Part shown: one piece after another, positions 1-64,000 of the stretch
Numbering within the stretch: position 1 is the first letter of the stretch
Layout of the letters: every line of letters begins with the position of its first letter
Source: a virus
Virus record (IMG/VR): IMGVR_UViG_3300003877_000001
Coordinates: 186,001 to 250,000 of that record
Reading direction: 5' to 3' (one strand)
Length of the DNA: 64,000 nt
The notes under the pieces: generated by a model
What the model was told of the DNA's origin: nothing
The model's database searches: none
The model's input: only the letters and a program-made list of their open reading frames with translations
Program-made: the position numbers and the translations under genes

Positions 1-327
1 TATGAATACTTTAAAAAGGATGATGGTGTTTTTAATGAAAATTTCTTTCCAAGAAATCTAATACATAGTTTATCTGATTTTAAAAGGTATTGGAGTACAG
101 AAGCATTAGGAGAAGTTTTTGTACCGCCAATAGGGTCATTAACATTTGATTGCTATTTTGGTCGCACATCCAAACGTGCAATGCATCATATTGGTTTATA
201 CCTTGTTGATAATCACAAAGAAATTAAATCTGCATCGGGGAGTTATTCTGTATTTATTGAACGTGCAGGATTAAATGAACTTGAATTACTAATATTAGAA
301 AAAGCCAATAAACTTGATAATTTTTAA
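1..327 (+). CDS. Unknown protein, 3' part only
   Basis: The frame is open from the first base of the window to a TAA at 325-327, giving 108 visible residues; the start lies outside. The visible part has normal mixed composition with aromatic residues (begins YEYFKKDDGVF). I recognise no family. It is followed closely by small rightward genes. Confidence 0.7.
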   Translation, partial: YEYFKKDDGVFNENFFPRNLIHSLSDFKRYWSTEALGEVFVPPIGSLTFDCYFGRTSKRAMHHIGLYLVDNHKEIKSASGSYSVFIERAGLNELELLILEKANKLDNF

Positions 328-338
328 ATAAAAATAAT

Positions 339-407
339 ATGTTAGGACTATCAATAGATTTATTTCATACAGTTCAAGAAATACTTAATGTAGAATTTGG
401 TTTTTAA
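339..407 (+). CDS. Possible 22-aa peptide
   Basis: A short ORF begins with ATG after the A/T-rich junction (TAAATAAAAATAAT) that precedes many real starts here. It ends just before the next promoter. It could be a real peptide or only the distal end of the upstream transcript. Confidence 0.3.
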   Translation: MLGLSIDLFHTVQEILNVEFGF

Positions 408-419
408 ATATATTTGTTT

Positions 420-427
420 TACCTTTG
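420..427 (+). promoter_or_regulatory. Class A promoter -7 box
   Basis: TACCTTTG matches the Bacteroidota -7 consensus TAnnTTTG. It is followed by the A-rich leader ACACTAAAACAAAAACA and an ATG at 452. Confidence 0.65.
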
Positions 428-451
428 AATTACACTAAAACAAAAACAATT

Positions 452-655
452 ATGGATGTTTACTTAAAAGATGTGGGAGATTTTATGACAATGGTTCTTA
501 ACTCCGATACTGCAAAAGAAGTATTAAATTCACAACCACAATCTGTAAGAAGCAAACTATATGCTGGTGGTACTAAGATGAACTTTGCATACGATTACAA
601 AGCAAAGATCAAAGGATTCCTAAAGAACAAATCACTTTCATTTCAAGAATTTTAA
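452..655 (+). CDS. Small conserved-leader protein, 67 aa
   Basis: Starts MDVYLKDVGDFM. An in-frame TTG at 425 overlaps the -7 box, so the ATG at 452, directly after the shared A-rich leader, is the better start. The C-terminal half is lysine-rich (YDYKAKIKGFLKNK). No family is recognised. It is the first of a series of short genes each with its own promoter. Confidence 0.7.
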   Translation: MDVYLKDVGDFMTMVLNSDTAKEVLNSQPQSVRSKLYAGGTKMNFAYDYKAKIKGFLKNKSLSFQEF

Positions 656-698
656 ATTAATAAATGAGAAATAATTAGGAATTCTTAATTATTATTTG

Positions 699-706
699 TA
701 CCTTTA
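699..706 (+). promoter_or_regulatory. Class A promoter -7 box
   Basis: TACCTTTA, one base off TAnnTTTG, followed by the ACACTAAAACAAAAACA leader and the ATG at 730. Confidence 0.6.
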
Positions 707-729
707 CAATACACTAAAACAAAAACAAG

Positions 730-933
730 ATGGGAAAATTTAAAGTAGTATTAGAATTTCACTATGATAGTGAAGAAGATATTTCAGATTGGAATATTGA
801 TTGTGAAGTAAAAGCAGTAACAGATGCTGATAAAGCTATTGAAGTTGCACAAGCTGAACTAGAAGCTAACTCACCATACGAATTTTCATTTAATGTTTAT
901 GATGAAGATGGTGAATTTATAAAAAATTCTTAA
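730..933 (+). CDS. Small acidic protein, 67 aa
   Basis: Acidic protein with a beta-rich look (GKFKVVLEFHYDSEED at the N-terminus, then an alternating helix/strand pattern). Its own class A promoter and leader precede it and a hairpin follows it. Function unknown. Confidence 0.75.
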   Translation: MGKFKVVLEFHYDSEEDISDWNIDCEVKAVTDADKAIEVAQAELEANSPYEFSFNVYDEDGEFIKNS

Positions 934-942
934 TAAAAAATA

Positions 943-984
943 TGTACAAGTCCTTTGTTTTTAACATTGGACTTTGTACATTTG
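943..984 (+). promoter_or_regulatory. Hairpin overlapping a class A promoter
   Basis: TGTACAAGTCC (943-953) pairs with GGACTTTGTACA (969-980). The second arm runs into the -7 box TACATTTG (977-984) of the next gene. A terminator-like hairpin and a promoter therefore share sequence, an arrangement seen again at 3551-3579, 6932-6979 and 11516-11555. Confidence 0.55.
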
Positions 985-1007
985 TTATACACTAAAACAA
1001 AAACACA

Positions 1008-1235
1008 ATGAAAAAAGTATTATATTATACAGTAGAAAAAGAATTACAAGACATAGACGGTTTTGAAGAAACAACGGGTAATAAAACAATTACTTGTTAT
1101 GATATAATTGATAATAAACCTAAAATCTTTTGTGAAATTGAAACACAAAATACTGAAAATTCAGAGGTTGAAATTCAAGAATATCTTGATAATAATGGGT
1201 ATGAAGATGAAGAATTTGAATTTATAATCCTTTAA
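1008..1235 (+). CDS. Small acidic protein, 75 aa
   Basis: Starts MKKVLYYTVEKELQD and is strongly acidic in the C-terminal half. It is preceded by promoter, A-rich leader and ATG, and followed after 11 nt by the next ORF, so the two are probably co-transcribed. Function unknown. Confidence 0.75.
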   Translation: MKKVLYYTVEKELQDIDGFEETTGNKTITCYDIIDNKPKIFCEIETQNTENSEVEIQEYLDNNGYEDEEFEFIIL

Positions 1236-1246
1236 TTAAAAATATT

Positions 1247-1447
1247 ATGACACGAACATTTGAAAACACATCCTTTGGAGATGTAGAAGTACGTAACGTA
1301 ATGATAGACTTAGATGGTACTAATCTTGAAGAAGGTCTTGAAATTACAGTAGATAACGTTGAGAAACCTATTGAAGTATATGGTTACTATGACGTTGAAG
1401 AAATGACAACAGATGAACTTGAAGATTTACTTGAAGATAATTATTAA
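1247..1447 (+). CDS. Small acidic protein, 66 aa
   Basis: Starts MTRTFENTSFGDVEV and ends in an acidic helix (TTDELEDLLEDNY). The start follows the junction motif TTAAAAATATT. Probably the second gene of a pair with the upstream ORF. Not recognised. Confidence 0.7.
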   Translation: MTRTFENTSFGDVEVRNVMIDLDGTNLEEGLEITVDNVEKPIEVYGYYDVEEMTTDELEDLLEDNY

Positions 1448-1526
1448 ATAAAAATATTAGTTGGTTGGATTAAATTCTTATTACCACTAGGTATTTTAAC
1501 GTATTTTATAATAAACAATAACTTTT

Positions 1527-1534
1527 TACCTTTG
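1527..1534 (+). promoter_or_regulatory. Class A promoter -7 box
   Basis: TACCTTTG, 28 nt before the lipoprotein start at 1563; the following leader is again A-rich. Confidence 0.6.
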
Positions 1535-1562
1535 TATTAAGTATTTAAAAAAACAAAGAATT

Positions 1563-1661
1563 ATGAAAAAAGTAGTAAAAATCGTAGTAGCATTCATAGT
1601 AATAGCACTAGGTTCATGTACAACTTATGCAAGGGTAGAAACACCTACAACAAATCTTTAA
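1563..1661 (+). CDS. Tiny predicted lipoprotein, 32 aa
   Basis: Starts MKKVVKIVVAFIVIALGSC: basic N-terminus, hydrophobic stretch and a lipobox (ALGSC) with the acylated Cys at residue 19, leaving only 13 residues after it. Its own promoter and a following terminator support it as a real gene. It would be anchored in a host membrane. Several other short lipoproteins lie between 17 and 35 kb. Confidence 0.7.
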   Translation: MKKVVKIVVAFIVIALGSCTTYARVETPTTNL

Positions 1662-1685
1662 TTAAAAATAATAACCATCTGAATT

Positions 1686-1713
1686 AAAACCTAGCAGAAA
1701 TGTTAGGTTTTTT
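1686..1713 (+). terminator. Intrinsic terminator
   Basis: AAAACCTA (1686-1693) pairs with TAGGTTTT (1704-1711), followed by a T run. Confidence 0.7.
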
Positions 1714-1795
1714 ATTTAAAATGCTAATAGGTTTAGATTAGAATACATTAATAGAATATTAAATGATTAATCTTTAATTAAAAATATTATCTAAA

Positions 1796-1829
1796 AAAAA
1801 AGGTTACAGAAATGTAATCTTTTTTTTTG
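1796..1829 (+). terminator. Second terminator before the next promoter
   Basis: AAAGGTTACA pairs with TGTAATCTTT around a GAAA loop (1809-1812), followed by a long T run. Confidence 0.65.
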
Positions 1830-1856
1830 TATTGTCAAATATTAGTTTTATCTTTG
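1827..1856 (+). promoter_or_regulatory. Class A promoter (-33 and -7)
   Basis: TTG (1827-1829), 19 nt, then TATCTTTG (1849-1856): a full match to the Flavobacterium-type TTG-N19-TAnnTTTG. The motif TTGTCAAATA upstream of the box recurs before the 10310 gene. Confidence 0.65.
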
Positions 1857-1909
1857 TTGTGTAGATGTTACTTATAGCCTACATATATTTCACACTAAAC
1901 AAAAACAAT

Positions 1910-2641
1910 ATGCGAATATCCTTTAAATTAGGTAATACTCTTCAAGTATTTAGATTAGGTAAAACTTCGAATGGTAAGATTAGTCAAGGTAAAGCTAAAA
2001 TACTCCAAACTTATATATTTTCAGTTGAGCAATTTAACTATGTTAAAAATTCTTTAGATAAGAAAACAAAAACTAGTTTCAAAGACTTTTTTGCATTAGA
2101 TGCTGCAAACTGTTTAGATTGTCCTTTTAGTTCGAATAGTGGTAATAGTAAATGTTATACTCATAAGTTTTTCCAGTATAGTGGTTTTGTTATGATGTTA
2201 AAATCTATTGTAAAGGAATTTGATACTATAGATAACGTCCCTGAATACTCAATTGATTTAGGTTTAAAAATCTTAAACATTGCAGAAAATGTTTATGTTA
2301 GGTTTGGCTCGTATGGTGAACCAACAATGCACCCAATTGAATTAGTCCAAGGCGTTGCAAATGTAGGTAATTCATGGACAGGGTACACTCACCAATATGT
2401 TCGTAAACCTGAATATAATAATTGGTTTATGGCTTCAACACATAACCAATTGCAAGCTAATACAGCTAGTGAAAAATTTGGTTTTAGGTCATTCATAGTA
2501 GTAAGAGATAACAACAATGTCCAAGGTGTTATATGTCCAGCATCAAACGAAAGCAAAGCAGATACCAATTGTTCTGATTGTGGGTTATGTTCAGGAGTTA
2601 TCGGTAAAGGTAAAAAAGATGTTGTTATCTTAGAACATTAG
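1910..2641 (+). CDS. Phage protein with two Cys clusters, 243 aa
   Basis: The ORF extends up to 1865, but the ATG at 1910 directly follows the A-rich leader CACTAAACAAAAACA and is chosen. Two Cys clusters stand out: CLDCPFSS...CYTHK near residue 83 and a C-terminal set CPAS...CSDCGLCSG. The middle contains VRFGSYGEPTMHP. The Cys pattern suggests a zinc or iron-sulfur site. I do not recognise the family with confidence; it resembles phage conserved hypotheticals of unknown role. A terminator follows it. Confidence 0.7.
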   Translation: MRISFKLGNTLQVFRLGKTSNGKISQGKAKILQTYIFSVEQFNYVKNSLDKKTKTSFKDFFALDAANCLDCPFSSNSGNSKCYTHKFFQYSGFVMMLKSIVKEFDTIDNVPEYSIDLGLKILNIAENVYVRFGSYGEPTMHPIELVQGVANVGNSWTGYTHQYVRKPEYNNWFMASTHNQLQANTASEKFGFRSFIVVRDNNNVQGVICPASNESKADTNCSDCGLCSGVIGKGKKDVVILEH

Positions 2642-2657
2642 TACAATGTTCATTTAG

Positions 2658-2690
2658 AATATCCTAAACTTTCTAATTTAGGATATTATT
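2658..2690 (+). terminator. Terminator with an 11-bp stem
   Basis: AATATCCTAAA (2658-2668) pairs perfectly with TTTAGGATATT (2677-2687), then a T-rich stretch. The arms contain the TAGGAT/ATCCTA element found in class B promoters. Confidence 0.7.
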
Positions 2691-2733
2691 TAAACTTTTA
2701 TTTATAAAATTAGGAATTGTAAATATCTTAATG

Positions 2734-2741
2734 TATTTTAG
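2734..2741 (+). promoter_or_regulatory. Class A-like promoter of the sigma gene
   Basis: TATTTTAG resembles TAnnTTTG; upstream TTGTAAATA resembles the TTGTCAAATA of other class A promoters. The A-rich leader AAAACAAAACAAAAACA leads to the ATG at 2762. The sigma gene thus looks host-driven, not driven by class B. Confidence 0.5.
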
Positions 2742-2761
2742 TAAAACAAAACAAAAACAAG

Positions 2762-3289
2762 ATGGAAAGATTTAATAAAATTTATGAAAATAACCATAGG
2801 ATAGTCTTAGGTTATGTTGCTCAAAAGCTAAATGATTATACATTAGCAGAAGAAATAACCAATGATGTATTCATTAAACTTAGCAAATGTTTAGATTCAT
2901 TCAATGAAGATAAAGCCTCTATGCGAACATGGATCATGACCTTTGCAAAAAATGCTGTTATTGACCAATATAGAAAACGTAATTTGAAAACAATATCTTT
3001 AAATAAAGATTCTGTGGATGGGGAAAACAAATCAATGACCTTGGAGAATAGGATTGTATGTGATATACCAACACCTTACGAAGCATTGAGTTCAAAAGAA
3101 ACTATGTTCAACTTAGATAATGCAATTGCAAATCTAAGTAAGACGGATTTCGATGTTGCTTATTATTTCTTTAAAGAAGAGTTATCTTACGAAGAAATAT
3201 CTAAAACAATGAATATTTCATTAGGTACTGTAAAAGGTAAAATATCGAGAGCAAGAAAATCATTACAAGCTAAATTAGTACACATATAA
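2762..3289 (+). CDS. ECF-type RNA polymerase sigma factor, 175 aa
   Basis: Size and sequence fit an extracytoplasmic-function (group 4) sigma-70 factor. Sigma region 2 spans about residues 5-75 (LAEEITNDVFIKL, then MRTWIMTFAKNAVIDQYRKR, which matches the region 2.3/2.4 helix). Region 4 spans about 120-172 with a helix-turn-helix (LSYEEISKTMNISLGTVKGK). No long N-terminal or region 1 or 3 sequence is present. Such factors direct RNA polymerase to -35 AAC/-10 CGT-type promoters. The window has about 19 promoters of that form (TGTAAC-N17-CGTATAA), so this factor is the best candidate for reading them; that link is inferred. No anti-sigma gene is obvious next to it. It has its own host-type promoter. 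Confidence 0.9.
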   Translation: MERFNKIYENNHRIVLGYVAQKLNDYTLAEEITNDVFIKLSKCLDSFNEDKASMRTWIMTFAKNAVIDQYRKRNLKTISLNKDSVDGENKSMTLENRIVCDIPTPYEALSSKETMFNLDNAIANLSKTDFDVAYYFFKEELSYEEISKTMNISLGTVKGKISRARKSLQAKLVHI

Positions 3290-3306
3290 TTTAAATTAAA
3301 AATATC

Positions 3307-3531
3307 ATGACAGATTTTATGACAATAACTCAAGTAGTTGATGCAGCTAGAAATGATGTAAATAATCATATTGCCAATGGTACATTTAAGAAAGAAGGTG
3401 AAGATTGTGAAGACAATGAAGAGAACATCTATACAATTGATGCTCTTTATGCACAATGGGCAGAGAATGAAGAAGCTGCATCTAATGCAATTAGTACAAT
3501 GTTCGAAGAAGAATTTTCAGAATATATGTAA
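3307..3531 (+). CDS. Small acidic protein, 74 aa
   Basis: Starts 17 nt after the sigma gene at a junction-motif ATG. Mostly helical and acidic (EDCEDNEENIYTIDALYAQW). The position would suit an anti-sigma partner, but nothing in the sequence shows that. Function unknown. Confidence 0.7.
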   Translation: MTDFMTITQVVDAARNDVNNHIANGTFKKEGEDCEDNEENIYTIDALYAQWAENEEAASNAISTMFEEEFSEYM

Positions 3532-3550
3532 AATAAATTAAATATAATTA

Positions 3551-3579
3551 GGATATGTCAAATATCCTTTTTATATTTG
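3551..3579 (+). promoter_or_regulatory. Hairpin terminator overlapping a class A promoter
   Basis: GGATAT-GTCAA-ATATCC followed by TTTTT forms a terminator; the T run leads straight into the -7 box T-ATA-TTTG (3572-3579) of the next gene. Confidence 0.55.
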
Positions 3580-3602
3580 TAGTACACAAAAACAAAAACA
3601 TT

Positions 3603-3830
3603 ATGTCTAATAAAAGAACAATAGTAGAATCGGAAGAAGGTAAGAATCTATTACTCCATGCAGTTATCAATCAGTTAGAAACCGATTTTGATGATAATGA
3701 GTTTGATGCAATAGATGAACTCATTACTAAGCTAATGGAGAACATGGATAATCATGAGATACTTTATAATTATCTTAGTGATTCAGCACAACAAAACTGG
3801 ATGGAAGGTAAAACAACTATAAGATTTTAA
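3603..3830 (+). CDS. Small acidic helical protein, 75 aa
   Basis: An in-frame ATG at 3555 lies inside the promoter, so the ATG at 3603, after the A-rich leader, is chosen (MSNKRTIVESEEGKN). Acidic and helical (DDNEFDAIDELITKLMENM). Function unknown. Confidence 0.7.
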   Translation: MSNKRTIVESEEGKNLLLHAVINQLETDFDDNEFDAIDELITKLMENMDNHEILYNYLSDSAQQNWMEGKTTIRF

Positions 3831-3840
3831 TTAAAAAATT

Positions 3841-4089
3841 ATGGAATTTTATAAAACAACTGAAAAACTTTCTGATATTGTACAACCAAGTCAAGTTGTA
3901 TATGTTCCTGAAAATGCAGAAGATAATGATGATGTATTCTCAAAGCAAGATTTTCTTGATTTATGTAAAGGTGATAAATATATTGCACAAATCGTTTTAG
4001 ACCTTTGTGAATGGCAATCGCCTTATACTGTTATTGATGAATTGATAAGAGAAGAAGAGTTTGAAGAAAATCAATTTAATTTATTTTAA
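3841..4089 (+). CDS. Small acidic protein, 82 aa
   Basis: Starts MEFYKTTEKLSDIVQ, 10 nt after the previous gene at a junction-motif ATG, so probably co-transcribed with it. The C-terminus is acidic and ends EENQFNLF. Not recognised. Confidence 0.7.
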   Translation: MEFYKTTEKLSDIVQPSQVVYVPENAEDNDDVFSKQDFLDLCKGDKYIAQIVLDLCEWQSPYTVIDELIREEEFEENQFNLF

Positions 4090-4099
4090 ATTAAAAATC

Positions 4100-4194
4100 A
4101 TGGATTTATTTGATAACCCCGAAGCATTATCTAACAATGTCCAAGATGTTCTTATGCATTTGAGGATGAACTTAATAATTTAGTACAAACTTAG
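4100..4194 (+). pseudogene. Small ORF with a 1-nt frameshift
   Basis: ATG at 4100 gives MDLFDNPEALSNNVQDVL and then stops at 4183 in a poor-looking tail. Adding one base near 4152 restores YAFEDELNNLVQT ending at 4194, which reads like natural coding sequence. Either a decayed gene or a single-base sequencing error. Confidence 0.45.
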
Positions 4195-4243
4195 AAGGCT
4201 TATTTGCTATATTTAGTGTTAGGCTTTCGTTAATTTTTGAAAT

Positions 4244-4465
4244 ATGGAAATAGATAAATCAAAACAAATTAAATCATTATTTGAAACTTATTTTGATGGT
4301 TGTTACGGAGTAGATGCACAACCAAACACTTCTAATACTTATGAAATGGGTATTTGTAAATTAGATTATGATGAAAAATCTAATATGTTAGATGTGCATT
4401 TACGTAGACCCGGATTGCTAATAGGTGAAGCAGGCTTTATAATAAATAAAGAATTGAATAAATAA
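4244..4465 (+). CDS. Small protein with a KH-like GxxG end, 73 aa
   Basis: The C-terminal third reads LRRPGLLIGEAGFIINKEL, which resembles the hydrophobic strand plus GxxG loop (GEAG) of RNA-binding KH domains such as ribosomal S3. A full KH domain would continue further, and here the ORF ends straight into a tandem repeat, so it may be truncated. The KH call rests on one motif and is tentative. Confidence 0.5.
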   Translation: MEIDKSKQIKSLFETYFDGCYGVDAQPNTSNTYEMGICKLDYDEKSNMLDVHLRRPGLLIGEAGFIINKELNK

Positions 4466-4521
4466 GAAAATGGATTTAATAAATAAGAAAATGGATTTAA
4501 TAAATAAGAAAATGGATTTAA
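4457..4521 (+). repeat. 21-bp tandem repeat carrying start codons
   Basis: Two full copies of a 21-bp unit (4470-4490, 4491-4511) flanked by partial copies. Each unit contains ATGGATTTAATAAATAAG, and 21 is a multiple of 3, so successive ATGs (4470, 4491, 4512) are in one frame. Confidence 0.85.
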
Positions 4522-4736
4522 ATACTATTATTGAAAAATACGAAAAATCAGACCCAAAGATGGATTTTCTGTTATGGTTCACTCAAAATTACAAATCTAT
4601 CAAAGAAACACAAACTAAGGCATTAAATATAGCCGATGTTAGCAAATCGTTTACTGCGGAAGAAGTAGGAAATATGTTAGCAACAAAGTTTAGTACGATA
4701 GAAGAAGCAATACACTATTTTGATACAATAGATTAG
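4470..4736 (+). CDS. Unknown helical protein with repeated starts
   Basis: Three in-frame ATGs come from the tandem repeat, giving products of 88, 81 or 74 aa; the core is MDLNTIIEKYEKSDPKMDF onward. The rest is helical with a phage/bacterial hypothetical look. It sits in a short segment (4.2-5.4 kb) whose intergenic sequences differ from the rest and resemble cassette junctions. Confidence 0.6.
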   Translation: MDLINKKMDLINKKMDLNTIIEKYEKSDPKMDFLLWFTQNYKSIKETQTKALNIADVSKSFTAEEVGNMLATKFSTIEEAIHYFDTID

Positions 4737-4795
4737 CAGTATATATTTGCTAACGTTGAGTGTAAACACAGTTTAATAACGATTAAATAAAACAG

Positions 4796-5047
4796 ATGAC
4801 AGATAAAGATATAAAAAAGCAATACATTAAAGAGTTTGGGTATAGTTCTTTTAATAAATACAATAATACGGACTATTCTAAATGGTTAGAATGCCAATTG
4901 ATTTCAGCACTAAATGAAGTTATTAAATTGGGTTTACATAGTGTTAGCCAACGAAGTGAACTGGTTTGCGAACACAATTATGTTTATAAAATATTGTATG
5001 ACCATACAGCAGCAGACGTTTGTACTAAATGTGGAAACATTAATTGA
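4796..5047 (+). CDS. Small protein with a C-terminal zinc-like motif, 83 aa
   Basis: The C-terminus has C-EHNY...DVCTKCGN: Cys/His then CxxC near the end, a possible zinc site. The N-terminus is basic and helical. The preceding spacer (TTTGCTAACGTTGAGTG) differs from usual phage junctions here. Function unknown. Confidence 0.6.
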   Translation: MTDKDIKKQYIKEFGYSSFNKYNNTDYSKWLECQLISALNEVIKLGLHSVSQRSELVCEHNYVYKILYDHTAADVCTKCGNIN

Positions 5048-5048
5048 T

Positions 5049-5192
5049 ATGAAATTTGAAGTAGATTGTAAAAGTAAAATAAAATCATTTTCTATAATTA
5101 CTAAAAAAATGGAAATGATAATTAGATATTGGGGTGGATTAAATTTTGATATTGTGAGAGCATATAATACACCTAACCCTAATGCCACATAA
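5049..5192 (+). CDS. Small protein, 47 aa
   Basis: ATG at 5049 just after the previous stop (MKFEVDCKSKIKSFS), stop at 5192 inside CCACATAACGG. Reading with a longer frame from 4914 would overlap the upstream gene and is not preferred. Function unknown. Confidence 0.45.
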   Translation: MKFEVDCKSKIKSFSIITKKMEMIIRYWGGLNFDIVRAYNTPNPNAT

Positions 5193-5247
5193 CGGATAGC
5201 AATATGAATAGTAAAATTACGATTTATTAAATTAAAACTTATATAAA

Positions 5248-5385
5248 ATGACAAATGTAGAAAAATTAACACAGTTAGGAATAATAGGCGATGTTAGACA
5301 ATGCTTGGGTGCAGATGATGAAAATGACACATCAGTAGATGATAGAATAAATACAATGAGTAATTCAGGCTTAGTTAAGGCTTGA
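5248..5385 (+). CDS. Small acidic protein, 45 aa
   Basis: Starts MTNVEKLTQLGIIGDVRQCLG after the spacer ATAACGGATAGCAATATG...ATTACG, a junction that also occurs at about 40200-40240. Likely a cassette gene of unknown role. Confidence 0.5.
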   Translation: MTNVEKLTQLGIIGDVRQCLGADDENDTSVDDRINTMSNSGLVKA

Positions 5386-5398
5386 TATAAAGAATTTA

Positions 5399-5428
5399 TG
5401 TAACCTTTAGGGTGTCCTAAACGTATAA
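5399..5428 (+). promoter_or_regulatory. Class B (ECF-type) promoter with palindrome
   Basis: TGTAAC (5399-5404), 17 nt, CGTATAA (5422-5428). The spacer is a variant of the TTTAGGATGTCCTAAA palindrome. Serves the 5482 gene. Confidence 0.75.
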
Positions 5429-5481
5429 CTAAAAGAATAATATTGAAACAAGTAAAAATAAATTTTTAAGGCATTAAAATT

Positions 5482-5967
5482 ATGGGATATACACATTATT
5501 GGACTTCGAAAGTAGTAAGCGAAGATAAGTTTAAAAAGTTTGCAGCTACTTGTAAGAAATTATATAAAGCATTACCAGATACTAGCGAAACTGCTAGTGG
5601 TTGTTATTCAGATGATGAAATAGTAATTTGTGGTGGTAATGGGAAAGGAAAACCATTGTTCAGAAATGATGAAGTTTGGTTTAACGGAGATGATAAAAGA
5701 GGTCTTGAAGCTTTTTGTATCGAACTAGAGGATAAAGATTATAATTCTTGTAAAACAGAAAGAAAACCCTATGACTTACTAGTTGTAGCCTGCTTAATTG
5801 CAGCACATGAAATTTTAGGGTATGAAATTACAAGTGATGGAGATTTTGAAGATTGGAAACTAGCAATAAATTATTATCTTCGTACATTATATACTAAGAT
5901 GCCAAACGATGAAGCAATTAAATTAATTTTACCAGAATTCATATATAAAGAATATTGTAACCTTTAG
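5482..5967 (+). CDS. Conserved phage protein beginning MGYTHYW, 161 aa
   Basis: The N-terminal MGYTHYW signature followed by a helical body and CYSDDEIVICGGNGKGKPLF matches a family of phage and bacterial hypothetical proteins that I know only by this start motif; no activity is assigned. It is driven by the class B promoter 53 nt upstream. Its last codons contain the -35 box of the next class B promoter. Confidence 0.75.
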   Translation: MGYTHYWTSKVVSEDKFKKFAATCKKLYKALPDTSETASGCYSDDEIVICGGNGKGKPLFRNDEVWFNGDDKRGLEAFCIELEDKDYNSCKTERKPYDLLVVACLIAAHEILGYEITSDGDFEDWKLAINYYLRTLYTKMPNDEAIKLILPEFIYKEYCNL

Positions 5968-5985
5968 GATGTCCTAAACGTATAA
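5956..5985 (+). promoter_or_regulatory. Class B promoter with palindrome
   Basis: TGTAAC (5956-5961), N17, CGTATAA (5979-5985); the spacer contains TTTAGGATGTCCTAAA. The -35 box overlaps the end of the upstream gene. Confidence 0.75.
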
Positions 5986-6014
5986 GTAAAAAACAAAGAC
6001 TAAAAGAAATTATT

Positions 6015-6308
6015 ATGGAACTAAAACATATTATTGATTATCGTTCTATTCACAATATTCTGATAGAGCCAATGAATCAAAAGGAATTAGCTGACAATGT
6101 ACGTAAAGATGGTAGTGTTCAAGCTAAAGTTCTAGTATCATTTGAAAGTATTCTAGCAAATAATATTGATGACTTAAATGATGACGTATCCGAAAAGATT
6201 ACTGGCTCTATCTCAGGATTAACAGATATCAGCTATTCAGTTGCAGGTAGAACAACTAATAACGAATTAATTCTGAAAGTAACAGGAGTACCTGAACTGG
6301 AAGACTAA
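6015..6308 (+). CDS. Unknown protein, 97 aa
   Basis: Starts MELKHIIDYRSIHNILIEP. The C-terminal half alternates strands (ISYSVAGRTTNNELILKV). It has its own class B promoter and a terminator about 110 nt downstream. Function unknown. Confidence 0.7.
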   Translation: MELKHIIDYRSIHNILIEPMNQKELADNVRKDGSVQAKVLVSFESILANNIDDLNDDVSEKITGSISGLTDISYSVAGRTTNNELILKVTGVPELED

Positions 6309-6442
6309 CAATGTCCAGCTTGACTAGCTGGTAAAATATTTAAGAATACTTTTCTAGGGGAAGGACTAATCAATGTCCATTCGTAGTACCCTAAGAATTG
6401 TTTTTGTTTAAAATCGGGGGAGAGGTGTCTCCCCCATATTTT
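6309..6442 (+). terminator. Non-coding tail and strong terminator
   Basis: GGGGGAGA-GGTG-TCTCCCCC (6416-6435) followed by a T run is a clear intrinsic terminator. Upstream, CCAGCT-TGACT-AGCTGG forms a small hairpin near 6315-6331. No ORF is seen in 6309-6415. Confidence 0.75.
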
Positions 6443-6454
6443 TTTCACAATGTA

Positions 6455-6483
6455 CGTAACCTTATTCATTTATATACGTATAT
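6455..6483 (+). promoter_or_regulatory. Class B promoter, 16-nt spacer
   Basis: CGTAAC (6455-6460), N16, CGTATA (6477-6482), without the palindrome. It precedes the 6508 gene, whose leader also carries ACACAAAACAAAAACA. Confidence 0.6.
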
Positions 6484-6507
6484 ACTATTACACAAAACAA
6501 AAACATT

Positions 6508-6921
6508 ATGAATTTTGAATTAAGAAAAATTAAGTACTTCGATGCAATGTCCAAAGAAACTCCTTGCTTTACAGCAGAGATATGGGAGAATGGTAAACAC
6601 GTAGCTGACGTTGAGAACGATGGTCATGGTGGTGGTAATATGGTACACAACATACATGGTGTTAATACCTATAAAGACGTAGCTAAGTTCGACAATATGG
6701 ACGTTGAAGCAAATATATTTGGTATGGTATGGGAAGACTTTGATGTGAAGAGATTACAAACTAAAAATTGGGTTTTGAAAAAAGATGATAAAATATATAC
6801 CGCTAAATTTCCAATGTCTGTTTCAAAAATAAAGAAACATAGTGATTTTGAAAATTGGAAACAAACTCAAATTGCTAACCATATTAGTCATGGATATCAA
6901 GTCTTAAACCGAAATCTTTAA
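6508..6921 (+). CDS. Unknown phage protein, 137 aa
   Basis: Starts MNFELRKIKYFDAMSKETPC. The segment DVENDGHGGGNMVHNIHG (near residues 35-52) is Gly/His-rich and could be a loop or metal site. No family recognised. The start follows an A-rich leader. Confidence 0.7.
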   Translation: MNFELRKIKYFDAMSKETPCFTAEIWENGKHVADVENDGHGGGNMVHNIHGVNTYKDVAKFDNMDVEANIFGMVWEDFDVKRLQTKNWVLKKDDKIYTAKFPMSVSKIKKHSDFENWKQTQIANHISHGYQVLNRNL

Positions 6922-6931
6922 TTAAAAATAA

Positions 6932-6979
6932 AATAAATCACATTCCATTTGGATTTGTGATTTATTCTTTTTACCTTTG
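6932..6979 (+). promoter_or_regulatory. Terminator and class A promoter in tandem
   Basis: AATAAATCACA (6932-6942) pairs with TGTGATTTATT (6956-6966), followed by CTTTTT; the T run leads directly into TACCTTTG (6972-6979), the -7 box for the 7002 gene. Confidence 0.65.
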
Positions 6980-7001
6980 AATTACACTAAACAAAAACAT
7001 T

Positions 7002-7295
7002 ATGATGAATCACATGGATGAACGAAATAGAACTGGTAGTGCATTTCGTAATGCAGAAAATCAAGCAAGAATAGACGAGTACGATCAAGGACTGTTCCTG
7101 CACTTAGGTATAGATACAGCTAACCTAACACAGAATCAGGTAGATACAATCCTGATACCTTCTCACGCACCTGAAAACTATATGTGTGATGGTGAGATAA
7201 CATCTAAGCAAGCTGAAACTCGTTGGTTTAAGCAACTGGTACAATCAGGACTTAAAACAAAAGATGTAGCAAGAGCAATGAAATTAGTACGATAA
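7002..7295 (+). CDS. Unknown helical protein, 97 aa
   Basis: Starts MMNHMDERNRTGSAF after promoter and A-rich leader. The C-terminal half (SKQAETRWFKQLVQSGLKTK) is basic and helix-turn-helix-like, so nucleic-acid binding is possible but unproven. Confidence 0.65.
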   Translation: MMNHMDERNRTGSAFRNAENQARIDEYDQGLFLHLGIDTANLTQNQVDTILIPSHAPENYMCDGEITSKQAETRWFKQLVQSGLKTKDVARAMKLVR

Positions 7296-7311
7296 TCTTT
7301 AATTAAAAATT

Positions 7312-7617
7312 ATGGAACTTGAAATAATAAAATCTAAACTTTGTTGGTACGATTTAAGAAATACAGATTCTTCTATGAATGAAGAAGATAAAAAAGAATT
7401 CAATAAAGAAAATGAAAAATGTAATTGTGATAACTGTTTTTATGGTAGACACGAATTAGCAAATGAATTACTTAAAGAACAAAAAGTAGTATTAATCAGT
7501 AAAAGTAAAATGGTGTTGATTGAAGAATTGAAACAAATAGAAGAACTATACTTACCTAACGGTGCTACTGGTGCAGTTTGGTTGGATGATGTTATTGATG
7601 TTATTATAAAACTTTAA
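7312..7617 (+). CDS. Small protein with Cys pair, 101 aa
   Basis: Starts at a junction-motif ATG 16 nt after the previous gene. CNCDNC around residue 37 forms a compact Cys cluster. The remainder is helical. Function unknown. Confidence 0.65.
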   Translation: MELEIIKSKLCWYDLRNTDSSMNEEDKKEFNKENEKCNCDNCFYGRHELANELLKEQKVVLISKSKMVLIEELKQIEELYLPNGATGAVWLDDVIDVIIKL

Positions 7618-7627
7618 ATTAAGAATT

Positions 7628-7804
7628 ATGAGAGAGTATTTTATAGACTTTATTACTTCAGATGGTATTAATAGTCAACATGAAAAAATGGTAATAATTT
7701 TAGAAGAGGATGAAATTCTATCTAATGAATTATTAATTAAGAAATTTCAATCAAAAAGAAATACTACTTTAAAAGTATATATTTCTGATATAAAAAGAAT
7801 TTAA
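7628..7804 (+). CDS. Small protein, 58 aa
   Basis: ATG at 7628 follows the motif TTAAGAATT; the sequence (MREYFIDFITSDGINSQHEK) has normal codon use and ends just at the next class B promoter. Function unknown. Confidence 0.6.
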   Translation: MREYFIDFITSDGINSQHEKMVIILEEDEILSNELLIKKFQSKRNTTLKVYISDIKRI

Positions 7805-7834
7805 TGTAACCTTTAGGATGTCCTAAACGTATAA
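7805..7834 (+). promoter_or_regulatory. Class B promoter of the rIIA-like gene
   Basis: TGTAAC (7805-7810), N17, CGTATAA (7828-7834); spacer contains the palindrome TTTAGGATGTCCTAAA. Confidence 0.75.
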
Positions 7835-7877
7835 CATAATACGATACACAATTAATTATTCACTAAATCTCAATTAG

Positions 7878-10196
7878 ATGAAATTAGAAAAACAATTAAA
7901 TTCGAAAAACATTCAGTCAACTGGTACAGTTACTGCAATGAAATTAGATGAAGATGCTCACTCAACTATCTTCGAAATTTTTACTAGTGGTTTATACTCC
8001 GATCCTATTGGTAGTATCATTAGGGAAATAACATCAAACTGTTTTGACTCACATGTTGAAGCAGGTAAAGACAATCCTAAAAATCCTGTTGTTGTTAAGT
8101 TAACCAATGAGGTTTCAGGCACGTTCATATCTTTTATAGATAAAGGTGTAGGAATGTCTCCCGATAGAGTACACAACATCTATGGTACTTACTTCAAATC
8201 AACTAAGAACCAAACAAACGATCAAATTGGTGGTTTCGGTTTAGGTGGTAAAACTCCATTAGCTTATACTGATAGTTTCTTTCTTATCACACGTTTCGAA
8301 GGTGTAGAATACATCTACAATATCTTTATGGGCAATGATAGTCCAATGGTAGAATTGATGTCGCAGGAAACCACTAAGAAAGTTAATGGTAGTGAAGTAA
8401 AGATACTTATTAAACCTAACGACCTTACAGCTTTTGAAAAGAAAACATTACGTCAATTGTACTACTTCGAAAACATAGTGTTTGAAGGTTTTTCAGATTA
8501 TTATGTAACCAATGATTATACAATTGCCAAAGGTGATACATTTCTTTATAGAGGTGATACATACTCTAGAAGTATGCACGTTTGTTTAGGTAAAGTAGCC
8601 TATCCTATAAACTTTGAAGCACTGGATGTTGAAGAGTCTGATTATAACTTACCTGTTGCTATTAACATTGAAATTGGTGAGTTAGACAATGGTGGTGTAA
8701 CACGTTCAAGAGAAGAACTTAAATACACTGATAAGAATAAGAAGATCATCATAAACAAGATGAAAGCTGTTAAAGCAGAGTTGATGGAATTATTGTCTAA
8801 ACAACTTGACAATGTACAAACCATGCAAGACTATTATAAGGTTATAGATAATCTTGGTGAACTTCGTCTTGGTGATAAGGTATTGAATGTTGATAGCATA
8901 GATAAAAACGATGTTGTCTTTCCTAACTTCAAATACAATGATTTGAAGATGCCTAAGATAGGTGACTTGGTTACTACTTTCTACAACAAGAAAATGTTTG
9001 GTAAGAAAGAAAGTACTAGGTATGGTTATGGAAATTACAAAGGTACTTTTGAATCAATGAATGAAAAAGATAACGTATATTTTGTTGATGGTGAATTTAA
9101 AAGAGTTGTTTTAAAGCAATCATATTTACAATGGAAAAGTGATAGATTTTTTCTTCATACTCCAATTGAATTTACTGAAACTGGTATGGCTATCCTAAAG
9201 AAAGAACTAGGATTAACTACTTCTAAAGAAATTCCTTTTACTAAGAAGCAAATAGCAGCTAAAGAAAAAGCTAAAAAGAAAGCAGAAGATAAGGGTGAAT
9301 TTTACGTGATGGGTGATTTGTTTAATATAAGAACCATTAATGTAATTCCTAAAGCCAAAGGTGAGAAGTTAATTGCTGACTTACAAAAAGATGTTCATGC
9401 CTTAATGGTTAAACATGCTAAGAACTACGATGATTTAGTAGTACCTGATGATTACATTGCTCTTAGAAAGCAGAATAGAATGTCCGCAACTGTTCTTAAA
9501 ACTGGTATTCCTGTTAAAGATAAAGGTTACTACGGTTACAGAACCAAATTGAAGATGGAAGATTTTGTTAATCACAATGGTAAAATCTACTACGGTTTTG
9601 CAGATGATAGTTACGCACTTGAAAATGGAAGTAGTATTTTCGATGAAATTAGTGGTAGTGAAAACAAATCTAAAATAAATAGATATGGTGATAATGATAC
9701 TAAAGGTACAATGTTCATTCAAATATCTAAAGGTAATGAGAAGTACTTAAAGATGCTTGGTAAGAAAGCTGTACACATTAATTACTTCTACCAAACTTAT
9801 GTATCACGTAAAATTGATATGATTGTACAAAACAAAACCTATGCAAAAGCAGAAGAATTGTTTAATGAGAATGTACTGGGTGTTTTTAATAAAAGTATCT
9901 TTAAACAAATTGATGAAGATATTTACTCTATGGCTTGTAAAGTTAATGATAGTCTTGAAAGTCATAAGGTGTTCCACTACATTAGTACAAGTACAATACT
10001 GAACAAACTTAAAATTGATTTAGATGATGTACAGGTGGAGTTCAAACATAAAGAAGAACTTGAAAAACTAACTAAGATTAGTAATGGTTGTAGAGATAGA
10101 CTGAAATGGATTAGTTTTCCTTGGGAATTAAATCCTGAAACAGAAAATGCTGATAAAGAATTAATTGAGATGGTGAATTTGTGTATCGACAAGTAA
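7878..10196 (+). CDS. rIIA-like GHKL ATPase, 772 aa
   Basis: The N-terminal domain has the GHKL ATPase boxes: N-box REITSNCFDS (48-57), the DxGxG box DKGVGMS (88-94) and the glycine-rich lid GGFGLGGKTP (118-127). The rest is a long divergent region. In T4, rIIA is a membrane-associated early protein that, with rIIB, controls lysis inhibition and blocks the RexAB exclusion system. The same pair is widespread in large phages. The call rests on the GHKL signature, the length (T4 rIIA is about 725 aa) and the rIIB-like gene immediately downstream. It is driven by its own class B promoter and ends in a strong terminator. Confidence 0.85.
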   Translation: MKLEKQLNSKNIQSTGTVTAMKLDEDAHSTIFEIFTSGLYSDPIGSIIREITSNCFDSHVEAGKDNPKNPVVVKLTNEVSGTFISFIDKGVGMSPDRVHNIYGTYFKSTKNQTNDQIGGFGLGGKTPLAYTDSFFLITRFEGVEYIYNIFMGNDSPMVELMSQETTKKVNGSEVKILIKPNDLTAFEKKTLRQLYYFENIVFEGFSDYYVTNDYTIAKGDTFLYRGDTYSRSMHVCLGKVAYPINFEALDVEESDYNLPVAINIEIGELDNGGVTRSREELKYTDKNKKIIINKMKAVKAELMELLSKQLDNVQTMQDYYKVIDNLGELRLGDKVLNVDSIDKNDVVFPNFKYNDLKMPKIGDLVTTFYNKKMFGKKESTRYGYGNYKGTFESMNEKDNVYFVDGEFKRVVLKQSYLQWKSDRFFLHTPIEFTETGMAILKKELGLTTSKEIPFTKKQIAAKEKAKKKAEDKGEFYVMGDLFNIRTINVIPKAKGEKLIADLQKDVHALMVKHAKNYDDLVVPDDYIALRKQNRMSATVLKTGIPVKDKGYYGYRTKLKMEDFVNHNGKIYYGFADDSYALENGSSIFDEISGSENKSKINRYGDNDTKGTMFIQISKGNEKYLKMLGKKAVHINYFYQTYVSRKIDMIVQNKTYAKAEELFNENVLGVFNKSIFKQIDEDIYSMACKVNDSLESHKVFHYISTSTILNKLKIDLDDVQVEFKHKEELEKLTKISNGCRDRLKWISFPWELNPETENADKELIEMVNLCIDK

Positions 10197-10200
10197 GCCT

Positions 10201-10230
10201 AAAGGGGAAGCGTGAGAAACTTCCCCTTTT
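10201..10230 (+). terminator. Terminator after the rIIA-like gene
   Basis: AAAGGGGAAG-CGTGAGAAA-CTTCCCCTTTT, a strong stem followed by Ts. Confidence 0.85.
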
Positions 10231-10238
10231 ATTAGGTT

Positions 10239-10283
10239 TTGTCAAATACATTTTGTAACCTTGCAATAGAGAATTACGTATAA
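10239..10283 (+). promoter_or_regulatory. Overlapping class A and class B promoter
   Basis: TTGTCAAATA (10239-10248) and TAACCTTGC (from 10256) look like a host-type promoter. The same bases give TGTAAC (10254-10259), N17, CGTATAA (10277-10283). This gene could thus be read by both polymerase forms. Confidence 0.6.
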
Positions 10284-10309
10284 TATAACATAAACAAAAA
10301 CACAAGATT

Positions 10310-11497
10310 ATGAATTTAATATTTGGAAACAAAGTTGGAACTAAAGTTAATCTGTTTATTAACGGTACACTTCATTCCAAAGAGTGTGGCACTGATGAAG
10401 GTGCTAATGTGTTCTTCAAAGAAATACTTAAAGTAAAAGCTGATCCTACTGATGAAAATGTAGATGGTCTTTATGTATTATTAAATAAGAATATTCGCAT
10501 TGCGAAAATGGCTGGTTTTGAATATGATGTTAAAACTGGTGAAACGTTCATGGATGGATTTAATACTCCTGTTCCTGAATTGCTTGTTGAAACTATTAAG
10601 GATTACCTAGATAATAACTTTCCAATTGAAAGTATTACTAACTTTTGGAAGCTGTTAATGGCTAATCCTGATCATAGAGTTAGAGAAGATTTATTTAAGT
10701 TCATTGCAACTCATGACTTCTCATTAACCGAGAAAGGTTATATGATTGTCTATAAGACTGTTGATTACATGAACATGAATACCAACGATGTTGCTTCATT
10801 CGTTTCTAATGCTTACCTGAAAGTACGTAAGGATTGGGGAACTTCTGCAAGTAAATATGTTGTGTATAAAAACTTCACAGAAGAAATTGGTGAAGATTTT
10901 GAATTAAAACTTACAAAGAAAGTTACCTTTAACAAATGGGATGTTGAAGCTAAAGGAGTAAAGTTAGTGGGCAACTTGAATGATCTACAAAAGAACCTTG
11001 ACAATTTGATAGAAGATAATAGTTCAGTCTTTACTGATCTACATACTCATAAGATGGAGATTAAACTTGGTGAACCTGTTAAGTTCGAAAGAACTGAATG
11101 TGATTCTGATCCTACAATTGATTGTTCTTATGGTTTGCATGTTGGTGCAACTAATTATGTACAGAGATTTGCTAATAGTGATTCAGTTGTACTTGTTTGC
11201 TTGGTTAATCCAATGAATGTAATGGCTGTACCACAATACGACCATAGTAAAATGAGAGTATGTGAGTACTACCCATTTGCACTTGCAACCTTTGAAGATC
11301 GTAAGATTGATATTATCGAGCAGAAATTCTTCGAGTACGATTATGTATCTCATGAAGAAGAAGAATTGAAACTGTTACTTGCTTCGAAAGAAGAAGATGT
11401 AAGAGAACGTTCTTATAATGCTCCCGAAGATGAAAGGGATTATGACGAGTACTTGACCATCCTAGAAGCTAGAGTTATTGATCTAGCAGGTGAATAG
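10310..11497 (+). CDS. rIIB-like protein, 395 aa
   Basis: Similar in size and character to T4 rIIB-type proteins. The C-terminal third contains DCSYGLHVGATNYVQRF followed by VVLVCLVNPMNVMAVP, which matches the conserved C-terminal region of rIIB-like proteins (C-S-x-GLHV, then a hydrophobic strand with NP). The middle contains DHRVREDLFKFIATHDF and GYMIVYKTV, also typical. It follows the rIIA-like gene after a terminator and its own promoter, so the two are separately expressed. The role in lysis timing or exclusion is inferred from T4. Confidence 0.8.
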   Translation: MNLIFGNKVGTKVNLFINGTLHSKECGTDEGANVFFKEILKVKADPTDENVDGLYVLLNKNIRIAKMAGFEYDVKTGETFMDGFNTPVPELLVETIKDYLDNNFPIESITNFWKLLMANPDHRVREDLFKFIATHDFSLTEKGYMIVYKTVDYMNMNTNDVASFVSNAYLKVRKDWGTSASKYVVYKNFTEEIGEDFELKLTKKVTFNKWDVEAKGVKLVGNLNDLQKNLDNLIEDNSSVFTDLHTHKMEIKLGEPVKFERTECDSDPTIDCSYGLHVGATNYVQRFANSDSVVLVCLVNPMNVMAVPQYDHSKMRVCEYYPFALATFEDRKIDIIEQKFFEYDYVSHEEEELKLLLASKEEDVRERSYNAPEDERDYDEYLTILEARVIDLAGE

Positions 11498-11515
11498 GAT
11501 AGCCTAAAATATATC

Positions 11516-11555
11516 ATCCCCTTCTTGTAACATGGAAGGGGATTTTGTCGTATAA
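11516..11555 (+). promoter_or_regulatory. Terminator hairpin holding a class B promoter
   Basis: ATCCCCTTC (11516-11524) pairs with GAAGGGGAT (11535-11543) and is followed by TTTTG. The -35 box TGTAAC (11526-11531) sits in the loop, and CGTATAA (11549-11555) follows after 17 nt. Confidence 0.7.
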
Positions 11556-11580
11556 TATAATATAAGAAAAACAATTAATT

Positions 11581-11841
11581 ATGAGTAAGATCACTGGACA
11601 GAAACTAAGTAAAGACTTAAAGGCAACCAAAATTAAATTGGATAACCTAGAAGCTAAAATTGAAAAGAAATTCCAATTAATACTTGATAATTATAGAGAG
11701 TATCTCACTGATGAAGATACTAATTACCTACATAAAATAGCTGTAAGTGATATGTCTATAAACTTTAAACTAGGTATCATCATTAGAACTGAAGATGCTT
11801 ATGTTAAAGCAACAGGTAACCAAGCTGAAATGTTTAATTAA
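11581..11841 (+). CDS. Small coiled-coil protein, 86 aa
   Basis: MSKITGQKLSKDLKATKIK then a Lys/Glu-rich helix (LDNLEAKIEKKFQLIL) typical of a short coiled coil. First gene of a compact group with overlapping or near-overlapping starts running to 12591. Function unknown. Confidence 0.7.
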   Translation: MSKITGQKLSKDLKATKIKLDNLEAKIEKKFQLILDNYREYLTDEDTNYLHKIAVSDMSINFKLGIIIRTEDAYVKATGNQAEMFN

Positions 11842-11846
11842 AAATT

Positions 11847-11978
11847 ATGATAGATTTAAATGAAGACAGCATATATACCGAAGATGAAATCATTATAATT
11901 GGTGATCATCTGAAGAGTCTTAAAGGAATGATCCTTCTAGATAATAATGGTGATTTCTTTGTACTAAAAACAGCATGA
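11847..11978 (+). CDS. Small protein, 43 aa
   Basis: Starts MIDLNEDSIYTEDEIIIIGDH at a junction-motif ATG; the C-terminus (LKGMILLDNNGDFFVLKTA) reads like a small beta domain. Its TGA overlaps the next ATG. Confidence 0.6.
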   Translation: MIDLNEDSIYTEDEIIIIGDHLKSLKGMILLDNNGDFFVLKTA

Positions 11979-12115
11979 TTAAGAAACCAGTAAGAATCTT
12001 ATATTCACTACTGGCTGTCCTACCTCTAGGAATTCCTATTATGATGTTGATTTATGGAATTAGAAATAGAATTGAGTTAATAAATAAATTAAAAAACTTT
12101 AAATTAAAATTATGA
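11975..12115 (+). CDS. Small membrane protein, 46 aa
   Basis: ATGA overlap with the upstream gene and overlap with the downstream ATG at 12112 indicate coupled translation. One transmembrane helix (SLLAVLPLGIPIMMLIYGI) between basic ends. Role unknown. Confidence 0.6.
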   Translation: MIKKPVRILYSLLAVLPLGIPIMMLIYGIRNRIELINKLKNFKLKL

Positions 12116-12591
12116 ATAAGATTAACTATGTAACTGGCGATGCTACTAACCCTCAAAGTGACGGCTTTAAAGTAATAGTGCACGTGTGTAATAACATTGG
12201 AGCATGGGGTGCAGGTTTCGTTATGGCACTGAGTAAGAAGTGGGATCAACCTGAACGTGAATATAGAGAGATGAACCACCGTGACTTAGGTATGATCGAT
12301 CTTGTGCAGGTTCAGGACGACATTGCTATATGTAATCTAATAGGTCAAGAAGGGACGATCAAACGTAATGTAACCCGTAACCTTCCACCAGTAAGATACG
12401 TAGCTATTGAGAAGGGTCTTCAAGAACTAGTCGCCATTAATTCTTATAGACATCCTAATGACAAACTATCTGTCCATATGCCAAGGATTGGTTCTGGACT
12501 TGCAGGTGGTAACTGGAAGATCATCGAGACTATCATAGAAGAAACTCTATGTGCAGCAGGTATTGAAGTAACAGTATACGACCTGCCATAG
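12112..12591 (+). CDS. Macro-domain protein, 159 aa
   Basis: Single macro domain: VTGDAT at residues 7-12 (adenine-binding Asp), CNNIGAWGAGF at 26-36 (the N-x(n)-GxxG-type loop) and the phosphate loop PRIGSGLAGGNW near residue 125. Macro domains bind or hydrolyse ADP-ribose derivatives such as ADP-ribose-1''-phosphate or remove ADP-ribose from targets. In a phage it could process ADP-ribose phosphates made during RNA ligation/repair or counter NAD-based defence; both are inference. Its neighbours are the rIIB-like gene group. The start overlaps the upstream membrane protein gene. Confidence 0.88.
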   Translation: MNKINYVTGDATNPQSDGFKVIVHVCNNIGAWGAGFVMALSKKWDQPEREYREMNHRDLGMIDLVQVQDDIAICNLIGQEGTIKRNVTRNLPPVRYVAIEKGLQELVAINSYRHPNDKLSVHMPRIGSGLAGGNWKIIETIIEETLCAAGIEVTVYDLP

Positions 12592-12609
12592 GACATCCTA
12601 AATGAAAAA

Positions 12610-12627
12610 CTCTCATGGGTGTGAGAG
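12610..12627 (+). terminator. Hairpin after the macro-domain gene
   Basis: CTCTCA-TGGGTG-TGAGAG; the T run after it is poor, so termination may be weak. The palindrome-like TAGGACATCCTAAA lies just before it. Confidence 0.45.
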
Positions 12628-12654
12628 AATTATAAACTTTTAATTAATAATATT

Positions 12655-12789
12655 ATGATAATAGGATTAATAATATTACTACTACTATCAGGTAAGATAA
12701 TTCATAACCTAATTAAGATTGAAAGAATTCATATAAACATTAAATCAATCATGGAAGAAACTCAAAAAAAAATCAATAACTTTAAATAA
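12655..12789 (+). CDS. Small membrane protein, 44 aa
   Basis: N-terminal hydrophobic helix (MIIGLIILLLLSGKIIHNL) then an amphipathic charged tail. The junction-motif ATG and 4-nt gap to the next gene support it. Confidence 0.6.
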   Translation: MIIGLIILLLLSGKIIHNLIKIERIHINIKSIMEETQKKINNFK

Positions 12790-12793
12790 AAAT

Positions 12794-13177
12794 ATGACAA
12801 AACCAAATTTAAATATACCTAATCATACTGAAGAGTTAATGAACATCCTTACACTAAGTAAGAAGTCCTATGATAACTATTTATATGATAAGACCCTTGG
12901 ACATGTAACCTCAAGGAAACGTAAAACGTATAAGTATATCTTTGAGACTTATCTCTATGCAGTAGCTGATCTATCACTGAAAGTGAATGCTATCCAGAAA
13001 GACTTAGAGAACCACTACGCTAGGACGTACAAAGACTCACCAGCATTAGGTAATAAACTATACTATGAAGAGTACTTCGATCTACATAAAAAATATGATA
13101 AGGTGAAACGTTTCATCTGGAAAGCAATCTTTAAAATAGATGGAAACGAAAATATCCAACCAGATATTCTTATTTAA
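12794..13177 (+). CDS. Unknown helical protein, 127 aa
   Basis: Basic, Tyr-rich helical protein (SRKRKTYKYIFETYLYAVADL). It is the last gene of the rightward cluster, ended by a terminator. Function unknown. Confidence 0.7.
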   Translation: MTKPNLNIPNHTEELMNILTLSKKSYDNYLYDKTLGHVTSRKRKTYKYIFETYLYAVADLSLKVNAIQKDLENHYARTYKDSPALGNKLYYEEYFDLHKKYDKVKRFIWKAIFKIDGNENIQPDILI

Positions 13178-13202
13178 AAATATTATCTAGTGCGATCTAC
13201 CC

Positions 13203-13232
13203 AACCCCTTGCAGTTAATTTTGTAAGGGGTT
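13203..13232 (+). terminator. Terminator of the rightward cluster
   Basis: AACCCCTT (13203-13210) pairs with AAGGGGTT (13225-13232), followed by CTATTTG. Confidence 0.65.
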
Positions 13233-13239
13233 CTATTTG

Positions 13240-14250
13240 TCTACAATGTCCAACCTCATGATCACAATGTACATCATATTGTCCATGATAACATAGGATA
13301 GTCTTAACATTTCATTAACGAATCAATTCGTACCATATTGTATCATTATTAACACATTATTCTCCGCTAATGAAAAAACCCATAGGACATCCTACGGGTT
13401 TAATCATTCCAAACATGCAAGTACGTTTTCGTACAATACAAACATACAAATAAAAAAAGTCATAAGCAAGAGAAGATGGGATTATTATTTTTAACTAAGA
13501 ATGTTAATACTCGTTGCTTACGACTAAGAGTGGACACCTAAAAATAAATACCCACACATTTCAAAACAATCTTAATTAAGGATATTGCTAGGGACATTGA
13601 TGTCCCGAACACCACATTGTCCAATCCATTAGACAACCCACATTGTACACTCTCATAGGATAGCCTACATAGTAATTGCAATAACTATCATAGCAACCAG
13701 TGCTATATAAATTATTGCTTTTCCATAGGATGTCCTAATTTTAGTTCATCATATATAATACATATCCCATACCAAAAACGTAACTCGTTGTTCCTATGGA
13801 ACTTAACTTTAGGATGTCCTAAGTAATTCCCATTATTGGAAGTTCTTTGTCCCATAATGGGACAAGACATGACGAATTTCATGGTCTTAAATTATTAGAG
13901 AATCGGCTTCGGGCATTTCTACCCTTTGTTGAGAAGCAAGTAAATTATTATGTTTATTTAGGTTATCCTAGCCTGACATTTTTAATTAAGAATATATAAT
14001 TTTTTATAAAATCGAGTTTGAAATTTTATAAAAGAGATTTTTAGTACATGTAGCGACCCAAAAGTGGGTGAAAGTGGTAGGATGTGTTTAATTGTGGTGT
14101 AGAATTAAAAATTTTATGTTATTTTGTTGTTTTATTTATATTTAAATACTCTTTTTAGGATGTCCTAAAAGGAACAAAACAAAGGTGTTTTTAATAAAAA
14201 TGGAACATGAAAGAACCATAAAAGTACTACTTCATTTCTACATTAGTAGT
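13240..14250 (+). other. Non-coding, hairpin-rich region before the CRISPR array
   Basis: No ORF of note on either strand. Visible structure: AAACCC-A-TAGGA-CA-TCCTA-C-GGGTTT (13376-13401); a long-range stem AGTCATAAGCAAGAG (13458-13472) with CTCGTTGCTTACGACT (13510-13525); GGGACA-TTGA-TGTCCC (13591-13606); GTTCC-TAT-GGAAC (13790-13802); TTGTCCCA-TAA-TGGGACAA (13847-13865) overlapping AAGACATGA-TCATGGTCTT (13864-13888). At least six copies or near-copies of the AGGATnTCCT palindrome occur. It looks like one or more structured RNAs plus regulatory DNA. Strand is uncertain. Confidence 0.5.
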
Positions 14251-14270
14251 TGTTAGGTCAGGGTAATTTA

Positions 14271-14693
14271 GTTGTGATCACCTTACAAAATGTGATAATA
14301 ACCAACCTTGTGCTCACGGTGATGTTTTATTTGACTTGTTGTGATCACCTTACAAAATATGATAATAACCAACAGAGTAGGTTTTATTTTGATAAGCAAG
14401 TAAGTTGTGATCACCTTACAAAATATGATAATAACCAACATATTCCTATTGTTATTATTGTTGTGATCACCTTACAAAATGTAATAATAACCAACCTATC
14501 TTATATACCAACATCTCTTGCCGAGGTTGTGACCACCTTACAAAATATAATAATAACCAACTCCAAGAGCCAACATTCGCAACCACGTACTGTTGTGATC
14601 ACCTTACAAAATATGATAATAACCAACGAGGATGTAGAGTTGGATTATTACCGCTTAGTTGTGATCACCTTACAAAATATGATAATAACCAAC
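14271..14693 (+). CRISPR. CRISPR array, 7 repeats of 36 nt, 6 spacers
   Basis: Repeats start at 14271, 14338, 14404, 14460, 14526, 14592 and 14658, each exactly 36 nt. They begin GTTGTGATCACC, continue TTACAAAATATGATAATA and end ACCAAC. Four copies are identical. Copy 1 differs at position 22, copy 4 at 22 and 24, copy 5 at 8 and 24. Spacers are 31, 30, 20, 30, 30 and 30 nt and all differ. The repeat has GTTG/CAAC ends and a GTGATCAC palindrome. An ORF that runs through the array is an artefact of the repeats. No cas1/cas2 is seen. The array lies 226 bp from the 3' end of a Cas12/TnpB-like gene on the other strand. Confidence 0.95.
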
Positions 14694-14742
14694 ATTATTA
14701 GAGATAAATCACTAATTATGAACAATTTATATTGTGAAATAA

Positions 14743-14780
14743 TATTATAAATTTGTAAGGTTCTACCCCATTATCATATT
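14743..14780 (+). ncRNA. Candidate tracrRNA anti-repeat segments
   Basis: Within 90 nt after the array, TTTGTAAGGT (14752-14761) and ATTATCATATT (14770-14780) are exact matches to two parts of the reverse complement of the CRISPR repeat; TATTAT at 14743-14748 extends the first with a gap. Type V-F and similar systems keep a tracrRNA between array and effector. The two blocks are in swapped order compared with the repeat, and the region is AT-rich, so chance matches are possible. Confidence 0.4.
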
Positions 14781-14919
14781 ATCAATCCATTTTCATGTTT
14801 CTAATACTAGAAGCTATATTTTACGTGGATATCACACTACCCAATCGTTAATTTATAATATTCAATAAGTTAAAGAACTTGTTATTACACTACAAATGTA
14901 GGTAAATAAATTGTAAATA

Positions 14920-16515
14920 TCAAGAGTTTATATATTTATTTTTAATATTAATTGCAGCATTAAAATCTGCATTATCTTCATGACCACATTTAGTACATTT
15001 AAAATTTGATTGATTAGTTCTATTATTAGAATCTATATTACCACAAACAGAACAAGTTTGTGAAGTATATGCAGGATCAATAAGAATTACTTCTTTACCA
15101 AGTTCTTTAGCTTTATATTCTAATTGGGTTTTAATTGTATTCCAACCAATATCTAGTATAACTCTATTAAAGTTCTGTTTAGATTTACTACCTTTAATAG
15201 TCATATTTTTTATATTAAGGTCTTCAAGAACAAAAGTATTATTATTTTTATTTTTGGTAAGTGTTGAAGTTATATTATGTTGTTTATTATTTCTAATATT
15301 AGAAATTTTAGTATTTATTATACCTAATTTATGTTTTATTCTTTTATATGAATTAGTTAAATAAAAATCTATATCTGTTTTATTTTTTTTATAATAGTCA
15401 TATTTTTTATTAAGTATAGTAGATAGTTTTCTTTTTTCTTCAGCATATTTTAATAGAACATCAAATCTATTTGCAAATATTGGATTATTAAAATCATTAA
15501 TATTTGAAGTTGTTATAGGTCTTTCAACACCTAAATCAATTCCAATGGTTGTTTTATCATTAGTGTGTTTAATTGAATAATTTTCAATATTGGTAATTAC
15601 CTGTATAGATATGAAGTATTGATCTTGCGAATTTTTAGATATAGTATAAGAATTTAATTTAAAAACATTAACATCATTCCACATATTAATAAACAATTTA
15701 TTATGACAAACCATTTTAATTTTTTTTAATTTAGGAATATTAATAGTAACGAATTTACTACCATTACTTATTATTTTAAATGGGGAAATATTACCATTAT
15801 AATTATATAGTATTTGACCAGTAAAAGAGTATGTTGAATTTCTATTTTTAAATTTAGGATAACCTGAATGTGTTTTCCATATTTTAGTAAAAGCATTATC
15901 TAAATTTTGTAATGTATATGATCTAGTAGTAGCATCAACATTTTTTAAGAATCCATATTTAAGGATACCATTTTCATTAAGTTCATTAGAGTTAGCCAAT
16001 ACAGTTAGTTCTTTAGATGCTTTATATTTATTAAAATATAAATCATTATCTTTCATATATTTTCTTCTAGCAACACCAATATCCTTAATTAAAGATTTAT
16101 AGTAGAGCATATGATCTATATCACCAGACTCATTAATATATTTAAAGAAAGAAACAATAAGAGTATCTTCAGTATCTAATTCTATTTTATATTTTTTTAA
16201 ATAGTTGTTAAACTCTTTAGAATCATTTAAATACTTATTTGTAAATTCATCTGAAATATCTTGTTGTTGTCTTAGAAAAGTATTATAGATAAAATTAGAG
16301 GTTCTAACAGCATCATCAAAGTATTGTATTTGTTTTTTATTAGGATAAATCCTAAACTTCAAAGCCTTATTTATTTTTTTTAGTTTAAATGATTTAATAT
16401 CATCTAATATAATATTATCATTTGTTAGAGAAGTTCCAATACCCTTTTTATTTACTTTGATAATATTGTGTATTGTGTTATTTTGTAAAGTAACAATATC
16501 ATTAGGTTGTAGCAT
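14920..16515 (-). CDS. Compact Cas12/TnpB-like RuvC nuclease, 531 aa
   Basis: An RNA-guided nuclease of the TnpB/Cas12 superfamily. Residues 51-85 (ALKFRIYPNKKQIQYF...NFIYNTFL) match the TnpB/OrfB N-terminal region. RuvC-I is IGIDLGVERPI with D327, RuvC-II is FVLEDLNI with E431, and RuvC-III is ADFNAAINI with D517. A Cys4 zinc ribbon (C488, C491, C507, C510) lies between II and III, so catalytic and zinc residues are intact. At 531 aa it is longer than usual TnpB (about 400) and in the range of compact Cas12f/V-U effectors. The first 46 residues are an extension I do not recognise. No IS200/IS605 transposase or element ends are seen, and a CRISPR array lies at its 3' side. This favours a phage-borne type V-like CRISPR effector over a transposon TnpB. 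The target type and guide RNA cannot be read from sequence. Confidence 0.88.
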   Translation of the reverse strand: MLQPNDIVTLQNNTIHNIIKVNKKGIGTSLTNDNIILDDIKSFKLKKINKALKFRIYPNKKQIQYFDDAVRTSNFIYNTFLRQQQDISDEFTNKYLNDSKEFNNYLKKYKIELDTEDTLIVSFFKYINESGDIDHMLYYKSLIKDIGVARRKYMKDNDLYFNKYKASKELTVLANSNELNENGILKYGFLKNVDATTRSYTLQNLDNAFTKIWKTHSGYPKFKNRNSTYSFTGQILYNYNGNISPFKIISNGSKFVTINIPKLKKIKMVCHNKLFINMWNDVNVFKLNSYTISKNSQDQYFISIQVITNIENYSIKHTNDKTTIGIDLGVERPITTSNINDFNNPIFANRFDVLLKYAEEKRKLSTILNKKYDYYKKNKTDIDFYLTNSYKRIKHKLGIINTKISNIRNNKQHNITSTLTKNKNNNTFVLEDLNIKNMTIKGSKSKQNFNRVILDIGWNTIKTQLEYKAKELGKEVILIDPAYTSQTCSVCGNIDSNNRTNQSNFKCTKCGHEDNADFNAAINIKNKYINS

Positions 16516-16540
16516 AAATATTTATTTAAAGATTAAAAGA

Positions 16541-16571
16541 CAAATATAGAAATATAAATTGATTAATGCAA
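16541..16571 (-). promoter_or_regulatory. Host-type promoter of the Cas12-like gene
   Basis: On the minus strand TTG, about 20 nt, then TATATTTG (16541-16548), 26 nt before the ATG. It is not a class B promoter, so the nuclease is probably made by host polymerase without the phage sigma. Confidence 0.5.
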
Positions 16572-16680
16572 TAATATTAAACATAATACTTTTCAATTAT
16601 AGTTTCTTAGGTATTATAAATTCTAAGGTAAACTCCAAAATATGTACTATTATATGCTCCCATATTAAAATGTAATAAAC

Positions 16681-16947
16681 TTAGGTACAATTATAATTAT
16701 ACACCAACCTATTGCTAAAGTATTTAATTTCACCCACACACCAATACTCATTCGCTCCGTTATACTCCTTTTCTAATCTTAGAGTTATACCGTTTTCAAT
16801 AGGTTCAATTAAAAAGCCTTTTACTTTTCTGTTATTATAAACAAACTCTACCGAAGAACCAACAGCACCTAACAATCTGTATAGTGCATTATTTACCTCT
16901 TCCATAGTTACTTTTTGTCTTGTGCTTTTAGGTTGGATTTTATTCAT
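16681..16947 (-). CDS. Unknown protein, 88 aa
   Basis: Starts MNKIQPKSTRQKVTMEEV; the second half is beta-rich (VKGFLIEPIENGITLRLEKE). First of the long leftward accessory series beyond the CRISPR locus. The preceding 16572-16680 stretch holds no gene. Function unknown. Confidence 0.65.
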   Translation of the reverse strand: MNKIQPKSTRQKVTMEEVNNALYRLLGAVGSSVEFVYNNRKVKGFLIEPIENGITLRLEKEYNGANEYWCVGEIKYFSNRLVYNYNCT

Positions 16948-16987
16948 TTACGTTTAATTCAATAACAATAACTTTAGTTGTTTTCAT
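16940..16987 (-). CDS. Possible 15-aa peptide, remnant of a duplicated tail
   Basis: MKTTKVIVIELNVNE closely matches the C-terminal end of the 18342-18557 protein (VEVIVVELNVNE). Probably a truncated duplicate, not a functional gene. Confidence 0.3.
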   Translation of the reverse strand: MKTTKVIVIELNVNE

Positions 16988-16993
16988 AATTAA

Positions 16994-17254
16994 TTATTTT
17001 ATTGTATCACCAACATTAAAATTAGTATGACCACCGTACCATTCTCTAATAGTGCCTATACTATCTCTAACAAAAACACCATGTCTTTTTGAATCGAAAT
17101 TACCTAAATTATCTTCAGTACCAATAACAATAGTAGTACCTTCACAATCATTTATCATATTTGCAAAAGTATCGTATGTTATATTTTTTCGATTGCTTAC
17201 GGTGGTGCAACTAACAAATAGAAATGGAAGTATAATATATATTAATTTTTTCAT
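16994..17254 (-). CDS. Predicted lipoprotein, 86 aa
   Basis: N-terminus MKKLIYIILPFLFVSC is a type II signal with lipobox FVSC. The mature part is polar (Thr/Asp/Gly-rich) with no recognised domain. Likely exported by the host and lipid-anchored; phage lipoproteins often act in superinfection exclusion, but nothing here shows it. Confidence 0.75.
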   Translation of the reverse strand: MKKLIYIILPFLFVSCTTVSNRKNITYDTFANMINDCEGTTIVIGTEDNLGNFDSKRHGVFVRDSIGTIREWYGGHTNFNVGDTIK

Positions 17255-17261
17255 AATTTAT

Positions 17262-17501
17262 TTATTTAGTAAGTTCTTTCATTGTCATAACTGTTAAACT
17301 TCTAAACTTTTGTCTAACCATTCCTTTAATGAATACCTTTTCTTCTTCTTCATACATTCTACTAACATCAACAACCACTAATTGACCATGAGTGTTTAAT
17401 TTTAAAAATACTCCATCAATAAAGTTATCTCCTTTTACTGCTCCACCTTCCATTATAATTTCAAGTGCTTGATAAAAATTTAAATCATAATTTTTTTGCA
17501 T
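17262..17501 (-). CDS. DUF2829/Tad2-like protein, 79 aa
   Basis: The layout LNFYQALEIIMEGGAVKGDN, then GVFLKLNTHGQLVVVD, then a final strand QKFRSLTVMT resembles the small DUF2829 fold, where a helix FxEAL...L..G is followed by beta-strands. Phage DUF2829 proteins include Tad2, which sequesters the Thoeris signal. The similarity is by pattern only and key ligand residues were not checked, so anti-Thoeris activity is a hypothesis. Confidence 0.45.
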   Translation of the reverse strand: MQKNYDLNFYQALEIIMEGGAVKGDNFIDGVFLKLNTHGQLVVVDVSRMYEEEEKVFIKGMVRQKFRSLTVMTMKELTK

Positions 17502-17505
17502 AATA

Positions 17506-17706
17506 TTATTTATTTTTTAATGTTAGTAAACCAAATACAGAAGATAGATAATAGGAAGCACCTATTACATATACAATTATTTTTAACGTATCTTGATTTC
17601 TTAATACGGTAAAGATATTTATTTTAAAGAACAGATAAATCATTACAACTATAAAAGGAATAACGATTACGTTTGTGATACTAATATATGTGATTAATTT
17701 CTTCAT
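17506..17706 (-). CDS. Two-helix membrane protein, 66 aa (paralog 1)
   Basis: Two hydrophobic helices: ISITNVIVIPFIVVMIYLFF and IIVYVIGASYYLSSVFGLLT. Nearly identical in design and wording to 19517-19717 (shared TNVIVIPFIVVMIYLFFKIN), so the pair is a recent duplication. It starts 6 nt after a class B -10 box. Confidence 0.75.
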   Translation of the reverse strand: MKKLITYISITNVIVIPFIVVMIYLFFKINIFTVLRNQDTLKIIVYVIGASYYLSSVFGLLTLKNK

Positions 17707-17712
17707 ATTAAG

Positions 17713-17742
17713 TTATATGTAGAATAGTTAGTAAAGGTTACT
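17713..17742 (-). promoter_or_regulatory. Class B promoter variant, no palindrome
   Basis: Minus strand: AGTAAC (17737-17742), N17, CATATAA (17713-17719), 6 nt before the ATG. Confidence 0.55.
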
Positions 17743-18049
17743 ATTCCTTATTAAAAAGTGCTACAACTCTAAACATATCTATTTTAGTTGCCATTGCTTC
17801 TAATGATTCTTCTTCTGCAAGAAGTTCATTAGTTTTAATATCAATGAGAACTCTAGTCATGGGTGTTCTTTCACCATCCTTAACTTCCACTACATAGAAA
17901 CAAACAGCATCTAATTTAGGGTTGTCACTAATCATATCTCTAGTACACCATTGGGTAGTAGATTTATCTTCGTACCACTCATAACCATTCTCAGGATTAA
18001 CCCAATATGGTTTTATATTATTATCCCAAGGGAATAGTTTTAGTTTCAT
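17741..18049 (-). CDS. Unknown protein, 102 aa
   Basis: Starts MKLKLFPWDNNIKPYWVNPE, an N-terminus similar in style to the 18926 protein (KLKLFPEIKKDFW). Mixed alpha/beta with CFYVVEVKDGERTP. Adjacent starts and stops touch, indicating an operon with 18049-18557. Confidence 0.7.
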   Translation of the reverse strand: MKLKLFPWDNNIKPYWVNPENGYEWYEDKSTTQWCTRDMISDNPKLDAVCFYVVEVKDGERTPMTRVLIDIKTNELLAEEESLEAMATKIDMFRVVALFNKE

Positions 18050-18342
18050 TAATTTATTCTTTTATTAAACCAATTAATTCTTGCTTGTCTATTAGAAGGT
18101 GTCCAACAAAAATCATCTCTATTATCTGTTTTTTCACCTAAATAATTAAAGAAAACATCTCTACCTCTAATAGAATTATTATATTCATTGGTAAACATTT
18201 CATATTCTTTAGTTGTAAGTATACTATCCATAAATAATTTATGCATGGCGATGCACATGCCTAAGTATTTTTGATTATCCTTAGTAGTTCTATTAACATA
18301 TTCTTCTTTACCAAGAATACAAATTTCACTTAATGTTTTCAT
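18049..18342 (-). CDS. Unknown protein, 97 aa
   Basis: Starts MKTLSEICILGKEEYVNRTT; helical, moderately basic. Stop and start codons overlap its neighbours on both sides, so translation is probably coupled. Not recognised. Confidence 0.7.
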   Translation of the reverse strand: MKTLSEICILGKEEYVNRTTKDNQKYLGMCIAMHKLFMDSILTTKEYEMFTNEYNNSIRGRDVFFNYLGEKTDNRDDFCWTPSNRQARINWFNKRIN

Positions 18343-18557
18343 TATTCATTTACATTTAATTCTACAACAATAACTTCAACAGTATCTCTTTTTAAGTCGT
18401 AAAAGTTACTAGGATGTTTACTATTACAACATTTATCAACAAATGCATCAATATCATCTTGAGTAGGTTCATTTACGTAAACCTCTTTAGAATGAAATTT
18501 ACCTTTGTTTTCAAAGTTTTTATAAATTCCATGTACTACAATTTGAAATACTTTCAT
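18342..18557 (-). CDS. Unknown protein, 71 aa
   Basis: Starts MKVFQIVVHGIYKNFENKG and ends VEVIVVELNVNE; short alpha/beta protein. First gene of a three-gene operon read from the class B promoter at 18564-18593, with only 6 nt between -10 box and ATG. Confidence 0.7.
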   Translation of the reverse strand: MKVFQIVVHGIYKNFENKGKFHSKEVYVNEPTQDDIDAFVDKCCNSKHPSNFYDLKRDTVEVIVVELNVNE

Positions 18558-18563
18558 ATTAAG

Positions 18564-18593
18564 TTATACGTATAGGATATCCTAAAGGTTACG
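18564..18593 (-). promoter_or_regulatory. Class B promoter with palindrome, leaderless spacing
   Basis: Minus strand: CGTAAC (18588-18593), N17 containing TTTAGGATATCCTA, CGTATAA (18564-18570), then 6 nt to the ATG at 18557. Confidence 0.75.
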
Positions 18594-18738
18594 TTAGAGG
18601 TTTAACTATTAATAGCATAAATAAAACCCAAGGTATAAGGAAGAATGTAAATATTTCAATTACATCTAAATTAGACACACCTTCTGGATTAGATTTTGTC
18701 CAGTATTTAGATGTTAAATGTTTTCTAAGTATATTCAT
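18589..18738 (-). CDS. Small membrane protein, 49 aa
   Basis: MNILRKHLTSKYWTKSNPEG then one hydrophobic helix (IEIFTFFLIPWVLFMLLIV). Its start overlaps the stop of the upstream lipoprotein gene (ATGA). Its end overlaps the class B -35 box. Confidence 0.6.
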   Translation of the reverse strand: MNILRKHLTSKYWTKSNPEGVSNLDVIEIFTFFLIPWVLFMLLIVKPLT

Positions 18739-18872
18739 AAAAAAAACCCATAAAGGGGTTTTGTTATTTGTGCTTGTTTATCAGAAGTTGGTTTAGTTGT
18801 ATTTTCACAACTTGAAGACATTAGTGTAAACATACCTAGTATGATTAGCACACTTAAAATTTTGTTTTTCAT
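18735..18872 (-). CDS. Tiny lipoprotein, 45 aa
   Basis: MKNKILSVLIILGMFTLMSSSC shows a signal peptide and lipobox (MSSSC). The 3' end of the ORF is a terminator-like hairpin (AAACCCC...GGGTTTTTTTT) that is itself translated. Confidence 0.65.
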   Translation of the reverse strand: MKNKILSVLIILGMFTLMSSSCENTTKPTSDKQAQITKPLYGFFL

Positions 18873-18925
18873 TTTTGTTTTAAATTAGACTACAATTATA
18901 ATATGTTATTTTTATATATGCAAGA

Positions 18926-19198
18926 TTATTTAATTCTTTTAAGGTTGCATTGTATAGAATCAGAAGAGTATAACCAATCTGAATTAGGTCTTTCTTTCCA
19001 TACTTTAGTTACTTTGAATATTTTTGTTTGATTATCTTCATTAAATTCAATAGTTAATCCTACTTCACAATCAATATAATCTTTATTTTCATCAAAGACT
19101 GTATAATTTGTATCTGACATATGAACAGCTCCATTATACCAGAAGTCTTTTTTTATTTCTGGAAAGAGTTTGAGTTTGATTTGTTTAAATAAGTTCAT
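18926..19198 (-). CDS. Unknown protein, 90 aa
   Basis: Starts MNLFKQIKLKLFPEIKKDFW; beta-rich middle (CEVGLTIEFNEDNQTKIFKV). Possibly a distant relative of the 17741 protein by its N-terminus. Function unknown. Confidence 0.65.
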   Translation of the reverse strand: MNLFKQIKLKLFPEIKKDFWYNGAVHMSDTNYTVFDENKDYIDCEVGLTIEFNEDNQTKIFKVTKVWKERPNSDWLYSSDSIQCNLKRIK

Positions 19199-19200
19199 AA

Positions 19201-19353
19201 TTAATTATTTAATTCTTTTAATGCATCTAGTGATGATTGTTTCATAAACTCAATAGTTTCACTAGGGATTGTTTGATTATTTTCTCTTAGGAAGACTATT
19301 GCTTCTCTAATTTCTTTTTCTAATTGCTTTTTAGCATTTGATAAATCTTCCAT
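19201..19353 (-). CDS. Small helical protein, 50 aa
   Basis: MEDLSNAKKQLEKEIREAIV: a charged amphipathic helix, likely coiled coil, ending LDALKELNN. Overlaps the next gene's stop by one base. Confidence 0.6.
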   Translation of the reverse strand: MEDLSNAKKQLEKEIREAIVFLRENNQTIPSETIEFMKQSSLDALKELNN

Positions 19354-19514
19354 TATAAACTATCTTTAACTTCTTGAATTGTTGGAAATATATCACCTCT
19401 TTGGCTACTTCTTTTAGGTAGGTATTGATAACCACCTTTAACATCCACTATACTACCAACATATTTATTGTCAAGATAGACATGTACTTGGGTTCTTTTT
19501 TTATATGTGAGCAT
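19353..19514 (-). CDS. Small basic protein, 53 aa
   Basis: MLTYKKRTQVHVYLDNKYVG followed by IVDVKGGYQYLPKRSS. The strand-turn-strand pattern resembles short conserved phage hypotheticals. Close packing with its neighbours supports translation. Confidence 0.6.
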   Translation of the reverse strand: MLTYKKRTQVHVYLDNKYVGSIVDVKGGYQYLPKRSSQRGDIFPTIQEVKDSL

Positions 19515-19516
19515 AT

Positions 19517-19717
19517 TTATGATTTTTTGTATATAAATAAATTAAATACAGCAGATAGATAATAGGAAGCACCAATTAAATATATAATCATTTTTAATAT
19601 TTCTTGATTTCTTAATATAGTAAAGATATTTATTTTAAAGAACAGATAAATCATTACTACTATAAAAGGAATAACGATTACGTTTGTGATACTAATAATT
19701 TTAATAAATTTTTTCAT
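19517..19717 (-). CDS. Two-helix membrane protein, 66 aa (paralog 2)
   Basis: Paralog of 17506-17706 with the same two helices and the identical core TNVIVIPFIVVMIYLFFKIN. Two copies within 2 kb suggest selection for dose or divergence, or simple recent duplication. Confidence 0.75.
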   Translation of the reverse strand: MKKFIKIISITNVIVIPFIVVMIYLFFKINIFTILRNQEILKMIIYLIGASYYLSAVFNLFIYKKS

Positions 19718-19724
19718 AATATTT

Positions 19725-19988
19725 TTATTTAATAATTGGATAGTTCCAGAGTTTTACTAGAAATTCGGGTATACCTTTTACTATGATTAAATATAATATA
19801 CTTAAAGGAATTCCTACAATCATTATAATATAACCAAATGCAGCAGAGTAAATATATACACCACTAGGTTTTGATTCATTCCAAAAGTAGTTAAAACTAT
19901 ATTCATCTATGTACATAAAGAATACACTCACAAAATATATTGCTAATGTAATTAAAAAAATTGTTCCTAATGTTATTGGCTTTTTCAT
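19725..19988 (-). CDS. Two-helix membrane protein, 87 aa
   Basis: Helices ITLGTIFLITLAIYFVSVFF and FGYIIMIVGIPLSILYLIIV separated by a polar loop (DEYSFNYFWNESKPSGV). Adjacent to the paralog pair. Function unknown. Confidence 0.7.
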   Translation of the reverse strand: MKKPITLGTIFLITLAIYFVSVFFMYIDEYSFNYFWNESKPSGVYIYSAAFGYIIMIVGIPLSILYLIIVKGIPEFLVKLWNYPIIK

Positions 19989-20003
19989 ATTTTTAATTAA
20001 GAA

Positions 20004-20522
20004 TTAATATGGGTCAACCGACCAGTTTAACAAGTCATGTAGAACATCGTTTCTATCTACCATAAAATATTCCTTAAATGAATTAAAGGTATGTTCACCA
20101 GACCATCTCATGTGTTTGCTATTCATAATACAAGCGACACCTTCTTTATTTGCATTTGCGATTGAAACTAAGAATTCTGCTATTTGTTTCCAATGATCAT
20201 CAGAGAAATTATCTCTCATATAAGCATCTTTTGTTTCTTCTAGGATGTACTCAATATCATCAGAAGGTTTTTCGAAAGTGTTATTATCAAACACCACATC
20301 AAACTTTAACTCTACAATATGTTGCATACAGTTTTGTTTGATGATTGCTTGTTGATGTGTATATTCTTTAAAGTCTTTACACAACTGTTCTAATTGCATT
20401 ATATTGAGATTACCATCACCACTATAATAAGGCTGTTTAATAACAATTCCTTTATAGTGTATTGGTAGGTACATATCATCTGACATATATACCATGTGTT
20501 CTTTTTTTAGTTTATTAGCCAT
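20004..20522 (-). CDS. Unknown protein, 172 aa
   Basis: Starts MANKLKKEHMVYMSDDMYLP; acidic and aromatic-rich, no signal peptide. Contains ACIMNSKHMRWSGEHTFNSF near residue 135. No family recognised. Confidence 0.7.
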   Translation of the reverse strand: MANKLKKEHMVYMSDDMYLPIHYKGIVIKQPYYSGDGNLNIMQLEQLCKDFKEYTHQQAIIKQNCMQHIVELKFDVVFDNNTFEKPSDDIEYILEETKDAYMRDNFSDDHWKQIAEFLVSIANANKEGVACIMNSKHMRWSGEHTFNSFKEYFMVDRNDVLHDLLNWSVDPY

Positions 20523-20540
20523 AATTATTTAATTAATAAT

Positions 20541-20606
20541 TTAAGAGTTCTTCAATAAAGTTAATTTGATGGTTAACTTTACGTATTTTTTTCTTATAAA
20601 TTTCAT
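20541..20606 (-). CDS. Possible 21-aa basic peptide
   Basis: MKFIRKKYVKLTIKLTLLKNS follows a junction-motif-like ATG context. Very short; could be untranslated spacer. Confidence 0.25.
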   Translation of the reverse strand: MKFIRKKYVKLTIKLTLLKNS

Positions 20607-20621
20607 AATTTAGTTTTGATT

Positions 20622-21008
20622 TTAATTCACCAATTCTAATGAACGTCTTTTATAACCATCATCATAACCATCAGCATACTGTTTATCTTTTCTATACTCT
20701 TTAGTAATAGCATCAGCTAGGACTTGCTTTTGTTTTTTTAATTTAGTATTTCCCTCATGCCATTTAAATCTTTCATCATCTAATGCTTCTGCTTTCTTCC
20801 ATAGGTTTTCATTAAGAGAAAAGGTTACATTACCTGCCGAACCTAATAAGATGATTGCACCTGAAATATATACGAAATATTCAGCACGTCCTAGAATGCG
20901 TAACATTTCAGGGTCAGTAGTAGATGCAGCAATAACTGAAAATCCTACTATGAAGAATATTACTGCAAATATATTTAATATCGATACTATTTTAAAAAAC
21001 TTTCTCAT
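20622..21008 (-). CDS. Membrane protein with coiled-coil tail, 128 aa
   Basis: Two helices (FFKIVSILNIFAVIFFIVGF and FVYISGAIILLGSAGNVTF) followed by a charged helical cytosolic tail. The N-terminal half follows the same plan as the 17506/19517 proteins, so it is probably a longer relative. Likely co-transcribed with 21011. Confidence 0.7.
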   Translation of the reverse strand: MRKFFKIVSILNIFAVIFFIVGFSVIAASTTDPEMLRILGRAEYFVYISGAIILLGSAGNVTFSLNENLWKKAEALDDERFKWHEGNTKLKKQKQVLADAITKEYRKDKQYADGYDDGYKRRSLELVN

Positions 21009-21010
21009 AA

Positions 21011-21649
21011 TTATTTAATTAATAGTTTATTTTGTTCTTGTAATTTTTCTAGACCTAGAACATTTACTTTATGCATGATTGCATTTTCAACTTCTTTTTT
21101 AGCATCTAGTACAACATCATCCATTGTTTCTTGAAATGTTTTCATAAAGAATGGTATATTACTTTTAACTTCTTGGCTAATTTTTTGTATAATAAATTTT
21201 AGTTCTTCTTGATCAGCTTTAGAAAGAGTTTTCTTCTTAACAAGTTCTTGTGCTCTTTTTTTACCATTAGTAAGTTCATTAGCAAACTCATTCATTCTAT
21301 CTTTCATTTTACGATGAACAAATTCTTTTTGACTTTCGGTTTTATCAATAGGTTCTACTTGTTTACCATCAACAAATTGTAAGGTACAAGGAACACCTGA
21401 ACCCATATTTATTGAGGTTATTAATTCACTAAATTGATTAGAGGTCATACGAAGTTGTAGAATCCTTTTCTTTGGAAAGTAATAATCTGAACTTAATGAT
21501 TTTTCATGTTCAGATTCACTAACTGTCATTGTGATGTAGTTACCTTGTTTAAGTTCACTACCATAAAATTCATCACCAACATTAGAAGATGTTCTAGTAA
21601 ATTCTATCTGTCCATAAGCAGGATGTTTGTATTTTTCTTTGTCTTTCAT
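21011..21649 (-). CDS. Unknown protein with helical C-terminal half, 212 aa
   Basis: The N-terminal half is beta-rich (AYGQIEFTRTSSNVGDEFYG). From about residue 115 it is a Lys/Glu-rich coiled coil. First gene after a class B promoter, with 6 nt between -10 box and ATG. Function unknown. Confidence 0.75.
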   Translation of the reverse strand: MKDKEKYKHPAYGQIEFTRTSSNVGDEFYGSELKQGNYITMTVSESEHEKSLSSDYYFPKKRILQLRMTSNQFSELITSINMGSGVPCTLQFVDGKQVEPIDKTESQKEFVHRKMKDRMNEFANELTNGKKRAQELVKKKTLSKADQEELKFIIQKISQEVKSNIPFFMKTFQETMDDVVLDAKKEVENAIMHKVNVLGLEKLQEQNKLLIK

Positions 21650-21655
21650 AATATC

Positions 21656-21685
21656 TTATACGTATAGGATCTTCTAAAGGTTACG
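21656..21685 (-). promoter_or_regulatory. Class B promoter, degenerate palindrome, leaderless spacing
   Basis: CGTAAC (21680-21685), N17 with TTTAGAAGATCCTA, CGTATAA (21656-21662), 6 nt to the ATG. Confidence 0.7.
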
Positions 21686-21854
21686 ATTTATTTTTATAAT
21701 ATAATAAAATAACATTTAAATATGAAAACATTAACGCTAAATTCAAACTAGACGTTAAAGGGTTTGAATATTCAGGATTTGTTTTCAATAAATATAGAGA
21801 ATAGCATATAAATATTAAAGATATAAGTGATATTAATATTCTAAAATTTTTCAT
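21681..21854 (-). CDS. Two-helix membrane protein, 57 aa
   Basis: MKNFRILISLISLIFICYSL then LMFSYLNVILLYY; basic at both ends. Ends inside the class B -35 box of the next operon. Confidence 0.6.
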   Translation of the reverse strand: MKNFRILISLISLIFICYSLYLLKTNPEYSNPLTSSLNLALMFSYLNVILLYYKNKS

Positions 21855-21869
21855 TTTTCTTCTTTTAAA

Positions 21870-22101
21870 TTAAGATTCTGGATAATATTCTTTTATTTCT
21901 TTGCAGAAGTTGGGATATAAATCACGTTCATCTAAAAACGTCATAGTATCGTCAAAATCATATTCACCACCATAGACAGAGTAACCACTATATTTTACTT
22001 GTATGGTATGATAGTGCATCGGTTATAATATCAATATTCTTAAAGTCTTTAAGGAATTTGATAGTAAAGTGTATTATATTTTTATGAGTTACCTTCTTCA
22101 T
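21870..22101 (-). pseudogene. Frameshifted small gene
   Basis: MKKVTHKNIIHFTIKFLKDF onward stops at a TAG near 21995. A one-base shift at a short A run opens YSGYSVYGGEYDFDDTMTFL through to a stop at 21870. The two parts together look like one protein of about 77 aa. Real decay and a homopolymer sequencing error are both possible. Confidence 0.55.
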
Positions 22102-22105
22102 AATT

Positions 22106-22480
22106 TTAATCTAGATTATATCTTTTTACACCATCCTCAATAACTATATTACACTGTATAAGACCACATAGTTCATTAATGGCTCTATCTATTGCTTGTC
22201 TTTGATCTCTCACTATACCCCTATTAAAAGCAGCAGAGAACACACTTTTGAGTTGGTGGTTAGAACCAGACCCATCATTCTGTATTTTCATATAGATATC
22301 AAGTAACTTATTAAACAATACGTTACGATATTCATTTCCTTTATACCACCCATAAAATTCTTTAAAGATTGGTTTTAAAGTAAGTGTCCAATTTCCAGTA
22401 TGTGGATGATCATTTCTATAATGACCTTTACACGCTAGAATGAATTTTACTTCGGCTTTAGATAGTTCTATCATAGTCAT
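22106..22480 (-). CDS. Unknown protein, 124 aa
   Basis: Starts MTMIELSKAEVKFILACKGH. Contains HPHTGNWTLTLKPIFKEFYG. Helical; no family recognised. Its start lies inside the 3' end of the upstream 32-aa ORF. Confidence 0.7.
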   Translation of the reverse strand: MTMIELSKAEVKFILACKGHYRNDHPHTGNWTLTLKPIFKEFYGWYKGNEYRNVLFNKLLDIYMKIQNDGSGSNHQLKSVFSAAFNRGIVRDQRQAIDRAINELCGLIQCNIVIEDGVKRYNLD

Positions 22481-22556
22481 TTGTTGTTATAATTTGAAAT
22501 ATTGTTTTATTATCTTTAACTGGTACTTTTTCGTATTTGTAGGTAGTGATTTTCAT
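22458..22556 (-). CDS. Small protein, 32 aa
   Basis: MKITTYKYEKVPVKDNKTIF; begins 6 nt after the class B -10 box and overlaps the next gene by 23 nt. As the first ORF on a leaderless transcript it may be a translated leader. Confidence 0.55.
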   Translation of the reverse strand: MKITTYKYEKVPVKDNKTIFQIITTNDYDRTI

Positions 22557-22562
22557 ATTATC

Positions 22563-22592
22563 TTATACGTTTAGGACACCCTAAAGGTTACG
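22563..22592 (-). promoter_or_regulatory. Class B promoter, palindrome variant, leaderless spacing
   Basis: CGTAAC (22587-22592), N17 with TTTAGGGTGTCCTAAA, CGTATAA (22563-22569), 6 nt to the ATG. Confidence 0.75.
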
Positions 22593-22628
22593 ATAAATAT
22601 ATTATTTTATATGATGTACTTTTATATT

Positions 22629-22877
22629 TTAGGAAACATACACCAATTCCCCACTATAAAATTCACATTCATATCTTTGGTATTTAGGTTTAACCATAAT
22701 GTAAGCACCATCTATATTTGTTACTTTACCTAATAATGGCTTAGGTTTGTCTTTTAATTGAAAAGGTATGTTTCCAACAATCGACACGGGGTCACCAACT
22801 TTTAATGGTCGTTTGTAAACATTACCTATACGTAATTTGCTTTCTATTTTATTTCTTTCGTTCATAAAGTCAATCAT
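22629..22877 (-). CDS. Small SH3/KOW-like protein, 82 aa
   Basis: LKVGDPVSIVG near residue 25 followed by GKVTNIDGAYIMVKP and a final strand resembles the small beta-barrel pattern of KOW/SH3-like domains. The fold call is tentative and function is unknown. It overlaps the next gene's end by 4 nt. Confidence 0.6.
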   Translation of the reverse strand: MIDFMNERNKIESKLRIGNVYKRPLKVGDPVSIVGNIPFQLKDKPKPLLGKVTNIDGAYIMVKPKYQRYECEFYSGELVYVS

Positions 22878-23143
22878 ATTATTTCATACATAAATTTTTC
22901 TTTAATTTGTATCATTGTATCTTCTAATATTTTCCCATGTGTTTTCATATCGTAAAGAACCATATTTAATAAATTCTTCATTTCACGAATTTTTATTGAT
23001 TGCCCATAGAAATGTGCAATTAAAACATCAACAGGTTCACTATTCTTTTCAATACCAAACCCACCAACATCTAGAAATGCTTGTCTTATTTTTTTATCCT
23101 GTTCTTCTTTGGTCATAATATTTTTAATTGAAAAGTTTACCAA
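22874..23143 (-). CDS. Unknown protein, 89 aa
   Basis: Starts MVNFSIKNIMTKEEQDKKIR; an internal ATG (MTKEEQ) could also be the start. Helical, with PVDVLIAHFYGQSIKIREMK. Overlaps both neighbours by a few bases. Confidence 0.65.
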   Translation of the reverse strand: MVNFSIKNIMTKEEQDKKIRQAFLDVGGFGIEKNSEPVDVLIAHFYGQSIKIREMKNLLNMVLYDMKTHGKILEDTMIQIKEKFMYEII

Positions 23144-23481
23144 TCGTCAGTAGGTTCGTAAGGAATTTTATTTTTTAAATCAAAAATAAGTAATTCACTT
23201 TCATCCCAACCACCATCTTCATCATGTGCCATAACAAAGAAAAGATCATTATTATTTCCACAAAATAATTCTTCTTGTTTTCTACCCAATGAGGATATTT
23301 CATATCTAGTATATTCCCACATATCACCTTGTTTATATCTATCAAAGTTAATATATTTACCATCATCTGAAATCGACCATTGCGTATCTAATTCAGGGCA
23401 AATTGGGGAATCATTACCAGTACCAATAACTTCCTTTATTTTATTTTGTAATGTTTCTAAACTTTTTATTAGTTCTCTCAT
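23137..23481 (-). CDS. Unknown protein, 114 aa
   Basis: Helical start (MRELIKSLETLQNKIKEVIG), then an acidic region with FVMAHDEDGGWDESELLIFD. The latter matches the end of the 24671 protein (SSCRDEVGWTEEGKLVCFDL), so the two share a C-terminal module. Confidence 0.7.
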   Translation of the reverse strand: MRELIKSLETLQNKIKEVIGTGNDSPICPELDTQWSISDDGKYINFDRYKQGDMWEYTRYEISSLGRKQEELFCGNNNDLFFVMAHDEDGGWDESELLIFDLKNKIPYEPTDDW

Positions 23482-23502
23482 AATATTTTTAATTTACTTA
23501 AT

Positions 23503-23750
23503 TCATTTATAATATTTGGTTATCCTACACATTTTAGTAGAGCCGAAGATGAATACTTTATTATCTTTTGGTTCATAATCTGGAAGATCATCAACATGAT
23601 TAAAATCATTAGGAATAAGATTGATGTCAGTTATTTTATCTATAAATGGAAAAACCCTAACAGTAGTATGTTTGAGTCCTAATCTCTTTAAAGATTCATG
23701 AAGAAGATCATAGTGTTCTTCTCTAAATAAATTTTCCTATATAATATATT
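23503..23750 (-). pseudogene. N-terminal fragment of a DUF4343-like ATP-grasp protein
   Basis: The frame reads ENLFREEHYDLLHESLKRLG, then VRVFPFIDKI, DDLPDY and VFIFGSTKMCRITKYYK before a stop. This is the start of a phage ATP-grasp-type (DUF4343) protein of normally 250 aa or more, from memory of the family. No ATG is in frame: the preceding IYYIGK is in another frame, and everything after residue 85 is missing. So it is both frameshifted and truncated. Confidence 0.5.
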
Positions 23751-23753
23751 CCA

Positions 23754-23908
23754 CTATTTAAATAATTTACCACCAACAATATTAAAATCTTCATCGAATA
23801 TAATCTCCAAATTACAGTATTCACCATATTCGAAATTTTTTGATATTACTTCAGCATAAAATTTATCATGTAAATCATCCTCATTAAGTGTGTTGTTTTC
23901 TTTTTCAT
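23754..23908 (-). pseudogene. Frameshifted small gene
   Basis: ATG at 23908 is followed by an A-rich stretch after which the open frame shifts: ENNTLNEDDLHDKFYAEVIS through FDEDFNIVGGKLFK to the stop at 23754. About 50 aa when restored. Decay or homopolymer error. Confidence 0.5.
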
Positions 23909-23912
23909 AATT

Positions 23913-24191
23913 CTATTCGTTATACCAATGTGTTATACCTTGTTCTTTTGCACCATAATACCAAGTATTATGGTCACCAACAATTGATTTACCTTCTTTA
24001 CCATTTTTAAATTTAACTTTATGGATAGTACCACCTGTTAATAAATCCATTGCATTCATCATAGGTAGATGATCTTCAATAGATAACCAACCTTTAGGTG
24101 TTTTATCTCTAAGGTCTTCAGCAATTTCTAGTTTTTCTTCATCAGTTAAACCTGCGAGATACTCTCTTAATTTTTCAATCATTTTACTCAT
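23913..24191 (-). CDS. DUF551-like small protein, 92 aa
   Basis: The central GWLSIEDHLPMM and terminal GITHWYNE match the typical W-x-S-x-E-D-x-LP ... THW frame of the DUF551 family found in phages. The N-terminus is helical (MIEKLREYLAGLTDEEKLEI). No biochemical function is known for that family. Confidence 0.6.
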   Translation of the reverse strand: MSKMIEKLREYLAGLTDEEKLEIAEDLRDKTPKGWLSIEDHLPMMNAMDLLTGGTIHKVKFKNGKEGKSIVGDHNTWYYGAKEQGITHWYNE

Positions 24192-24215
24192 AATGTGATA
24201 TCTTTTATTAATATT

Positions 24216-24434
24216 TTATTTACAATAAAAGCAACAATCCAAATAAAAAAAAACACCAATAAATTGAATTATTCTAAAACCAATTACTTCTATTATTGTA
24301 TTACGTACATCATTATTAGACCACAATACTTCTTTAATTGGATCAAATAGTGTATCACCCAAAACAAGGGTTAATCCTAATGCTAATCCAAAAACAATAA
24401 AACCTACAATTAGTTTAACTATTAATTTTCTCAT
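24216..24434 (-). CDS. Two-helix membrane protein, 72 aa
   Basis: Helices LIVKLIVGFIVFGLALGLTL and IGFRIIQFIGVFFYLDCCFY with a short charged loop. Function unknown. Confidence 0.65.
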   Translation of the reverse strand: MRKLIVKLIVGFIVFGLALGLTLVLGDTLFDPIKEVLWSNNDVRNTIIEVIGFRIIQFIGVFFYLDCCFYCK

Positions 24435-24440
24435 AATTTT

Positions 24441-24668
24441 TTAATATTTCCAATCGTTATAAATTGCTAAAACATAATAAGGATCAGCATAGTAAAACCA
24501 TCTTTCTCTATTTTTACTCCAACTACGATAGATTACTAATTTATTTTTTAATTCATTATCTTTATCAGCAGGATTATCTAAAATATAATCAATATGTATT
24601 TTAGATACACCATGATTATGAGGCGTATTTAACTGATAACTTTTAGCTGCTTTAATTTCTAATTCCAT
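24441..24668 (-). CDS. Unknown protein, 75 aa
   Basis: MELEIKAAKSYQLNTPHNHG; contains DYILDNPADKDNELKNKLVI and is Tyr/Trp-rich at the end. Packed 2 nt from the next gene. Confidence 0.65.
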   Translation of the reverse strand: MELEIKAAKSYQLNTPHNHGVSKIHIDYILDNPADKDNELKNKLVIYRSWSKNRERWFYYADPYYVLAIYNDWKY

Positions 24669-24670
24669 TA

Positions 24671-25093
24671 TTAATAGTTTTTATACTCATTCAAATCAAA
24701 GCATACAAGTTTACCTTCTTCAGTCCAACCAACTTCATCTCTACATGAAGAAGCAAACAACATTTGAGGTATTGTCATATTCCTATCATCAAATTTTATT
24801 GGATTACAGAATTCTTGTTCTATAAGCATTCCATCCAACGTTAACTTGGTTTCAGCCATTTCTTTTCTTACTTCATCAGAAGCATTTTCATATATTTCAA
24901 TTTCTTCAAGGTTATAGTCTTTAGAATCTTTTCTTATAAGTATTTTTATAACCTTAGTTTTAGAATTATTTACATATACATGACGAGTCAATCCTTCATC
25001 AAAGTAAGTATAAACCTCACCTTTATGGAAGATCGCATCATGTTTGACATCATCTCTGACCTCTTGCTGCAAAATAGTTTCTATTTTATTCAT
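24671..25093 (-). CDS. Unknown protein, 140 aa
   Basis: Starts MNKIETILQQEVRDDVKHDA, beta-rich middle, and a C-terminal module (DEVGWTEEGKLVCFDLNEYK) shared with the 23137 protein. First gene of an operon from a class B promoter with leaderless spacing. Confidence 0.7.
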   Translation of the reverse strand: MNKIETILQQEVRDDVKHDAIFHKGEVYTYFDEGLTRHVYVNNSKTKVIKILIRKDSKDYNLEEIEIYENASDEVRKEMAETKLTLDGMLIEQEFCNPIKFDDRNMTIPQMLFASSCRDEVGWTEEGKLVCFDLNEYKNY

Positions 25094-25099
25094 ATTATC

Positions 25100-25129
25100 T
25101 TATACGTATAGGATATCCTAAAGGTTACA
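25100..25129 (-). promoter_or_regulatory. Class B promoter with palindrome, leaderless spacing
   Basis: TGTAAC (25124-25129), N17 with TTTAGGATATCCTA, CGTATAA (25100-25106), 6 nt to the ATG at 25093. Confidence 0.75.
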
Positions 25130-25250
25130 ACCAAAGATATAATATAATACATAAACATCCCCAAGCAAGAATACCATATCCAATTTCCAAGCATCTAGGT
25201 ATATCTCTATGTGATGTTTGAATGGTTAATAATCTATAAAATCCAATTAT
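25125..25250 (-). CDS. Possible membrane protein with non-ATG start
   Basis: The frame after the 25256 gene reads IIGFYRLLTIQTSHRDIPRC then GYGILAWGCLCIILYLWL, which looks like real protein with a terminal membrane helix. No ATG is available; an ATA or ATT start would be needed, or the 5' end is lost. Confidence 0.35.
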   Translation of the reverse strand: MIGFYRLLTIQTSHRDIPRCLEIGYGILAWGCLCIILYLWL

Positions 25251-25255
25251 TTTTT

Positions 25256-25558
25256 TTAGTTGTCTTTAAAAAAATCATGACTATCCATGTCAGTATATGT
25301 TTTTATTATTTTTTTAATATCTTCACCACATTTAATAACCATTTTCATACGTTCTTCCATTGGCATATCTTCTTCTTGTTGTAAGTTCCAAATCTTATCC
25401 ATCATAACGGATATGAATATCTTACTAGCATATTCTAAAGCAACATCATCATAATTAGGTTGTCCTAATTCATATGATTCAAATTCCCATATACCATCAG
25501 AAATTGATTCTAATACTGGTGTTAATTTCTTTCCGAATTCTGTTTTTAAATTTTCCAT
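25256..25558 (-). CDS. Unknown acidic helical protein, 100 aa
   Basis: MENLKTEFGKKLTPVLESIS; acidic and helical with Met-rich NLQQEEDMPMEERMKMV. Overlaps the 3' end of the upstream gene by 13 nt. Confidence 0.7.
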   Translation of the reverse strand: MENLKTEFGKKLTPVLESISDGIWEFESYELGQPNYDDVALEYASKIFISVMMDKIWNLQQEEDMPMEERMKMVIKCGEDIKKIIKTYTDMDSHDFFKDN

Positions 25559-25821
25559 GATTCTTCTTTTACTTCAAATCCACAATCTCTTAAAAACCCT
25601 TGTCCAACTGGTGAACCTAACCATTGAATTGTAGATATTACATTTTTTTTTTCTCTATCACTTAAATGGTCATTAGGAAAGTGATTATTATCATGTCCAA
25701 ATACTAATCTATCCATTGACTTATCACCATATTTTCGTTCAATAAAATCATTAACAAATTTCTCATGTAATTCTTTTTCTTTAGGATTATTTTTGTGTCT
25801 ATGTGTATTATATCCTTTCAT
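25546..25821 (-). CDS. Unknown His-rich protein, 91 aa
   Basis: MKGYNTHRHKNNPKEKELHE, with FGHDNNHFPNDHLSDREKK in the middle: many His/Asp residues but no recognised metal motif. Function unknown. Confidence 0.65.
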   Translation of the reverse strand: MKGYNTHRHKNNPKEKELHEKFVNDFIERKYGDKSMDRLVFGHDNNHFPNDHLSDREKKNVISTIQWLGSPVGQGFLRDCGFEVKEESWKI

Positions 25822-25823
25822 AA

Positions 25824-26276
25824 TTATTTATTAAACCATATAACATGAGTAGCACCTCTAGGTTCGGTTGAGAACACTTCATCATTACTTTTATATCCAT
25901 CTTTAACCCAATAACCATAACCATCATCAATAGTAATATCACAATTATTAATAGAATCTTCCCATTCTTCTATCGTATAAACATCATCTTTATTTGTAAT
26001 AATACCATTACTACCATAAACTCTTGCATTTGATTGCTGAAAAGATTCTTCATTACGTAAAATTGCAGATTTATGATAACAACTATCAATAGACATGTTA
26101 CTAATTTTACCATTGGGTGTTGCTATGATTAAACGTTGGTCTTGACTACCATTACCACCATCCATAGCACCAATTACTTCACCAAAATTTTCTTCTAGTT
26201 CATATAGAGGATTCTTATAATCATCTTCGCCAATTTTAATTTTAGGATATTTAGTTTGTTTCCAATATACTATCAT
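25824..26276 (-). CDS. Unknown protein, 150 aa
   Basis: Beta-rich, Gly/Asn-rich (GAMDGGNGSQDQRLIIATP), no signal peptide. The C-terminus ends GATHVIWFNK, similar in style to DUF551-type ends. Function unknown. Confidence 0.65.
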   Translation of the reverse strand: MIVYWKQTKYPKIKIGEDDYKNPLYELEENFGEVIGAMDGGNGSQDQRLIIATPNGKISNMSIDSCYHKSAILRNEESFQQSNARVYGSNGIITNKDDVYTIEEWEDSINNCDITIDDGYGYWVKDGYKSNDEVFSTEPRGATHVIWFNK

Positions 26277-26278
26277 AA

Positions 26279-26476
26279 TTATTTATTTTCGTCTTTTATT
26301 CTCATATTATCTAGTCTTAAATCTAATATGATTTCTAATAATGCATCATCACTAAACTTTTCTGCACCTTCAACCTCTCTCATATCAACTAAAGAACCAC
26401 CCTTCAATCCTGCAAAACCTGATCTTGCAACTTTTAAAAGGTGGTTATTAACATTTAATTTTTCATCATCTCCCAT
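26279..26476 (-). CDS. Small protein, 65 aa
   Basis: MGDDEKLNVNNHLLKVARSG then an acidic helix. Shares a base with the upstream stop (26476), so translation is coupled. Confidence 0.6.
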   Translation of the reverse strand: MGDDEKLNVNNHLLKVARSGFAGLKGGSLVDMREVEGAEKFSDDALLEIILDLRLDNMRIKDENK

Positions 26477-26997
26477 TATAACAATTCTATTTTTTTAATA
26501 TCGGCAACAAATTTAGCATCTTCCTTTTCACTATAAAAATACTGTTCATTATTGTTAAACGATGAATAACATCTAAGCAACTCATGTTTTACTAAATTAA
26601 AAGATTTTTTATTTGCTGTTGATTTAATTTTTTGTATCTTCTCTTCTCTTTTTTGTATCTTCTCTTCAATTGCTTCTATTTTAGAATCATACCCAACATT
26701 ACTACTAAGTCTATTAAAAGAAAGACCTAACAATGACATTTTAACATTTTCTATCATTGAAGATTGACTCAAGCTACTTCTTCTGAATAGACTAGCACCA
26801 TCTGTTTTATCATAAAGATAATTAATATGTGCATCAACCAATCCATTATCTTCCAAGAATTTTTCTATGAGTTTACCTGCACCTAACTTAGGATTAGGAA
26901 CATCATATACAAATGCATTAACTATCTCAACAATAGTAGCATCATCAATATCTTTGAAGTAATCAAATATGATTTTTTGTAATTGTTCTATTTGCAT
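26476..26997 (-). CDS. Unknown protein with coiled coil, 173 aa
   Basis: Helical throughout, with a heptad segment IEAIEEKIQKREEKIQKIKS around residue 110. Starts 6 nt after a class B -10 box. Function unknown. Confidence 0.7.
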   Translation of the reverse strand: MQIEQLQKIIFDYFKDIDDATIVEIVNAFVYDVPNPKLGAGKLIEKFLEDNGLVDAHINYLYDKTDGASLFRRSSLSQSSMIENVKMSLLGLSFNRLSSNVGYDSKIEAIEEKIQKREEKIQKIKSTANKKSFNLVKHELLRCYSSFNNNEQYFYSEKEDAKFVADIKKIELL

Positions 26998-27003
26998 ATT
27001 ACC

Positions 27004-27033
27004 TTATACGTTTAGGATATCCTAAAGGTTACT
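27004..27033 (-). promoter_or_regulatory. Class B promoter with perfect palindrome, leaderless spacing
   Basis: AGTAAC (27028-27033), N17 with TTTAGGATATCCTAAA, CGTATAA (27004-27010), 6 nt to ATG 26997. Confidence 0.75.
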
Positions 27034-27181
27034 CATATTTATATTTCTTTTTCATTTTAGCAACAAACTCTTCAATATCATCACAAATTTCTTCACGTTC
27101 ACCATGAGGAAGTTGATTTAAAATATCTTCTAACAATACCAGTTCTTGTTTGGCAACAACATAATCTACATCCATTCCCAT
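27029..27181 (-). CDS. Small acidic helical protein, 50 aa
   Basis: MGMDVDYVVAKQELVLLEDI; a helical acidic protein ending EEFVAKMKKKYKYE. Stop overlaps the next promoter. Confidence 0.6.
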   Translation of the reverse strand: MGMDVDYVVAKQELVLLEDILNQLPHGEREEICDDIEEFVAKMKKKYKYE

Positions 27182-27265
27182 AATTATATTTTTAATTTAA
27201 AGTGTCTAAAGGTTGTTTACTGCGATCTTATTGGTTATTTCAAGGTTTCAGACTTCCAACCACTA

Positions 27266-27460
27266 CTACAAACCCTTTTTCGTGACACTAGTATCTTTAT
27301 TTGGGCATTCTTTATAATCTTCACCATCTTCATCACTACCAATTGCACCAATGATTGATGCACCACAAAGGTATTCTATTTCCCAAATATGTAAAGAACC
27401 AGTACCTGCTTCTTCATTTATCTCTGCTCCACAATATTTACAATTATCACTATTCTCCAT
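27266..27460 (-). CDS. Small zinc-ribbon-like protein, 64 aa
   Basis: CKYCGAE at residues 7-13 and EYLCGA / ECPNKD further on give four Cys in a CxxC...C...C arrangement, likely one zinc site. Downstream 27190-27265 shows nothing else. Role unknown; some phage anti-restriction proteins have such ribbons, but no specific link is seen. Confidence 0.6.
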   Translation of the reverse strand: MENSDNCKYCGAEINEEAGTGSLHIWEIEYLCGASIIGAIGSDEDGEDYKECPNKDTSVTKKGL

Positions 27461-27473
27461 TATATTTTTAATT

Positions 27474-27676
27474 AAAAATGTGGCTGAATGTATTTGAGTT
27501 TACCATTTAAATTAGTTTCAACGATATTTAAATCCCCTTTCGGTCATAGTTACCAAATCAACATCTAATCATGCTGTCCTCACCCAATTGCGAGTTAGAT
27601 TTATTTTGTGTCTACTAGTGTAATACTAGATTCATTTATCAACACGTTAATTAGACGTACTAATCACCACATTTTT
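27474..27676. ncRNA. Structured RNA candidate closed by a 10-bp stem
   Basis: AAAAATGTGG (27474-27483) pairs perfectly with CCACATTTTT (27667-27676). Inside are ATCTAA/TTAGAT arms (27563-27600), CTAGT-GTAAT-ACTAG (27615-27629) and ATTAG-CTAAT (about 27649-27663). No ORF of note. The layout is a multi-branched RNA of about 200 nt. Strand is not determined, though neighbouring genes are leftward. Confidence 0.5.
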
Positions 27677-27920
27677 ATTCTTCAAATTTTACGAATTTAT
27701 ATAAATATTCCCTTCTCTCTCCTTTAGAATATTTATCTGCCCAAGCCTTAAACCAAGACTTTTTTACTATAATAACTTGCCATTTCTCATGATATTCAGC
27801 AGCTTGATCGCTATCAATAAGATTATCTGCTACCATTCTTTCAAGTACTAAATCTTTTACTTGATTAGCATTGGTTGTGTAATCTTCTATCTCCAATAAC
27901 ATTCCATCAATAGTTCCCAT
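27675..27920 (-). CDS. Unknown protein, 81 aa
   Basis: MGTIDGMLLEIEDYTTNANQ; helical with an aromatic basic C-terminus (KYSKGERREYLYKFVKF). Function unknown. Confidence 0.65.
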   Translation of the reverse strand: MGTIDGMLLEIEDYTTNANQVKDLVLERMVADNLIDSDQAAEYHEKWQVIIVKKSWFKAWADKYSKGERREYLYKFVKFEE

Positions 27921-27937
27921 AATTCTTAATTTAAAAT

Positions 27938-28195
27938 TTATACAAAACTTGCCATATAATCTTCATCTTCTACATGCCAACCGTACTTAGCTAACAGTAC
28001 AACCTCTTCTTCGGTTATACCACCTTCGATAAGTTCATCAATATCACAACCATATACTATGTCGTGTTCAGCAGCACCTAAAACATTATCTACATATTTA
28101 TGCATTATTTCTAATGCTAAAAATTTAAGATCACCTTCTAAACTTAACTCCATTTCAGTATTTTCGATTATTTCGAGAAATTCTTCTTTTTTCAT
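27938..28195 (-). CDS. Acidic protein, 85 aa
   Basis: MKKEEFLEIIENTEMELSLE; strongly acidic, helical, few basic residues. Could be a DNA-mimic-like or chaperone-like small protein but nothing specific shows this. Confidence 0.65.
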   Translation of the reverse strand: MKKEEFLEIIENTEMELSLEGDLKFLALEIMHKYVDNVLGAAEHDIVYGCDIDELIEGGITEEEVVLLAKYGWHVEDEDYMASFV

Positions 28196-28213
28196 TTTGT
28201 AAATATAGTTAAA

Positions 28214-28531
28214 TTATTTATTATCTTCAACAAATTTGTTAACTTTATTTGTTAACTTGTTTAGTAAGTCAATACTTATATTGTTTTTAATTGAGTTGAT
28301 TGTAATAGTACAAGCAACAACATTTGAATCAATATATCCAATATTATTATCAACTCTATCTATTGACCTACGATTGGTGCTATTATTAAATTTAACACCA
28401 GTATAATAACAAGTTTTTCTTGTCATTAACTGCTTCATTTTATTAAAGCTAATTCCATACTGATATCCTCTAGTTGTAGCACTCTGTCTAGTTGCTACCA
28501 TTTTATATGCAATATCTATGTCTTTTACCAT
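28214..28531 (-). CDS. HNH-like endonuclease, 105 aa
   Basis: The core NRRSIDRVDNNIGYIDSNVV fits the phage HNH motif (siDR-d---GY---Nvv). In typical members Cys pairs flank this motif; here the first reads CYYTG and the second is missing, so the structural zinc site has been lost. It may be a degenerate or divergent homing-type nuclease. First ORF after a class B promoter with 6-nt spacing. Confidence 0.65.
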   Translation of the reverse strand: MVKDIDIAYKMVATRQSATTRGYQYGISFNKMKQLMTRKTCYYTGVKFNNSTNRRSIDRVDNNIGYIDSNVVACTITINSIKNNISIDLLNKLTNKVNKFVEDNK

Positions 28532-28537
28532 AATCTA

Positions 28538-28567
28538 TTATACGTTAGGGTGTCCTAAAAGGTTACA
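28538..28567 (-). promoter_or_regulatory. Class B promoter, palindrome variant, leaderless spacing
   Basis: TGTAAC (28562-28567), N17 with TTTTAGGACACCCTAA, CGTATAA (28538-28544), 6 nt to the ATG. Confidence 0.7.
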
Positions 28568-28875
28568 ATTCTTTATATTCAGTTAAATAATCAAGTAATT
28601 GTTTCTTTAATGTTTCAATTATAGTATTTAGAATTTCCATATTACCACCATGTCTAGTTAGAATAGTACCATCACCAGAATTATCACTATGTCTACCAAT
28701 AGTTATCGAATATAAACCATCATCATATTGATTTTCAGGGGTTCTTTTTTTATGTTCTTTTTTTATGTTCTTTTTCTGTGTTCGATTTAAATAATGTTAA
28801 ATCTTCTAAACTTTCTTTAGTTGTCTTAATTATTTTTTTTAAAACATTTGCTCTTTCTAATTTTATATCATCCAT
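28563..28875 (-). pseudogene. Gene switched out of frame by a 13-bp tandem repeat
   Basis: The ATG at 28875 opens MDDIKLERANVLKKIIKTTK, then the frame breaks in two exact copies of a 13-bp unit (28742-28754, 28755-28767). Removing one copy joins the reading exactly to PENQYDDGLYSITIGRHSDN through to the stop at 28563, giving about 99 aa. Either phase variation or a recent disabling duplication. Confidence 0.65.
28742..28767 (-). repeat. 13-bp perfect tandem duplication
   Basis: Two adjacent copies of TTCTTTTTTTATG (plus strand). The unit is not a multiple of three, so copy number sets the reading frame of the surrounding gene. Confidence 0.85.
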
Positions 28876-28880
28876 AATTT

Positions 28881-29057
28881 TTAATTAAATATTATCCATT
28901 CTTTTTTTCTCACCACAACTTCGAAACCCTTTTCATCATAACCTACAAACTTTTCACCATCCCATGTACCTTCTATAAGTATCTTCATAGCTTTTCCATG
29001 TGCCTTTGGATTAGGATTAGGTATTACTGTTTCGAACCATGCTTTTTCTTTTTTCAT
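28881..29057 (-). CDS. Small protein, 58 aa
   Basis: MKKEKAWFETVIPNPNPKAH; beta-rich with GTWDGEKFVGYDEKGFEVVV. Good coding appearance; role unknown. Confidence 0.6.
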   Translation of the reverse strand: MKKEKAWFETVIPNPNPKAHGKAMKILIEGTWDGEKFVGYDEKGFEVVVRKKEWIIFN

Positions 29058-29063
29058 TCTATT

Positions 29064-29237
29064 CTATTCTTCAAATCCTAATTCAATAAAAAGCCAGATC
29101 ATCCAAATAGGAAAAAATATAAACTCTATAATTGTTTTTAAATTTATTGTAGTATGATCTATGGCTAACATCATTATGGCAATTCCATAGGATATGCCAC
29201 AATAAACCGAAATAACTACTATTAACCAAGTTGCCAT
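29064..29237 (-). CDS. Two-helix membrane protein, 57 aa
   Basis: MATWLIVVISVYCGISYGIA then FIFFPIWMIWLFIELGF. The start region (ATGGCAACTTGGTTAATA) recurs at 29899, a sign of local duplication. Confidence 0.6.
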   Translation of the reverse strand: MATWLIVVISVYCGISYGIAIMMLAIDHTTINLKTIIEFIFFPIWMIWLFIELGFEE

Positions 29238-29389
29238 TATTTTTCTGCTTTAAAGTAAAGAATAATACCTAGAACGATCGAAGGTATTGCTATAAGCCAG
29301 AACATTAGTTCATTAATCTCATAAGGCATGTTACTTCCAATAAATGAACCATATACTGCACTAAATAGGTGACTTCTTTTAATTTTCAT
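29237..29389 (-). CDS. Small membrane protein, 50 aa
   Basis: MKIKRSHLFSAVYGSFIGSN then one helix (LMFWLIAIPSIVLGIILYF). Overlaps the next gene's start by one base. Confidence 0.55.
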   Translation of the reverse strand: MKIKRSHLFSAVYGSFIGSNMPYEINELMFWLIAIPSIVLGIILYFKAEK

Positions 29390-29640
29390 AGTTCTTTTAC
29401 AAATTTATCGCACAATTCAATTACTGTTGTTCCTTCTTTAAGGTCTTCAATGGTAATCCCTATTTGATTCTGACTGAATTGAAAATTCTCACACCACTCA
29501 ACAAGATAACCCTCACCTTGCTCGTCTTTATCACTAGCAGCATAACGTTTATCCATTATATCAATGAATTGACCTAATACTTGATCACTACCATATGCAA
29601 TGTTAATGTTTTCGTTAACTTCGTATATTTTTCTGCTCAT
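29386..29640 (-). CDS. Unknown acidic protein, 84 aa
   Basis: MSRKIYEVNENINIAYGSDQ; acidic alpha/beta. Shares 26 nt with the next ORF, of which at least one start is uncertain. Confidence 0.6.
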   Translation of the reverse strand: MSRKIYEVNENINIAYGSDQVLGQFIDIMDKRYAASDKDEQGEGYLVEWCENFQFSQNQIGITIEDLKEGTTVIELCDKFVKEL

Positions 29641-29806
29641 AATTTTTCTTTATAAAGTTATTAAAATAGTAATCAACATTAGATAAAAATACTTGTTTAT
29701 CTTCTGCTTTTACAAATTTAATTAAATTTTCTTGTAAAACAAGTTTAAGATTAAAAATTTTACGTTTATTATCTATTTTCTTCAATCCACTTGTTGGTTG
29801 CATCAT
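29615..29806 (-). CDS. Small basic helical protein, 63 aa
   Basis: MMQPTSGLKKIDNKRKIFNL; Lys-rich helices. Its start overlaps, in another frame, the end of an upstream fragment, so the true 5' end is doubtful and a frameshifted fusion is possible. Confidence 0.45.
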   Translation of the reverse strand: MMQPTSGLKKIDNKRKIFNLKLVLQENLIKFVKAEDKQVFLSNVDYYFNNFIKKNYEQKNIRS

Positions 29807-29899
29807 TAAATTTTTTCATTTTTTCAGATGTTGAAGCATATCCTAATTCGGCAGCAATTTCTGATACACAATATTAAGTATTATTAACCAAGTTGCCAT
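29769..29899 (-). pseudogene. Chimeric gene fragment
   Basis: Begins like the 29064 gene (MATWLII) and then breaks frame. The following frame reads SEIAAELGYASTSEKMKKFN and ends at a stop at 29769. This looks like a scrambled remnant where a duplicated start was joined to the tail of another gene. Confidence 0.45.
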
Positions 29900-29901
29900 A
29901 A

Positions 29902-30075
29902 TTATTTCTTTTTTTCTAATAATAAAATTGATATACCATTAACACTACGTAATGTCGTGATTACTTTCCAATTTTCTTTTTTTGTAAGTTCATTCAACGT
30001 ATCAATATGAAACTCTTTAGGTATTTGTGTAGATTGTGACACACCTGTCATTAATTTAAATGTTCTATATTTCAT
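29902..30075 (-). CDS. Small protein, 57 aa
   Basis: MKYRTFKLMTGVSQSTQIPK then NWKVITTLRSVNGISILLLE; a helix and two strands. The overlap with the upstream gene supports it. Confidence 0.6.
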   Translation of the reverse strand: MKYRTFKLMTGVSQSTQIPKEFHIDTLNELTKKENWKVITTLRSVNGISILLLEKKK

Positions 30076-30455
30076 AATATTTTTAATTTAGATTCTAAAT
30101 TTTCATATTCTTCTTCAGTACCAATAAAAGATAGATACCAATCTTCATAATCTTTAATCACATAATCAGAAACATCAAATTCTTTCCATCCTTTCATTTC
30201 AATTATTTGACATATTGCTCTATCTTTTTTATATAATTCAATTTTAAGGGTAACTTTTTTCAATTCTTTTTCACTATTGGCTATAGCCCGATCCAAACCA
30301 ATGATTAGATTATTGGTTGTTTTATATGTATAAGCATATTTAGGATCATTACCAATTGCAATTCTTTTAAGATTATTATCAGCAAGAGATTTAGTTAAAA
30401 AATCTCTTAAATCCTTTTCAGATAATTCTTGATGTATTTCAGTGTTTTTCATCAT
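30072..30455 (-). CDS. Unknown protein, 127 aa
   Basis: Start taken at 30455 (MMKNTEIHQELSEKDLRD), inside the end of the upstream small ORF; a longer start at 30482 would overlap it further. The central ANSEKELKKVTLKIELYKKD is helical. Function unknown. Confidence 0.6.
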   Translation of the reverse strand: MMKNTEIHQELSEKDLRDFLTKSLADNNLKRIAIGNDPKYAYTYKTTNNLIIGLDRAIANSEKELKKVTLKIELYKKDRAICQIIEMKGWKEFDVSDYVIKDYEDWYLSFIGTEEEYENLESKLKIL

Positions 30456-30555
30456 TTTCATTTTTATTATTGACAGCTTCAAAATATGCTATGTGAGTTT
30501 TAAACCCATGTGCTTTAGCTAACTTAGCTGTTTCGTATGTAATTCTAGTTTCCAT
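30439..30555 (-). CDS. Small protein, 38 aa
   Basis: METRITYETAKLAKAHGFKT; the phrase TYETAKLAKxxGF is common at the start of small phage proteins, which supports this short ORF. Function unknown. Confidence 0.55.
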   Translation of the reverse strand: METRITYETAKLAKAHGFKTHIAYFEAVNNKNENDEKH

Positions 30556-30627
30556 TTCTATATTTTTTTTAATAAAAAAATCAATGAATTTATTATATTT
30601 CCAAGTATAAAGTAATTTGGTTTATAT

Positions 30628-30828
30628 TTAATTATATGCAAAAAATGTCATATATGCTAGAAAAAAAAGTAATCCAAATAATGCAGTTATTAATGTTTCT
30701 TTAAAACAAAATCTATCTTTATTAATATATTTATTACTGAGCATTGCAATTAAAAAATAGATTATAAAAACCAATCCACATAATTGATACATTTCTAATG
30801 TTTTTAGTAATTCTTCAATTTCTTTCAT
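30628..30828 (-). CDS. Two-helix membrane protein, 66 aa
   Basis: Start taken at MKEIEELLKTLEMYQ since an earlier ATG overlaps the upstream lipoprotein. Helices LCGLVFIIYFLIAML and ITALFGLLFFLAYMTFF. Confidence 0.6.
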   Translation of the reverse strand: MKEIEELLKTLEMYQLCGLVFIIYFLIAMLSNKYINKDRFCFKETLITALFGLLFFLAYMTFFAYN

Positions 30829-30832
30829 ATTT

Positions 30833-31093
30833 TCATTTTTTACAAGAATTAAACCCATAATTTAGGTTTAATTCTTCACAAGGTATCGATGTGTTTAAAT
30901 TATATTTTAATGTTTCATCAACAAACGAATATTTTTTTGGTTGATTCCATGTAAACATAGAAAATGTGCTACCAGTAACAATATATTCACTACTATCATT
31001 TAATAAATCTGTTTTACTGTTTACTATATATAGATTTGATTTTATTGTGCAGCTAAAACAACTTATTAAAATTAACAAAATTAAATATTTCAT
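30833..31093 (-). CDS. Predicted lipoprotein, 86 aa
   Basis: MKYLILLILISCFSC is a short signal with a lipobox-like LISC/FSC; the mature part is polar (KTDLLNDSSEYIVTGSTF). Membrane-anchored; role unknown. Confidence 0.65.
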   Translation of the reverse strand: MKYLILLILISCFSCTIKSNLYIVNSKTDLLNDSSEYIVTGSTFSMFTWNQPKKYSFVDETLKYNLNTSIPCEELNLNYGFNSCKK

Positions 31094-31094
31094 A

Positions 31095-31178
31095 TTACCA
31101 CTTAGTTTTTAATTCACAATTTACTATTAGAAATATTACACCCAAATAAAGAATTTGAAATAATATATATGTTATCAT
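31095..31178 (-). CDS. Small membrane peptide, 27 aa
   Basis: MITYILFQILYLGVIFLIVN is one hydrophobic helix. It begins exactly 6 nt after a class B -10 box, which argues that it is translated. Confidence 0.55.
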   Translation of the reverse strand: MITYILFQILYLGVIFLIVNCELKTKW

Positions 31179-31184
31179 ATTAAT

Positions 31185-31213
31185 TTATACGAAAATAATA
31201 ATAAAAGGTTACA
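31185..31213 (-). promoter_or_regulatory. Class B promoter, N16, leaderless spacing
   Basis: TGTAAC (31208-31213), N16 (AT-rich, no palindrome), CGTATAA (31185-31191), 6 nt to ATG 31178. Confidence 0.65.
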
Positions 31214-31214
31214 A

Positions 31215-31330
31215 TTACAAGTATTCATTACCAAATTTCTTTATTAATCTATGTATATATGTTGAATGTGCTTCTCTTAATGCACCATCAGCACGTTTAA
31301 TCCACCAGTGTTTATTTTTAATATTTAGTA
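31215..31330 (-). pseudogene. C-terminal gene remnant beside an HNH insertion
   Basis: The frame reads KNKHWWIKRADGALREAHST then HRLIKKFGNEYL and a stop at 31215. There is no start codon: upstream in-frame stops begin where the rightward HNH gene and its promoter lie. It looks like the tail of a gene cut off by the HNH insertion. Confidence 0.5.
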
Positions 31331-31342
31331 TTTATAATAAAA
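31327..31342 (+). promoter_or_regulatory. Class C (candidate late) promoter
   Basis: AGTATTTATAATAAAA directly before the HNH gene start at 31348. Confidence 0.5.
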
Positions 31343-31347
31343 TTAAT

Positions 31348-31983
31348 ATGAAAAAATGTATAACATGTAAGATTCCTAAAATTTTAAATGATTTTCATAA
31401 ATGGAAATTTGGTGCTGATGGTTATAAAAACCAATGTAAATCATGTGTTTTAATTAGACAAAATAAATATAGAGAAAAAAATCGAAATACATTAAATAAA
31501 AAACAAAAAAAATATTATGAATCTCATAAAGAAGAAAAAAAAGAATATGATTTAATTTATAGAAATGAAAATAAAGAAAAAATATCGGAATATCAAAAAA
31601 AATATGGTAAAAAAAATAGAAAGAAATTAAACACATATGCATATAATTATGGTAAAAAATATTCATACATTAAAGCATGGAGAGGTTTATTATATAGATC
31701 ATTAAAAAGAATGGGAAAAGAGAAAAATGGGAATACTATTAATATTTTAGGATATAGTTCTTTAGAATTTAAAAACCATATCGAATCTCAATTCACTGAA
31801 AAAATGACGTGGAATAATTATGGTGAATGGCATATTGATCATATTAAACCGTTAAGTTCTTTTAATAAGGAAACCCATCCATCTATTGTTAACGCATTAT
31901 CGAATATTCAACCATTATGGGCAACCACTAGGGAAATAAATAATATTATTTATGAAGGGAATATAAATAAAGGCACTAAATAA
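31348..31983 (+). CDS. HNH homing-type endonuclease, 211 aa
   Basis: N-terminal zinc finger (CITCKIP...CKSCV) followed by a long Lys/Tyr-rich linker and a C-terminal HNH-like core, EWHIDHIKPLSSF, with IQPLWA near the end. This matches freestanding phage HNH homing nucleases with an N-terminal Cys4 finger. It lies on the plus strand inside a leftward cluster, carries its own promoter and sits next to a broken gene tail. All this fits a mobile insertion. Confidence 0.8.
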   Translation: MKKCITCKIPKILNDFHKWKFGADGYKNQCKSCVLIRQNKYREKNRNTLNKKQKKYYESHKEEKKEYDLIYRNENKEKISEYQKKYGKKNRKKLNTYAYNYGKKYSYIKAWRGLLYRSLKRMGKEKNGNTINILGYSSLEFKNHIESQFTEKMTWNNYGEWHIDHIKPLSSFNKETHPSIVNALSNIQPLWATTREINNIIYEGNINKGTK

Positions 31984-32542
31984 ATTTACCATTTTTATAT
32001 TTTAATACTCCTTTACTTATTAAAGTTTTTATATAAAATTTATTTGCAGAATTACCATCTTCATTAATTAATTTTTCAATATACTCATTGTGAATTAATT
32101 TTGATTCATTAATTCTTCCAATTGTTAGGTGAAATCCCCAATATGGTTTTGATTCTAATCCTGCTGCTAATCTAATTTTTTCAGCATCATCTGACTTCAC
32201 ACCTACCCACCAATTTTTATTTTTTATTCTAGGATCAACACTATATTCTAAATTAATAATTCTATTATTATATTTCTCTTTTGCGTATTGATATTTTTTA
32301 TTATCTGATACTTTATCATTAATAACTGTAAAGTGTACACCTCTTAATGGTCTTTGTAGTTCAAGATTGTATCTCTTCTTAATAAACCATGAGTAATATG
32401 CACAAAAATCTGGATCGTTTATTAAGACGATAGCAGACTTCTTCCATTCAGATTGTCTTACGTGTTTCTTTGTTAAATCAACAGGGTCAAAGACTATCTT
32501 ACCAGTTTGTTTGAATATATAGTTGTGATAATCATCAGTCAT
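31976..32542 (-). CDS. 2H phosphoesterase-like protein, 188 aa
   Basis: Two H-x-T motifs, VHFTVI (near residue 70) and FHLTIG (near 138), are the signature of 2H phosphoesterases, which act on 2',3'-cyclic or 2'-phosphate RNA ends. Length fits the family. It ends overlapping the rightward HNH gene by 8 nt, so its original C-terminus may have been altered. With the ligase, Thg1-like and HAD proteins it could heal tRNA ends (inference). Confidence 0.7.
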   Translation of the reverse strand: MTDDYHNYIFKQTGKIVFDPVDLTKKHVRQSEWKKSAIVLINDPDFCAYYSWFIKKRYNLELQRPLRGVHFTVINDKVSDNKKYQYAKEKYNNRIINLEYSVDPRIKNKNWWVGVKSDDAEKIRLAAGLESKPYWGFHLTIGRINESKLIHNEYIEKLINEDGNSANKFYIKTLISKGVLKYKNGKFI

Positions 32543-32570
32543 TTTTACTAAATAAAGTTTATGTAATCTA

Positions 32571-32599
32571 TTATACGGAAGATAATAGATATTGTTACA
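32571..32599 (-). promoter_or_regulatory. Class B promoter, N16, no palindrome
   Basis: TGTAAC (32594-32599), N16, CGTATAA (32571-32577), 28 nt before the 2H phosphoesterase start. Confidence 0.65.
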
Positions 32600-32908
32600 T
32601 TAATGAGTAACTACTTCTTTAACTCTATTAGCCTCTTGTATTGTTTGAAATTGAGTTGTTAATTCTGCAACTTCATTATATTCTGTTCTTGTTAATTGTT
32701 TTTCAATTTCTTTATTATTATCAATAAAATACATTTTAGCTTCTCCCTTTTTATCTACTTCAGGGTCAAACACATAAAGAATTCTTTTTTTTATGGTTGT
32801 AGTAGTTAAACCCATAAAACCCTTTTTTGTAGTCAAACATGTTATTAGTTTGAATTTTTGGTGTCCATTAAAATTATGTTCTAATCCGATTACTTTTTTA
32901 AAACTCAT
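32600..32908 (-). CDS. Unknown protein, 102 aa
   Basis: MSFKKVIGLEHNFNGHQKFK, Thr-rich beta region (CLTTKKGFMGLTTTTIKKRI) then a helix. Function unknown. Confidence 0.65.
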   Translation of the reverse strand: MSFKKVIGLEHNFNGHQKFKLITCLTTKKGFMGLTTTTIKKRILYVFDPEVDKKGEAKMYFIDNNKEIEKQLTRTEYNEVAELTTQFQTIQEANRVKEVVTH

Positions 32909-33060
32909 TCTTCTTCTTTTAAAATTTCAAATCCAAATATATTAGTCCAACAATATTTACCAAATAAACAAAATCCAATTACTGATCTATCTTTAGAATG
33001 ACCAAAAGATAAAACATAGTCTTCAAATATCAATAAATCTTCTGTTTCTGTTATAATCAT
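32905..33060 (-). CDS. Small protein, 51 aa
   Basis: MIITETEDLLIFEDYVLSFG, then FCLFGKYCWTNIFGFEILKE. Both ends overlap neighbouring genes by 4 nt, typical of coupled translation. Confidence 0.6.
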   Translation of the reverse strand: MIITETEDLLIFEDYVLSFGHSKDRSVIGFCLFGKYCWTNIFGFEILKEEE

Positions 33061-33344
33061 TTTTTCATTAATTCTTTTGCTCTCTTATATCTCATATCAC
33101 CCTTTTTCTTTGCTTCCTTTTTAGCATCCAAAGCATCTTCAACACCTTGAATTGTTTCTTCAAAAGTATCGAAAAGTTTATTATCAACAAAGATATCAGT
33201 TTTTACAGTAATCTTATTTTTTTTCATATCTGTTTTAGTGATAGTTTGAAATACACCATTTTTGTTTTTCTTTTTTCCATATGATGCAAACAATATCATT
33301 CCAAAAATGATTACAATTAATACTAATCCAATGTAATATGTCAT
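33057..33344 (-). CDS. Membrane-anchored protein, 95 aa
   Basis: N-terminal helix (YYIGLVLIVIIFGMILFASY), then a Lys-rich soluble part with a coiled-coil-like end (EDALDAKKEAKKKGDMRYKR). Function unknown. Confidence 0.65.
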   Translation of the reverse strand: MTYYIGLVLIVIIFGMILFASYGKKKNKNGVFQTITKTDMKKNKITVKTDIFVDNKLFDTFEETIQGVEDALDAKKEAKKKGDMRYKRAKELMKK

Positions 33345-33398
33345 AATTTTATTTTATACAATAATAAACATTAATTTTCAAATATGATAGTATAATCT

Positions 33399-33488
33399 TT
33401 ACAAACTTGCAAAAAAATACCACCCATACATAATAATTCCACCTGCAATAAGGAATATTACCATTTCTATAAATTTCTTTCTACTCAT
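33399..33488 (-). CDS. Small membrane peptide, 29 aa
   Basis: MSRKKFIEMVIFLIAGGIIM then WYFFASL: one helix with a basic N-terminus. A class C promoter lies directly upstream, which supports expression. Confidence 0.55.
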   Translation of the reverse strand: MSRKKFIEMVIFLIAGGIIMYGWYFFASL

Positions 33489-33490
33489 AA

Positions 33491-33501
33491 TTATAAATAC
33501 T
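33491..33501 (-). promoter_or_regulatory. Class C (candidate late) promoter
   Basis: Minus strand AGTATTTATAA, two bases before the ATG of the 29-aa peptide. Confidence 0.4.
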
Positions 33502-33545
33502 AAAAAAAAGGGGAGTGATTATGGGCAATCAAACCCTCTCCCCTT
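33502..33545 (-). terminator. Terminator of the large non-coding locus
   Basis: Minus strand: AAGGGGAG (33538-33545) pairs with CTCCCCTT (33508-33515) around an inner GGG/CCC hairpin, then a T run. Confidence 0.75.
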
Positions 33546-34903
33546 ACCATTGCTGTCGTCACTTTCCCCTACAAAGAATCGTGTAAGATTCACCATCACC
33601 ATTTAATCTATAATTAAACCGCAATGTCAAAGGCGAATTTTCAGTTGGTTTTCTCGTCTTTAATATTTTAAGTGGAAACCGATAAGTACCTGACTTAGCA
33701 GTTTTCCACTAACACTTTGATTTTTCGGTAGCAGCATCACAGCGTTCCTACGTAGTCGTCTGTTTACCCCCTCAGTCTTATGTGTCCAAGTGACTGACTT
33801 CTTTAATGTCCTGCAAAGGGATTACCTTAATATCCTCATACCCACTCAGCGTGAGCAACTACTTTTCTAGCAAGGTAGTAGATTGCATACTAGATTTTTA
33901 ATATTTTAGAGAGTCAGTTCACCACCACTGACATAAAAGTGACCTAAAAGGCATTAAGCCGTATCACCTGCATATTTGTTAAGGGCATATGATCTCCGTA
34001 ACAGGTATTTTATGCTTTCTCTAATTTTTTAATATTCGCACCCTAGAAATGATAACCATGAGTTGACATTATTACTACTCATTCCTATATGGGTGACTGA
34101 CAGTTATTGTCGAGTATCATAGACCCTTCTGTTGCTAGGTGATATGGTTACACCCCATCATGCATTTAAGCAATATTTTAAAAATCTTTGTCCAAATTTC
34201 AGTGGAATATAATCTAGAGTTTGGCTTATTCCTGTTAATTCAGGGTTATACTCCACCTCTCGGAGTCCTCACATATATATCTACAATAAACCACTGCTGA
34301 TACAGTACAAACACAATCTCTTTTTTAAAGGAGTTGATTATCTAAACATTTCTCCTTGGTTATACCTTTATCGTACTTCGTTAACATTTCCACTGGCTTT
34401 CAACTATATCATCAACTTTCAAGACTATGACGGTTTATAAATAACCCATATATAGTCTAACCCTGAGTATTAATTGGTAGGTATCAGTAGAGGTTTAAGT
34501 TCGCATCTCATTTTATATCCTATTACCACTTTGTGGCTAGGCTGTCTAATGTTAATATACTAGCATGGTGCACCATATATTAGATAAGAATTCATGGCAG
34601 AATAACTAATGCTTTTTCCTGTATTGTCACGTTAACAATCATATATAGGTTTCAGTCCTACTATTATCTCGCTAAACAAATCAGTTATTCCCCTTACGTT
34701 ATCCTCTCTTAATATTTCAAAGACAGTTCCCATATCAGTTTGCCATTTATTTTAAATTTAATCGGAAAGTGTCTACCCTCAAACTTGCTTACTCTTGAGT
34801 AGTGTTACGATCATGCCTAGTACTGCAAAGTTATCCGTCTAGACTACGCTCCCACGCTAATGGCAACTTTCCTTGTTTTTTCAATATTTTTAAGAACGTT
34901 TTT
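33546..34903 (-). ncRNA. 1.4 kb structured non-coding RNA locus
   Basis: No ORF of note on either strand over 1.4 kb in a genome otherwise packed with genes, and visibly richer in G+C than its surroundings. Hairpins include AGTGGAAA/TTTCCACT (about 33670-33710), TCAGTC/GACTGA (about 33775-33800), GCAACTACT/AGTAG-A-TTGC (about 33856-33886), GTCAGT/ACTGAC (about 33914-33933), AAGGAG/CTCCTT (about 34328-34357) and TCTAAT/ATTAGA around the palindrome ATGGTGCACCAT (about 34545-34586). AATATT-containing A/T-rich linkers divide it into about six segments. A TATATTTG box lies at its 5' side (34912-34919) and a terminator at its 3' end. It may be one large ornate RNA or a chain of smaller ones. No match to a named class can be shown here. 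Confidence 0.6.
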
Positions 34904-34911
34904 CTTATATA

Positions 34912-34919
34912 CAAATATA
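34912..34919 (-). promoter_or_regulatory. Class A promoter of the non-coding locus
   Basis: Minus-strand TATATTTG, between the 34942 gene and the structured region. Confidence 0.5.
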
Positions 34920-34941
34920 CGTTAAAATAAGTCTTTCATAA

Positions 34942-35211
34942 TTATTTACCTCTTGAACTTGCTCCAAGACCACCCATCCCCAACCAGAATCCGAAGTTGT
35001 ACCATCCACCAGAATTATTTACAGCGTACATAGCAATGTTATCCGAGAATAAACTACCAAAAAATGATATTGGTGCAATCATACCATACCATAATCCACC
35101 CCAAAATCCGTAAGGATCAGGCGTAAGACAAGCATCTACTACTGCTACATCAGCACATCCTGTAAATAATACGACTACCACTAATACTAATACTACTGTT
35201 GTTTTTTTCAT
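34942..35211 (-). CDS. Gly-rich lipoprotein, 89 aa
   Basis: MKKTTVVLVLVVVVLFTGC shows a signal peptide with lipobox LFTGC. The rest is aromatic and Gly-rich with membrane-like stretches (GFWGGLWYGMIAPISFFGSL, GFWLGMGGLGASSRGK). Similar small lipoproteins with GGWYNFGF are known in Bacteroidota genomes, so this may be host-derived. Role unknown. Confidence 0.7.
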   Translation of the reverse strand: MKKTTVVLVLVVVVLFTGCADVAVVDACLTPDPYGFWGGLWYGMIAPISFFGSLFSDNIAMYAVNNSGGWYNFGFWLGMGGLGASSRGK

Positions 35212-35271
35212 AATTCTATATATTTTACTTTTAATTTATTTTCAATTATTTCTATTTTCCTAATCATAATT

Positions 35272-35490
35272 TTATATGTTATTAATTATACTATCAACAT
35301 TTTGTTTTTCTTTTTCTAATCTTAATATTGCAACGGCTAAGTCTTTTAGGTGTTCATACCCATAGATTCCAAGACCGTTTAATCCACATAAATCATTTGG
35401 ATGTATAATATGTTCTTCACCATTACAATTAATATAGATTCTATCTCCCTTACCTTCACTAATTTTCCAAATTCCCTTTTCAGTTGTCAT
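35272..35490 (-). CDS. Small protein, 72 aa
   Basis: MTTEKGIWKISEGKGDRIYI, beta-rich start then helices. Overlaps the upstream gene by 4 nt. Confidence 0.65.
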   Translation of the reverse strand: MTTEKGIWKISEGKGDRIYINCNGEEHIIHPNDLCGLNGLGIYGYEHLKDLAVAILRLEKEKQNVDSIINNI

Positions 35491-35849
35491 AATTTTTCTA
35501 TTTTTGTTATATATTCTTCAATTACAGAGATTTGATCATCAATATGATATTTTTCATTGTGTAAATATACTTCTTTTATTTCTTTCTTTCCACCATAATC
35601 AGTATGAATTTTATATTGATTATCAGGATTAAATCTATTATAGAAATTTTGACAGTTATTATCGTTAATATCAAACTTATCTAATTTTATTATCCAACTA
35701 AACAAATTTTTTCTTTCATTATCAGTCATTTCATGATAATAAGAATTAGATACTCTTTGAAAAAACATTGCTCTTGCAATTGGTCTTGGTGGTATACACG
35801 CCTCAACCAAGAAACTAAATTCAAAAAAATCAATATTAAATTTACTCAT
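35487..35849 (-). CDS. Unknown protein, 120 aa
   Basis: MSKFNIDFFEFSFLVEACIP, with CIPPRPIARAMFFQRVSNSY after it; helical with an acidic end. Coupled to both neighbours by short overlaps. Function unknown. Confidence 0.7.
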   Translation of the reverse strand: MSKFNIDFFEFSFLVEACIPPRPIARAMFFQRVSNSYYHEMTDNERKNLFSWIIKLDKFDINDNNCQNFYNRFNPDNQYKIHTDYGGKKEIKEVYLHNEKYHIDDQISVIEEYITKIEKL

Positions 35850-36147
35850 TATATTTTACTTCTAATTTTTTTATTTCTTCAACATAATAATTATACATTT
35901 CTTTTGCTGCTTCATCACACATTGGAAATGTATCACTACCACCATAGAAAGATACCATATCTTTATCCATTTGATGTTCATACCAAAATCCATTAATAAA
36001 AGATTTTAATCCAGAAAGTTCTTTTTTTAGTTTTCTTCTTTCTGTACCGAATATTTTAAATTGAGGATTATCATTTTCAAGAATATTTTTAATCCCTTTC
36101 ATCGATTGTTTTGACATTGCTTTTTTTAAATCTTTATCTGTTTTCAT
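35842..36147 (-). CDS. Unknown helical protein, 101 aa
   Basis: MKTDKDLKKAMSKQSMKGIK; basic helical start, MVSFYGGSDTFPMCDEAAKE in the second half. Function unknown. Confidence 0.7.
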   Translation of the reverse strand: MKTDKDLKKAMSKQSMKGIKNILENDNPQFKIFGTERRKLKKELSGLKSFINGFWYEHQMDKDMVSFYGGSDTFPMCDEAAKEMYNYYVEEIKKLEVKYNE

Positions 36148-36189
36148 AATTTAATATAATAGATTTTCTTTTTTTGTGGACAAATAAAT

Positions 36190-36858
36190 TTATTTCTCTT
36201 TTAATAAATACTTATTTGAAATAATTTTGAAACTAAAAGAACCATCCATAGCACGATATACAACACCTTCTCTTAGTGTATCATACAGTTCTGATCTACC
36301 ATCAGCATCTTTTAATAAGAAGTCGAAATCATCAGACAATGATACGTTCACATCTAAAACAGGAACAGTTTCTAATTCTAATTCATTAATAATTTCAATG
36401 AATTCATTATAATTAAGTCTCTTATTTTTACCATCTTGTGCAGTAAAGAACCTAATAGTCTTTTCTTTAAGATTATAGATATTACCTTGAATAGATGTTC
36501 CAATTAATTCACCTTGAAGAACTAAATCCTTATCATGTTTAGCACACCATGCTCTCATTTTCTCTTCCAACTTCATATTTCTTGCTGTTGTAACAAATTT
36601 GTTTTCAGATTGAACAAGTTTATTTGTGGTTAATGTATCTGGAACTTCTATTAATAATTTCAATTCAAGATTGCGTGAAGACACACCATAATCCCAAGTA
36701 GAATCAACATTATCCTGTTTAACACAATGTAAGGTAATTGATGAATTATGAACCAAAATATTATTTGCAAAAAAACAATTAGTATCCTCTACTTCTATAT
36801 CATATAAAAGTGAATCATTTTCAATCTCTTCAATTTTACTTATTTTTAACCGTTTCAT
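36190..36858 (-). CDS. C-terminal half of RNA ligase with split-intein C part
   Basis: Residues 1-38 are an intein C-terminal segment: LYDIEVEDTNCFFANNILVHN matches intein blocks F and G, with the penultimate His37, terminal Asn38 and a +1 Ser39. The following 184 residues continue an RNA ligase nucleotidyltransferase fold: ligase motif III-like YGVSSRNLEL, motif IV LQGELIG and motif V-like REGVVYRAMDG with FSFKIISNKYL. The partner N half is encoded 89 nt upstream (36948-37727). Trans-splicing would join them into a ligase of about 344 aa. This is about the size I recall for the Deinococcus RNA ligase type (about 340 aa). Confidence 0.88.
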   Translation of the reverse strand: MKRLKISKIEEIENDSLLYDIEVEDTNCFFANNILVHNSSITLHCVKQDNVDSTWDYGVSSRNLELKLLIEVPDTLTTNKLVQSENKFVTTARNMKLEEKMRAWCAKHDKDLVLQGELIGTSIQGNIYNLKEKTIRFFTAQDGKNKRLNYNEFIEIINELELETVPVLDVNVSLSDDFDFLLKDADGRSELYDTLREGVVYRAMDGSFSFKIISNKYLLKEK

Positions 36859-36947
36859 TTAATTTTTCTTTAAATAATTTATATATTGATTTATTTTTAT
36901 TATATTTAATATGATATTGTGGTATAAACTCAAAAGTTGGAAAAAAA
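36859..36947 (-). other. Gap between the two ligase/intein ORFs
   Basis: 89 nt of AT-rich sequence with stop codons; no endonuclease domain and no clear promoter. The break lies where contiguous inteins would carry a homing endonuclease. Confidence 0.6.
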
Positions 36948-37727
36948 CTATTCTTTTAATATGAAATCTTTTGTTGTTAATTCATCAGTTCTTCTATAAC
37001 AATTTAATTCTGGAAGCCAAACCATATGATTTCCAGTTAATTTAATTATTGTTCCATCTGATAATGTAAGTTTAAACCATTTTTTCTTTCCTCTTTTTGT
37101 TATTGAATGATTCTTTATCTTTTTATAACAAATTTCGTTTTTTACAATGTTATATGATTTAACATTTAATTCTAATTTTTTTTCACAAATATCTTTAATA
37201 GTTACGTTACCAATATCAGTATTAATTATAGTCTCTTCATCTAAACAACCTTCAAGTTTTTCAGACCTATACACTAATTTTTCTTTCCATTCTGGTAATT
37301 TATCAACCAAATTTTGGATTCTTTCCTCGCCACTTTTAGTACAGAAAGTTGGAAATCTACTTTTAGCACTCATATCTTCAGGAACGGGCGGTTCATATTT
37401 ATACACACCAATAGCTTCTGTTAAATCAGTATCTAATAACAAATTTAAAGGTAACATAAGTCCCTGACTTACAGTCCCTCTCAACTTAATTGTACGGATT
37501 CTAAGGAATCCCCTATCAATATCTTTTTGATTCTTGAATAGGTGATTAGACCAATCTTTATGTGGTATCATTGAGTCTATTTCAAAATAAATTCCCCATT
37601 CCCCTTCTTGGAATTCATCCTTTTTAACGACACATTCCCATCCATCTACTGTCGCTTTTTCGATTTTATCAGCATTAGGAATTGGCGTTAATTTACTTAC
37701 TTTTCTTAATGTTACTAATTTTCTCAT
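36948..37727 (-). CDS. N-terminal half of RNA ligase with split-intein N part
   Basis: Residues 1-160 match the DRB0094-type RNA ligase: N-terminal OB-like domain (MRKLVTLRKVSKLTPIPNAD, then GEWGIYFEIDSMIP, RTIKLRGTVSQGLMLPL) and ligase motif I at EKLEG with the nucleotidyl-accepting Lys157. Cys161 starts an intein N segment of 99 aa: block A CLDEETIINT and block B TGNHMVWLP with His234. The ORF stops after DFILKE. The intein thus interrupts the active-site motif between KLEG and SS, so only the spliced product can be active. RNA ligases of this type seal nicked or broken RNA such as tRNA. Confidence 0.9.
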   Translation of the reverse strand: MRKLVTLRKVSKLTPIPNADKIEKATVDGWECVVKKDEFQEGEWGIYFEIDSMIPHKDWSNHLFKNQKDIDRGFLRIRTIKLRGTVSQGLMLPLNLLLDTDLTEAIGVYKYEPPVPEDMSAKSRFPTFCTKSGEERIQNLVDKLPEWKEKLVYRSEKLEGCLDEETIINTDIGNVTIKDICEKKLELNVKSYNIVKNEICYKKIKNHSITKRGKKKWFKLTLSDGTIIKLTGNHMVWLPELNCYRRTDELTTKDFILKE

Positions 37728-37729
37728 TA

Positions 37730-37996
37730 TTATTTTATTTTAACATAATATTCTACATTATCTTTAAGTTCACCACCCCATTCGTCTTTAAATGGAAACC
37801 ATAATCGTTCCATAGCATCCCATAAATCATTACCACTTTCCCATTCACCAAAAACCATAATAACAGTATCACCATCTTTATCATAAAATCTAGTATAATC
37901 ACTACTATGGTTGTGATCGCAATATAGTTCTACTATTTCAGTACTACCATAAGCACCTTCCACACTATATGTTGTCTTTACTCTTGTATGACTCAT
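37730..37996 (-). CDS. Unknown protein, 88 aa
   Basis: MSHTRVKTTYSVEGAYGSTE; beta-rich with CDHNHSSDYTRF and VMVFGEWESGNDLWDAMERL. Two nt upstream of the ligase N half, so perhaps in one operon with it. Function unknown. Confidence 0.65.
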   Translation of the reverse strand: MSHTRVKTTYSVEGAYGSTEIVELYCDHNHSSDYTRFYDKDGDTVIMVFGEWESGNDLWDAMERLWFPFKDEWGGELKDNVEYYVKIK

Positions 37997-38007
37997 TTTT
38001 TTTTATT

Positions 38008-38139
38008 TTAATGTCCTTTATCTATTACATTTAGTATTGTTTCTTCACCTGACACTACATTAACAACATCTTTAACAACTGCTAAAGGCGTTAGTGCTGT
38101 TTTTATTGTTGCACCCACAATACTACTAAAAAATCCCAT
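38008..38139 (-). CDS. Small amphipathic phage protein, 43 aa
   Basis: MGFFSSIVGATIKTALTPLA then VVKDVVNVVSGEE. This pattern (MG-F-S---G---KTA--P-AVVKDV) recurs in small phage and prophage proteins of unknown role, which supports it as a gene. Likely membrane-associated. Confidence 0.65.
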   Translation of the reverse strand: MGFFSSIVGATIKTALTPLAVVKDVVNVVSGEETILNVIDKGH

Positions 38140-38183
38140 AATTTTATTTTTTTGTAAATATACTATTATTATATTAATAATAC

Positions 38184-38283
38184 AAGCAATGGCATTGACA
38201 ACCTAACAATTGGACTTTCACCGTGTTTTTCGGGGTTATTGGTTTGTTGTCGATACTATTAACCCTTTTTCTCGCCACTGCCT
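38184..38283 (-). ncRNA. Pseudoknotted structured RNA, about 100 nt
   Basis: A 9-bp closing stem joins 38275-38283 with 38184-38192. It works on the minus strand because two positions are G-U there and would be A-C on the plus strand. Inside, GACAAC (38197-38202) pairs with GTTGTC (38246-38251) and GGGTTA (38233-38238) with TAACCC (38260-38265). These interleave, giving a pseudoknot. CCG/CGG (38221-38233) adds a small hairpin. A direct repeat TTTTTTTGTAAATATACT flanks the element (about 38150 and 38322). It resembles a riboswitch or ribozyme in compactness, but I cannot name a class. Confidence 0.55.
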
Positions 38284-38423
38284 ATATTATTGTTTATGAT
38301 ATTGTTTATGATATTTTTATGTTTTTTTGTAAATATACTCAAATTATATTGGTAATGCTACGTAAATTTTAAAACTCAATTCTTTTTCTAACTTTTCGAG
38401 AGTTGATATGTACAACCACTACA

Positions 38424-38789
38424 TTAGTACTTCTTACCGTGTTTATGATCTCTAAGTGAGTTAAATCTTATTTTGGCTTTTATATGTTCTTCCAAGTCAA
38501 TGCCTTTAAAGGCAGCTAAGTCCATTACTCTAATCACCACATCCGCTAATTCATCCTCAAAAGAATCTTTTACGGTTTCTATAAAATGGGCTTTAAACGC
38601 TTCATCATCTTTCCAATCATTTACCTTTTTCATTTCCACTAAAGAGTATATTTCTTTTCTGTCAGCCTCTAACGCCTCACTAACTTCACTATGTATTAAG
38701 CATAGCATTTCTCCTATGTTTTTTTCACTATCAAAAAAGCCTTTATTTCGGGCGTTTTGATGTACTTCTTTTGCTAATTTGTTAATCAT
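38424..38789 (-). CDS. MazG-like NTP pyrophosphohydrolase, 121 aa
   Basis: HSEVSEALEADRK (near residue 33) and FEDELADVVIRVMDLAA (near 77) match the E-x-x-E...E-x-x-D metal-binding helices of MazG-type nucleotide pyrophosphatases. Length fits a single-domain phage MazG. Such enzymes hydrolyse NTPs or (p)ppGpp-type signals; in phages they are thought to keep host metabolism active. The start follows a junction-motif ATG. Confidence 0.82.
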   Translation of the reverse strand: MINKLAKEVHQNARNKGFFDSEKNIGEMLCLIHSEVSEALEADRKEIYSLVEMKKVNDWKDDEAFKAHFIETVKDSFEDELADVVIRVMDLAAFKGIDLEEHIKAKIRFNSLRDHKHGKKY

Positions 38790-38801
38790 TATTTTAGTTT
38801 T

Positions 38802-38936
38802 TTAATTAATAATTATTCTTAGTACATTAAACTCAAACATTACGTGTCCATTCTCAGTAAACTTGTTTTCTCGTTTCTTATATTTATATTCAATGCAATC
38901 CCCTTTATATATCTCGTTTATAATCATATTTATCAT
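38802..38936 (-). CDS. Small basic protein, 44 aa
   Basis: MINMIINEIYKGDCIEYKYK, ending MFEFNVLRIIIN. Next to MazG in the mosaic segment. Function unknown. Confidence 0.5.
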   Translation of the reverse strand: MINMIINEIYKGDCIEYKYKKRENKFTENGHVMFEFNVLRIIIN

Positions 38937-39054
38937 TTAATAATCAGTACTAGTGGTAACACTACCCATTACTTATATGTATTTATTTAACTATGCTTAC
39001 ATTTATTATGATTATTTTATCAATGTTTTATATTTAAACCGTTATGCACAAGCA
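38937..39054. other. Cassette-like junction
   Basis: No ORF. On the minus strand GCATAACGGTTTAAATATAAAAC follows the upstream stop; related junctions occur near 39570-39595, 40200-40240, 41065-41095 and 4737-4795 / 5190-5247. Confidence 0.4.
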
Positions 39055-39230
39055 CTACTCATCACTTACTAACCAACGTAAGTTCTGTACCAAATGTAAA
39101 GCAATAGTCATATATTGTTTAATTTTCTCTTCCTTTGGGTTATCATCTTCAATAATAGCAAGAAGAGTATCACAACCACTACAACACCCGTAATAATTAT
39201 CCGTAATTACATAATCACTTACACTTGGTT
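39055..39230 (-). pseudogene. ORF without a start, Cys-rich fragment
   Basis: The frame DSYQPSVSDYVITDNYYG, then CCSGCDTLLAIIEDD and a helix ending WLVSDE is open to a stop at 39055. There is no start codon before an upstream stop. A 5'-truncated or frameshifted gene overlapping the 39215 gene end. Confidence 0.4.
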
Positions 39231-39475
39231 GGTAAGAGTCTTTTAGGTATTATATAAGTTGTTGTTCCTTGATCATCATCATCAATAACGGTCATTTTAC
39301 TTATGTCAAACTTTATAGTATATCCATCTTTATCTTTTAATTCTGTAATTACTAACTCAAATAACTTAACAACAATCGTTTGGTAATCACAATAATCTTC
39401 TTGCTTTGTGGTTGAGAAATACTCTTTTAACATATGCTTATTTTCATTCCATTGTTTTACAGCTTCTTTTATCAT
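39215..39475 (-). CDS. Unknown protein, 86 aa
   Basis: Start taken at 39475 (MIKEAVKQWNENKHMLKEYF); a longer reading from 39511 would begin inside a methylase fragment. Helix then beta (GYTIKFDISKMTVIDDDD). Function unknown. Confidence 0.6.
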   Translation of the reverse strand: MIKEAVKQWNENKHMLKEYFSTTKQEDYCDYQTIVVKLFELVITELKDKDGYTIKFDISKMTVIDDDDQGTTTYIIPKRLLPTKCK

Positions 39476-39495
39476 AATATCTATTTTAAATTTTC

Positions 39496-39565
39496 CTATT
39501 TCAAAGGGCAAGGATCAAAATTGAAATTAAATTCTTCGTTTATTTTATCATAAAAGTTTCGCAAC
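39496..39565 (-). pseudogene. Fragment of a Dam-type methylase
   Basis: LRNFYDKINEEFNFNFDPCP then LK-stop corresponds to the N-terminal region of phage N6-adenine methyltransferases (--FYDKLN-EF-F-LDPC). This is the very segment missing from the Dam-like gene at 39807-40194. It starts directly after a cassette-like junction. Confidence 0.55.
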
Positions 39566-39594
39566 GTTTCATATACAAATCTGTTATAGTGCAA

Positions 39595-39768
39595 TTAAAA
39601 TTCAAGCACCAATCTTCTGCCCCATAAAGTTATTTCAATCACTTTGCTAAACCGTTTAAAAAATGGTGAGCCTTTATACTTAAAGATTCTAAAATACATA
39701 GGGTCATCGTCATCTCTACCCCAACTAACTACTAAAATTTTAAACTCTTTTGTTTTTAAATAATACAT
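39595..39768 (-). CDS. Small protein, 57 aa
   Basis: MYYLKTKEFKILVVSWGRDD then a basic aromatic C-terminus (KVIEITLWGRRLVLEF). Flanked by cassette-like junctions. Function unknown. Confidence 0.55.
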   Translation of the reverse strand: MYYLKTKEFKILVVSWGRDDDDPMYFRIFKYKGSPFFKRFSKVIEITLWGRRLVLEF

Positions 39769-39806
39769 ATCATTTGAATTTTAAAAGCACATAACATGGT
39801 ATATAA

Positions 39807-40194
39807 TTAATTTACTATCTTTCTCCCATCAAACACCACCAACATACTATCGTGCATACCTGCCTTGCCCTCTACATATTCGCCCTTTGTATTAACACCG
39901 CAAAACTTTATTCTCTTTTCTATAAAGCGGATCTCATTAGCGTTCGGCAATATATGTTTGTGGAATAATTGAGTGCTTGTACTTACAGGCAACAGCATCA
40001 CGCATAATTTACCTTTCTTGCTTTCTTCTATTGCCTTAATTACAAACGCTTCTTTAAGTTTTCTGCTGTAAGGTGGATTGATAAAGTTTCGCTCTTTCCA
40101 TTCTTCAATTTCAAGTCCGTCCCATTCTTCAATATTATGCTTATAATGGAGGTGTAGCCCAGTCATCTTTATGTGGTATGTTTCTATTTTTCAT
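39807..40194 (-). pseudogene. Broken phage N6-adenine methyltransferase (Dam-like)
   Basis: The ATG at 40194 reads MKNRNIPHKDDWATPPL and stops. The body follows in another frame: HNIEEWDGLEIEEWKERNFI, NPPYS (the catalytic DPPY-type motif, here NPPY), then the conserved LLPVSTSTQLFHKHILP and GKAGMHDSMLVVF. The expected segment with FYDKIN...DPCPL between the two parts is deleted; a copy lies at 39496-39565. The remaining ORF could start at 40166, but it lacks the SAM-binding N-terminal motif and is probably inactive. Confidence 0.7.
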
Positions 40195-40240
40195 CTTTCG
40201 TTATTTTTGTCCGTAAATTAACTATTTATATACCTATTCG

Positions 40241-40585
40241 TTATACATCATTTAAAGAACCTCTTGTTTCCACCCAAAAAGTAACGTATTCATAATCACT
40301 TTTTTGTTTATCTTCTATTGGCAAATTATTATCTTCTCTATATTTGTAATAATCATATTTTTCTCTAATCATACGTTGTCTTTCAAGTTCCTTTTCTCTA
40401 TAAAACGCTTTTTGTTGAAAATCCATTAACCTTTTCATTCCATCACCATTGATGAACTCATCATATAGTTCTACCATTCTTTTTGATGATTTTCGTGTAA
40501 AAAAACGCTGTATAACACCACCAATAAATAATGGCTGTTTAATGCTTGATTCGGTAGTATGTGTGTTTTTATTTAGTTCTGTCAT
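40241..40585 (-). CDS. Unknown basic helical protein, 114 aa
   Basis: Start at 40585 (MTELNKNTHTTESSIKQPLF), which fits the junction motif better than 40606. A basic, charged helix spans residues 60-95 (KAFYREKELERQRMIREKYD). Function unknown. Confidence 0.6.
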   Translation of the reverse strand: MTELNKNTHTTESSIKQPLFIGGVIQRFFTRKSSKRMVELYDEFINGDGMKRLMDFQQKAFYREKELERQRMIREKYDYYKYREDNNLPIEDKQKSDYEYVTFWVETRGSLNDV

Positions 40586-40631
40586 AATTTTAAATTTTAA
40601 TTTCATCTGTTGATATTTCCATTGTTATGCA

Positions 40632-40955
40632 TTACTGCAATCGCAACATTCTAAACCAATTCAATAAAACGTTTTTATCATTTAATGAATACCCCCATTT
40701 ACCTGTTATCAAAAAAGTAATTGGAAGTCCTACTAACATTATTACCATCATAATTATTGCCAATGGTAGAGTAAATCTTATTAAAACATTTACAGGTTCT
40801 TTTTCTTCTCTGTAAAAATCCATTCCAAGTTCAATAAATCTGTCTACCATTTCCTCGCTACTTAATTTTTTAAGTTCTGGAAACACTTTTTTTATTTGAT
40901 AGGTGTTATTAGCATATCCATTTGACCAAGTTCTTTTTATTTTTCTATATAACAT
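40632..40955 (-). CDS. Membrane protein, 107 aa
   Basis: One clear helix, FTLPLAIIMMVIMLVGLPIT, near residue 75, preceded by a basic helical domain. Function unknown. Confidence 0.6.
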   Translation of the reverse strand: MLYRKIKRTWSNGYANNTYQIKKVFPELKKLSSEEMVDRFIELGMDFYREEKEPVNVLIRFTLPLAIIMMVIMLVGLPITFLITGKWGYSLNDKNVLLNWFRMLRLQ

Positions 40956-41097
40956 ATGTTTGTCCTAATTTATTTTTTACAAAAAGTTATTGTTCTTTTA
41001 TTTAACATTCTACAAAAATAGTTATTTTATCTAACATAAACAAATTTCAAGATAAAAATCTTTTCGTTCCATATACAAATTGTTACTAGCAATAGAA

Positions 41098-41394
41098 TTA
41101 GTAACTAGGCGTACATTTGGGGCAAGGGCAACTTAATCCGTGTACACACATTCCACCATCTCTCCTTATTCCAGTACCACAACAGTCTGTACATGCATCG
41201 TGCATACAAGGCTGCCAGTTAACTTCATATTGTCTTTGTATATTATCTAAATGTTCTTTTTGCTTCCTCTCCAAATCTTCCTCGTACTGTTTTCGGTTTA
41301 AGTTTAATGATATATAGGTTTTGTTATAATCAATAGCGGTATCTGTACTAGTCCTATCCGTTATTGTGTTAATTTTAATTTCTTCTTTTTTCAT
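41098..41394 (-). CDS. Small protein with C-terminal zinc-like region, 98 aa
   Basis: Start taken at MKKEEIKINTITDRTSTDTA. The C-terminus is Cys-rich: CMHDACTDCCGTGIRRDGG then CPCPKC, with the CxxCxGxG pattern of DnaJ-type zinc fingers. The central part is a charged helix. Function unknown. Confidence 0.6.
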   Translation of the reverse strand: MKKEEIKINTITDRTSTDTAIDYNKTYISLNLNRKQYEEDLERKQKEHLDNIQRQYEVNWQPCMHDACTDCCGTGIRRDGGMCVHGLSCPCPKCTPSY

Positions 41395-41413
41395 ATTATT
41401 AATATTAGTGTTT

Positions 41414-42193
41414 TTACATTCTTTGTTTTTTACAAAACCATTGAGTAACAATAGCATCTGCAATTCCGGGAAATGTCTTACTTCTCAAACAGGCTCTTTC
41501 TTTTCCTGATAATTTTGCGGCATCAACATACCATTTAGCCATTCTTTTCCCACTTTTAAAGGTAACATATTCAGGCTCTACTATTTTAGTTGACTGTAAT
41601 TTAGAAAAGTTTTTAAGCCATAAACAAGTTTTTTTTGCGTGTGGGTCACCATATTCATACGGTTGTATTATTTGATTTGGTTTTCTTATTCTTGTGCTAA
41701 TAATACCAACAGGATTTTCTATAGCTATCTGTCGTATTGGAGCATTTAATAAGTCAGCAAAAAATTTTACTCCATCTTCTCTATCCTGTCGCCTATTAGG
41801 GAACTTTGGATGTGGTCGCCTTTCATTTGTAGGTAAATGTTTGTCGTCTGGATGAAAAAACCATTTATTTCCTGTTACTGTTAGGTAAGTGCAAGGTGGA
41901 TGAGCAATCATAGCAGTATATTTACCGCTGTATGCTTCCTTTATCGCATCGCCTTGTAGATGCCATTCTGGGTGTCCACCACTTGGTGGTAATATATCAC
42001 AAGAGTATGCCTCAAATCCTGCTCTTCTCAATGCTATTGTAATTGTTTGGCTTTCCTCACAAGCGACAAGGATTTTACCACCGCTAAAACAATAATCATT
42101 CATTTCAATTCTTTTTTTTTCTTGAACCATTTTTCTACGTGCATTTAGTATTTCACTCAATTTTCCATCTCCATCTAACCTACCACTATTCAT
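41414..42193 (-). CDS. Cytosine-C5 methyltransferase-like phage protein, 259 aa
   Basis: ILVACEESQTITIALRRAGF followed by EAYSCDILP is the SAM-binding Rossmann start, and MIAHPPCTYLTVTGNKWF carries the PPC catalytic motif of C5-cytosine methylases. The C-terminal half includes IAIENPVGIIS (the ENP motif). Proteins of this type are common in phages and environmental sequences, but no target-recognition domain is evident, so activity is unproven. It overlaps the downstream gene by few bases if that gene uses an early start. Confidence 0.72.
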   Translation of the reverse strand: MNSGRLDGDGKLSEILNARRKMVQEKKRIEMNDYCFSGGKILVACEESQTITIALRRAGFEAYSCDILPPSGGHPEWHLQGDAIKEAYSGKYTAMIAHPPCTYLTVTGNKWFFHPDDKHLPTNERRPHPKFPNRRQDREDGVKFFADLLNAPIRQIAIENPVGIISTRIRKPNQIIQPYEYGDPHAKKTCLWLKNFSKLQSTKIVEPEYVTFKSGKRMAKWYVDAAKLSGKERACLRSKTFPGIADAIVTQWFCKKQRM

Positions 42194-42228
42194 AAAATTA
42201 CAAATAACAATCCTTAACTCAAAACCAA

Positions 42229-42324
42229 TTATCTTTTGTTTCCTTTATGGTCTGTTGGTTCACCACCACACATTATTGTCATGCTGTCGTCAAGATCTAT
42301 TATTTTATATCCTTGTTGTCTCAT
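42229..42324 (-). CDS. Small protein, 31 aa
   Basis: MRQQGYKIIDLDDSMTIMCG then GEPTDHKGNKR. Tightly spaced after the next gene; plausible but short. Confidence 0.45.
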   Translation of the reverse strand: MRQQGYKIIDLDDSMTIMCGGEPTDHKGNKR

Positions 42325-42327
42325 AAT

Positions 42328-42501
42328 TCAATTTTTAGATTCGTCAAAAGAACTACAGCTAACTGTGGGGGCTAAATCCAATGCTTGGAGTTTTTTACGT
42401 GCGATAGTTATTCTATCGCTTATCTCACCATGAATAATATCCTCTAATTCACGGAGAACATCATCAATAAATTCAATACTTTGATCTTTATTATTTTTCA
42501 T
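42328..42501 (-). CDS. Small helical protein, 57 aa
   Basis: MKNNKDQSIEFIDDVLRELE then EISDRITIARKKLQALDLAP; acidic helices. Function unknown. Confidence 0.55.
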   Translation of the reverse strand: MKNNKDQSIEFIDDVLRELEDIIHGEISDRITIARKKLQALDLAPTVSCSSFDESKN

Positions 42502-42578
42502 AATTTATTTTATTTTCAATTTCGTAATCTTACAATCGTTTTTTATTAACTTTATTATAATCAATCTTACTTCTAAAT

Positions 42579-43295
42579 TTATAATTTTTCATTTCTTTTA
42601 AATAACGGCAATATGTCTACATCATTATCAAGATAAAAGTAATGTGTATCTTCAAATTTTTTAAAGTTTAGTTTTTGCATTCGTGCAAATAGTTTATAAT
42701 CGATTTCTTCATCATATATTTTAGGTAATTCTTTTAATTTAAAATAATCACCAATTAATACTTTCGATTTATTATTATGACCATCAACAATTTCAATAGT
42801 ATAGTCATCATAAAAATATTCTAATTCATCTTCTATATGTTGCGCAGGAAATGAATTTAACAAAAATAATGAATTTTTTGTATAATGTGTTAAATAAATA
42901 TTTTTTATTAATTCATCTAACACATCTTTACCACGATTATCTGGATGAATTATTACGTTTTTTAAAAAAATTACTCTATCAGCATCCTTAAATTCTAGAT
43001 AATGATTATTAATTAGTTTATTGAAATTTGTAAATCTAGAATTATGCTCATGTGATAATTCACTAATCATTTCAATCATAGAATCAAATTGATTAAATTT
43101 CTTTGCTTTATCAAATTCATAAATCATTAATTCAAACATTCCAATTGTTTTTGGATAATCAGGAGAAAATAATGTAGTTATTTGACCTTCATAAAATAAT
43201 TCAAATGGTTCATCAGAATCAATAAATCCCCAATTTTTATGATTTATTGCATATTCAAAACTTAATCGACCTTCATACATATACATATTTTTCAT
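42579..43295 (-). CDS. Putative GNAT-like protein, 238 aa
   Basis: VIFLKNVIIHPDNRGKDVLD around residues 105-125, followed by a helix and strand (LFLLNSFPAQ), resembles GNAT acetyltransferase motif A, where a strand leads to an R/Q-x-x-G-x-G/A acetyl-CoA loop. Here the loop is RGKDVL. The flanking regions are unusual. Two close starts exist (MKNMYMYEGR). Call is tentative. Confidence 0.55.
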   Translation of the reverse strand: MKNMYMYEGRLSFEYAINHKNWGFIDSDEPFELFYEGQITTLFSPDYPKTIGMFELMIYEFDKAKKFNQFDSMIEMISELSHEHNSRFTNFNKLINNHYLEFKDADRVIFLKNVIIHPDNRGKDVLDELIKNIYLTHYTKNSLFLLNSFPAQHIEDELEYFYDDYTIEIVDGHNNKSKVLIGDYFKLKELPKIYDEEIDYKLFARMQKLNFKKFEDTHYFYLDNDVDILPLFKRNEKL

Positions 43296-43516
43296 TCTCT
43301 TATTTTTTCATCAAAACTTTCACCACCAATTCCTAAGATAATAACAGATAATAATTCATCCGTTTTCCCAACTAATTTATCTTTCCAATCATCACCAATA
43401 TCATAATTATTTAATACTGCATCATTCTTTTTTCCAAATAAAAAAAATGCACTTCCTGCAACTGGTGTAAAACCAACAGCTATTTTCATTAATAATTCTT
43501 TTGTTTTCTTTTTCAT
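43292..43516 (-). CDS. Small protein, 74 aa
   Basis: MKKKTKELLMKIAVGFTPVA then GSAFFLFGKKNDAVLNNYDI; a basic, mildly hydrophobic N-terminus and acidic end. Overlaps the next gene by 4 nt. Confidence 0.65.
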   Translation of the reverse strand: MKKKTKELLMKIAVGFTPVAGSAFFLFGKKNDAVLNNYDIGDDWKDKLVGKTDELLSVIILGIGGESFDEKIRE

Positions 43517-43517
43517 A

Positions 43518-43958
43518 TTAAAATAATTCTAAAAATTTAATGTGTAAATGAAAGGTATTAATTATCAGAAATAAGTAAAAAGATATATTAAAAAATATCC
43601 AAAAAGTTGTCAAATATACAACTCCTTTACTATACTTTGGTTTCTTTGGTGATATTTTAGTTACAATCATCATTAATATAAAATAACTTAAAACAAATCC
43701 CCAATTAAAAGTAAGTAGTCCAATACCCATCCATATAAGTGTTAATATAAAATAAATCAATATTATTAACATATATGATTTTAACTCTTCAGGGGTATCT
43801 TCCCAATCAGTACTTTCACCTTTCTTTTTACGCATTTTTGTCCAACTAGAATAGTCTGTTATTTTTCTAACATATGATTCAACTTTTGATAACTTAGCCA
43901 ATTCAATGAATACAAAAATTAATCCTATGAAATAATATACTACTTTAAAAAACATCAT
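43518..43958 (-). CDS. Multi-pass membrane protein, 146 aa
   Basis: About four hydrophobic helices: VVYYFIGLIFVFIELAK, LIILIYFILTLIWMGIGLLT, GFVLSYFILMMIV and VYLTTFWIFFNISFYLFLII. Function unknown. Confidence 0.7.
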   Translation of the reverse strand: MMFFKVVYYFIGLIFVFIELAKLSKVESYVRKITDYSSWTKMRKKKGESTDWEDTPEELKSYMLIILIYFILTLIWMGIGLLTFNWGFVLSYFILMMIVTKISPKKPKYSKGVVYLTTFWIFFNISFYLFLIINTFHLHIKFLELF

Positions 43959-44359
43959 GTTTTATCTATTTTAATTAATAATTCTTTGTTATAATTTTCA
44001 ATTTCTAATTGATCCATGAATATAATTCTATTCATTTCTTCAACAATATCTTCTCGCCACTGTAAATCTACGAAACATCTATGACAATCGCAAATAAATT
44101 GATCAAGATTCTTAGGATATGGTAATGTAAAACTCTTATCACCAATCAGTTTTGGGTTTTTTATTTTATATGGATTACCCTTACCATAAAATTCAAATAT
44201 TACTTTATCTTCATGATTGAAGAACTTAGTCCATCCTATCATATCTTTTTCATTCCAATTTTGAAACTTTAATAAAATGTCTTCTTGAGTGAATTCTTTT
44301 AAAACAAAAACACGATACTCATAATCAAGCATCGTGTTTATAAATGACACTACTTTCAT
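43955..44359 (-). CDS. Unknown protein, 134 aa
   Basis: MKVVSFINTMLDYEYRVFVL; contains CDCHRCFVDLQWREDIVEEM with three Cys and His that could bind metal. Function unknown. Confidence 0.7.
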   Translation of the reverse strand: MKVVSFINTMLDYEYRVFVLKEFTQEDILLKFQNWNEKDMIGWTKFFNHEDKVIFEFYGKGNPYKIKNPKLIGDKSFTLPYPKNLDQFICDCHRCFVDLQWREDIVEEMNRIIFMDQLEIENYNKELLIKIDKT

Positions 44360-44360
44360 G

Positions 44361-44594
44361 TTATGCTTTTAAAAATTTAACTAATTGTGCAACAGTCATC
44401 TCTTTCTCTTCAAAATAGTAAGCTAAAAGTCTTATTGCATCCAATTTTCCATTTTCAACATTTTGTACGTCTTTACGTGAAAGTATTGAATTTATTTTTT
44501 GAAGTGTCTTGTCAGTCTCGACACCAATACTATTGTCATTAACAATTCTATTAATTTGAGCATTGGACATTTTACTATTTTTTAGCTTAAACAT
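44361..44594 (-). CDS. Small helical protein, 77 aa
   Basis: MFKLKNSKMSNAQINRIVND; helical, with DAIRLLAYYFEEKEMTVAQL at the end. First gene after a class B promoter (25-nt leader). Confidence 0.7.
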   Translation of the reverse strand: MFKLKNSKMSNAQINRIVNDNSIGVETDKTLQKINSILSRKDVQNVENGKLDAIRLLAYYFEEKEMTVAQLVKFLKA

Positions 44595-44619
44595 AATGTT
44601 TTTCGTTTGATTTACTATA

Positions 44620-44648
44620 TTATACGTAAAAATTAATCTAAGGTTACA
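44620..44648 (-). promoter_or_regulatory. Class B promoter, N16, no palindrome
   Basis: TGTAAC (44643-44648), N16, CGTATAA (44620-44626). Confidence 0.65.
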
Positions 44649-44663
44649 GTATCTACACTGTTT

Positions 44664-44942
44664 TTACTTTTTCTTTACACTATCAGCATCACTTACAGCA
44701 TCACTTACAGCATCATTTACTTTTGCAATACCATCTTTAGCTTCTTTGGCTACTACTTCAACATTTTCTTTACCAAATGCATTGTAAAGAAGTTTAGGTT
44801 TTATTAAATATGTGCCTGTACCGATAACAATCACAACAATAAGTAATTTGATTAGATTACCGACCATATTCCAGAGGAATTTCAAAAGTAAGTACCCTAC
44901 TATTACCACACTGATTAACATTAAAATTTCATTAGTTTCCAT
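44664..44942 (-). CDS. Membrane protein, 92 aa
   Basis: Two N-terminal helices (EILMLISVVIVGYLLLKFLW and LLIVVIVIGTGTYLIKP), then an Ala/Asp/Val-repeat helix (DAVSDAVSDADS). Function unknown. Confidence 0.7.
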   Translation of the reverse strand: METNEILMLISVVIVGYLLLKFLWNMVGNLIKLLIVVIVIGTGTYLIKPKLLYNAFGKENVEVVAKEAKDGIAKVNDAVSDAVSDADSVKKK

Positions 44943-44972
44943 ACTTTTTATTTTATAGTTTGATTTGTTATA

Positions 44973-45002
44973 CTATACGTGAATTACCAATTAAAGGTTA
45001 CG
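44973..45002 (-). promoter_or_regulatory. Class B promoter, no palindrome
   Basis: CGTAAC (44997-45002), N17, CGTATAG (44973-44979), 30 nt before ATG 44942. Confidence 0.65.
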
Positions 45003-45165
45003 ATTTTATTAATATTATTTGAAGTAATTTTATTGGGCTAATGATTATAAATACAAATCTACTGAAAGTAGACGATTTTTCTTTTGATGATTCCTTTGTT
45101 AGGAAAAAATAACATCCCATTCCAATAATTAAATATGTTGCGATTAATATCATATATATATTCAT
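44998..45165 (-). CDS. Two-helix membrane protein, 55 aa
   Basis: MNIYMILIATYLIIGMGCYF then FSRFVFIIISPIKLLQIILI, separated by a Lys/Ser loop. Stop lies in the next -35 box. Confidence 0.55.
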   Translation of the reverse strand: MNIYMILIATYLIIGMGCYFFLTKESSKEKSSTFSRFVFIIISPIKLLQIILIKS

Positions 45166-45254
45166 AATTTTTTTTGTTTAAAGAAAAGTAGTTTATTACC
45201 ATAACACCTCAAACACACACACAAAAATCTTTGTATTATGTTGAAAAGTTATAT

Positions 45255-45791
45255 TTAATTCAATTTTATTTTATAAATATGATTATAGTTTTTATCAATT
45301 GGATTACCACCTTTCCCTTTTCTCTTCTTATCTAGAATAATTTCGGTTTCTTTAAAAAACTCTTTCATCTTAAAAGTATAGATTACATCAATTGGGTCAT
45401 TTTTTTTTGGTAATATCTTCACTATTTGCTTTGATTCAATATCATATTCATAAACAGCAACATAATTACCAAAATAAATTTTATTGTTAAATCCTTCTTG
45501 GCGTGGTAGCATATATTGGGTAAACCATCTAGTTCCTCTCCAATATACATTCTTATCATTTAATGTATATGGTAAAAGATCAATAGTATTATATAAATTT
45601 TTTGTACCACCATAATATATATATATTGTGGTATGGTAAGCATTTGCTTTCAGAGTATCAGTTTCAGTATAGATATCTTTTTGATTTCTTATCATCACTA
45701 AATCAAAATTACCTACTTCTCTCTTTACTTGAGAAAAACCTAAAATGTTTAGTGTTAATAATACGATTAATATTGTTAATATACGTTTCAT
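45255..45791 (-). CDS. Predicted exported protein, 178 aa
   Basis: MKRILTILIVLLTLNILGFS then QVKREV is a classical Sec signal peptide with likely cleavage after FSQ. The mature part is Tyr- and Lys-rich beta sequence with no recognised domain. Probably acts in the host envelope. Starts 6 nt after a class B -10 box. Confidence 0.7.
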   Translation of the reverse strand: MKRILTILIVLLTLNILGFSQVKREVGNFDLVMIRNQKDIYTETDTLKANAYHTTIYIYYGGTKNLYNTIDLLPYTLNDKNVYWRGTRWFTQYMLPRQEGFNNKIYFGNYVAVYEYDIESKQIVKILPKKNDPIDVIYTFKMKEFFKETEIILDKKRKGKGGNPIDKNYNHIYKIKLN

Positions 45792-45797
45792 AATTCT

Positions 45798-45827
45798 ATA
45801 TACGTATATTGTTTAGAATAGGTTACA
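45798..45827 (-). promoter_or_regulatory. Class B promoter, leaderless spacing, no palindrome
   Basis: TGTAAC (45822-45827), N17, CGTATAT (45798-45804), 6 nt to ATG 45791. Confidence 0.65.
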
Positions 45828-46089
45828 AATTTCTAAAATATGATCTTACTTCTTTATCGATGTCTTTATCGCAGAAACATATATAATATCCAGAATCTTC
45901 AATTATTTGGGCAATCCTATCTAATTCGGTTTTATGCTTCTTTAGATAATCACCACTAAGTATTATCTTTTTTCTCCATTTAGCCATTTTAAGGATTTCA
46001 TCATATTCTTGTATGATTTCATTAACAGCCTCAATGGGGTGTGAAGTTGTCATAGCATTTTTTAGTTTCTTAATTAAAGCATTATCCAT
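45823..46089 (-). CDS. Unknown protein, 88 aa
   Basis: MDNALIKKLKNAMTTSHPIE; helical with DSGYYICFCDKDIDKEVRSY near the C-terminus. A class C promoter lies at its start. Function unknown. Confidence 0.65.
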   Translation of the reverse strand: MDNALIKKLKNAMTTSHPIEAVNEIIQEYDEILKMAKWRKKIILSGDYLKKHKTELDRIAQIIEDSGYYICFCDKDIDKEVRSYFRNL

Positions 46090-46093
46090 AACG

Positions 46094-46102
46094 ATAAATA
46101 CT
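46094..46102 (-). promoter_or_regulatory. Class C promoter candidate (short match)
   Basis: Minus strand AGTATTTAT, 4 nt before the ATG at 46089. Confidence 0.35.
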
Positions 46103-46115
46103 TTTTTTAAAACAT

Positions 46116-46145
46116 AAGAAAGCCACTTTTCAGTGGCTTTCTTTT
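46116..46145 (-). terminator. Strong terminator after the Thg1-like gene
   Basis: AAGAAAGCCACT (46116-46127), loop TTTC, AGTGGCTTTCTT (46132-46143); a perfect 12-bp stem usable on both strands. Confidence 0.8.
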
Positions 46146-46969
46146 TAAAATAAATCTATATTTTTTCTTAAATCTAGATATATTTTAAGATGATCCTTTT
46201 TTTTATTAAAGTCAGCAGCATTACGGATTTTCCACCCATCGACTTTCATAAGATATCTTCCTTGTTTCATAAAGACTCTTTCATCACCCTTTTCTATTAG
46301 TGATTTACCCACATCATTATTAAGACGTTTATCAATTGGTTCTTTAACAACCATTCGACCTCTTTTCTTTCCAGCATCTAAATCATTCCAATTAATACCT
46401 TTCTTCCAAGACATTTCCTGCATTTCATTAGCAGACTTCTTATATAATTCTTTATGTGAATAAAGAGATTGTGCAACCATTGAAATTGAATTTCTTACAG
46501 CATCTTGTTGTCTCGCAATGAAATAATTAATTACTTCAGTTCGTTCTGGTATTGTAAATACTCTTGAATCAAAAAATGCTAGATTATCATTTTTTAGATT
46601 AGGTTTTTTTGCAACAATTCTATTAAAATATCCAGTTGCTATTGATGCTGATATTGAACTCATTTTTTGAATATTACCATCAAACCATGCATCAGTAGAT
46701 AATTTATCATAATCTTGTAAAACTAAACTAATTTCATCTGATTGAACATATGCCATAACCGCACCTTGAATATTTTTACATAGTTCAAGTGCTGTTTCGT
46801 CCATAACTTCCATTAAATTACTATCAAACGGTTTTTCAAAGTTTTTAGTATAAGTATGAAAACTTTTCCCATCACAACGTATGATAGTATTAGTTCTTCT
46901 TGGAAGATAGTATCTTGTTCTATCTTCATAATTAACTTTCATTCTATTATTTATACTATCTTTTTTCAT
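46145..46969 (-). CDS. Thg1-like 3'-5' nucleotidyltransferase, 274 aa
   Basis: RTNTIIRCDGKSFHTYTKNF (residues 25-44, metal-binding Asp33) and YVQSDEISLVL (74-84, with Ser77-Asp78-Glu79) match the catalytic core of tRNA-His guanylyltransferase and Thg1-like proteins. The length fits. Thg1 adds G-1 to tRNA-His; Thg1-like proteins in bacteria and phages repair 5'-truncated tRNAs by 3'-5' templated addition. In this phage, with an RNA ligase, a HAD and a 2H phosphoesterase, a tRNA-repair role is likely (inference). It lies 105 nt after a class B promoter with palindrome and ends in a strong terminator. Confidence 0.88.
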   Translation of the reverse strand: MKKDSINNRMKVNYEDRTRYYLPRRTNTIIRCDGKSFHTYTKNFEKPFDSNLMEVMDETALELCKNIQGAVMAYVQSDEISLVLQDYDKLSTDAWFDGNIQKMSSISASIATGYFNRIVAKKPNLKNDNLAFFDSRVFTIPERTEVINYFIARQQDAVRNSISMVAQSLYSHKELYKKSANEMQEMSWKKGINWNDLDAGKKRGRMVVKEPIDKRLNNDVGKSLIEKGDERVFMKQGRYLMKVDGWKIRNAADFNKKKDHLKIYLDLRKNIDLF

Positions 46970-47074
46970 ATTTTCTATTTAAATAAATTTTACTTTCAAA
47001 ATATATGTGATCCAATACTTTATTGGCATTTTTACCTTGAAGGAACTACCATTATATAAATGTATCATACTACA

Positions 47075-47104
47075 ATATACGTTTAGGATATCCTAAAGGT
47101 TACA
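47075..47104 (-). promoter_or_regulatory. Class B promoter with perfect palindrome
   Basis: TGTAAC (47099-47104), N17 with TTTAGGATATCCTAAA, CGTATAT (47075-47081). Serves the Thg1-like gene. Confidence 0.75.
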
Positions 47105-47174
47105 AAACAACTTTTAATATTTTACTTCCATTAGAATTTAGACTTAAATCAAATTCTTTATAAATTCCATTCAT
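47100..47174 (-). CDS. Possible 24-aa peptide
   Basis: MNGIYKEFDLSLNSNGSKIL onward, overlapping the upstream ORF end; reads naturally but is very short. Confidence 0.3.
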   Translation of the reverse strand: MNGIYKEFDLSLNSNGSKILKVVL

Positions 47175-47256
47175 TAAGATAAGCCAACAAAGGATCATTA
47201 ATATTTAAAATATCATCACAATTTTTTATTGGTTTAATGTATAAAGGAGATTCCAT
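47158..47256 (-). CDS. Small protein, 32 aa
   Basis: MESPLYIKPIKNCDDILNIN then DPLLAYLNEWNL. Adjacent to the 47257 gene end without a gap. A frameshift with the following ORF is possible. Confidence 0.4.
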   Translation of the reverse strand: MESPLYIKPIKNCDDILNINDPLLAYLNEWNL

Positions 47257-47481
47257 TTATACAATTCTTTGAAATTCACCAGTAACTAGTACTAATATAT
47301 TGTCTGGTAAGTTTTGTTCTTTAATTGATTGATTGATTAATGCACTTACATATGTATCGGAAAACATTTCACCTACATTCATATGATCTCTGTCATTAAC
47401 TTCAAATAATACTTTAGATGTATCATTACCATCTAAAAATTTCACATTTAATCTTGGTAGTGCTTTTTTATATTTACCCAT
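47257..47481 (-). CDS. Small protein, 74 aa
   Basis: MGKYKKALPRLNVKFLDGND; alpha/beta. Overlaps the upstream membrane protein gene by 8 nt. Function unknown. Confidence 0.65.
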   Translation of the reverse strand: MGKYKKALPRLNVKFLDGNDTSKVLFEVNDRDHMNVGEMFSDTYVSALINQSIKEQNLPDNILVLVTGEFQRIV

Positions 47482-47758
47482 TTTCTTGTTCGTTTAATTG
47501 TTCTTTATAATTATCAAAAGATTCTTGTACATTAACAGATTTCCATAGGACTGCCGTAATTTTAATTAAAAGTACTAAACCTGTAATATCTATGTAATTT
47601 AATACAGGTGCACCAAATTTAGTTACAAATGTAAAATTATAAATTAATAATACAGGTAATCCAAATATTATTGAATCAAACAGTATTGATACTAATATTG
47701 TTACATATGTAATTGCCATTGTTAATGCTTGTGTAATCATTCCGAATACATGTCTCAT
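47474..47758 (-). CDS. Membrane protein, 94 aa
   Basis: Helices MAITYVTILVSILFDSIIFG and IDITGLVLLIKITAVLW, then an acidic tail. Coupled by overlaps to both the HAD gene and the downstream gene. Confidence 0.65.
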   Translation of the reverse strand: MRHVFGMITQALTMAITYVTILVSILFDSIIFGLPVLLIYNFTFVTKFGAPVLNYIDITGLVLLIKITAVLWKSVNVQESFDNYKEQLNEQENG

Positions 47759-48285
47759 AATTTTCTTTTATTTAATACTTTTAATATTTTTTCCTTTATT
47801 CCTGTTTGTTTAATTCCTTCAAAATCACCTCTAGAACAATGAACAAAATTATCATAGTCAATTACGCCAGTATCATTCCAATCTTTATATGATCTTATAT
47901 CTAAATCATCAATAATAACATAATGTTCAAATTCATTAGGATGGTATGCAATATATTCATCAATTGAATATCCTCTATTGGTTGAATTATGTGTTGACAT
48001 CTTCAATGCTAATTGTTTAACCATATCGTATGGTGATTTAATCAAACCATTATGTTTGAAAATATCATCCATTTGTTCTAATGTATAATATAGTGACCAA
48101 TCAGATGAAAGTATAATTTCAGCATCTGTTTCTTCAATAATTTCATTTAAGATTTTTACACATTTTTCATCATAAGGATAAACATTATATTCACTTAAAT
48201 AATAGAGTGAAGATTTTTTAGTTCTATATTGTTTATGGGTTGCTAGAACACCATCAATATCTAAAAAGATCACTTTTTCTTTCAT
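47755..48285 (-). CDS. HAD-family phosphatase of the RNA-repair type, 176 aa
   Basis: Start taken at MKEKVIFLDIDGVLATHKQY. Motif I is DIDG (DxD), motif II ILSSDWS and motif IV VIIDDLDIRS. The SSDW and short cap-less form match the HAD subfamily named for Swiss-army-knife RNA repair proteins, which remove phosphates from RNA ends. Substrate is inferred from that similarity and from the other repair genes in the window. Confidence 0.75.
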   Translation of the reverse strand: MKEKVIFLDIDGVLATHKQYRTKKSSLYYLSEYNVYPYDEKCVKILNEIIEETDAEIILSSDWSLYYTLEQMDDIFKHNGLIKSPYDMVKQLALKMSTHNSTNRGYSIDEYIAYHPNEFEHYVIIDDLDIRSYKDWNDTGVIDYDNFVHCSRGDFEGIKQTGIKEKILKVLNKRKL

Positions 48286-48324
48286 AATACAATGATACAA
48301 AAAAAGGATTTAAATGTCAATAAA

Positions 48325-48666
48325 TTAAAAATTAAATAAATATATTTTCTCAACCCAATTTAAAAATTCCTTCTTATTCATCATGTGTTTTGCATAATTA
48401 CATTTTGAACAACACGATACTACATTATTAATTTCATAACCAATATTAGAGTTTATTCTATCCACACCATTAACTTTTAATGGTTCAATAATTTTTACCA
48501 TATAATTTTTATTTGGTTTTTCAATTGGTTCACCACCACAATACTCACAATTTGAAATAATTAATTTATTAAATAGTTCAAATTCAATATTAAAACTTAA
48601 ACCCCTATTTTTTGCACCCTTTTTATATTCTTTAAATAATCTATTTTTCCATAACTTTGCTTTATC
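48325..48666 (-). pseudogene. HNH endonuclease lacking its start
   Basis: The open frame reads LWKNRLFKEYKKGAKNRGLS, then CEYCGGEPI, GVDRINSNIGYEINNVVSCC and SKCNYAKHMM to a stop at 48325. It is a complete Cys4 HNH core. An in-frame stop lies directly upstream (48667-48669) and no ATG precedes the first cysteines, so it is 5'-truncated or uses an odd start. Confidence 0.65.
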
Positions 48667-48692
48667 TTATATTTAATATATACTATGATAAA

Positions 48693-48726
48693 GCAAAAAA
48701 AAACCAGAAATCTAATTTCTGGTTTT
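48693..48726 (-). terminator. Terminator after the SPFH gene
   Basis: AAAACCAGAAAT (48700-48711) pairs with ATTTCTGGTTTT (48715-48726), followed on the minus strand by a T run. Confidence 0.8.
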
Positions 48727-48748
48727 ATATATTATTTATAATAAATTT

Positions 48749-50146
48749 TTATTTATTAGGTAAATGACCAACATCATCTAAAGATTTTTGTGCCATCATC
48801 ATCATGAGAATTTGAGACATCATATCAGTGCTATTACCACTTTTACCGCTTTCACCAGACATATACATTTGAGGAAGAGTTAGACCGTTAGGACCTGCCA
48901 TTGCTTTAGCAACACCAATTTGAGTTTCTTTCCAAATTTTAGCGGATTCTTGAGGTGTTAAACCTGCTGTTACTAATTTCTTATTAGCATATGCTTCAGC
49001 ATCTTTCTTAACTTTCAATGCTTGAGAATTAAGTTTCTGTGTTTCAAGTGCAATTGCTGCAAGTTCTTTCTTAGTGATTTCCTCTTTTCTTTTAGTTTCG
49101 ATAGCAATAAGAGTTTTCACTTGAGCAAGTTCTTGTGTAACCTTTTCTTTAGCTTTATCTCTTTCACCTTCAGCAACAACACGTTGTTGAGTTGATTTTG
49201 CTGTCTCAATCTTTTGTTGCTCAAGTTGACGTTTTGCCGATTCATCTCTTTGTGCTTCAAGACGTTGCTTAAAGGTTGCTTCTAAATTGATATTATCAAC
49301 AATTACTTGTGAAACAATGATATTGTTTTTAGTTATTTCATGAGGAATTCTTTTTGGAATACCGTTAACCAATACTTTTTCAACTAAGTAACTTGTTTGA
49401 ATTTCTTTAACCATTCTTTGACCTTTAATTTGAATTTCACTAAATATAGTGTCTTTAATTTCAGTCTTTTTCACTACATAAGTTCCACTTTTAAGAGTTT
49501 CTTCAAATGTTTGTCTAAATGATTGTGCAGAACCTGAAATATAATCTTGTGCAGCAAACATATATCCTGTTTGTTTCAACTGTTCCGATATTGTAGGAAT
49601 AAGAGTATTATATACTAAGTTTTCCATTGAACGAAATTCAATTGCCATATCAATAAACGATTGTTTATCGTTAGGTAATTGAAAACGTATTGAAACAATA
49701 CCATTTGCAGTTACTTGATCAATAAAACGAATACCAATTGGAGACATAAGACCTTCAATTTCATCGTATTCTGCATCTTGACCTTCTTCAACTGCCTTAA
49801 CATCAATAAATTGTTGCCAAGGGTCAACACGTGCAAACCATTTAACTTTAATTCCCGGTGACATAATTGCATCAACAGTACCATTAGGATAAACTAACAG
49901 ATATTGATGACCTCTTTCACCATACATAAACAGTCCATCACTTAACATAAGTACTAAACCTAATACCATAACTGCAATAGATTTTAAAGGACTAAACCAT
50001 AACAACATAGGATGTGCAGCACTTTGTACTTCTTTGTCACCCCATCTATTTTCTTCGACTACAACCTCTTCAGTATTTAAAGTAGGTCGGATGATTAACA
50101 TAGCAATCCCTGTTATGATGATCAATATTCCAAATATAATAAACAT
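48749..50146 (-). CDS. SPFH/band-7 membrane protein, 465 aa
   Basis: Two N-terminal hydrophobic segments (FIIFGILIIITGIAMLII and IAVMVLGLVLMLSDGLFM), then an SPFH-like domain (GIKVKWFARVDPWQQFIDVK, FIDQVTANGIVSIRFQLP), and a long Glu/Lys/Gln coiled coil (about residues 290-390) that commonly follows in flotillin/prohibitin-type proteins. Such proteins form membrane scaffolds. Phage versions are uncommon; the role here (membrane stability, lysis timing or exclusion) is unknown. A strong terminator follows. Confidence 0.8.
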   Translation of the reverse strand: MFIIFGILIIITGIAMLIIRPTLNTEEVVVEENRWGDKEVQSAAHPMLLWFSPLKSIAVMVLGLVLMLSDGLFMYGERGHQYLLVYPNGTVDAIMSPGIKVKWFARVDPWQQFIDVKAVEEGQDAEYDEIEGLMSPIGIRFIDQVTANGIVSIRFQLPNDKQSFIDMAIEFRSMENLVYNTLIPTISEQLKQTGYMFAAQDYISGSAQSFRQTFEETLKSGTYVVKKTEIKDTIFSEIQIKGQRMVKEIQTSYLVEKVLVNGIPKRIPHEITKNNIIVSQVIVDNINLEATFKQRLEAQRDESAKRQLEQQKIETAKSTQQRVVAEGERDKAKEKVTQELAQVKTLIAIETKRKEEITKKELAAIALETQKLNSQALKVKKDAEAYANKKLVTAGLTPQESAKIWKETQIGVAKAMAGPNGLTLPQMYMSGESGKSGNSTDMMSQILMMMMAQKSLDDVGHLPNK

Positions 50147-50175
50147 AATCTTTAATATTTTTAGTTAAACAAAAT

Positions 50176-50790
50176 TTAATATTTTTTTCTCATTACTCTT
50201 ACAACATCCCATGCATCTAGCAATGCATTATGAGTTACTTCATCAGTGATTTGTGCTCTTTCTAAGCAAGTATTTAATGATGGTATTTCCATATCGTGTT
50301 CAAAATCTATATATAAATTAGCTGGATCAATAGTTCTATGTCCAAAATCTATATATTTTTTTAAGTTAGGTAATTTTTCTAAAAATTGTTTATCAAATGC
50401 ACCGAAGTTTTTACCTGCTACAATAATTTTAATTTGACCATTATCTGCTTTATATCCGTTTGATTCTAAAAAACAATAAAATGATAATGCAAAATCTTGA
50501 GGTAATATGATATTATGTTTTTTTAAATAATTACTTTTTTGTTGAAAAGTATCACCATCAATATGTTTTGGGATTTTTGCTAAAATTTCTAAAATTCTTG
50601 TATTTAGACTTAATGCATATGCACTACCCGATATTCTATTATAATTAAGAATTGCTTTGTATTTTGGTATTTCATCAAAATCTAGTTGTTTATCAGTATC
50701 TTCGATAACTGCCGCAATTTCTAATATTCGATCATTTTCACTATCTAAACCACTTGTTTCGATATCAATACTTAAATATTTAAGTCCCAT
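50176..50790 (-). CDS. DEDDh 3'-5' exonuclease, 204 aa
   Basis: SIDIETSGLD (motif I D-x-E), NFGAFDKQFL (motif II) and HNALLDAWD (motif III with His and Asp) define an RNase T/DnaQ-type exonuclease. Likely acts on DNA or RNA 3' ends, in proofreading or RNA processing. Single-domain size fits. Confidence 0.85.
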   Translation of the reverse strand: MGLKYLSIDIETSGLDSENDRILEIAAVIEDTDKQLDFDEIPKYKAILNYNRISGSAYALSLNTRILEILAKIPKHIDGDTFQQKSNYLKKHNIILPQDFALSFYCFLESNGYKADNGQIKIIVAGKNFGAFDKQFLEKLPNLKKYIDFGHRTIDPANLYIDFEHDMEIPSLNTCLERAQITDEVTHNALLDAWDVVRVMRKKY

Positions 50791-50889
50791 TTTTTATTTT
50801 TATTAAAGTTAATATATTAATTTTTGATGCAAATATAATAAATCAATTCTAAAGTTACAAGTTATTTAAAATTTTATTTTTAGCAATTT

Positions 50890-50921
<32 letters not shown>

Positions 50922-50968
50922 GGTATGAAATAATTTAAAAATCAATAGAATAATATTTCATTACTAGT

Positions 50969-51652
50969 TTAGAGCTTATCATATTCAAATTTTTTTAGTT
51001 CTAAATTCAATTTCTGTATTTTGTCTAATCTATCTAGTCGATATCTAGAAATTATATATTTTAATTTATATGAGTATCTTGGATCAGTAGCGTATCCATG
51101 TGAAACAATCGTATCTATCCAATCAAGGTAGTTATCACCTTTAACACCATAGTTCTTTATAATTGCAAAATGCCTTTCAAAGGCATGTTTTTGTGATTTA
51201 ATAAATTGAAATTCGGACTTTATGACGACATATTTACCGTTAATATATTCTTTAGTCTTCGATCTTATTCCCTTACCTTTTATACCAAAAATATTATGTT
51301 TTAATTTATTAGACGTGCCATATCCTGTTTCAATTGCAGCTTGTGAAATTGATATTGATGGTAATGATTTAGCATCTAATGCACCACACATTAAATTCTC
51401 CATAAATTTTTTAGTGAAAGAGGGTCTTGTTATAGTATCTAAATTTAAGTAGAATAATTTATATTCTTCTTCAATTGATTTATTTAAGGTATTTAACTTT
51501 TTTCTATATTCTAAATTTTTAGTCATTTCAGAAAATCTATTATATATTTCAATTGAAATTTCACCTGATACATCTACACCTGATGTCGTAACATGATGTG
51601 GATCTATCATTAAAAATAATATAAGAAATATTATATATATGTTTTTTTTCAT
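50969..51652 (-). CDS. Glucosaminidase-type peptidoglycan hydrolase, 227 aa
   Basis: N-terminal signal or anchor (MKKNIYIIFLILFLMID). The catalytic region has SISISQAAIETGYGTSNKLK, with the catalytic Glu in A-x-E-T-G, followed by NIFGIKGKG, the FlgJ/GH73-type N-acetylglucosaminidase signature. It would cleave the host cell wall at entry or lysis. Upstream lie a TAACTTTG box and a weak class B-like site. Confidence 0.82.
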   Translation of the reverse strand: MKKNIYIIFLILFLMIDPHHVTTSGVDVSGEISIEIYNRFSEMTKNLEYRKKLNTLNKSIEEEYKLFYLNLDTITRPSFTKKFMENLMCGALDAKSLPSISISQAAIETGYGTSNKLKHNIFGIKGKGIRSKTKEYINGKYVVIKSEFQFIKSQKHAFERHFAIIKNYGVKGDNYLDWIDTIVSHGYATDPRYSYKLKYIISRYRLDRLDKIQKLNLELKKFEYDKL

Positions 51653-51662
51653 ACACTATGTG

Positions 51663-51691
51663 TTTACGTAAAATTAAATAAAATTATTACA
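51663..51691 (-). promoter_or_regulatory. Weak class B-like site overlapping a TAACTTTG box
   Basis: TGTAAT (51686-51691), N17, CGTAAA (51663-51668); TAACTTTG on the minus strand overlaps it (about 51689-51696). Confidence 0.4.
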
Positions 51692-51694
51692 AAG

Positions 51695-51863
51695 TTAAGA
51701 CAATTTAATTAGATTCACCATCTTTTTTATAAATTCTTTAATTTCATGTGAATCAACAAATATTGTGTAAGGTGAATATATATATATATATATATATTGA
51801 ACCCAATACACTGAAAAATATTAATGTTGTTGTTACTGAGAGAAGTAAACTAGCATAGGGCAT
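51695..51863 (-). pseudogene. Small membrane protein out of frame at an (AT)11 run
   Basis: MPYASLLLSVTTTLIFFSVL then GSIYIYIYI runs into the AT repeat and stops. In the next frame SPYTIFVDSHEIKEFIKKMV continues to a stop at 51695. One extra AT unit would join the frames into about 56 aa. The coding sense may start further upstream without an ATG. Next to the wall hydrolase, a holin-like role is possible. Confidence 0.5.
51776..51797. repeat. (AT)11 microsatellite inside an ORF
   Basis: AT run whose length sets the reading frame of the overlapping membrane ORF. Confidence 0.9.
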
Positions 51864-51916
51864 TAGTAAATTTTTATTTACTAATTCACCGTCATTGTTT
51901 TCTACACCATCATAAT

Positions 51917-52855
51917 TTATTTTTTAGCTTCAAATCTTAATATTCTATTTTCATCGAATGCTGTATTATATCCTTCTTCCCACCATTCTTTCATTTGTTT
52001 TTTATTAAATATCATTGCATTGTTAGATAATTTTCTTGGTAAAAAATATATATTAGTTGTTGTATTTCTTCTATGTGCAAAATATTTTGCTTTCTCAATT
52101 AAATACTCGAATTCAATATCATATCTCATTGCATCAATACTTCTATTTAAATTATCTATTAACGTATATGCATCTCCAACATCATAATTTGGTGTTGGCT
52201 TTATTTTATGTACAATCACATCAATCTCCTTTGCTCCCATTTTAAATACTTCATCCATTGCAACTAATTCGGTTAATCCACCATCAGTCCATTGACCCAT
52301 ATGTGTATTTCCATTTTCATCTGTCCATTCTTTATTACCTAAAGAAGTGTAAAAAGGTGCAGAAGCAGATGCCCACATCCAATCTTTAAAGTCTTCAAAT
52401 GTACTTTTTTGAACATCAAAATAATGTATTTTAGATGGTTTTTCTCTTAAATTTTGAGCACCAACAATAACAATTTTACCTTCATCAATTAATCTATCAT
52501 AATGTTCTTGTTTTACAAAAGCATCAATTGTTTTTCTCATTGCATTAGTTGTAGCTAATGAATTTTTTTTAAACATTAATGAATATATAACTGCAAAAAT
52601 ATTTACCTTACCCTTTTTTGTAATAGGTTTTGGTCTATACCATTTGTGATCAAATATATTTTTATCATTAACAGATGTATAGGCTTCTCTTAAAGCATCA
52701 TGTTCACCTAATGCAGCTAATGGTGACATCATAGCACCAGTAGATATACCTGCAACAATGTCATATTTTTTATCTAATCGTGCAAGTGTACCTACACCAA
52801 ATGCTCCCCATGCACCACCAGTGCTAAGAACTAAACCCTTTTTCACATCAGTCAT
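51917..52855 (-). CDS. Patatin-like phospholipase, 312 aa
   Basis: The oxyanion loop GGAWGAFGVG (13-22), the nucleophile elbow GISTG with Ser38 (36-40) and the DGG motif with Asp191 (191-193) form the full patatin Ser-Asp dyad. It is a lipid acyl hydrolase. It lies 2 nt from the tail fibre gene, in the lysis and virion segment, so it may attack host membranes at lysis or be carried by the virion; both are inference. Confidence 0.88.
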   Translation of the reverse strand: MTDVKKGLVLSTGGAWGAFGVGTLARLDKKYDIVAGISTGAMMSPLAALGEHDALREAYTSVNDKNIFDHKWYRPKPITKKGKVNIFAVIYSLMFKKNSLATTNAMRKTIDAFVKQEHYDRLIDEGKIVIVGAQNLREKPSKIHYFDVQKSTFEDFKDWMWASASAPFYTSLGNKEWTDENGNTHMGQWTDGGLTELVAMDEVFKMGAKEIDVIVHKIKPTPNYDVGDAYTLIDNLNRSIDAMRYDIEFEYLIEKAKYFAHRRNTTTNIYFLPRKLSNNAMIFNKKQMKEWWEEGYNTAFDENRILRFEAKK

Positions 52856-52857
52856 AT

Positions 52858-55215
52858 TTATTTATTTTCAAGTATTTTTATTCTTCCTTCTAATTCCTTA
52901 ATAGCTTCAACCAATACTGGAACTAATTCTCTATATTCAACAGTTTTATATAAACCATCATCAAATTGTAAGTTATTATTTACAACTAATGGGAATCTCT
53001 CTTCTACTTCTTGTGCTAATAAACCATATCTTTTCTTACCAACCATAGCTTTTGGTTGCATCTTTTCATTGAATTCATATTCATAACCATTTAATGCAAT
53101 AATACCTTCTAATGGATTTTGAATAGGTTGAATAATTGTCTTCAATCTTCTATCTGAAACTGATGCTTGAGTTACTTTTTTAACTGTTCCAATTCCTGTT
53201 GAACCCGTTTCCCATGTTAATAAATCATTTGCACCACCAGCAGAAGGTGTATTCATTATTGCTAAATTACTTACTGCTGTTGTATTAACATATGTAGCAC
53301 CAGTAAGTTTAATATTATTACCACCAATAATCGTTGCACCACTATTACCAATTTCTATGTTATGATTTCTACCACCTAAGATTGCTGACCAGTTTGCTAA
53401 AGCACCATGACCAGATGTTTGAGAATTTGTATTATATGAGTGATTAAATGCACCATTACCACAAGCATAAATATAATAATTACCATCATAACCAAATCCA
53501 CCAACATGTACACCATCATTTCCTGCACAAGTATATCTACCTTCAGCATGTGATGAAGGTGCAGCAGGAGTTGTTCTTGTTTTATATCCTTCTGTATGTG
53601 AATGACTACCAAATGCATATGTTTGATTACCTTCAGCATGTGATGATGTTGATTGTGCAAAAGTTGATTCACCTTCGGTATGTGATGAAGCACCTAATGC
53701 ACATGTTTGATTACCTTCAGCATGTGAATAATTACCAACTGCTATACTAAAAAATCCTTCAGAATGTGAAGCAGTACCACATGCTTCAGATTGTCTACCT
53801 ATTGCATGTGAACCATGACCACATGCTTTAGTTAAACATCCAAATGCTTGTGAAAAATTACCTAAAGCACAAGTATCTAAACCCATGCCAACAGAATAAT
53901 CACCTTCTACAACACCCAATCTTTTACCTAATGTAAAACTTTGACTTGCTGTTATAAATGTAAATCCAGTATTTGCACCAAATAAACCAGCATTATTAAA
54001 TTGAATTTCTGTATTTGCACCTGCTGGATTCGTTGTACCACCAGTTCCACCTGATAAAGCACTTAAATCTATATTTACATCTCCAAGTCCTTCTGTTCTA
54101 GCTAATGCTAATTGAGCAGAACCGTCTAATGTACCACCAGATACAACTCCATCATTTGTATTAATTGATGCTAAATCAACCGTTACATCTGGTTGACCTT
54201 CTGATCTAGCTAACTCTAATGTGGTTACATTTAAAGTTGCACCAGATACATAAATATCTGTTGTTCCACCTGATAAAGCACTTAAATCTATATTTACATC
54301 TGGTTGACCTTCTGATCTTGCTAATGCTAATTGAGCAGAACCATCTAATGTACCACCAGATACATATATGTCTGTTGCACCTATTGATGCTTTACTAATA
54401 TATTCTATAATACCAGTTGATGTATTTCTTACTAATACTTGATCTGTTGTTGTATTATTAGTTGGTGATGTAATTAATGCTAATTTACCAACACCTGTTG
54501 TATCTATATATGATGTACCAGTTAAATCAATATTACTTCCACCAATGATTGCTGCATTAGTATTACCAACTGCTATATTATTTTGATATCCACCTACAAT
54601 AGCTGAATTATCACTTAAAGCAGTGTTGTTTTTACCTTGTGAGAATGATGCATAACCACAAGCAATTGAACTTTGACCACCAGCATGAGAATAATCACCT
54701 ATTGCAACATTTGAATTTCCTTGAGTTGATGAATATTTACCTTCAACACTAGCACTTCTATTTCCTAATGTAAAACTTTGAGTTGCTTCTACGAATGTAA
54801 AACCACTATTAGCACCTAATGTATTTCCACTACTATTATTATATTGAATTTCGGTAATATTACCAGCAGCATTTGCTTCTGTACCTGCACTAATAATAAT
54901 ATCATCACCAGATGTTGTAATACCAACACTACCTGATGGTAATAAGCGTTTAAATCTTAAAACAGTACCTAAATTATCTTTATAAATTCCAATACCAGTA
55001 CCCACATTAGTACCCGTATTTGCCTCACCACTAGCAGTAGAAGCAGATATTATAAGTTCACTTGTACCGCTTACAACTTCTATTGCACCAGCACCAACTA
55101 ATGATTTGAAATTTAATGTATTAAAGGGATTTACTGAATCGTAAATTGTAGTTCCACTACCTAAATTATTCCCTTTAAATTGTGTTGTTTGTATGTTTAT
55201 TGAAGAATTACTCAT
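52858..55215 (-). CDS. Tail fibre with S74 chaperone domain, 785 aa
   Basis: Gly/Ser/Asn-rich beta-repeat protein. The repeated S-x-A-x-G pattern (for example SHAEGNQTCALGASSHTEG) from about 430-580 resembles the trimeric YadA-type beta-roll. An earlier block has three near-copies of DIYVSGGTLDGSAQLALARS. The C-terminal 110 residues (SDRRLKTIIQPI, YGLLAQEVEERFPLVV, YRELVPVLVEAIKELEGR) are a peptidase-S74 intramolecular chaperone that trimerises and then cuts itself off. It is the receptor-binding or side fibre. A class C promoter lies before it. Confidence 0.92.
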   Translation of the reverse strand: MSNSSINIQTTQFKGNNLGSGTTIYDSVNPFNTLNFKSLVGAGAIEVVSGTSELIISASTASGEANTGTNVGTGIGIYKDNLGTVLRFKRLLPSGSVGITTSGDDIIISAGTEANAAGNITEIQYNNSSGNTLGANSGFTFVEATQSFTLGNRSASVEGKYSSTQGNSNVAIGDYSHAGGQSSIACGYASFSQGKNNTALSDNSAIVGGYQNNIAVGNTNAAIIGGSNIDLTGTSYIDTTGVGKLALITSPTNNTTTDQVLVRNTSTGIIEYISKASIGATDIYVSGGTLDGSAQLALARSEGQPDVNIDLSALSGGTTDIYVSGATLNVTTLELARSEGQPDVTVDLASINTNDGVVSGGTLDGSAQLALARTEGLGDVNIDLSALSGGTGGTTNPAGANTEIQFNNAGLFGANTGFTFITASQSFTLGKRLGVVEGDYSVGMGLDTCALGNFSQAFGCLTKACGHGSHAIGRQSEACGTASHSEGFFSIAVGNYSHAEGNQTCALGASSHTEGESTFAQSTSSHAEGNQTYAFGSHSHTEGYKTRTTPAAPSSHAEGRYTCAGNDGVHVGGFGYDGNYYIYACGNGAFNHSYNTNSQTSGHGALANWSAILGGRNHNIEIGNSGATIIGGNNIKLTGATYVNTTAVSNLAIMNTPSAGGANDLLTWETGSTGIGTVKKVTQASVSDRRLKTIIQPIQNPLEGIIALNGYEYEFNEKMQPKAMVGKKRYGLLAQEVEERFPLVVNNNLQFDDGLYKTVEYRELVPVLVEAIKELEGRIKILENK

Positions 55216-55230
55216 TTCTCTTTGTTTTTC

Positions 55231-55245
55231 TTTATATATAAATAC
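55231..55245 (-). promoter_or_regulatory. Class C (candidate late) promoter of the fibre gene
   Basis: Minus strand GTATTTATATATAAA, 15-16 nt before the ATG. Confidence 0.5.
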
Positions 55246-55269
55246 AAGAAAAGAAAAGAGAATTTAATT

Positions 55270-55779
55270 TTATTTGATTCTTCTTAAATTAATTATCATA
55301 TCGTGAGTTGCAGTTCTATTACCACCAAAGTAAGGATAAAGTAAATAGTGAAACAAAAACCAATCTTTTCGTTTTTTATCTTTAGCTACAATATGGCTAT
55401 TGGGATCATTAAGTTTTTCAAATGTATAAGTGTATGCATCCTCTTCATCTGTAATTGAACAAACAAATTCTTCATTTGGATATACTTCACCCAATACATC
55501 AATATCATCTAATGATCTAACACCATCATTATATGAATATGTCACTATTTGTATTTTTTTACTATCAATACATCTCCAACCTACCCTTCCTGATTGAATA
55601 TGATGAAACCACGTAGTAGAAAATCCATAAAGTTTATTTACATCATAATTATCATTATCACCTAAATCATATAAACATGATTCATCAAATGAACATATAA
55701 ATTTTATTGATTTTTTAAATGTAATATCTAGATGTAAACCTTTGGGGTTGTGTTTATTTTTCTTTATTAAATATTTTTT
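55270..55779 (-). CDS. Unknown protein, 169 aa
   Basis: Start taken at MKKYLIKKNKHNPKGLHLDI; an earlier ATG lies in the upstream gene. Beta-rich with FICSFDESCLYDLGDNDNYD and a DEEDAYTYTFEKL stretch. Between fibre and holin-like genes; may be virion-related. Function unknown. Confidence 0.65.
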   Translation of the reverse strand, partial: KKYLIKKNKHNPKGLHLDITFKKSIKFICSFDESCLYDLGDNDNYDVNKLYGFSTTWFHHIQSGRVGWRCIDSKKIQIVTYSYNDGVRSLDDIDVLGEVYPNEEFVCSITDEEDAYTYTFEKLNDPNSHIVAKDKKRKDWFLFHYLLYPYFGGNRTATHDMIINLRRIK

Positions 55780-55781
55780 CA

Positions 55782-55997
55782 TTAAAATAATTGTCGCAAC
55801 CAACTAATAACTGGTGATAAAACTAATGCAATGAAAATAATGAAAAATAAATATATACTTGTTTGACCCCACCAAGTCATTTCTGTAATTGATCTAGCAT
55901 CAGTAAAACCAATTACATCAACAAAACCAATTAGTAAAAAAAAAATACCAATTCCCAATAATACATTTAAATCTAATAATTTTTTTAACCATTTCAT
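55782..55997 (-). CDS. Holin-like two-helix membrane protein, 71 aa
   Basis: Helices NVLLGIGIFFLLIGFVDVIG and SIYLFFIIFIALVLSPVI with charged ends. Its size, two-helix form and late-type promoter fit a holin or spanin-like role, but other roles are possible. Confidence 0.6.
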   Translation of the reverse strand: MKWLKKLLDLNVLLGIGIFFLLIGFVDVIGFTDARSITEMTWWGQTSIYLFFIIFIALVLSPVISWLRQLF

Positions 55998-56006
55998 AAT
56001 AAATTT

Positions 56007-56023
56007 CTTTATTATAAATACTA
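56007..56023 (-). promoter_or_regulatory. Class C (candidate late) promoter
   Basis: Minus strand TAGTATTTATAATAAAG, ahead of the 55782 gene and overlapping the stop of the exonuclease gene. Confidence 0.5.
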
Positions 56024-56731
56024 CATATTTTTTAATTTATTATAAAGTTCAATTAAAGTATAAATATGTGCTTCTGATTTTACTTTAATCCAAGGCATAA
56101 TTTCATTATCAGTTGCATTCCAATACATATGACTAATACTTTCATTATCAGGAAGTTCATCATATTTTAAATTAAGAAATTCAGCAATTAATTTAAGTGG
56201 CATGTATTCATTACCTGTAAATTTCCATAAATCAAGACTATCAAATATACCATTCTCCCAAGGTTTAGCCATAAGATTGCTTTTAAGAATCTTAGGTATT
56301 TTTATTTCATATTTTAAACCTCTTTTAATTAAAAAGGGTATATCAAATTTTGTGATATTATGACCAAAAATATATCCATCAAGTTTTTTTTGTTGAAAAC
56401 TATTTAAGATATTAAAAAATTTTTTAAGAATTTCACTTTCATCATTATCATTAATGGTAAGAGTATATGTATTTTTTTTATCTGGTTTATAACCACCTAA
56501 TGTTATTGATATTATTTTTGTGAATTCAGCCATGTTACCTGCTCTAGTTAAATATGTATTATCATCTAATACACCAAATCTTTTTTGTGATATATTACTC
56601 CAAATATAAAAAAGTGTTTCATTTTTTTTTTCAAATTGATTAATGTTACTATATTCTGTTGCTGTTTTTACTGTAAAAAACATAGTATCATATATTGATA
56701 TACTATTAAAAATGTGCTTAAATTGATCCAT
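56021..56731 (-). CDS. Predicted 3'-5' exonuclease of the DNA polymerase B type, 236 aa
   Basis: Start taken at MDQFKHIFNSISIYDTMFFT. YDTMFF (D-x-x), DGYIFGHNITKFDIPFLIKR (N-x3-FD) and SLDLWKF match the exonuclease family related to polymerase B proofreading domains (DNA_pol_B_exo2). The first acidic motif is weak. Possible role in DNA repair or host DNA degradation. Confidence 0.65.
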   Translation of the reverse strand: MDQFKHIFNSISIYDTMFFTVKTATEYSNINQFEKKNETLFYIWSNISQKRFGVLDDNTYLTRAGNMAEFTKIISITLGGYKPDKKNTYTLTINDNDESEILKKFFNILNSFQQKKLDGYIFGHNITKFDIPFLIKRGLKYEIKIPKILKSNLMAKPWENGIFDSLDLWKFTGNEYMPLKLIAEFLNLKYDELPDNESISHMYWNATDNEIMPWIKVKSEAHIYTLIELYNKLKNM

Positions 56732-56741
56732 ATATTTTTTC

Positions 56742-56755
56742 TTTTCACAAAGATA
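56742..56755 (-). promoter_or_regulatory. Class A-type promoter of the exonuclease gene
   Basis: Minus-strand TATCTTTG in the short divergent region shared with a rightward class C promoter. Confidence 0.45.
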
Positions 56756-56758
56756 CAA

Positions 56759-56773
56759 AGTATTTATATAAAA
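56759..56773 (+). promoter_or_regulatory. Class C (candidate late) promoter, plus strand
   Basis: AGTATTTATATAAAA, 10 nt before the ATG at 56784; shows that the motif is directional, since it precedes genes on both strands. Confidence 0.5.
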
Positions 56774-56783
56774 CACAACTACG

Positions 56784-57080
56784 ATGAAAAGATTTTTTTA
56801 CGATATTTTAAGGGATAAAGGATCGGTTAAGTTTAGCATAACTAAAGTTTTAGCATTAACATGTTTTATATTCTTTACAGGATATTTAGCATATTATTTA
56901 TTATGGTTAAATAAAGATGTTGATCATACATTAATTGTTGAACTTATTGGTTTTATGTTAACACTACTTGGGTTTAAGAATGGTTGGGGTGTTAATAAAG
57001 AAAAGAAAGGAATCGATACATCAACTACTTTTGAGGCACAAGCTATGGATTCTAAAACCGAGGATGAAGCAGATTTTTAA
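56784..57080 (+). CDS. Two-helix membrane protein, holin candidate, 98 aa
   Basis: The only rightward gene in this late segment. Two helices (VLALTCFIFFTGYLAYYLLW and LIVELIGFMLTLLGF) and a polar C-terminus. The general form resembles small phage membrane proteins found near endolysins. It overlaps the stop of the converging 57077 gene. Confidence 0.65.
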   Translation: MKRFFYDILRDKGSVKFSITKVLALTCFIFFTGYLAYYLLWLNKDVDHTLIVELIGFMLTLLGFKNGWGVNKEKKGIDTSTTFEAQAMDSKTEDEADF

Positions 57081-57466
57081 TTAAGACTAGTTAATGCTAA
57101 TGGCTGCATATTATTTTCTCTAGTTTTACAAAATAAATAACTTTTACCCCAATCATCAATAAGTAAATGTGTTTCTCCTACAATATTAAACTTTTTAATA
57201 TAAAATTCTATTGGATTTAATGCTTTGGTAAAGCTGATATCATAATCATATATATCTAAACTATCTAATCTATATACATAAGCTAAATTTACAGGTACAA
57301 TCAGATCATCAATTAAAACATTAACAATATATGTAACATAATGTTGACTTGAGGTGAACATTATTTTTTTTATAATACCAATTTTATTATTGATTTCTAC
57401 GAAATCTTTACCACATAAACCACTAATTAAAACTTTATCCCCAATTTCAATATTTGTATCTACCAT
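57077..57466 (-). CDS. Unknown protein with SH3-like start, 129 aa
   Basis: IGDKVLISGLCGKDFVEINN then IGIIKKIMF looks like a small beta-barrel; the C-terminal half is mixed. Overlaps the upstream gene. Probably virion-associated by position only. Confidence 0.6.
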   Translation of the reverse strand: MVDTNIEIGDKVLISGLCGKDFVEINNKIGIIKKIMFTSSQHYVTYIVNVLIDDLIVPVNLAYVYRLDSLDIYDYDISFTKALNPIEFYIKKFNIVGETHLLIDDWGKSYLFCKTRENNMQPLALTSLN

Positions 57467-57849
57467 CCCATTAAAAACTCAAAAAATATTCTAATCCAAG
57501 ATTTATTATAATCTTGTGCTTTTATATAATAACTATTAACTTCTTCAATGGACATGTCATATAGGTATTTTGATCTAACAAGCTTTTCTTTTGTTTTATC
57601 TATGATGAAATCAATCATATTTAATCTTTCTTGTTCTTTTAACTTATTTTTATTGTCGATTTCTTCTAGATATTGCACACCCATTCTTTCAATCTCTCTT
57701 GCAATTCTATTTTTTTTTTGTTCAGTTTGTTCTCTTTCTTGTCTTTCATAATCAGACAATTGACGATATAAATCACTAGTTGTTGCTAGTGACTCTGTTT
57801 CATTTTGTGAATCGGGATCTATTTTAATTTTTTTTGTTGTAACAGTCAT
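57460..57849 (-). CDS. Coiled-coil protein, 129 aa
   Basis: Residues 30-95 are a long charged helix (YERQEREQTEQKKNRIAREI) with a hydrophobic end (WIRIFFEFLMGW). Likely structural or assembly-related. Confidence 0.65.
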   Translation of the reverse strand: MTVTTKKIKIDPDSQNETESLATTSDLYRQLSDYERQEREQTEQKKNRIAREIERMGVQYLEEIDNKNKLKEQERLNMIDFIIDKTKEKLVRSKYLYDMSIEEVNSYYIKAQDYNKSWIRIFFEFLMGW

Positions 57850-58328
57850 TATGATAGTTTTTGGGCTAATTCATCATCATCTATAAATTCATTACTATCA
57901 TTTAATAAATTAACTTTTTTTTTTGAAATCTTTTCTTCTTGGATTTCACAATCAAGTGAAGAATTTTTATATTTTTCTATTTTTTCATCAAACTCTAAAA
58001 TTTGATTTTCTATTTCTTTCTTTTTATCTTCAAGCTGTTTATCAAACTCTGCTTGCATATCTGTTATTCTTTGATTTGTTTCAATAACTTTATTCACATA
58101 AACCACTAAATCATCAACACTAACTTCATCATGTTTCCCAGAAATAATTACCATCAATCCCGAATCACCTTCAATACTAATATCGCAATTAATGTCCTCT
58201 GTTGATTTAAAAACCCAATTTTTTCTAAAACCAACTTCTAATTCGTATTTACCTGTTTCAATATTTCTACTGATTGACATCAAGTATCCGTCTAATTTTC
58301 CTAATATTCTTTCTAAAGTATTTTCCAT
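57849..58328 (-). CDS. Coiled-coil protein, 159 aa
   Basis: N-terminal beta region (MENTLERILGKLDGYLMSIS, GKYELEVGFRKNW) then a long coiled coil (ADFDKQLEDKKKEIE-like). Shares its stop base with the next gene. Function unknown. Confidence 0.65.
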   Translation of the reverse strand: MENTLERILGKLDGYLMSISRNIETGKYELEVGFRKNWVFKSTEDINCDISIEGDSGLMVIISGKHDEVSVDDLVVYVNKVIETNQRITDMQAEFDKQLEDKKKEIENQILEFDEKIEKYKNSSLDCEIQEEKISKKKVNLLNDSNEFIDDDELAQKLS

Positions 58329-58331
58329 AAT

Positions 58332-58526
58332 TTAAAATATGTTTGTCAATATATAACTAATCGCTATAAGTAATATAGATTTTTCCACATTACTTATTGC
58401 GAATTTAGTTTCATTACCGAATTTAAATCGACCAACTAATTTAGTTAAAAAATTTATTACAACAAATATAATATAAATTATTGATAATAAAAATCCAAAT
58501 TGTGATAATTCATTAAGTATTTCCAT
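58332..58526 (-). CDS. Two-helix membrane protein, 64 aa
   Basis: FGFLLSIIYIIFVVINFLTK and ISNVEKSILLIAISYILTNI. Function unknown. Confidence 0.6.
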   Translation of the reverse strand: MEILNELSQFGFLLSIIYIIFVVINFLTKLVGRFKFGNETKFAISNVEKSILLIAISYILTNIF

Positions 58527-58528
58527 TT

Positions 58529-58894
58529 TTATTCTGAATGTGTTTGTCCTTGTTGATTTAATTTACCTAATGGTGCTTCATCATTTGAAGCATCTTCTAC
58601 AATATTTGTAGGTATTGATTCTTTTTGTGTGGGTTCTTCATTACCAATTATTGGTTCACTAGGTGCAGGTACTTGAACTTGTGGTGTTGTATCTACAAAT
58701 ATTGCATCAACTAAACTAATTTTATTTTCAATTTCAACCATTTCACCTGCTAATTCAATAATTGCCTCAACCTTTTCTCTTTGACTTAATGAGACATCAT
58801 CAACTCTTTGTTTTAATTCATCTTGTGCGTAATACTTTTGATTTCTAAGTTCATTAAGAACATCAGTTTTTAACCTTAATACATCATTTGCCAT
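58529..58894 (-). CDS. Unknown helical protein, 121 aa
   Basis: Helical N-terminal two thirds (MANDVLRLKTDVLNELRNQK) and a Pro/Glu-rich tail (VQVPAPSEPIIGNEEPTQKE). Resembles small phage structural or chaperone proteins; not assigned. Confidence 0.65.
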   Translation of the reverse strand: MANDVLRLKTDVLNELRNQKYYAQDELKQRVDDVSLSQREKVEAIIELAGEMVEIENKISLVDAIFVDTTPQVQVPAPSEPIIGNEEPTQKESIPTNIVEDASNDEAPLGKLNQQGQTHSE

Positions 58895-58949
58895 AATTTC
58901 TTTTCTTTTTAAATTTAATTATAATTTTTTATATTTTTTTATAAGTTAT

Positions 58950-58960
58950 TTATAAATACT
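58950..58960 (-). promoter_or_regulatory. Class C (candidate late) promoter
   Basis: Minus strand AGTATTTATAA, about 55 nt before the 58894 start; the rest of 58895-59003 holds no gene. Confidence 0.45.
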
Positions 58961-59003
58961 ACACTTTTATAAAAAACATAAAAAAATAATAATTAAATTT
59001 AAA

Positions 59004-59495
59004 TTAAAACACTTCTTCTTCAATATGCTTTTTATGAAGTGATTTATCAAAGATTTGATATAATTCTATTAAGACATCTAATTTGTTTTTGGATTTATTT
59101 GATTTATTATGACTAAATATATCATTCCACAATTTTTTATAATGATTAATTGTTTGTGGTTTATTTAATCTATAAAATTGGTCATAATAATATCCTAAAA
59201 AATAATTATAAAGTTCATCGTTACCATAAAAATCAATTTCTTGATCGTAAAATTCTTCTAATACTTTACCAAAACACCAATTATAATGTCCAATTATATC
59301 ATATTTTGTATTAATATAATCCTTACCTAAATAAGTGTCAAAAATATGGTGCAATAGGTTAATTGAAAAGTCTCCATATAAATCTACACGTTCTTTTAAT
59401 ATGTTTTGTGATTTAATTTTTTTCACTATTTCAAATTCTTTTATTAGATTTTCCTCATTAAGGTTTTCTTCTAATTCTGTTCTTCCCATATTCAT
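59004..59495 (-). CDS. Unknown helical protein, 163 aa
   Basis: MNMGRTELEENLNEENLIKE; Tyr/Asn/Lys-rich helices, with GHYNWCFGKVLEEFYDQEID in the middle. No family recognised. Confidence 0.7.
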   Translation of the reverse strand: MNMGRTELEENLNEENLIKEFEIVKKIKSQNILKERVDLYGDFSINLLHHIFDTYLGKDYINTKYDIIGHYNWCFGKVLEEFYDQEIDFYGNDELYNYFLGYYYDQFYRLNKPQTINHYKKLWNDIFSHNKSNKSKNKLDVLIELYQIFDKSLHKKHIEEEVF

Positions 59496-59520
59496 AATAT
59501 TAAAGATATGAAAATTTATT

Positions 59521-60414
59521 TTAAATTGTAAGCTTATTTTTAAAATCTTTTAGGTTAAATGCTGGACTTAAATCCCATTTGTTTTTTCTTGCTGGATATA
59601 CTCTCACGTTAGCATGATTGTATATACCTTCAAAAGTACCACTAATAATTTCTTCATGATAATCATGGTCAGCAATTATTTCTTTCTTAATATTATATTT
59701 ATTACATAGGTAATTTACCAACCATAAGGTTGAATCTACTTGCTCTGTTGGGTATGGTGCAAAGTAATAATATCCTCTCCATCCTTTTTTTATATGTACA
59801 GGTTCATATTGTAATCTATTATAAGGTATAAGTCCATCAGCATCATCACCTAACACCCAATAAAATTTATCGTTCTTTTTAACCATATGACCTTCATTTA
59901 CTAATTCAATCCCTATTGATTGTTTATCTAAATATTTTCTTCTACTCCCAATACCTAAATGATATGCCCACATTTGAGGGTCAAAGTGTTGATATATATT
60001 TCCTTTATGATCTATTGAAAATGCTGTTGATACGTGTCCATTGGTTGATTTCCACCAATTAAAGTGATTCATTGAGGGTCTGTCCTTAGTACCTTTTCTT
60101 ACTGTCCATCCGTTTGTATGGTGTAAAACAATATTCTTTTTAGCTATTGGTTCTGCAAAATATTTTTTAGTTGTAAGTACATATTTATCATCAATAATCC
60201 TTTTTTCGTTTTTATTATTTAATAATAATCCCCATGTAGATTTACCTACAATACCATCAGTACTAAGATTGTTTTTCTTTTGAAATTCAATAACTAAATC
60301 TTCAGTACCATTACCAAATATCCCATCAACACCCGTATGAAATCCATGATTATTTAATAAGATTTGTAATGATCTTACTCCATAGCCTCTACTTCCTATT
60401 CTTAACATTTCCAT
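59521..60414 (-). CDS. Endolysin: peptidoglycan-binding + amidase, 297 aa
   Basis: Residues 5-66 are a PG_binding_1 domain (GYGVRSLQILLNNHGFHTG, DGIFGNGTEDLVIEFQ). Residues 90-270 are an N-acetylmuramoyl-L-alanine amidase: NIVLHHTNG with the first zinc His, AFSIDHKGNIYQHFD, HLGIG, SIGIELVNEG and a later ADHDYH. It cleaves the stem peptide from the glycan. No signal peptide, so export needs a holin. A class C promoter lies just upstream. Confidence 0.9.
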   Translation of the reverse strand: MEMLRIGSRGYGVRSLQILLNNHGFHTGVDGIFGNGTEDLVIEFQKKNNLSTDGIVGKSTWGLLLNNKNEKRIIDDKYVLTTKKYFAEPIAKKNIVLHHTNGWTVRKGTKDRPSMNHFNWWKSTNGHVSTAFSIDHKGNIYQHFDPQMWAYHLGIGSRRKYLDKQSIGIELVNEGHMVKKNDKFYWVLGDDADGLIPYNRLQYEPVHIKKGWRGYYYFAPYPTEQVDSTLWLVNYLCNKYNIKKEIIADHDYHEEIISGTFEGIYNHANVRVYPARKNKWDLSPAFNLKDFKNKLTI

Positions 60415-60424
60415 ATTAAAATTC

Positions 60425-60440
60425 TTTTATATAAAATACT
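60425..60440 (-). promoter_or_regulatory. Class C (candidate late) promoter of the endolysin
   Basis: Minus strand AGTATTTTATATAAAA, between the 1130-aa gene and the endolysin. Confidence 0.45.
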
Positions 60441-63400
60441 TTATAAATTACCAGTAAATTTAAATTTTGCATTTTTTCTAGTTGCAGAAGTATCTACATA
60501 ATCAGAAGGTTTATAACCAGCAAGTTTTATCATTTTCTGAACATGTTCATTAATTTGTGGTTTTTTATTACCTTCACATATTGTTTGTTTTCCTTTAGCA
60601 ACTTTACTTACTTTACCACCATTAATGTAAAAATCAAACGAATTCATCATATTTCTCATTTCAACATTTTCATTAACTTTTTGAGTATATAAATTACCCA
60701 TACCTTCAACAATTAATTTAGTTCCTTCTGGTTTTAATTTAATTGGTGTTTCGTTAACGTTAAAACTTATAAATTCTGTTTTATTCATAACATTAATAAA
60801 TTTACCAGCAACAATATGATTTTCTTTTATACCTTTAGGATTGTTAAATTTACTGATGTTTTTATCAAATTGAGTTTTTTGAACAGTATCTTCTTCAACA
60901 GGCATAGTATCTTTATTATACATTGGTGCATTTGCTCTGAATTTCATTTTTTCTTGACGTTGATCGTAGATGGTTTCACCCATATCTTTCTTCATTCTTT
61001 CTTCAAATCTTTCATCTGGTTTATTATCATAAACAATATCTTGCATACCTAGACCACGATTTAACATGATATCATCAGCTTCTTCATCTGTAGAATTTCT
61101 CTTAGGAATATCTTTGTTGGTATCATTGGTTGAATTACCATCATTTTTTAATGCATTGAATCCATGTTGTTTCATTTTATCCTTTTCAATTTTTTCAGCT
61201 AGTTCATAAGGATTTTCAGAAACTTCTTCAATTTGCTCTTTAGCAGTTAATTCATCTTGCTCTGTTGCTAATTCAGCACTATTACTATTTTTTACATCTG
61301 CTTTGAAGTTCTTAGAATTATCTTTATGGAGTCTATCCATTTGTACAAGTGCTGATGGTCTTTTATCTTCTTTCAATGTTTCAATACCACCAACCATTTC
61401 TTTTAATTTTTTCATATGCTTTTTATTTTGCTCTAATTCCTTTTTATAATCGGTATGTTTCTTTTCGATTTTATTTTCTCTTTCTTTTTCTTTTTTATTT
61501 CTAAACTCAACATTAAATTTATTATCACTTGCTTTAGAATTTTTAGATTTTTTATTTTTCTTTTCACAAGCACCCTTTTCACCTGCTAATTTACCTGCAA
61601 CAGGTTTTTCATCTCTTCTACATTGTCCTTCTTCATCTAATTGTGAACCACAATTTTCACATACTTGTTCTTTAACTGTTATACTATTATATTTACCCAA
61701 ATCTTTGTTTTTAGGTGCACCAGTTTTTTCTGGTTTCTTATATTCTGGATAATACCCATCACTTCTATTATTAAACCCAGTTAAACCACCATGAGACGTA
61801 CCAACTTCAGCAAAATCATTATTATTATCAAAACTCACATCATCCTTTCTACCATGATTATTTAAATCAAATTCAGGACCGTTCTCATTCATTCCCATAT
61901 TAATATCACCACTCGAACCTTGCACATCTTTCATCGTGTTAACCATAGTTGTTGGATTATCACCAATAATACTATCTTCAGTACCTGATACAATACCCTC
62001 ATCAACTCTTTTCACTGGAAGTCCTTTATGTTTGGTTGATGCAAAATCTTCAACATCATCTGGTTTCATTTCTTTTGCAACCTTTTCAACCGATGCACTA
62101 GGGTTTTCTAATTCACCCTTTTGTGCAGCATGAACCATACCCATAAATTGTTGTTGTTTTTTAGATTTTGCTTTTTCATTTAAATCATCAGCTTCACCCA
62201 TTGGATTAATTGCTGTTTGATTTCTCATTACTTGTTGAAAAATTCTATCAATATCTATATTAGGTAAATGACTTAACATTTGTACATCACCAAATTTATT
62301 TTTACCCTTTTGTATAATTTTCTTAATTTTTTCTTCTTTAGAATTAATTCCACCTAATAAATTATCCATTGAACCTCTAACATCCCCAATACCATCTTCA
62401 CGTAATTCACCCTCACCGATTCCAAAACCACGTTTTAATTTACTAAACATACCTCTTTTTTCAGGATCATTAAATTTCTGACCTAATTGTTTGCTAATAT
62501 TTTGTGCAACATTTTTAATATTATCATATGCTTTTTTTGCATTAGGATCGGTTGGTATTCTTTTTAGTAGAGTATCCATTTGTTGATATGCATTTTTCAA
62601 TTGGTGTTGCTGCATTTGTTTATTATCTGTCATATCAAATTCAGCCATAGGAACACGACTCATATCATTTGGAGAATCCATACCCTCATTTAAACTATTA
62701 TAAATATCTTTGAACATATTGGTGTTAACTATATAATTTTCACCAATAATTTCACCACCTTTCCAAGCTGGTTTATTTGTTACATTGTCTTTACTCTTTT
62801 TACGGAAAGGACCTTCATAAGCACCTGAACTTGCACTAGTTGTGGTTTCATCTAATTGTTCTTCACAATCCTCACAATTATCGCAACCACAATCTTCATC
62901 AACGATGTTTTTTGGTTTATTGTCTTTAGATGATGTAAATGCACCTAATGATTTATTTTCATATACATTATTTTTTGCACCTAATGCTGTTGAAAATGCA
63001 CCTGATGATGCTGCACCAGTAGTTTCTTTTATTTCATATTCATATTGATTTTCTACATATTCATCATCAACATTAATACTAACAGTATTATACTTTTTAT
63101 TTTTTTTGTCATAATCACCAACTTTAAGAGGATCAGTATCATTCATAGCCATTTTATTTGCTTGAGTAATTGATGCATCACTATTTGAAAAGTTATCATG
63201 TTGTTTAGTGATACCACCCTTTATATCTTCATTAGTATTATTCATTGTATCATATTTTTTATTTATTCTATGAGTTAAGTATTCTCTATCATCAAAAGTA
63301 CCACTACCATCTGTATTAAGATTATTATCCATTATACCATCTTCTTCAATCACACCAGTAAGTGAATTATTATGTGTTGGAGCATCACCTTCAGTTCTAG

Positions 63401-63833
63401 CTTTAGGTGCTGCTGAATTTTTTTGCATTTTTTCTTTACCCTTTTGTTGTAATTGGTTAATACCTGATTTGTCTCTACGTTCTTTTTCAGCAGGAATTGC
63501 ATTTAAATATTTTTGTCTATAACCAGCATCATTAGTAACATATTCATTAAACAACATATTCATAATTGTTTCATTATAATGATACCCATATTTTTCCTGC
63601 CCATCTTCAGACATCTCATTATATTTCGCATTTAGTTTTGGATCACTAAATACTAAACTTTCCATTTTACTTAAATCCCAAACCTTTTTCTTAAATGATT
63701 GTTCTTTTTCTGTTAAAACAGAATTTATTTCTGTGAGATTTACATTACCTTTACCTAATTGAGATGTAAAATCTTTTTCAATTGCTTTACCTGCCTTACC
63801 CAATGGTTTTTCATTTGTTGATTTAAAGTCCAT
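60441..63833 (-). CDS. Large charged protein, 1130 aa
   Basis: Very rich in Lys, Asn, Glu and Asp with little predicted hydrophobic core. Two Cys knuckle-like segments: DCGCDNCEDCEEQLDETTTS near residue 315 and EQVCENCGSQLDEEGQCRR near 710. Repeated phrases (ASSGA, KNNVYENKS) suggest internal duplication. The C-terminal 150 residues look more folded (HIVAGKFINVMNKTEFISFN). Possibly a virion-internal or scaffolding-type protein by size and place; not recognised. Confidence 0.7.
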   Translation of the reverse strand: MDFKSTNEKPLGKAGKAIEKDFTSQLGKGNVNLTEINSVLTEKEQSFKKKVWDLSKMESLVFSDPKLNAKYNEMSEDGQEKYGYHYNETIMNMLFNEYVTNDAGYRQKYLNAIPAEKERRDKSGINQLQQKGKEKMQKNSAAPKARTEGDAPTHNNSLTGVIEEDGIMDNNLNTDGSGTFDDREYLTHRINKKYDTMNNTNEDIKGGITKQHDNFSNSDASITQANKMAMNDTDPLKVGDYDKKNKKYNTVSINVDDEYVENQYEYEIKETTGAASSGAFSTALGAKNNVYENKSLGAFTSSKDNKPKNIVDEDCGCDNCEDCEEQLDETTTSASSGAYEGPFRKKSKDNVTNKPAWKGGEIIGENYIVNTNMFKDIYNSLNEGMDSPNDMSRVPMAEFDMTDNKQMQQHQLKNAYQQMDTLLKRIPTDPNAKKAYDNIKNVAQNISKQLGQKFNDPEKRGMFSKLKRGFGIGEGELREDGIGDVRGSMDNLLGGINSKEEKIKKIIQKGKNKFGDVQMLSHLPNIDIDRIFQQVMRNQTAINPMGEADDLNEKAKSKKQQQFMGMVHAAQKGELENPSASVEKVAKEMKPDDVEDFASTKHKGLPVKRVDEGIVSGTEDSIIGDNPTTMVNTMKDVQGSSGDINMGMNENGPEFDLNNHGRKDDVSFDNNNDFAEVGTSHGGLTGFNNRSDGYYPEYKKPEKTGAPKNKDLGKYNSITVKEQVCENCGSQLDEEGQCRRDEKPVAGKLAGEKGACEKKNKKSKNSKASDNKFNVEFRNKKEKERENKIEKKHTDYKKELEQNKKHMKKLKEMVGGIETLKEDKRPSALVQMDRLHKDNSKNFKADVKNSNSAELATEQDELTAKEQIEEVSENPYELAEKIEKDKMKQHGFNALKNDGNSTNDTNKDIPKRNSTDEEADDIMLNRGLGMQDIVYDNKPDERFEERMKKDMGETIYDQRQEKMKFRANAPMYNKDTMPVEEDTVQKTQFDKNISKFNNPKGIKENHIVAGKFINVMNKTEFISFNVNETPIKLKPEGTKLIVEGMGNLYTQKVNENVEMRNMMNSFDFYINGGKVSKVAKGKQTICEGNKKPQINEHVQKMIKLAGYKPSDYVDTSATRKNAKFKFTGNL

Positions 63834-63837
63834 ATTC

Positions 63838-64000
63838 TTATTTTATATCACTTTGCCAAACTCCTTTTCTCACCCATAAAAATTCTGCTAGTTTGCTTAA
63901 ACCATTTTTTACTATGTTATTAACTTCTTTTCTAGCATCACTCCCTTGTTTAGAAAGCATCTTCTTTACTTCTCTTTCTAATTCGTTTTTTACGAATGAT
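63838..64000 (-). CDS. Unknown helical protein, C-terminal part only
   Basis: Open frame from the window edge: SFVKNELEREVKKMLSKQGS and a tail with LAEFLWVRKGVWQSDIK to the stop at 63838. Runs on beyond the window. Confidence 0.6.
   Translation of the reverse strand, partial: SFVKNELEREVKKMLSKQGSDARKEVNNIVKNGLSKLAEFLWVRKGVWQSDIK

What the first reader, a model, noticed from the sequence alone, without database searches (positions are those of the whole stretch)
14271..16548. Phage-borne compact type V-like CRISPR locus
A seven-repeat array sits beside a 531-aa Cas12/TnpB-like nuclease with all three RuvC acids (D327, E431, D517) and a Cys4 zinc ribbon. There are no adaptation genes and no IS605 transposase. 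The first 46 residues of the nuclease are an extension not typical of TnpB. The locus lies at the convergent boundary of the two gene clusters. It may be a new small Cas12 lineage used against rival phages or plasmids.
Basis: partly seen in the sequence, partly recalled or inferred. Interest (0 to 1): 0.95.

Follow-up and report, generated by a model that had tools for sequence, protein, structure and literature searches.

The report
Compact type V CRISPR in jumbo phage
A very large bacterial virus carries a small stand-alone CRISPR unit (one TnpB-like nuclease, a probable helper RNA and a seven-repeat array), one more, quite divergent, case of a kind already known in giant phages, with no target yet identified.

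Summary
Window 14271-14693 is a real CRISPR array: seven 36-nt repeats and spacers of 31, 30, 20, 30, 30 and 30 nt. It lies beside a 531-aa TnpB/Cas12f-family nuclease (14920-16515, minus) with an intact RuvC triad and Cys4 zinc site. The 325,854-bp record is a T4-like jumbo phage with no Cas1, TnpA or serine resolvase, and no other recognised Cas effector.

New here: the 226-nt gap between gene and array, read in the gene's direction, looks like a tracrRNA-array transcription unit: Bacteroidota-type promoter, boxA antitermination box, a hairpin whose loop pairs with the repeat's 3' end, and a 10-bp anti-repeat. Promoter plus boxA occurs once in the whole record. Other compact phage Cas12 loci share this layout, with boxA 140-254 nt ahead of the array (here 185); phage class 1 arrays have it at 69-90 nt. 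A covariance model of their tracrRNAs did not recognise this one, so homology is unproven.

The effector is a deep branch (at most 36% identity), unplaced between TnpB and a V-U3-like clade. About 50 independent TnpB-to-CRISPR captures are already recorded, phage cases included. No spacer target was found. New variant of a known kind.

The parts
16541..16571 (-). Promoter-like site of the effector gene: TTG (16571-16569), 20 nt, TATATTTG (16548-16541), matching the Bacteroidota sigma-ABfr consensus TTTG/TAnnTTTG
   Evidence: consensus in PMC7366714; 66 TTG-N19-21-TAnnTTTG sites on both strands of the record
14920..16515 (-). 531-aa TnpB/Cas12f-family effector; RuvC D327, E431, D517; zinc site C488, C491, C507, C510; N-terminal extension 2-45; REC-region insertion 91-149
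14893..14923 (-). Promoter-like site of the tracrRNA-array unit: TTG (14923-14921), 20 nt, TACATTTG (14900-14893)
14863..14880 (-). boxA-like antitermination box AAGTTCTTTAACTTATTG (core GTTCTTTAAC 14878-14869), 185 nt before the first repeat
   Evidence: TAnnTTTG followed within 5-30 nt by GTTCTTTRA occurs once in 325,854 bp on both strands, here; boxA upstream of CRISPR arrays in PMC7862264
14694..14892 (-). Candidate tracrRNA region between effector and array (ends inferred)
14826..14843 (-). Hairpin TGGGTA-GTGTGA-TATCCA; UGUGAU (14836-14831) is complementary to repeat 3' AUCACA (short repeat:anti-repeat)
   Evidence: 1 of 3000 shuffles and 3 of 5000 genome windows do as well (strict geometry)
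14752..14761 (-). Anti-repeat ACCTTACAAA, 10 nt complementary to repeat TTTGTAAGGT (long repeat:anti-repeat), at the same distance from the hairpin (89 nt) as in related loci (87-89)
14770..14780 (-). Second anti-repeat-like run AATATGATAAT, complementary to repeat ATTATCATATT; cannot pair at the same time as 14752-14761 without crossing it
14271..14693 (-). CRISPR array, 7 x 36-nt repeats; in gene sense GTTGGTTATTATCATATTTTGTAAGGTGATCACAAC; spacer nearest the leader is 14628-14657 (strand inferred from leader and anti-repeat)

Best explanation
A self-contained, tracrRNA-dependent compact type V CRISPR-Cas unit (V-F/V-U-like) whose effector derives from TnpB, carried by a T4-like jumbo phage of a probable Bacteroidota host. 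Proposed working: a host-type promoter drives the nuclease; a second promoter at its stop codon drives one non-coding transcript through boxA, tracrRNA and array. The tracrRNA pairs with each repeat by a long stem (ACCTTACAAA:TTTGTAAGGT) and a short hairpin-loop pseudoknot (UGUGAU:AUCACA), giving guides for RuvC cleavage of matching DNA. The array cannot grow on its own; new spacers would need host Cas1/Cas2 or recombination. Shown: array, protein family and catalytic residues, no other recognised Cas effector, promoter/boxA motifs, complementarities. Inferred: transcription, processing, cleavage, purpose (competing elements or host genes), host phylum.
For: Array and intact nuclease. No other recognised Cas effector in the phage, so the array has no other evident phage-encoded partner. 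Promoter+boxA composite unique in the record and exactly in the gap. Both promoters TTG-N20-TAnnTTTG. Hairpin-loop complement to the repeat end: 1/3000 shuffles, 3/5000 genome windows; the loop fits its own repeat (6 nt) but only 3 nt of the TACAAC tails of most relatives, while the L133 loop follows its own CACAAC tail. Two anti-repeat runs covering different repeat parts: 0/1500 genome windows. Hairpin-to-ACCTT spacing 89 nt against 87-89 in L130, L123 and L139. boxA-to-array spacing 185 nt falls in the 140-254 range of compact Cas12/TnpB-type loci, not the 69-90 of phage class 1 arrays. Same gene-gap-array order in L094, L112, L114, L139. The short plus long repeat:anti-repeat plan is that of Cas12f1 (PMC11246509). 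Fold: TnpB ISFba1 TMt 0.78, ISDra2 TnpB 0.75, AsCas12f 0.64.
Against: A covariance model from seven related tracrRNAs does not find this one (11.5 bits, E 0.4, wrong register) although it finds held-out relatives at 52-79 bits. Whole-duplex energy of gap and repeat is no better than shuffles (183/500), and the folded precursor has z 0.10. The loop pairing is shifted two bases from the others. No spacer target, so no protospacer or PAM. Hairpin and boxA were noticed before being tested, so the p values are post hoc. One locus, no close relative.
Confidence: 0.7

Rival explanations
1. The array is an orphan of a class 1 (type I-like) system working in trans, from the host or a co-infecting phage, and the TnpB-like gene only happens to lie beside it.
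For: The repeat is 29/36 identical, including the last eight bases ATCACAAC, to the repeat of a phage-borne Cas3/Cas7/Cas6 system (L115; similar arrays in L120 and L122). Viral mini-arrays that use host Cas proteins are known (PMC11656645).
Against: boxA-to-array distance 185 nt against 69-90 in those class 1 arrays, leaving room for a tracrRNA; those arrays show no loop-matched hairpin. The base after AAGG is T as in most of the type V loci, not G/A as in the class 1 ones. No bacterial genome of 84,980 species matches the shared repeat pattern, so no host system with it is known. No Cas6/Cas7/Cas3 homologue seen in this phage. The array has six spacers, not one or two.
Confidence: 0.12
2. An ordinary phage-borne TnpB (relict of an IS200/IS605 or IS607 element) that uses an omega-RNA at its 3' end, with an unrelated array next to it.
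For: The fold is closest to TnpB; guided_TnpB is the best NCBIfam family; the effector may sit on the TnpB side of the tree. TnpB-like genes are common in phages: 510 of 50,697 records match.
Against: No TnpA and no resolvase in the record. The array begins 226 nt after the gene, on a promoter+boxA unit unique in the genome. An N-terminal extension and a 59-aa REC-region insertion are absent from most TnpBs. The repeat is complementary to separate parts of the gap. Element ends were not searched systematically.
Confidence: 0.12
3. The effector binds but does not primarily cleave: a guide-directed silencer of host or phage genes, as for Cas12m.
For: Other phage loci found here pair similar arrays with Cas12f-like proteins that appear to lack RuvC residues (L121, L127, L128).
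Against: All three RuvC acids and the zinc ribbon are intact here.
Confidence: 0.06

Closest known systems
Type V-F / V-U compact Cas12 (Cas12f1, V-U3, V-U4)
   Same: Size, RuvC plus TNB zinc ribbon, tracrRNA-type short and long repeat:anti-repeat plan, array beside the gene, no adaptation genes
   Different: Best PADLOC score only 134.6 bits (Cas12u4) against 277-315 bits of phage V-U3 proteins to their own model; Cas12f2 cut-off 450 not met (94); extra N-terminal and REC pieces; tracrRNA not found by a model of related ones
TnpB of IS200/IS605 elements (ISFba1, ISDra2)
   Same: Best fold match (TMt 0.75-0.78), guided_TnpB family, roughly 28-36% identity to phage TnpBs
   Different: No TnpA; CRISPR array and split guide instead of an omega-RNA; 531 aa with two extra segments
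LaTranC and other TnpB-Cas12 intermediates
   Same: From general knowledge: TnpB-like effector with a separate tracrRNA and array; Foldseek match 9jfq TMt 0.61
   Different: Low sequence similarity (phmmer about 1e-08 over the C-terminal part); the defining paper was not held, so no further comparison
Phage TnpB plus array on IMGVR_UViG_3300028888_000045 (L094, 334,687 bp)
   Same: Gene, gap of about 226 nt, 36-nt repeats on the same strand, repeat 3' part AAGGTnnnnACAAC
   Different: 30% identity, no N-terminal extension, no boxA and no loop-matched hairpin found in its gap

Membership tests
CRISPR array | Near-identical repeats of 23-48 nt with unrelated spacers of similar length | tested here: met
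   7 x 36 nt, spacers 30-31 nt except one of 20
Type V CRISPR-Cas | Single RuvC effector with intact D-E-D triad next to an array | tested here: met
Type V CRISPR-Cas | Array RNA bound by the effector and guiding interference | not testable with these tools
   needs RNA work and biochemistry
Subtype V-F (Cas12f) / V-U3 | Effector falls within the subtype | tested here: inconclusive
   Highest PADLOC score is Cas12u4 134.6 bits, Cas12f 123.5, Cas12u3 94.2; tree places it between V-U3 and TnpB, 93/64 support
Subtype V-F (Cas12f) / V-U3 | tracrRNA with short pseudoknot and long repeat:anti-repeat stems | tested here: inconclusive
   Complementarities found and rarer than chance, spacing as in relatives, but covariance model negative
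NCBIfam CRISPR_Cas12f2 / C2c8 | Score over the curated cut-off | tested here: not met
   94 of 450 and 83.8 of 350 bits
IS200/IS605 or IS607 transposon TnpB | TnpA (Y1) or serine resolvase partner | tested here: not met
   No PF01797 or PF00239 in the record; TnpB-only elements exist, so this alone does not exclude an IS relic
IS200/IS605 or IS607 transposon TnpB | Recognisable element ends | not tested
   No systematic search of ends; no relative with an empty site was found
TnpB protein family (guided_TnpB) | Score over the curated cut-off | tested here: met
   213 bits, cut-off 100
Autonomous adaptive CRISPR system | Cas1/Cas2 | tested here: not met
   No Cas1 in the record; Cas2 not searched on its own
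Class 1 mini-array | Repeat identical to a host CRISPR system | tested here: not met
   No genome among 84,980 species matches the shared pattern; the real host is unknown
CasPhi / CasLambda | Sequence or close fold relative | tested here: not met
   CasPhi-2 phmmer E 0.038; CasLambda TMt 0.35

The most novel reading that the evidence does not exclude
A separate, phage-confined type V subtype: a TnpB that became a CRISPR effector inside jumbo phages of Bacteroidota, gained a REC insertion, and took over (or evolved in parallel) the promoter-boxA-tracrRNA-array cassette used by unrelated phage Cas12 effectors, so that guide-RNA cassette and nuclease evolve as exchangeable modules.
Probability: 0.3. 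Interest if true: 0.6.

Novelty: new variant of a known kind. Interest (0 to 1): 0.45.

Why it matters
It adds a divergent effector to the set of TnpB-to-Cas12 transitions and gives a concrete, testable guide-RNA design. The layout of host-type promoter, boxA, tracrRNA and array, found across several phage loci, suggests that giant phages carry a standard expression cassette for CRISPR guides that is adapted to host Nus factors. If active, the nuclease is small enough to interest genome engineers.

Tried and rejected
Close relatives in viral contigs by protein, full repeat and repeat core: none. Repeat pattern in bacterial genomes: none. Closest TnpBs in viral and bacterial genomes: about 23-38% identity over the aligned part; among the viral ones only L094 has an array directly beside the gene, and among the bacterial ones a repeat detector gave hits in two loci that I did not examine. 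Rfam: nothing above threshold. Spacer matches: phages and plasmids, own record, leader-proximal spacer's 20-nt seed in viral contigs, 396 Bacteroidota genomes: nothing convincing. Synteny of the flanking rIIA gene for an empty site: no relative found. Plain folding of the precursor and duplex energy: not significant. Covariance model of related tracrRNAs: does not detect this one. CasPhi, CasLambda and Cas12a-e kinship rejected on score.

Full report
Observation. The array at 14271-14693 has seven 36-nt repeats, four identical and three with one or two changes, and spacers of 31, 30, 20, 30, 30 and 30 nt. The repeat occurs only here in the 325,854-bp record that holds the window. The neighbouring ORF, 14920-16515 on the minus strand, is 531 aa. 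D327, E431 and D517 are invariant in 30 aligned viral relatives, as are three of the four zinc cysteines; C488 is shared by 29. Pfam, NCBIfam, PADLOC and PHROGs all place it in the TnpB/Cas12f superfamily. The record is a T4-like jumbo phage (rIIA, rIIB, tail sheath, portal, RNA ligase, nicotinamide phosphoribosyl transferase). It has no Cas1, Y1 transposase or serine resolvase. Among its 193 ORFs of 160 aa or more, the effector is the only one that a PADLOC scan assigned to a CRISPR effector family; only the first 25 of 44 families of the second half were listed.

Effector. Relatives are at most 36% identical; BLAST hits in phages, viral contigs and bacterial genomes are about 23-33%, up to 38% over short stretches. 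Trees leave it as a long branch between a TnpB clade and a V-U3-like clade, unresolved. The AlphaFold model (pLDDT 77, pTM 0.73) matches TnpB ISFba1 (TMt 0.78) and ISDra2 (0.75) better than AsCas12f (0.64). Residues 2-45 and 91-149 are absent from most of the TnpBs. The first piece has very low confidence; the second is partly helical and lies in the REC region. REC insertions are what Cas12f and Cas12m gained over TnpB (PMC10097598), so this is suggestive but not a test. A promoter-like TTG-N20-TATATTTG (16571-16541) ends 25 nt before the ATG, which supports the annotated start.

Gap between gene and array. Read in the gene's direction it carries, in order: TTG-N20-TACATTTG, matching the sigma-ABfr consensus TTTG/TAnnTTTG (PMC7366714); a boxA-like AAGTTCTTTAACTTATTG; a 6-bp hairpin with a 6-nt loop; two anti-repeat runs; then the array. 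TAnnTTTG followed within 5-30 nt by GTTCTTTRA occurs once in the record on both strands, at this place. boxA elements upstream of CRISPR arrays are known, e.g. GTTCTTTAAAA in Legionella (PMC7862264). The loop-region run UGUGAU is complementary to AUCACA near the repeat's 3' end; with strict geometry 1 of 3000 shuffles and 3 of 5000 genome windows do as well, with loose geometry 2 of 3000 and 28 of 5000. ACCTTACAAA is complementary to repeat TTTGTAAGGT, and AATATGATAAT to ATTATCATATT; two such runs covering different parts of the repeat were found in 0 of 1500 genome windows. These two cross and cannot both form a simple duplex; the ACCTT one is in the register used by related loci. Cas12f1 guides have a long stem and a pseudoknot with a 5-7-bp short stem (PMC11246509), and a pseudoknot before the guide is shared by TnpB and Cas12 RNAs (PMC10097598).

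Comparative evidence. A repeat-based scan (GTTG-N18-AAGG-N6-CAAC twice) found 30 viral stretches. Several sit beside V-U3-like Cas12 genes (L119 and L139 at 277-315 bits to Cas12u3; also L114, L133, L132 by sequence), two kinds beside TnpB- or Cas14c-like genes (L094, L112), and one kind beside a class 1 Cas3-Cas7-Cas6 cluster (L115; similar ORFs in L120). In loci with compact effectors or the V-type hairpin, boxA, where found, lies 140-254 nt before the array; in the class 1 arrays 69-90 nt; here 185. Most V-U3-like loci have a 6-bp hairpin with loop GUUGUA or GUUGUG matching their own UACAAC or CACAAC repeat end, L121 being an exception; the window's loop matches its own, different, repeat end. 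Distance from the hairpin block to ACCTT is 87-89 nt in L130, L123 and L139, and 89 here.

Negative tests. A covariance model built from seven related tracrRNAs finds held-out L119, L137, L135 and L127 at 52-79 bits and L121/L128 at 23-27 bits (several of these are close to training sequences). It does not find the window's RNA (best 11.5 bits, E 0.4, in a wrong register). So the window's tracrRNA is either much diverged or arrived at the same plan separately; I do not claim homology. Whole-duplex energy and single-strand folding are no better than shuffles. No spacer match was found in the record itself, 50,697 phages and 72,556 plasmids, viral contigs for the 20-nt seed of the leader-proximal spacer, or 396 Bacteroidota genomes (best E 4e-4 per genome over 396 genomes, spanning repeat and spacer, so not a protospacer).

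Rival by repeat kinship. The repeat is 29/36 identical to that of L115's class 1 system. I weigh this as the main rival. Against it: the boxA spacing, the missing loop-matched hairpin in those arrays, the T after AAGG shared with most type V loci, and the absence of detectable Cas6/Cas7/Cas3 homologues from this phage. The shared repeat shape may reflect exchange of arrays between phage systems.

Placement. About 50 independent associations of TnpB with CRISPR have been inferred and more are expected (PMC12669027); jumbo and other phages with V-U or TnpB genes beside arrays are described (PMC12607003). This locus fits that kind. It is not a demonstrated member of any named subtype, and its function against rivals is an inference from the general roles of viral CRISPR (PMC11656645).

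Noticed in passing
L115 (2913-8266), L120 (634-3767), L122 array 12746-13571: A phage-borne class 1 CRISPR system with Cas3, Cas7fv-like and Cas6b proteins (domains scanned in L115 only), on contigs up to 597 kb; its repeats are about 75-81% identical to the window's, and the shared pattern was not found in 84,980 bacterial and archaeal genomes.
   Followed up: partly
L121 9240-10334, L127 12979-14035, L128 5579-6700: Cas12f-like proteins beside arrays that appear to lack the usual RuvC-I motif and zinc ribbon: possibly inactivated, binding-only effectors (L127 is cut by the locus end).
   Followed up: no
L139, L123, L135, L112 upstream of first full repeat: The tracrRNA is followed by a half repeat and a spacer, which would make a natural single guide RNA ahead of the array, possibly a relic of an omega-RNA.
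   Followed up: partly
window 13809, 14155, also 5964 and 7813: Palindrome-like TTAGGATGTCCTAA occurs five times in the phage, twice in the non-coding stretch left of the array; possibly an operator or promoter element.
   Followed up: no
L094 7986-8955: Serine-recombinase-like ORF and a truncated TnpB C-terminus about 2.7 kb downstream of the TnpB-plus-array locus, resembling an IS607 relic.
   Followed up: no
window 13203-13401: Two terminator-like hairpins facing each other at the boundary of the + and - gene clusters.
   Followed up: no

What the first reader, a model, noticed from the sequence alone, without database searches (positions are those of the whole stretch)
36190..37727. Naturally split intein inside a phage RNA ligase
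Two neighbouring ORFs end and begin with intein halves (99-aa N part from Cys161; 38-aa C part ending His-Asn before Ser39). They interrupt the ligase exactly at its KLEG active-site motif. Spliced, they give a complete ligase of about 344 aa. There is no endonuclease in the 89-nt gap. Split inteins are known mostly from cyanobacterial DnaE and a few metagenomic phage genes; an RNA ligase host gene looks unusual.
Basis: partly seen in the sequence, partly recalled or inferred. Interest (0 to 1): 0.88.

Follow-up and report, generated by a model that had tools for sequence, protein, structure and literature searches.

The report
Split intein inside phage RNA ligase
A large bacterial virus makes its RNA-joining enzyme as two separate pieces, cut in the catalytic motif, that very probably weld themselves together after translation using a naturally split self-splicing element; this copy belongs to a group of such elements that keep turning up in the active sites of viral DNA- and RNA-joining enzymes.

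Summary
Two minus-strand ORFs (36948-37727, 259 aa; 36190-36858, 222 aa) carry a 99-aa IntN and a 38-aa IntC, separated by 89 nt. Joined in silico, the exteins give a 344-aa DRB0094-family RNA ligase that passes the TIGR02306 cut-off only when spliced, and the intein halves pass the Pfam intein cut-off only when joined. The cut lies directly after KLEG (Lys157). All class-1 splicing residues are present, and the split site is the canonical one.

It is not a lone curiosity. A search using only IntN sequence returned 14 distinct viral split inteins, 13 of them in recognisable polynucleotide ligases (T4 Rnl1-type, DRB0094-type, other RNA ligases, one NAD+ DNA ligase), nearly all cut in or beside nucleotidyltransferase motif I. 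Most carry a Vsr-like homing endonuclease in the gap ('fractured gene' layout). The window copy has none and no detectable remnant, so it is best read as a derived, endonuclease-free member.

The mechanism (trans-splicing restores the ligase) is strongly inferred but not demonstrated. Known kind: naturally split intein. New: the host gene class, the apparent ligase specialisation, and the missing endonuclease.

The parts
37248..37727 (-). RNA ligase N-extein, aa 1-160: PHA02142-type OB fold plus linker up to motif I KLEG (catalytic Lys157, codon 37257-37259)
   Evidence: PF21189 E=3.5e-32; phrog_968 RNA ligase E=6.6e-38; full-length alignment with 5COT
36951..37247 (-). IntN, 99 aa: Cys1 (codon 37245-37247), block B TGNH (IntN 71-74), ends ...DFILKE
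   Evidence: TIGR01445 35.5 bits over cut-off 24.5; AF2 model matches Npu DnaE IntN 4lx3/4qfq, TMt 0.75, rmsd about 2 A; Cys1, Thr and Asn-His of block B conserved in 12 relatives
36948..36950 (-). TAG stop of the IntN ORF
36859..36947 (.). 89-nt spacer, 12% GC, no endonuclease, no Rfam hit, no supported endonuclease remnant
36745..36858 (-). IntC, 38 aa: block F YDIEVED, block G NNILVHN with penultimate His37 and terminal Asn38
   Evidence: TIGR01443 22.2 bits over cut-off 15.6; Asp20, Asn32, His37, Asn38 invariant in 10 relatives
36190..36744 (-). RNA ligase C-extein, 184 aa from Ser39 (the +1 nucleophile) to the TAA stop: rest of the nucleotidyltransferase domain
   Evidence: PF09414 E=5.2e-15; AF2 model matches Naegleria Rnl, E about 4e-12

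Best explanation
This is a naturally split class-1 intein that interrupts a phage DRB0094/Rnl5-type RNA ligase directly after its catalytic KLEG motif. The two ORFs are translated separately. IntN and IntC associate through the canonical Hint fold; Cys1 starts an N-S acyl shift, Ser39 attacks, Asn38 cyclises, and the exteins are joined to give a native 344-aa ligase with an intact KLEGSS motif. Neither half alone has a complete active site, so ligase activity should require splicing. The element belongs to a group of split inteins that sit in or beside motif I of viral DNA and RNA ligases and usually carry a Vsr/DUF559-like homing endonuclease gene between the halves; this copy has most likely lost that gene. 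Shown by sequence: anatomy, motif completeness, restored extein, relationships, absence of the endonuclease. Inferred: splicing, ligase activity, the endonuclease-loss history, homing between ligase families.
For: Spliced product passes TIGR02306 (159 vs 151 bits) and the joined intein passes PF14890 (53.9 vs 35.8), which neither half does alone. Gap-free junction in the alignment to 5COT and to 8 uninterrupted viral ligases with K-x-[DE]-G-[ST]-S. Catalytic residues conserved across relatives. IntN model matches Npu DnaE IntN; IntC is predicted disordered alone, as expected of a split partner. Split point and sizes match gp41-1 (88+37 aa, +1 Ser, PMC11766414). Relatives: 14 distinct split inteins from an IntN-only query, 13 in recognisable ligases, at KLDG^S, KVDG^S, KIDG^C, KIHG^T, YDGEN^C, VDGQS^C, or the upstream TDEER^CQN site; endonuclease ORFs in their gaps. 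On the tree, ligase-hosted and other inteins need 2 label changes against 8.4 in shuffles, 0 of 500 as low.
Against: No wet-lab splicing. No close relative of this phage was available, so selection on the halves could not be measured; records very near this genome may be left out by the search tools. Deep nodes of the intein tree are weak (ligase core 83/42), so a single ligase-specific origin is not proven. Endonuclease loss is inferred from relatives; no fossil was found (225 of 1000 shuffles scored as well).
Confidence: 0.9

Rival explanations
1. Genes in pieces without splicing: the two halves assemble non-covalently into a working ligase, and the intein halves are only a docking device or a relic.
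For: [quoted passage not shown] Intein halves bind each other tightly.
Against: Every splicing residue is intact and conserved in relatives. The cut lies inside motif I, three residues from the catalytic lysine, where non-covalent assembly with 137 aa of intein still attached is unlikely to give a working pocket. The N-half's catalytic part is predicted disordered.
Confidence: 0.05
2. Assembly or sequencing artefact, or a recent frameshift or stop in what is really one continuous cis-splicing intein gene.
For: Single metagenomic virus record; no reads available.
Against: Separate stop and ATG, 89 nt of 12% GC spacer, different frames, TAA just upstream of the ATG, so several errors would be needed. 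Both termini coincide with the natural split site of gp41-1 and of the closest relatives, which are also split.
Confidence: 0.03
3. Decaying, non-splicing element: the ligase gene is dead in this phage.
For: The endonuclease is absent, so homing no longer maintains the element.
Against: Both halves are fully open, catalytic residues of intein and ligase are kept, and the restored ligase scores over the equivalog cut-off.
Confidence: 0.05
4. Regulatory split: splicing happens, and the phage uses trans-splicing as a deliberate delay or conditional switch of tRNA/RNA repair (an addition to the best explanation rather than its opposite).
For: Neither half can be active alone; the window also holds a 2H phosphoesterase (31976-32542) and Thg1 (46145-46969), suggesting an RNA-repair set.
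Against: No regulatory signal found. A selfish origin explains the position equally well, and relatives in unrelated ligases look like mobile elements.
Confidence: 0.1

Closest known systems
gp41-1 and the other metagenomic/phage split inteins (NrdJ-1, IMPDH-1, gp41-8)
   Same: Canonical split site (IntN about 88-110 aa, IntC about 37-50 aa), Cys1, +1 Ser (PMC11766414); gp41-1 is the best solved-structure hit (E=1.1e-8)
   Different: Hosts are helicase, reductase and IMPDH genes; about 34% identity to gp41-1 over the aligned part
'Fractured gene' split inteins with a homing endonuclease gene in the gap (Dassa et al. 2009, paper not held; MIJ3 PolB, PMC6892783; S16 UvsW, L110)
   Same: Two-ORF host gene in phages, same intein type; the relatives found here have exactly this layout, with the endonuclease end overlapping the IntC start
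   Different: The window has only an 89-nt spacer and no endonuclease; the host is a ligase, not a helicase, polymerase or reductase
Naegleria gruberi Rnl / Deinococcus DRB0094-type RNA ligase (TIGR02306)
   Same: Spliced product aligns end to end with OB fold and nucleotidyltransferase motifs
   Different: Made from two genes through an intein
Contiguous RNA-ligase inteins L113, L114 (and L177)
   Same: Same insertion point in motif I (KLDG^SS or KLDG^SN)
   Different: One ORF; L113 and L114 carry a LAGLIDADG_2 endonuclease; only about 23-28% identical to the window intein, so separate invasions

Membership tests
Naturally split class-1 intein | Cys1 at IntN start and block B T-x-x-H | tested here: met
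   Cys161 and TGNH; conserved in the 12-sequence alignment
Naturally split class-1 intein | Block F Asp, block G His-Asn, +1 Cys/Ser/Thr | tested here: met
   Asp20, His37, Asn38 invariant in the 10-sequence alignment; Ser39 follows
Naturally split class-1 intein | Hint fold / intein family score | tested here: met
   PF14890 53.9 bits joined, cut-off 35.8; IntN model vs Npu DnaE TMt 0.75
Naturally split class-1 intein | Halves in two separate genes, split at the endonuclease position | tested here: met
Naturally split class-1 intein | Native extein restored at the junction | tested here: met
Naturally split class-1 intein | Trans-splicing activity | not testable with these tools
   Needs co-expression
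Fractured-gene element (split intein plus Vsr-like endonuclease) | Endonuclease ORF between the halves | tested here: not met
   89-nt spacer only; remnant test negative (225 of 1000 shuffles as good)
Fractured-gene element (split intein plus Vsr-like endonuclease) | Nearest intein relatives have that layout | tested here: met
   L118, L128, L131, L145, L213 (shortened), L216, L220-L224, L229
DRB0094/Rnl5 RNA ligase (TIGR02306) | Equivalog score over cut-off | tested here: met
   159 bits vs 151.15 for the spliced sequence
DRB0094/Rnl5 RNA ligase (TIGR02306) | Nick-sealing RNA ligase activity | not testable with these tools
   Biochemistry needed
Ligase-specialised split-intein clade (proposed here) | Monophyly of ligase-hosted split inteins | tested here: inconclusive
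   One side of a branch for the 15-member core, support 83/42; label clustering 2 vs 8.4 changes, 0 of 500 shuffles as low

The most novel reading that the evidence does not exclude
There is a lineage of split inteins specialised for the adenylation motif (KxDG) of polynucleotide ligases. It moves between non-orthologous ligase families (T4 Rnl1-type, DRB0094/Rnl5, other RNA ligases, NAD+ LigA) by homing of a linked Vsr-like endonuclease, and the window copy is a settled member that lost the endonuclease.
Probability: 0.5. Interest if true: 0.7.

Novelty: new member of a known kind. Interest (0 to 1): 0.55.

Why it matters
RNA ligase is not among the intein hosts described in any paper I could search, and placing the break at the catalytic lysine motif makes enzyme activity depend on protein trans-splicing. 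The relatives give a natural set of about 15 split inteins with +1 Ser, Thr or Cys and native ligase exteins: useful as candidate orthogonal trans-splicing tools and as a test of how one selfish element colonises several enzyme families through a shared catalytic motif. The endonuclease-free copy gives a possible end point of the fractured-gene life cycle.

Tried and rejected
Fossil of the endonuclease tail in the gap (frame 'FFPTFEFIPQYHIKYNKNKSIYKLFKEKLNE'): a profile of relatives' endonuclease tails scored no better than dinucleotide shuffles (225 of 1000 as good); rejected. RNA intron or structured RNA in the gap: no Rfam support. Relocated endonuclease elsewhere in the genome: only weak partial matches to two free-standing 576-590-aa ORFs. 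Bacterial/archaeal genomes with the same N-junction: none found in one scan. Endonuclease decay in L215/L219 was my first reading of the in-frame stops; all are TGA at Trp positions in phages that read TGA as Trp, so these endonucleases look intact. A first junction alignment (A2) was too degenerate to scan. Paper searches for inteins in RNA ligases gave no report.

Full report
What is there. The window lies at 186001-250000 of a 325,854-base virus record. Its nearest deposited relatives by capsid and DNA are distant, with Flavobacterium and Cellulophaga phages among them, so a Bacteroidota host is a guess. Two minus-strand ORFs, 36948-37727 (259 aa) and 36190-36858 (222 aa), are separated by 89 nt of 12% GC. 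ORF1 reads as a PHA02142-type OB fold (PF21189, E=3.5e-32), a linker, SEKLEG, then a 99-aa intein N half. ORF2 reads as a 38-aa intein C half ending ILVHN, then SSITLH and the rest of an RNA_ligase domain (PF09414, E=5.2e-15).

Is it more than chance. Neither half reaches the Pfam intein cut-off (30.1 and 25.6 bits against 35.8) but the joined 137-aa intein does (53.9). Both halves pass the NCBIfam domain cut-offs. Neither ligase half reaches the TIGR02306 equivalog cut-off (118.7 and 31.5 against 151.15) but the spliced protein does (159). The spliced protein aligns end to end with Naegleria gruberi RNA ligase (5COT, E=2.8e-51) and KLEGSSITLH falls on KLDGSSMTVY without a gap. Eight uninterrupted viral homologues keep K-x-[DE]-G-[ST]-S, and the 80 best viral ligases are matched over full length and uninterrupted. 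An AlphaFold2 model of ORF1 matches both Naegleria Rnl and the Npu DnaE IntN (TMt 0.75, rmsd about 2 A), and ORF2 matches Naegleria Rnl, with the IntC region and the pre-motif ligase segment of low confidence.

Is it really split. ORF1 ends at TAG with a TGA six codons on; the IntC frame has a TAA immediately before its ATG; the frames differ. A single sequencing error or frameshift cannot join them. The break falls at the natural split point, as in gp41-1 (IntN ...KE, IntC M...KILKIEE).

What it is related to. An N-junction pattern, a C-junction pattern and an IntN-only alignment were used to scan the viral collection. The closest relatives of the window intein are split inteins in other viral ligases: L213 (T4 Rnl1 type, KVDG^S, 49.7% identity, E=1e-38), L223 (DRB0094 type, TDEER^CQN, 47%), L118 (KLDG^S, 46%), L220 (DRB0094 type, KIDG^C, 45%), L215/L219 (KIHG^T), L222 and L229 (T4 Rnl1 type, KLDG^S), L224 (YDGEN^C), L221 (VDGQS^C), L216, L131, L128 (TDE.R^CQN), L145 (NAD+ DNA ligase, KLDG^C). 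The ligase identity of L118 rests on the KLDG motif, a weak PF09414 hit (E=0.05) and unnamed jumbo-phage homologues; the others are over or near Pfam cut-offs. L139 (KIHG^S, RNA_ligase E=3e-9) and L227 (EK^TDG, no Pfam name, 66-nt gap without endonuclease) are further examples outside the core group. S16 UvsW, DnaE, NrdA and Lak PolB split inteins fall outside that core; ligase-hosted and other inteins need 2 label changes on the tree against 8.4 by shuffling, but deep support is weak (83/42). The IntN-only query was itself built from ligase-hosted inteins, so it favours near relatives; that they are nearly all in ligases is a statement about this group, not about all split inteins.

Separate invasions of the same spot. 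L113 and L114 are DRB0094-type ligases with contiguous inteins at the identical position and a LAGLIDADG_2 endonuclease, and L177 is another ligase-like protein with a contiguous intein at KLDG^SN. They are only about 23-28% identical to the window intein. Motif I is thus a repeated intein target. The DNA on either side of the insertion differs between families outside the KxDG codons, so the homing target, if shared, would be short or degenerate.

The missing endonuclease. In most relatives the gap is about 850-1240 nt and holds a Vsr/DUF559-like, often zinc-finger-bearing, endonuclease whose end overlaps the IntC start. L213 has a 375-nt gap with a shortened nuclease core of 131 aa. The window has 89 nt. 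I tested the gap frames for an endonuclease tail and found no support. Loss is therefore an inference from the relatives.

How it works. By established class-1 intein chemistry, IntN and IntC fold together, Cys1 forms a thioester, Ser39 attacks, Asn38 cyclises and the exteins join. Because the cut separates Lys157 and the OB fold from the rest of the catalytic domain, activity before splicing is unlikely. Splicing, ligase activity and homing are inferences.

Literature. Searches of the held library for inteins or split inteins in RNA ligases gave no report. The founding 'fractured genes' paper (Dassa et al. 2009) is not held, so ligase hosts listed there cannot be excluded. A jumbo-phage PolB split intein with an endonuclease in the gap is described (PMC6892783); gp41-1 fragment sizes are from PMC11766414; PhoH and ribonucleotide reductase inteins are described in a Campylobacter phage (PMC3322345).

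Verdict. Confirmed; a new member of a known kind (naturally split intein), with a host gene class unreported in the literature I could search and an apparently ligase-specialised family behind it.

Noticed in passing
window 14264-14695 and 14920-16515(-): Seven copies of a ~36-nt repeat (GTTGTGATCACCTTACAAAATATGATAATAACCAAC) spaced 66 nt (once 56), next to a 531-aa Cas12u4/Cas12f/TnpB-like protein (PADLOC E=1e-39, PF07282 E=1e-25): a phage-borne miniature type V CRISPR-like locus.
   Followed up: partly
G000:C1:303365-304372(-), locus L109 5366-6373(-): A contiguous intein in a SNF2-like helicase (ORF 302295-306401) is open throughout, yet a 336-aa zinc-finger plus DUF559 endonuclease (E=1.5e-14) lies inside it in another frame. 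L121 (TerL intein) shows a similar out-of-frame HNH ORF (4026-4949, weak E). Out-of-frame endonucleases are described in a phage methylase insert without splicing domains (PMC11855218), not in an intein as far as I saw.
   Followed up: partly
G000:C1 38272-40113, 72247-74694, 128806-132480, 302295-306401: The same genome carries five more inteins, all contiguous: PhoH-like, UvrD-like helicase, ribonucleotide reductase, and two in one SNF2-like helicase.
   Followed up: partly
L215 3772-4989, L219 3875-4993: In two phages that read TGA as Trp, the endonuclease between the split-ligase halves writes every Trp as TGA (8/8 and 7/7) while both ligase halves write Trp only as TGG, so endonuclease translation would depend on recoding and ligase translation would not.
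   Followed up: partly
L227 3297-5090 (and L228): Split intein directly after a lysine in EK^TDG of a Pfam-less, nucleotidyltransferase-like protein, with a 66-nt gap and no endonuclease: a second endonuclease-free case.
   Followed up: partly
window 31976-32542(-) and 46145-46969(-): 2H phosphoesterase and Thg1 (tRNA-His guanylyltransferase) genes near the ligase suggest an RNA/tRNA-repair set.
   Followed up: no
L138 74-6108: A reductase gene with a contiguous intein and a further split intein whose short IntC ORF (3989-4282) seems to lead straight into another intein N half.
   Followed up: no
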